DNA of 7,729 nucleotides from Actinomycetota bacterium (GTDB lineage: Bacteria > Actinomycetota > Thermoleophilia > UBA2241): contig PMKK01000083.1 of assembly GCA_003157715.1 (NCBI GenBank), positions 1 to 7,729 of the forward strand. Reading direction: 5' to 3'. The translations under genes were made by a program, and so were the position numbers. Below the pieces are notes generated by a model. It was not told the DNA's origin and made no database searches. It saw nothing but the letters and a program-made list of their open reading frames with translations. Shown here one piece after another: positions 1-7,729 of this stretch. Every line of letters starts with the position of its first letter. Position 1 is the stretch's first letter.

Positions 1-287
1 ACGCCGTGGTCACCCGCTCGGGGGTCGAACTGATCGAGGTCTCGGCGGCAGGCGTCACCAAGGCGAGCGCCCTGGAGAGACTGGGCGCGGTCTTGGGCGT
101 GGCCGCCGCCGAGGTGGCGGCCATCGGCGACATGGTGAACGACCTTTCCATGCTGCGCTGGGCCGGACGGGCCGTAGCGGTCGCCAACGCCCACACCGAC
201 GTCCTGGCGGCGGCCGACGAGGTGATCGGCGCAAACGACGCCGACGGCGTCGCCGAGTACCTCGAGGGGCTGGTCGCGGGGCTCTAA
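1..287 (+). CDS. HAD-superfamily hydrolase, Cof-like, C-terminal part (5' end outside window)
   Basis: This is the last 94 or so residues of a haloacid dehalogenase-type phosphatase; codons are in phase from base 3 and the frame ends with TAA at 285-287. The visible part holds HAD motif III (the lysine in VTKASAL, codon at 60-62) and motif IV (GDMVND, 126-143), whose aspartates hold the catalytic magnesium. It ends in the usual Cof-type tail (AVANAHTDVLAAADEVIGAND, then GVAEYLEGL). Family knowledge: Cof/IIB HADs dephosphorylate sugar phosphates, FMN or similar small phosphoesters in the cytoplasm. Motif I and the cap domain, which decide substrate, lie outside the window, so the substrate cannot be called. 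An internal GTG at base 6 is open but would leave out the catalytic nucleophile, so it is not a credible start. Confidence 0.88.
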   Translation, partial: AVVTRSGVELIEVSAAGVTKASALERLGAVLGVAAAEVAAIGDMVNDLSMLRWAGRAVAVANAHTDVLAAADEVIGANDADGVAEYLEGLVAGL

Positions 288-445
288 AGCGTGGCGACCA
301 TTGCGGCGGCGTTCATGCTCGTTGTCGGAGCGCTCGGCTGACGGGGTCAGCGTCGTCACGGGTCTCGCGGGCAGTGCCTCAGCAGTGGTGACCGGCCTCG
401 GATGGCAGCTCCCCAGGACGGTCCGCACCGCAGACGCATTCGGCC

Positions 446-1057
446 TCAGTGGCTCCAGCTGATCTTGCGGATGGTTGCATTGTTGGTGTCGGCGACGAAC
501 AGGTCGCCGGCGGCATCGCAGGCGATGTCCCCCGGACAGTTGAAGCCTGCCGCCAAACCCCTGCCGTCGGCGCTGCCCCGCCTGCCCTGACCGGCAACGA
601 TAGTGACCACGGCCGCGGGAGTGATCTTGCGAATCATTCTGTTTGCGGAATCGGCGACATAGAGGTTGCCGGACGCGTCGCAGACGATGCCGCTGGGGTT
701 GTAGAAGCGCGCCCTGTCGCCCACCCCGTCGGCGCTGCCTGACGCGCCCGCCTTGCCGACCAGCGTCGTGACCACCCCGGCGGCGCTGATCTTGCGGATT
801 GTGTTGTCGTCGGCGACAGAGACGACACCCGCGGCGCCGCAAGCGACGCCTAGGAGAACAGTGAAGCGTGCCGCCGCGCCGCAGCCATTGGCGGTGCCCA
901 TGGCGCCGGCCTTGCCGGCCAGAGTGGTGACCATCGGCGCCGTGGCCGCAGGCTTCGCGGCGGCGGTCTTCTTGGCGCCGCCGCAGGCCGCGGCGGCGAC
1001 CGCGACCAGGGTCAGAGACACGACGATCAGCACCAGCCTGGCGGCTCGTGTCTTCAC
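446..1057 (-). CDS. Short NHL-repeat lipoprotein (three repeats)
   Basis: I place the start at GTG 1057-1055 because GGGAGAG lies about seven bases upstream and the product then opens as MKTRAARLVLIVVSL, a textbook signal peptide. An ATG at 1102 in the same frame has no ribosome binding site. The 203-residue protein has a basic N-terminus, a hydrophobic segment (residues 8-24) and a cysteine at residue 25 in AAAAC; this is a weak lipobox, so surface anchoring is likely but not certain. A short Ala/Lys/Thr linker leads to three repeats of 54-55 residues, each with a VTTLAG-like opening, a GxxDGxGxxARF-like middle and a closing V(A)D..N..IRKI. Family knowledge: NHL repeats build beta-propellers that bind ligands or partners outside the cell. 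Three repeats are few for a closed propeller. The frame stops just after the third IRKIS. Function is unknown; it converges with the HAD gene and diverges from the MFS gene. Confidence 0.82.
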   Translation of the reverse strand: MKTRAARLVLIVVSLTLVAVAAAACGGAKKTAAAKPAATAPMVTTLAGKAGAMGTANGCGAAARFTVLLGVACGAAGVVSVADDNTIRKISAAGVVTTLVGKAGASGSADGVGDRARFYNPSGIVCDASGNLYVADSANRMIRKITPAAVVTIVAGQGRRGSADGRGLAAGFNCPGDIACDAAGDLFVADTNNATIRKISWSH

Positions 1058-1093
1058 GTAGACTCTCCCATTCGGCGGCACACTGTCGTACCG

Positions 1094-1115
1094 GCGTGTC
1101 ATCCGTGCGTGTCAT
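1094..1115. repeat. Direct repeat of GCGTGTCAT, possible operator
   Basis: GCGTGTCAT occurs at 1094-1102 and again at 1107-1115, a 13-base period. The pair lies over and just downstream of the expected transcription start of the NHL lipoprotein gene, where a repressor could act. Evidence is position and exact repetition only. Confidence 0.3.
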
Positions 1116-1117
1116 TT

Positions 1118-1123
1118 ATCATA
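1118..1123 (-). promoter_or_regulatory. Possible -10 box of the NHL lipoprotein gene
   Basis: Read on the minus strand, TATGAT lies at 1123-1118, one mismatch from TATAAT and in the most A/T-rich patch of the divergent region. It would start transcription near 1111, about 55 bases before the chosen GTG start. No good -35 element is visible 16-18 bases upstream. Two direct copies of a 9-mer lie just downstream of it. Confidence 0.35.
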
Positions 1124-1150
1124 CTGCGCGCTGCCTCCCACATCCGTCTT

Positions 1151-1180
1151 CGCCGCGCCGCGCCGCGCCTCGCCTCGCCT
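1151..1180. repeat. 5-bp microsatellite, (CGCCG)3(CGCCT)3
   Basis: Six uninterrupted 5-bp units, three CGCCG then three CGCCT, lie in the 279-bp divergent region between the NHL lipoprotein gene and the MFS gene. The array is upstream of both likely promoters. It is not in a convincing reading frame. Such arrays change length by slippage, so spacing between upstream sites may vary between strains. Confidence 0.75.
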
Positions 1181-1268
1181 CCCGCGGCCGCAGCCGCACT
1201 TGAGGCCGTGGACAACGAGAGTTCATGCAGCCCCCATGCGGCGGGCGGACCTCGCCGCACGACGCTGC

Positions 1269-1274
1269 TAGACT
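1269..1274 (+). promoter_or_regulatory. Possible -10 box (TAGACT) of the MFS gene
   Basis: TAGACT within TGCTAGACT lies 62 bases before the MFS start codon. The same hexamer sits just ahead of the ferredoxin gene (6283-6288), and a related TGCTACCCT precedes the OB-HD gene. No clear -35 box is visible at normal spacing. Confidence 0.4.
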
Positions 1275-1336
1275 GGACGGCGCGATGTCTCCCCGAACGA
1301 GAAACACCCGCCGCGAACGTCCGACAAAGGACGCGA

Positions 1337-2539
1337 GTGCCTGAAGGCCACCCCTCGCCCAGCGGCATCCCAGCGCGCGCCGGCTTCGGTCGCGACCTGT
1401 GGCTCACGTTTCTGTCGAACCTGCTGTTCGCGCTGGGGCTCGGCCTTTACTACCAGCTCCTGAACGTCTACGCCGTCAAGCAGCTCGGCGCCCCGCGCTT
1501 CATGATCGGCGTGCTGGTCGCCATCCAGCTCGCCATGACGGCGCTCGGCTACATCCCCGGCGCGTGGGCCGCCGACCACGTGCGCCTCAAGCCGATCATC
1601 GTCGCCATCTGGTGGATCACCGTGCCGACCGCGCTCAGCTTCGCGCTGGCGCCGAGCTGGCCGTGGCTCATTCCCGGCTACCTGCTGACCGGCATGTACA
1701 TGGCCAACAATCCGGCCCTCAAGGTCTACATCATGCTCAAATCGGAGCCGGCCCATATGGCGCGCAACATCTCGTATGTGTTCGCGAGCTTTCCCCTGGG
1801 GATGGCCGTCGGGCCGCTCGCCGGCGGCTGGCTGTGGGCCCACTACGGCATGCGCGTCGTGTTCGCCGTGGCGATCGTCTTCTACGCCGCCTCGTCGACC
1901 GTCATCAGCCTGATCAAGGACACGCCCTATCATGCGGCTGGACAGTCCTGGAAGCTCGCCGACCTGCTCGCCCAGCGCGTCTTTCGGCGCAACCTCATGT
2001 TCTTTCTGGGCGGCTTTCTCACGGTCTACCTGGCGCAGCCGTTCGTGCTGCTCTACCTCTCCCAGGCGCACCATCAGGGCAAGGTGGCGCTCGGCATACT
2101 GGCGGGCATCGGCGCCCTGGGCGGCAGCGCCATCACTTTCGCCGCCGGGCGCGCCACGGTCTACGGCCATCGCCGCGGTATCGGTCTGGCGATCGGCTGT
2201 CTCGTGCTGGGCGCTGTGCTGCTGCTGGCCGGCCGCACGCCGCCCGTCTGGGCTCTGGCCGTGTTCCTCTATGGCGCCTTCGACTCGTTCCGGTTCGTGG
2301 CGGCCGGCATCATGAGCAGTTCGTTCGGCTCGGTACCGCCCGTCTGGGGATACGCCGTCTTCGACGCCAGCATGGGCCTGCCGATGGCCGGCGGCTCGCT
2401 GCTCGGCGGAGCGCTCTACCGCCAGGCGTACGGACTGCCGTTCCTGGTCGTGATCGTGCTCGGCGTCGTCATGCTGCTCGGCCTGGCCTTCGCCGGCCGC
2501 GGGCGGCGAGAGGAGTCCGCACCGGCGGGCGTGGACTGA
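1337..2539 (+). CDS. Major facilitator superfamily transporter
   Basis: The start is GTG 1337, because AAAGGA ends five bases upstream and the resulting 400 residues is a normal MFS length; the frame is open back to 1109 but that extra segment is Arg/Pro-rich and unlike protein. About twelve hydrophobic segments can be drawn (roughly residues 22-44, 55-77, 86-106, 108-126, 147-167, 172-194, 219-241, 251-271, 281-299, 303-325, 337-359, 366-387). A charged middle loop near 195-218 separates the two six-helix halves. The loop after helix 2 carries a motif-A-like GAWAADHVRLKP. Helix 5 has the glycine-rich GMAVGPLAGGW typical of drug/proton antiporters (motif C-like), so efflux of a small molecule is possible, but the substrate cannot be read from sequence. 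It is an inner-membrane protein. The charged C-terminus (GRGRREES) is cytoplasmic. Confidence 0.9.
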   Translation: MPEGHPSPSGIPARAGFGRDLWLTFLSNLLFALGLGLYYQLLNVYAVKQLGAPRFMIGVLVAIQLAMTALGYIPGAWAADHVRLKPIIVAIWWITVPTALSFALAPSWPWLIPGYLLTGMYMANNPALKVYIMLKSEPAHMARNISYVFASFPLGMAVGPLAGGWLWAHYGMRVVFAVAIVFYAASSTVISLIKDTPYHAAGQSWKLADLLAQRVFRRNLMFFLGGFLTVYLAQPFVLLYLSQAHHQGKVALGILAGIGALGGSAITFAAGRATVYGHRRGIGLAIGCLVLGAVLLLAGRTPPVWALAVFLYGAFDSFRFVAAGIMSSSFGSVPPVWGYAVFDASMGLPMAGGSLLGGALYRQAYGLPFLVVIVLGVVMLLGLAFAGRGRREESAPAGVD

Positions 2540-2553
2540 CTCGCCGGTCTGCC

Positions 2554-2597
2554 CGGCCGCAGTGCCGACCCGCCCCGGCCGCAGCGCCGATCCGCGT
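2554..2597. repeat. 22-bp tandem duplication upstream of the OB-HD gene
   Basis: A 20-base word beginning CGGCCGCAG at 2554 recurs at 2576 with two transitions, giving two tandem units of 22 bp. The pair fills much of the 107-bp gap between the MFS stop and the OB-HD start, directly upstream of that gene's likely -10 box. It could be duplicated binding sites or a neutral slippage product. Confidence 0.6.
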
Positions 2598-2619
2598 CCT
2601 GTCCGTCGACGCCGTCTGC

Positions 2620-2625
2620 TACCCT
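2620..2625 (+). promoter_or_regulatory. Possible -10 box (TACCCT) of the OB-HD gene
   Basis: TACCCT in the context TGCTACCCT resembles the TGCTAGACT before the MFS gene. It would start transcription near 2632, leaving a leader of about 15 bases that contains AAGGAG (2636-2641) five bases before ATG 2647. This suggests the gene has its own promoter rather than depending on the MFS transcript. No clear -35 box. Confidence 0.38.
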
Positions 2626-2646
2626 AGAGGCGACCAAGGAGAAGAC

Positions 2647-3855
2647 ATGACCGACTACACCCCTGACCCGACTCTCTTGCAGAAGATCCTCGTCGCTGAG
2701 CTGCCTGAGGGTCGCGCAGTGACCACGTACTTCGTCGCCTTAGACAAGGAGCCGGCCACCGACCGCAACGGCAAATCGTTCCTGCGCCTCAAGCTGCGCG
2801 ACGCGTCGGGCGAGGTCAAGGCGATCCACTTCGACCCCGACCAGGCGATGGTCGACGACCTCACCAGCGGCGACGTCGTCAGGGTGAGCGGCACCTATTC
2901 GGTCCACGAGAAGTTCGGCCAGCAGTTCCAGATCAAGGAACTCTCCATCATGGCGCCCGGCGAGTACGACATCGGCACGCTGGTGCCGGTCTCACCGGTG
3001 CCCCTCGAAGAGCTCGAGCGCCGCCTGGCCGAACTCGTCGCGTCGGTGCGCAGCCCTTCGCTGCACGAGCTCCTCGCGCGCGCCGTCGACCCCTCCAGAG
3101 AGCCCGGCGCGACGTTCCTACTGGTGCCGGCGGCCGTGCGCAACCACCACGCCTACCGTCACGGCCTGCTCGAACACTCGCTGATCGTCGCCGAGGTGGC
3201 CGCCGCGGTCGCCGAGCGCTTCGCCACCGTCAACCGCGACCTCACGGTGGCCGGCGCCCTGTTGCACGACATCGGCAAGGTCGACTCGTACTCGGCCGAC
3301 CCCATGGCGCCCGGCTTCACCGACGTCGGCCGGCTGCACGGCGAGATCGTCATCGGCCACGACATCGTGCGCGGCCTGACCGACGAGATCGCCGGCTTCC
3401 CGCCCGAGGTGTCGGTCCAGCTGCGCCACATCGTCGTCTCCCATCACGGCGAGCGCGAAAAGGGCAGCCCGGTGGTGCCTGCTACTCGCGAAGCCGTCAT
3501 CGTGCACTACTGCGACGACATGACCGCGCGCCTGGCCGCCGTCGACGAGACCGCCGCCCGCACGGCAGACGGCGAGCGCTGGTCGCGCTGGGTCAACATG
3601 CTCGATTCCTACACCTATCTGGCCGAGGCCGTCGACGGCCCGCCGACGAGCCCACCGGCCGCCGTCGGCGAGCCGGTCGCGGCCGACGAACCAGTCGCTG
3701 CCGACGGGCCGGCGACGGCCGACGAACCGATCGCCGGCGCAGAGCCCGTCGCCAGCGCGGAGCCGATTGCCGACGGCGGGCCCGTCGCAGCCGACGAGCC
3801 TGAGCCGACGGGCCAGGACGGCCGCGGCGAACCGACCGGCGCGGCACTCTTTTAG
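2647..3855 (+). CDS. OB-fold/HD-domain phosphohydrolase, YhaM-type 3'-5' exoribonuclease-like
   Basis: ATG 2647 follows a strong AAGGAG by five bases. The 402-residue protein has three parts. Residues 15-105 form an OB-fold nucleic-acid-binding domain (TTYFVALDKE, FLRLKLRD.SGEVKAI, GDVVRVSGTYSV, FQIKELS). Residues 155-325 are an HD domain with HHAYRHGLLEHS (H177), LLHDIGK (H207, D208), RLHGEIVIGH, VSHHGEREKGSP (H265, H266) and HYCDDMTAR (D290, D291), which give the metal site. From about residue 331 the rest is a disordered Pro/Ala/acidic tail. Family knowledge: this OB-HD order is that of YhaM, a 3'-to-5' exoribonuclease of Firmicutes that also degrades single-stranded DNA. RNA or DNA turnover in the cytoplasm is the likely role; exact substrate is inference. 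The repetitive tail is not a feature I know from YhaM. The gene lies 107 bases after the MFS gene, probably with its own promoter. Confidence 0.87.
   Translation: MTDYTPDPTLLQKILVAELPEGRAVTTYFVALDKEPATDRNGKSFLRLKLRDASGEVKAIHFDPDQAMVDDLTSGDVVRVSGTYSVHEKFGQQFQIKELSIMAPGEYDIGTLVPVSPVPLEELERRLAELVASVRSPSLHELLARAVDPSREPGATFLLVPAAVRNHHAYRHGLLEHSLIVAEVAAAVAERFATVNRDLTVAGALLHDIGKVDSYSADPMAPGFTDVGRLHGEIVIGHDIVRGLTDEIAGFPPEVSVQLRHIVVSHHGEREKGSPVVPATREAVIVHYCDDMTARLAAVDETAARTADGERWSRWVNMLDSYTYLAEAVDGPPTSPPAAVGEPVAADEPVAADGPATADEPIAGAEPVASAEPIADGGPVAADEPEPTGQDGRGEPTGAALF
3667..3804 (+). repeat. Degenerate coding repeat, EPVAAD-like units in the OB-HD protein tail
   Basis: Within the C-terminal tail of the OB-HD protein (residues about 341-386) a 6-7 residue unit recurs about seven times: EPVAADE, EPVAADG, (A)DEPIAGA, EPVASA, EPIADGG, PVAADEP. 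At DNA level GCCGACGA and GAGCCG words repeat. The segment is acidic and Pro/Ala-rich, hence disordered, and should be prone to length change by slippage. Confidence 0.75.
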
Positions 3856-3861
3856 GCCGAC

Positions 3862-3948
3862 GTGATCGTCAAGATCGTCTTCGGGGTGATCGTTGCCGCG
3901 CTGGCCGCGCGGCTGTGGCTTTCGTATTCGCGCATGCGGCGCAGGTAG
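3862..3948 (+). CDS. Probable 28-residue single-span membrane peptide
   Basis: A GTG-started ORF begins six bases after the OB-HD stop codon and ends with TAG at 3946-3948. Its product, MIVKIVFGVIVAALAARLWL followed by SYSRMRRR, is one hydrophobic helix with a basic C-terminus, the positive-inside layout of a small membrane protein. 25 of 28 codons end in G or C, like the neighbouring genes. There is no strong Shine-Dalgarno sequence, only AGG in the preceding stop region, so expression would probably rely on translational coupling to the OB-HD gene. I do not recognise a family. It could anchor or modulate the upstream nuclease, or be an unselected ORF; the codon bias and clean topology favour a real gene. 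Confidence 0.5.
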   Translation: MIVKIVFGVIVAALAARLWLSYSRMRRR

Positions 3949-3960
3949 CCACCGCAGCTC

Positions 3961-3981
3961 CGCCCACCGCCCACCGCCCAC
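3961..3981. repeat. 7-bp tandem repeat, (CGCCCAC)3
   Basis: Three perfect copies of CGCCCAC lie between the convergent small ORF and the aspartase-family gene. About 55 bases on, GCTACCGC occurs twice (4037 and 4052), the second overlapping the aspartase-family stop codon. I see no U-tract terminator in this 104-base interval. Confidence 0.6.
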
Positions 3982-4052
3982 TCGCGCAGCGCCGGCGACC
4001 GAACCACGGGCACCCCACAGGCGCGCTCGCCGAAAGGCTACCGCACCAAAAG

Positions 4053-5468
4053 CTACCGCTCCTGCTCGCCGCCGGGTCGCGGCAGCGGACGCGGCTGCGT
4101 GAGGGTGGCCGGGTCCAGCCGTTCCGCCAGCTCGTCGGCACTCAGGATGCCACGCTCGAGCACGACCTCGGGCACCGACTTGCCGCTGCGGTAGGCCTCC
4201 TTTGCCACCTCGGCGGCCGCCTCGTAACCGATCGACGGGTTCAGGGCGGTCGCCAGTCCAAGGCTCTGCTCGCCCCAGCGGCGGCACTGCGCCTCGTCGG
4301 CTGCGATGCCGCGCACGCAGCGCGCCGTGAAGACCGCCACGGCGGCGGTCAGTAGCTGGAGCGAGAACAGCAGCTCAAAGGCCACCAGCGGCGTCATGAC
4401 GTTGATCTCGAACTGTCCTGCCTGACCGGCCAGCGCCACGGCGGCGTCGGCGCCGATCACATGAAAGCAGACCATGTCGAGCATCTCCGCCATCACCGGG
4501 TTGACCTTGCCGGGCATGATCGACGAGCCCGGCTGCACCGCGGGCAAGGTGATCTCGGCGATGCCGGTGCGCGGTCCACTCGACAGCAGGCGCAGGTCGT
4601 TGGCCACCTGGATCAGGCTCAGCGCGGCGCCGCGCAAGGCGCCCGAGAAGGCCACGAAGTCGTCGAGGCTCTGGGTCGCCTGGACGAGGTCGTCGGCGGC
4701 CCGGAACGGCCGGCCGGCGAGTTGCGACAGGCGAGCCACCATAAGGCCGGCGTACCGTGGGTCGGTGTTCAGCCCGGTGCCGGCGGCGGTGCCGCCCACG
4801 TGCAGCGCCCGGATCGCGACGAGCGCCTCGGCCACCCGCTCGCGCGCCTTGCGCACCGTCACCGCGTAGGCGGCGAACTCCTGGCCCAGACGGATGGGCA
4901 CGGCGTCCTGCAGGTGCGTTCGGGCGCTTTTCAAGATGTGGCCGAACTCGGCGCCCTTGGCTTCGAGGGCCTGCCGCAGGCCGTCCAGCGCCTCGCAGAG
5001 CTCTTCGGCCGGCTGCTGCAGGGCGATGCGGATCGCCGTCGGGATGTCGTCGTTGGACGACTGGCCGCGGTTGACGTCGTCGTTGGGATGGACCGGAGCA
5101 TAGACGCCGCGCGGCCCGCCGCCGAGCAGCTCGTTGGCGCGGTTGGCGAGTACCTCGTTGGCGTTCATGTTGTGCGAGGTGCCGGCGCCGGCCTGGAACG
5201 GATCGACCCGGAACTGGTCGCGATGGGCGCCGTTCAGGACCTCGTCGGCGGCCCCCACGATCGCCTCGGCCTTGTCGGCGGCCAGCAGCCCCAGCTCGCG
5301 GTTGACCTGCGCGGCGGCCTTCTTGACGAGCACGATTGCCTCGACGAGCTCCGCGCGCGGCGGCAGGCCTGAGATGGGGAAGTTCTCGATGGCGCGCTGG
5401 GTCTGGATGCCGTACAGAGCCTCCGACGGCACGTTCTTGTCGCCCAGCGAATCGTGCTCTCGGCGCAT
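4053..5468 (-). CDS. aspA: Aspartate ammonia-lyase (aspartase/fumarase superfamily)
   Basis: The 471-residue protein is full length for the class II fumarase/aspartase family and begins with its usual opening, MRREHDSLGDKNVPSEALYG. Aspartase converts L-aspartate to fumarate and ammonia; fumarase hydrates fumarate to malate; both are cytoplasmic tetramers. Visible active-site elements are FQAGAGTSHNMNANEV (91-106), QSSND (136-140), ARTHLQDAVPIRLGQE with the conserved His 185, and the signature GSSIMPGKVNP (314-324) with the catalytic loop Ser 315. I favour aspartase because of FQAGAGTS, the LNP at 409-411 where fumarase has LNxH, and the C-terminal GKSVPEVVLERGILS. However QSSND is the fumarase form (aspartases usually have QSTND), so fumarase remains possible. 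Upstream, AAAGGA lies 11 bases from the ATG, a poor spacing. The gene lies 76 bases downstream of the selenoperoxiredoxin gene on the same strand and is probably co-transcribed. Confidence 0.85.
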   Translation of the reverse strand: MRREHDSLGDKNVPSEALYGIQTQRAIENFPISGLPPRAELVEAIVLVKKAAAQVNRELGLLAADKAEAIVGAADEVLNGAHRDQFRVDPFQAGAGTSHNMNANEVLANRANELLGGGPRGVYAPVHPNDDVNRGQSSNDDIPTAIRIALQQPAEELCEALDGLRQALEAKGAEFGHILKSARTHLQDAVPIRLGQEFAAYAVTVRKARERVAEALVAIRALHVGGTAAGTGLNTDPRYAGLMVARLSQLAGRPFRAADDLVQATQSLDDFVAFSGALRGAALSLIQVANDLRLLSSGPRTGIAEITLPAVQPGSSIMPGKVNPVMAEMLDMVCFHVIGADAAVALAGQAGQFEINVMTPLVAFELLFSLQLLTAAVAVFTARCVRGIAADEAQCRRWGEQSLGLATALNPSIGYEAAAEVAKEAYRSGKSVPEVVLERGILSADELAERLDPATLTQPRPLPRPGGEQER

Positions 5469-5544
5469 GTCCTGTTTCGTCCTTTCCGCAGCGGCGCAGT
5501 ACGCGGGCGACGCTTCGTCGCGCCCGCCCCCGGCGCACCTGCCG

Positions 5545-6009
5545 TTATCCCGCCTTGCGCACCGGCGCCCAGATCTCGCGGGCCGCCGCCAGCACCTGGG
5601 CGGCGTGCCCTCTGGCCTGCACCTTGGCGTAGACCTTGCGCAGCGTGCCGTCGGCGTCGATCAGAAACGTCGTTCGCTTGGCCACGCCCACCATGGGGCG
5701 CGCCACGCCGAACGCCGCCGAGACCGTGTAGTCAGTGTCGCAGAGCAGCGGAAAGCGCAGCTCGTAGTCCCGCGCGAACTCGGCGTTGGCCGCGACGGGG
5801 TCGACGCTTACCCCGATCACCTGCACGTCGAGCGCGGCGAACGCGTCAAGGAGGCCGTTGAACTCAACGGCTTCGACCGTTCAGCCCGAGGTGTTGGCCT
5901 GGGGATAGAAGTAGAGCACCGTGCGGCGCGCCGGCGCGCCGACATCGAATGTCTGTCCGTCGTACGACGTGCCGGTCACGGCCGGCGCCTTGTCGCCTTC
6001 CTTGAGCAT
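5545..6009 (-). CDS. bcp: BCP/PrxQ-type peroxiredoxin with catalytic selenocysteine (UGA recoded)
   Basis: This reduces peroxides in the cytoplasm using a selenolate in place of the peroxidatic thiol. ATG 6009-6007 follows GGGAGGG by a few bases. The frame runs 42 codons, meets TGA at 5883-5881, then continues in the same frame for 111 codons to TAA at 5545-5547: 154 residues, a normal BCP length. Before the TGA are KEGDKAPAV, DGQTF and VLYFYPQANTSG. After it come TVEAVEF, VQVIGVSVD, FPLLCDTDYTVSAAFGV and TTFLIDADG. In BCP the stretch YFYPKxxTPGCT holds the peroxidatic Cys; here that exact residue (position 43) is the TGA. A SECIS-like hairpin follows at once. BCP's alpha-type resolving Cys, five residues on, is absent (Val 48); the only Cys is 90. 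It probably heads a unit with the aspartase-family gene. The alternative is a nonsense pseudogene, but the hit on the catalytic codon, the intact second half and the hairpin argue against that. Confidence 0.9.
5845..5877 (-). promoter_or_regulatory. Bacterial SECIS-like hairpin
   Basis: Starting nine bases after the UGA, the message contains a perfect 7-bp stem, GCCGUUG (5871-5865) with CAACGGC (5860-5854), closed by the tetraloop AGUU (5864-5861). The outer A and U of the loop can add an eighth pair. A lower stem GUCGA (5877-5873) with UUGAC (5849-5845), one G-U pair included, extends it across an asymmetric internal loop (A / CUCC). Bacterial SECIS elements lie inside the coding region straight after the Sec UGA, with the apical loop roughly 16-37 nt downstream and a G among the first two loop bases. 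Here the distance is 16 nt and the G is second. SelB would bind the loop. Confidence 0.82.
5881..5883 (-). other. Selenocysteine codon UGA (residue 43 of the peroxiredoxin)
   Basis: The plus strand reads TCA here, so the message reads UGA. It is flanked by ACC TCG GGC upstream and ACG GTC GAA downstream, giving NTSG-U-TVEA, which aligns with TPG-C-T in BCP-type peroxiredoxins. It is the only stop within the frame between 6009 and 5548. Confidence 0.9.
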
Positions 6010-6061
6010 GGTCCCTCCCTGGTCGCGCGGCGCCCTTCGCCGCCACCCGCGGGCCCCGCGA

Positions 6062-6089
6062 GTGTCCGCGCACACCGCCGGTGTCCGCG
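6062..6089. promoter_or_regulatory. Possible operator upstream of the peroxiredoxin gene
   Basis: GTGTCCGCG occurs at 6062-6070 and 6081-6089, and between and across the copies lies an inverted repeat ACACC-GCC-GGTGT (6072-6084). The structure is 50-80 bases upstream of the peroxiredoxin start, a plausible place for a redox-responsive regulator. I cannot match it to a known operator, and no clear -10 or -35 pair is visible beside it. Confidence 0.3.
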
Positions 6090-6139
6090 AACGCCATCGT
6101 CGCTACCGTCTTTTCCAGGCGGCGGCGGCTCGAAACGGC

Positions 6140-6250
6140 GGGGCGGCGGGCGACCGACGGGAGGCGGACGGACGGCCGGGCGGCGGGCGGGCGGACGACG
6201 GGGCGTCCGGACGACGGGAGGCAAGCGGCCTGACGACGGGGCGGCCGGGC
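6140..6250 (+). repeat. G-rich degenerate repeat tract in the divergent region
   Basis: This part of the 285-bp gap between the peroxiredoxin and ferredoxin genes is strongly G-rich on the plus strand. GACGACGGG recurs at 6194, 6210 and 6232, and a variant GACCGACGGGAGG lies at 6152. Runs of three or more G occur at 6140, 6148, 6159, 6178, 6185, 6189, 6200 and 6216, close enough for G-quadruplex formation. ORFs through it in either direction are Arg/Pro/Gly strings and not credible proteins. No gene is seen in this region. Confidence 0.6.
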
Positions 6251-6282
6251 GGCGCGCAGGCCCGCCGGGCGTTGACATGGCA

Positions 6283-6288
6283 TAGACT
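6283..6288 (+). promoter_or_regulatory. Probable -10 box (TAGACT) giving a leaderless ferredoxin message
   Basis: TAGACT ends six bases before ATG 6295, so transcription would begin at or next to the start codon. There is no Shine-Dalgarno sequence before the ATG, which fits leaderless translation, common in actinobacteria. The nearby TTGACA at 6272 is too close to serve as the -35 box. Confidence 0.5.
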
Positions 6289-6294
6289 GCGCCC

Positions 6295-6504
6295 ATGGGC
6301 ATGCGCGTGAGTATCGACTACGAGAAATGCAACGGTGCCGCCGCCTGCGAGGCGGTGTGCCCAGAGGTGTTCGTCATCCGCGAGTCGGACGGCTTGGCCG
6401 ACGTCCTGGAGCCTGAGCCGCACCCCACCCTGTGGGACTGCGTGCGGCGCGCCGAGGACGCCTGTCCCGAAGACGCGATCATCATCGAGGAGGACGAGGA
6501 GTAG
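6295..6504 (+). CDS. Small ferredoxin, predicted [3Fe-4S]
   Basis: The 69-residue protein is a soluble electron carrier of the short single-cluster type. Cysteines lie at 12, 18, 22, 49 and 57. The usual layout is C-x2-C-x2-C-x3-C-P followed by C and then C-P. Here C12-x2-A15-x2-C18-x3-C22-P keeps the spacing but has Ala where the second ligand should be. By family comparison C12, C18 and C57 would hold a three-iron cluster, while C22 and C49 match the disulfide pair of Thermotoga-type ferredoxins. The C-terminus is very acidic (IIIEEDEE), suited to docking on a basic partner. Ferredoxins of this size often serve cytochrome P450s or oxidoreductases, but no partner gene is in the window. I choose ATG 6295 over ATG 6301 because of the promoter spacing. 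The gene diverges from the selenoperoxiredoxin gene. Confidence 0.9.
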   Translation: MGMRVSIDYEKCNGAAACEAVCPEVFVIRESDGLADVLEPEPHPTLWDCVRRAEDACPEDAIIIEEDEE

Positions 6505-6515
6505 CTCCTCGTCCT
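6491..6515 (+). terminator. Perfect 11-bp hairpin with the ferredoxin stop codon as its loop
   Basis: AGGACGAGGAG (6491-6501) and CTCCTCGTCCT (6505-6515) are exact inverse complements separated by only TAG, the ferredoxin stop codon. Not followed by a U-tract, so it is either a GC-rich terminator or a 3'-end stabiliser. A second small hairpin, GCCGG-AAGG-CCGGC, follows at 6518-6531. Confidence 0.5.
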
Positions 6516-6567
6516 GTGCCGGAAGGCCGGCGCTCCTCGATCACCGCCTCGATCACTGCTCGACGTT

Positions 6568-6616
6568 CCTCGGGGCACGCGCGCCGCGATCGGCGCTTCA
6601 CGAGACCTGCCCGAGG
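6568..6616. terminator. Composite hairpin between convergent ferredoxin and cupin genes
   Basis: CCTCGGGGCA (6568-6577) pairs with TGCCCGAGG (6608-6616) with one bulged G. Inside it GCGCCG-CGAT-CGGCGC (6581-6596) forms a second hairpin. The structure begins four bases after the cupin stop when read on the minus strand, and could end transcripts from both sides. No U-tract is present. Confidence 0.4.
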
Positions 6617-6619
6617 CGC

Positions 6620-6961
6620 TCAGCGCTTCTCGGCGTCTCCGGTGACGTTCGGCGAGGCGACCACGAAGAAGGTCAACGGGCCCAGGCCGACGTTGCTGAG
6701 CTGATGCTCGGCGCCGGCCGGCACCGCCAGCGCGTCGCGCTCGCCGAGCTTGTACACGGTGCCGTCGACCGCGATCTCGGCCGTGCCGTCGAGCACCAGG
6801 TAGAGCTCCTCCTGCTCACGGTGGACGTGCCGCGTCATCGAGCCTTCGGCCACGGTGAAGACGTTGGCCCGCAGGTTCTCGGCCCCGAGCTCGTCGGTCA
6901 GACGTTTGACGCTGAGCGTGTCGGTGACCTGATCTGTCGGGGCGGCGTGGACGATCTTCAC
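6620..6961 (-). CDS. Small single-domain cupin protein
   Basis: The 113-residue protein is one conserved beta-barrel cupin. Motif 1 is EGSMTRHVHREQEELYLVL..G, with metal ligands H45, H47 and E51 or E52. Motif 2 is GERDALAVPAGAEHQLSNVG, with P81, G83, H86 and N90. All four metal-binding positions are kept, so it should bind a divalent metal. Small cupins of this type act as isomerases, dioxygenases or ligand-binding proteins; nothing here decides between them. The start is GTG 6961-6959, because GGGAGGT lies seven bases upstream. That ribosome binding site is the last unit of a 26-bp tandem repeat, so translation may be coupled to the micro-ORFs ahead of it. It lies 116 bases downstream of the metallo-hydrolase gene on the same strand and is probably in one operon with it. 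Confidence 0.88.
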   Translation of the reverse strand: MKIVHAAPTDQVTDTLSVKRLTDELGAENLRANVFTVAEGSMTRHVHREQEELYLVLDGTAEIAVDGTVYKLGERDALAVPAGAEHQLSNVGLGPLTFFVVASPNVTGDAEKR

Positions 6962-7059
6962 GGACAGACCTCCCGGTCGCTTCTCATGCAGGTACCTCCC
7001 AAACGCTCTTCACGCAGGTACCTGCCGGTCGATCTTCACGGACGTTGCTCCTGCTTCAT
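6958..7059 (-). other. Relay of four micro-ORFs leading to the cupin start
   Basis: The repeat units encode MKQEQRP (7059-7036), MKIDRQVPA (7039-7010), MKSVWEVPA (7013-6984) and MRSDREVCP (6987-6958). Each ends in a TGA that overlaps the next start codon as GTGA or ATGA, the last one overlapping the cupin GTG. Each later start has a Shine-Dalgarno-like word 7-8 bases upstream. This layout is that of translational coupling. Whether these peptides are made is inference. Confidence 0.5.
6962..7039 (-). repeat. 26-bp tandem repeat, each unit carrying start codon and ribosome binding site
   Basis: Read on the minus strand, three 26-bp units lie head to tail: 7039-7014, 7013-6988 and 6987-6962. 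Each opens with a start codon (GTGAAGA, GTGAAGA, ATGAGAA), runs through CG(A/T)(C/T)(C/T)GG, and has a GGGAGGT or CAGGT Shine-Dalgarno-like word near base 15-20 of the unit. A fourth unit start, GTGAAGATCG at 6961, is the beginning of the cupin gene. A shorter, diverged copy (7059-7040, opening ATGAAG and containing AGGAG) precedes the array. AGGTACCT is shared by the first two full units. Confidence 0.85.
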
Positions 7060-7077
7060 CCCCGGGCCGACGGCCGT

Positions 7078-7710
7078 TCATTTGCCGCGCGGCAGGATCT
7101 CGACTGGCAGCGGGCAGAGCTCCGAAAAACGCTGGGCGTCGTCGAGAGAGCCGACGATCGTATCGTAGTGCATCGGCACCACGACCTTGGCGCGCAGCTT
7201 GCCACAGGCTTCGGCCGCCTCTTCGGCGGTCATGACGTACGTGCCGCTGACGGGGATCATGGCCACGTCGACGTCGATCTCGCTCATCTCGGCGATCACG
7301 TCGGTGTCGCCCGAATGGTAGTAGCTCGTGCCGTCGAGCTCGACGACGTAGCCGACCTTGGCATCTGCCTGCGGGTGGAACACGGCGCCGGGCGCGCGAA
7401 ACTTGTTGGTGTTGTAGGCCGCCACGGCACGGATCGTCACTCCGCCCACGGTCACGACATCGCCGGGCGCCACCGTGCGCGTGTCGCCCTTCAGCTTGCT
7501 CGTGACCTCGGCGGGACCGACGACCACGGTCGAAGGCCGCGAGACCTTGGCGATGTCGCCCTTGTCGAAGTGGTCGGAATGCTCGTGGGTGACCAGCACG
7601 ATGTCGGCCGGCGGGGCGCCCTCGGCGATGTGCCACGGATCGATGTAGACGATCTGCGAGCCGCTGAGACGAAACGAGTCGTGCCCCAGCCAGGCAACGT
7701 GGTCGACCAT
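7078..7710 (-). CDS. Metallo-beta-lactamase-fold hydrolase, YtkL/UPF0173-like
   Basis: The 210-residue cytoplasmic protein is a compact metallo-beta-lactamase-fold enzyme. The HxHxDH motif is present as THEHSDHFD (H42, H44, D46, H47). Further metal ligands are visible in YYHSGDTD (H132, D135) and VVPMHYDT (H181). The order DIVLVTHEHSDH, AAYNTNK, GYVVELDGTSYYHSGDTD and VDVAMIPVSGTYVM is that of the UPF0173/YtkL/UlaG-like branch, so it probably hydrolyses a phosphoester or lactone; the physiological substrate is not known for most of the branch. ATG 7710-7708 follows AAGGGGG by about six bases. The stop at 7078-7080 lies 19 bases before the first micro-ORF of the tandem repeat that leads into the cupin gene, so the two genes likely share a transcript. 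Confidence 0.9.
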   Translation of the reverse strand: MVDHVAWLGHDSFRLSGSQIVYIDPWHIAEGAPPADIVLVTHEHSDHFDKGDIAKVSRPSTVVVGPAEVTSKLKGDTRTVAPGDVVTVGGVTIRAVAAYNTNKFRAPGAVFHPQADAKVGYVVELDGTSYYHSGDTDVIAEMSEIDVDVAMIPVSGTYVMTAEEAAEACGKLRAKVVVPMHYDTIVGSLDDAQRFSELCPLPVEILPRGK

Positions 7711-7729
7711 GAGAGCCCCCTTCTCTGTC

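Follow-up and report, generated by a model that had tools for sequence, protein, structure and literature searches.

The window, by which we mean the whole stretch of DNA analyzed, is 7,729 bases long and GC-rich. Its peroxiredoxin gene lies among genes for a HAD hydrolase (rear part), an NHL-repeat protein, an MFS-like transporter, a YhaM-like OB/HD-domain protein, an aspartase/fumarase-family lyase, a 4Fe-4S ferredoxin, a cupin and a metallo-hydrolase. The features that concern the peroxiredoxin gene are as follows.

5545..6009, minus strand: CDS of the predicted Sec-containing PrxQ/BCP-type peroxiredoxin, 154 codons, ATG start, TAA stop
5881..5883, minus strand: UGA codon 43, predicted to be read as selenocysteine, the peroxidatic residue of PxxxTxxU
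5854..5871, minus strand: putative SECIS apical hairpin GCCGUUG-AGUU-CAACGGC, loop at 5861-5864, 16 nt from the UGA to the loop
5836..5883, minus strand: UGA and the conserved stretch 3' of it, as aligned across relatives
6013..6020, minus strand: Shine-Dalgarno-like, purine-rich AGGGAGGG just 5' of the ATG, read from the upstream letters
5740..5742, minus strand: TGC codon of Cys90, a candidate resolving residue
4053..5468, minus strand: aspartase/fumarase-family lyase, the next downstream gene
6295..6504, plus strand: 4Fe-4S single-cluster ferredoxin, the divergent upstream neighbor

A promoter scan found nothing, and a single terminator-like site was detected, unremarkable and on the plus strand. 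The Rfam scan of the window returned 3 matches up to E 10, all unrelated and far under their gathering scores. The OB/HD-domain protein has an Ala/Asp/Glu/Pro-rich tail of near-repeats (EPVAADEP-like), encoded at 3640-3840 on the plus strand.

The original prediction described a gene with one in-frame TGA, intact halves and 154 residues. This was confirmed by translation of the minus strand from 6009 to 5545, where the only internal stop is the TGA at codon 43 (5883-5881). The peroxidatic motif of the protein is P36-QAN-T40-SG-U43. With codon 43 read as Cys, the Pfam AhpC-TSA domain was matched at 107 bits over residues 5-125, a match that spans the TGA. The best NCBIfam model was thioredoxin-dependent thiol peroxidase with 89 bits, which is under its cut-off of 140. 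GC3 is alike on both sides of the TGA, 0.88 before and 0.91 after. The open frame alone is weak evidence because the DNA is GC-rich; about 20% of random 154-codon sequences of matching composition contain no more than one stop. It is more than chance because the TGA is conserved at the same codon in relatives from the class.

Conservation of the TGA codon and database annotation

The class sample consisted of 199 genomes from the class of genome G002, whose record is titled Thermoleophilia, and was searched with E values up to 1e-20. Matches were obtained in 80/199 genomes, and codon 43 was scored in the best match of each. The count excludes a fragment whose contig stops before codon 43 (G006) and three loci of AhpC type (L188-L190). 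Those three loci, from G003, G005 and G004 respectively, hold a second, AhpC-type Sec peroxiredoxin gene with the motif PGDFTFV-U-PTE, in which a TGA occupies the position of the catalytic Cys and the frame is open on either side.

Among the 79 class matches covering the site, codon 43 was TGA in 25 and TGC or TGT in 54, with nothing else found. The TGA genes form two clades by identity to the window protein, 13 at 63–91% and 12 at 39–45%. The closest locus is in the Actinomycetota MAG palsa_645 (genome G001), which has the same TGA and 91% protein identity. In an alignment of 42 sequences, 8 of them Sec genes written with C, the TGA column is an invariant Cys; the claim that the TGA falls exactly on the peroxidatic Cys of BCP/PrxQ proteins is borne out. 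The columns of Thr40 and Arg112, residues that presumably have catalytic roles, are also invariant.

The same TGA and hairpin were found in five independent assemblies (L001-L005), as would hardly be expected if the TGA came from a sequencing error or had arisen by a recent nonsense mutation. A sequencing or assembly error would need to change one base, TGC to TGA, and with the codon and its hairpin repeated in this way we consider it extremely improbable. The original prediction had called a random nonsense mutation at this codon unlikely, and the recurrence agrees with that view.

The neighborhood is partly conserved as well. Among 14 related loci the metallo-hydrolase was a neighbor in 12, the cupin in 10 and the ferredoxin in 8, while the lyase was retained in 4 (L193, L114, L115 and L008).

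In the maximum-likelihood tree, which was rooted at its midpoint, the Sec clade of the window encloses two Cys proteins with 67–68% identity to the window protein (P0002 and P0003), and the second Sec clade encloses two Cys genes (L123 and L136). Such nested Cys genes would be expected of Sec/Cys exchange in a living gene. Together with the Sec genes they form a natural series, whose nested Cys members at 67–68% identity to the window protein lack the resolving Cys five residues after the peroxidatic position (U+5). The series lets one ask what the benefit of selenium is and by which route the enzyme is reduced.

The best 36 protein database matches (P0002-P0037) were examined for their length. 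Only P0002 and P0003, both Cys proteins, are full-length. The other 34 have 85–113 residues and contain nothing of the front part as far as the Sec position, as anticipated by the original prediction, which held that gene callers would break the gene. Two of these entries, P0004 (from the window itself) and P0027, are, first residue aside, exact rear parts of the TGA genes of the window and of L114. The genes of the other 32 front-lacking entries probably contain the TGA as well. Automatic annotation seems to cut this kind of protein short in a little-studied group of Actinomycetota, and because the front is lacking in most of the closest database entries, the antioxidant enzymes of the group are probably under-counted.

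These entries could also be taken at face value, with the rear part alone made as a short protein of 93 codons from an internal GTG. We consider this very unlikely, given that the front 42 codons are conserved and a Shine-Dalgarno-like site lies at the ATG, and that such a protein would, according to the fold model, have neither the active-site loop nor the strands at the front of the fold.

The hairpin behind the UGA and the selenocysteine machinery

The stem of the hairpin starts 9 nt 3' of the UGA. The bacterial SECIS model, as given in the excerpted text of PMC13188914, has a loop of 3–9 nt with a G in the first two loop bases, a stem of 4–16 bp, a spacing of 16–37 nt and an energy of at most -7.5 kcal/mol. 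The window hairpin agrees with the model in having an AGUU loop (G at position 2), 7 bp, a spacing of 16 and an energy of -10.2 kcal/mol. The model is permissive, being passed by 142/1100 in-frame positions taken from four other genes of the window and by 5/54 Cys genes, and on account of the background positions it was dropped as proof by itself. Its energy limit, in the hairpin-only version, was missed by 7/25 TGA relatives, all from the distant clade. Single-sequence folding energy was likewise abandoned as strong evidence because the window folds only moderately better than shuffles, 5/200 of which folded at least as well over 60 nt and 15/200 over 38 nt. Comparative tests were used instead.

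An AGUU hairpin with at least 5 pairs and a spacing of 16–18 was present in 24/25 TGA relatives compared with 0/54 Cys genes. Synonymous sites were then compared within each clade. In the window clade (n = 14), mean pairwise synonymous identity was 0.98 over codons U+3 to U+9 (7 codons) compared with 0.59 over the other conserved codons (79 codons; p 4e-5). In the second clade (n = 12), the values were 0.85 (4 codons) and 0.45 (53 codons; p 0.002). Both p values are optimistic because the sequences are related. The Val codon in the stem is GTT in 14/14 members of the window clade, yet in five other genes of the window GTT accounts for only 1/130 Val codons.

Covariation was examined in an alignment of 18/26 sequences, 6/14 from the first clade and 12/12 from the second. 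The covariation score of 0.243 was matched by 0/500 shuffles. Pairing was retained in 84.9% of cells, and both sides had changed at 3/7 pairs. In the same 18-sequence alignment, the pair-type count was no better than shuffles (466/500 reached it), and the two outermost stem pairs fail in 9/18 sequences. Of the cells with double changes, 7/9 fall in one pair, and they mostly represent a single difference separating the clades. The comparisons indicate a SECIS that is conserved beyond the need of the protein, with the covariation part resting on few independent changes. Comparative evidence of this kind is stronger than the energy-based evidence.

These results bear on whether the locus is a pseudogene, a Cys-type PrxQ gene with a recent nonsense mutation, as an internal stop in the frame and database records of the rear part only might suggest. 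The same TGA is shared by 25 relatives, the most distant at 39% identity, the gene has no other damage, the SECIS region shows synonymous conservation and covariation, and the neighborhood is partly kept. We regard a pseudogene as highly improbable.

The genomes of the TGA relatives were searched for the selenocysteine machinery. In the genome of the closest locus (G001), a tRNA-Sec with anticodon TCA (72.8 bits) and selB (337 bits) are on one contig, while selA (480 bits) and selD (135 bits for its front piece) adjoin each other on another. This selD (L191, near base 1850 of contig C303) has an in-frame TGA of its own near the start, in SG-U-ASKMGPCDLD; a stretch within the gene is masked.

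Two scans, of 5 and 20 genomes, detected tRNA-Sec in 22/25 TGA genomes (5/5 and 17/20) and selB over its cut-off in 21/25 (3/5 and 18/20). selA was over its cut-off in 21/25, and selD in 3/5 of the TGA genomes searched for selD. All 25 have at least one of tRNA-Sec, selB and selA. G002 and G005 have tRNA-Sec, with selA and selD not over their cut-offs. Some sel genes sit at contig ends (G004:C50 and G005:C337), so the misses may be gaps in the assemblies. selA was found in 21/25 TGA genomes compared with 28/54 Cys genes' genomes (Fisher p 0.005), a link with TGA that is only modest because selA is over its cut-off in 107/199 class genomes. From what its relatives carry, the organism of the window probably has selA, selB, selC and selD.

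The UGA might instead have been reassigned to, or be read through as, a different amino acid, Trp for example, with no selenocysteine involved. Nothing specific speaks in favor of this reading, which we judge to have very little chance of being correct. The NHL, MFS, cupin and metallo-hydrolase genes of the window use TGA as their terminal stop and have none internally; therefore TGA is not a sense codon throughout. The aligned codon is Cys in 54/54 non-TGA homologs of the class, and tRNA-Sec with anticodon TCA is present in five of the closest genomes.

The exact alignment, the recurring TGA, the SECIS-type hairpin and the sel machinery of the closest genomes support the original prediction of a probable selenoprotein. 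Judging from these sequence comparisons, the locus is almost certainly a functional selenoprotein gene. SelB and Sec-tRNA(UCA) would decode UGA codon 43 as selenocysteine, with the hairpin 3' of the UGA steering the insertion, and the product would be a Sec43 peroxidase of PrxQ/BCP fold.

Fold, cysteines and place among known peroxiredoxins

The structure of the protein was predicted with Cys in place of Sec. Mean pLDDT was 94.2, and BCP/PrxQ entries were matched at TM 0.82–0.86. The predicted fold resembles PrxQ of Xanthomonas campestris (5iiz), BcpB of M. tuberculosis (5epf) and a Burkholderia protein (5enu), with TM scores of 0.83–0.86 for these three. The window protein differs from PrxQ/BCP proteins in its predicted Sec for Cys and in position U+5, where PrxQ has its resolving Cys at CP+5 and the window protein has Val. 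In the 25 TGA relatives of the class this position is Val in 24, Ile in 1 and Cys in none, compared with a resolving Cys in 49/54 Cys homologs of the class.

The sole cysteine of the window protein besides Sec43 is Cys90. It is common to 4/14 clade members, the window and its three nearest relatives, in the sequence FPLLCDTD or FPLICDTD, and to 18/20 of the front-lacking database relatives examined. Proteins without any cysteine make up 10/12 of the Sec proteins in the second clade and 6/14 in the first. Since these proteins have no cysteine, they would need an outside reductant.

In the mechanism we propose, the Sec43 selenolate of the PrxQ/BCP-fold peroxidase would attack H2O2 or organic peroxides. 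As U+5 is Val, reduction of the resulting selenenic acid should fall to a thiol from outside the protein, for which thioredoxin, mycoredoxin and low-molecular thiols are candidates. In the subclade of the window, reduction may perhaps proceed via Cys90.

A comparable fold was found in AhpE of M. tuberculosis (1xxu and 5id2; TM 0.86), a 1-Cys peroxiredoxin. AhpE works by a single-center mechanism with an outside reductant, and the window protein may be likened to it by analogy. Unlike the window protein, AhpE is a Cys enzyme, and it belongs to another subfamily; the fold alignment shows 28% identity. PrxU of Eubacterium acidaminophilum, which we take to be the protein behind NCBIfam NF040737, reportedly has Sec at the peroxidatic position, as predicted here. 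The window protein scored 41.1 bits against the NF040737 cut-off of 270 and so is outside that model.

The original prediction called Sec peroxiredoxins a described class, and the literature agrees. In the excerpts available, peroxiredoxin of COG1225 (Bcp) with the site TxxU is listed above the heading 'Predicted' in PMC9312934, and Sec-containing Prx is listed under COG1225 with TXXU in PMC1088965, under PF00578 with TxxU in PMC13188914, and with a T/SxxU site in PMC1794560. By its sequence, and as far as these excerpts define it, the window gene is a predicted member of the already described family of COG1225 (Bcp) Sec peroxiredoxins with TxxU. It shares with them the Bcp/AhpC-TSA domain, PxxxTxxU, the pairing of TGA with Cys, many Cys homologs and a putative SECIS behind the UGA. 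The assignment was made with Pfam, NCBIfam and structure, from the AhpC-TSA domain, T40-S-G-U43 and BCP folds. Compared with the COG1225 entries in these excerpts, the window member differs in coming from an uncultured Actinomycetota and in being without a resolving Cys at U+5. Among the open-licence papers listed by term searches, none on Sec Prx in Thermoleophilia or Gaiellales surfaced, which is not a claim of absence in print. The window gene would add one more well-supported Sec peroxiredoxin, from an actinobacterial group that is poorly known and mostly without cultured members.

The scan was extended beyond the class, keeping the best 80 of 188 relatives. Among these 80, at least 10 more TGA PrxQ genes were found in Acidobacteriota, Planctomycetota and Nitrospirota (L013, L015, L019, L022, L031, L041, L050, L074, L075 and L076), and 8/10 of these lack the Cys at U+5. 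The SECIS model was passed by 3/10 of them compared with 5/64 Cys genes, again within the best 80. Their Sec is assigned from the TGA codon and is less sure, because only 3/10 pass the SECIS model and the sel gene searches covered genomes of the class. When the sets were pooled, including the best 80 of 188 relatives, the U+5 Cys was absent from 34/36 Sec genes compared with 21/111 Cys genes. The pooled Cys set was obtained from 118 rows by removing 9 that had internal stops, were too short or could not be anchored, and by adding two Cys proteins.

One tentative reading is that Sec use and local loss of the resolving Cys are coupled in PrxQ, a two-Cys enzyme having become a one-Sec enzyme with an outside reductant. 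It would apply to Actinomycetota, Acidobacteriota, Planctomycetota and Nitrospirota, with Cys90 added in the subclade of the window as a possible substitute. We consider this reading possible but lean against it. When the association of Sec with resolving-Cys loss was tested with kinship taken into account, the informative pairs numbered on average 1.5 among 6 independent ones, so kinship alone may explain the link.

In two loci, L084 (1009-1434) and L121 (1001-1441), the Sec gene is directly preceded by a tandem gene for a peroxiredoxin-like protein with Ser at the aligned peroxidatic position. This Ser-type copy is perhaps a non-catalytic paralog.
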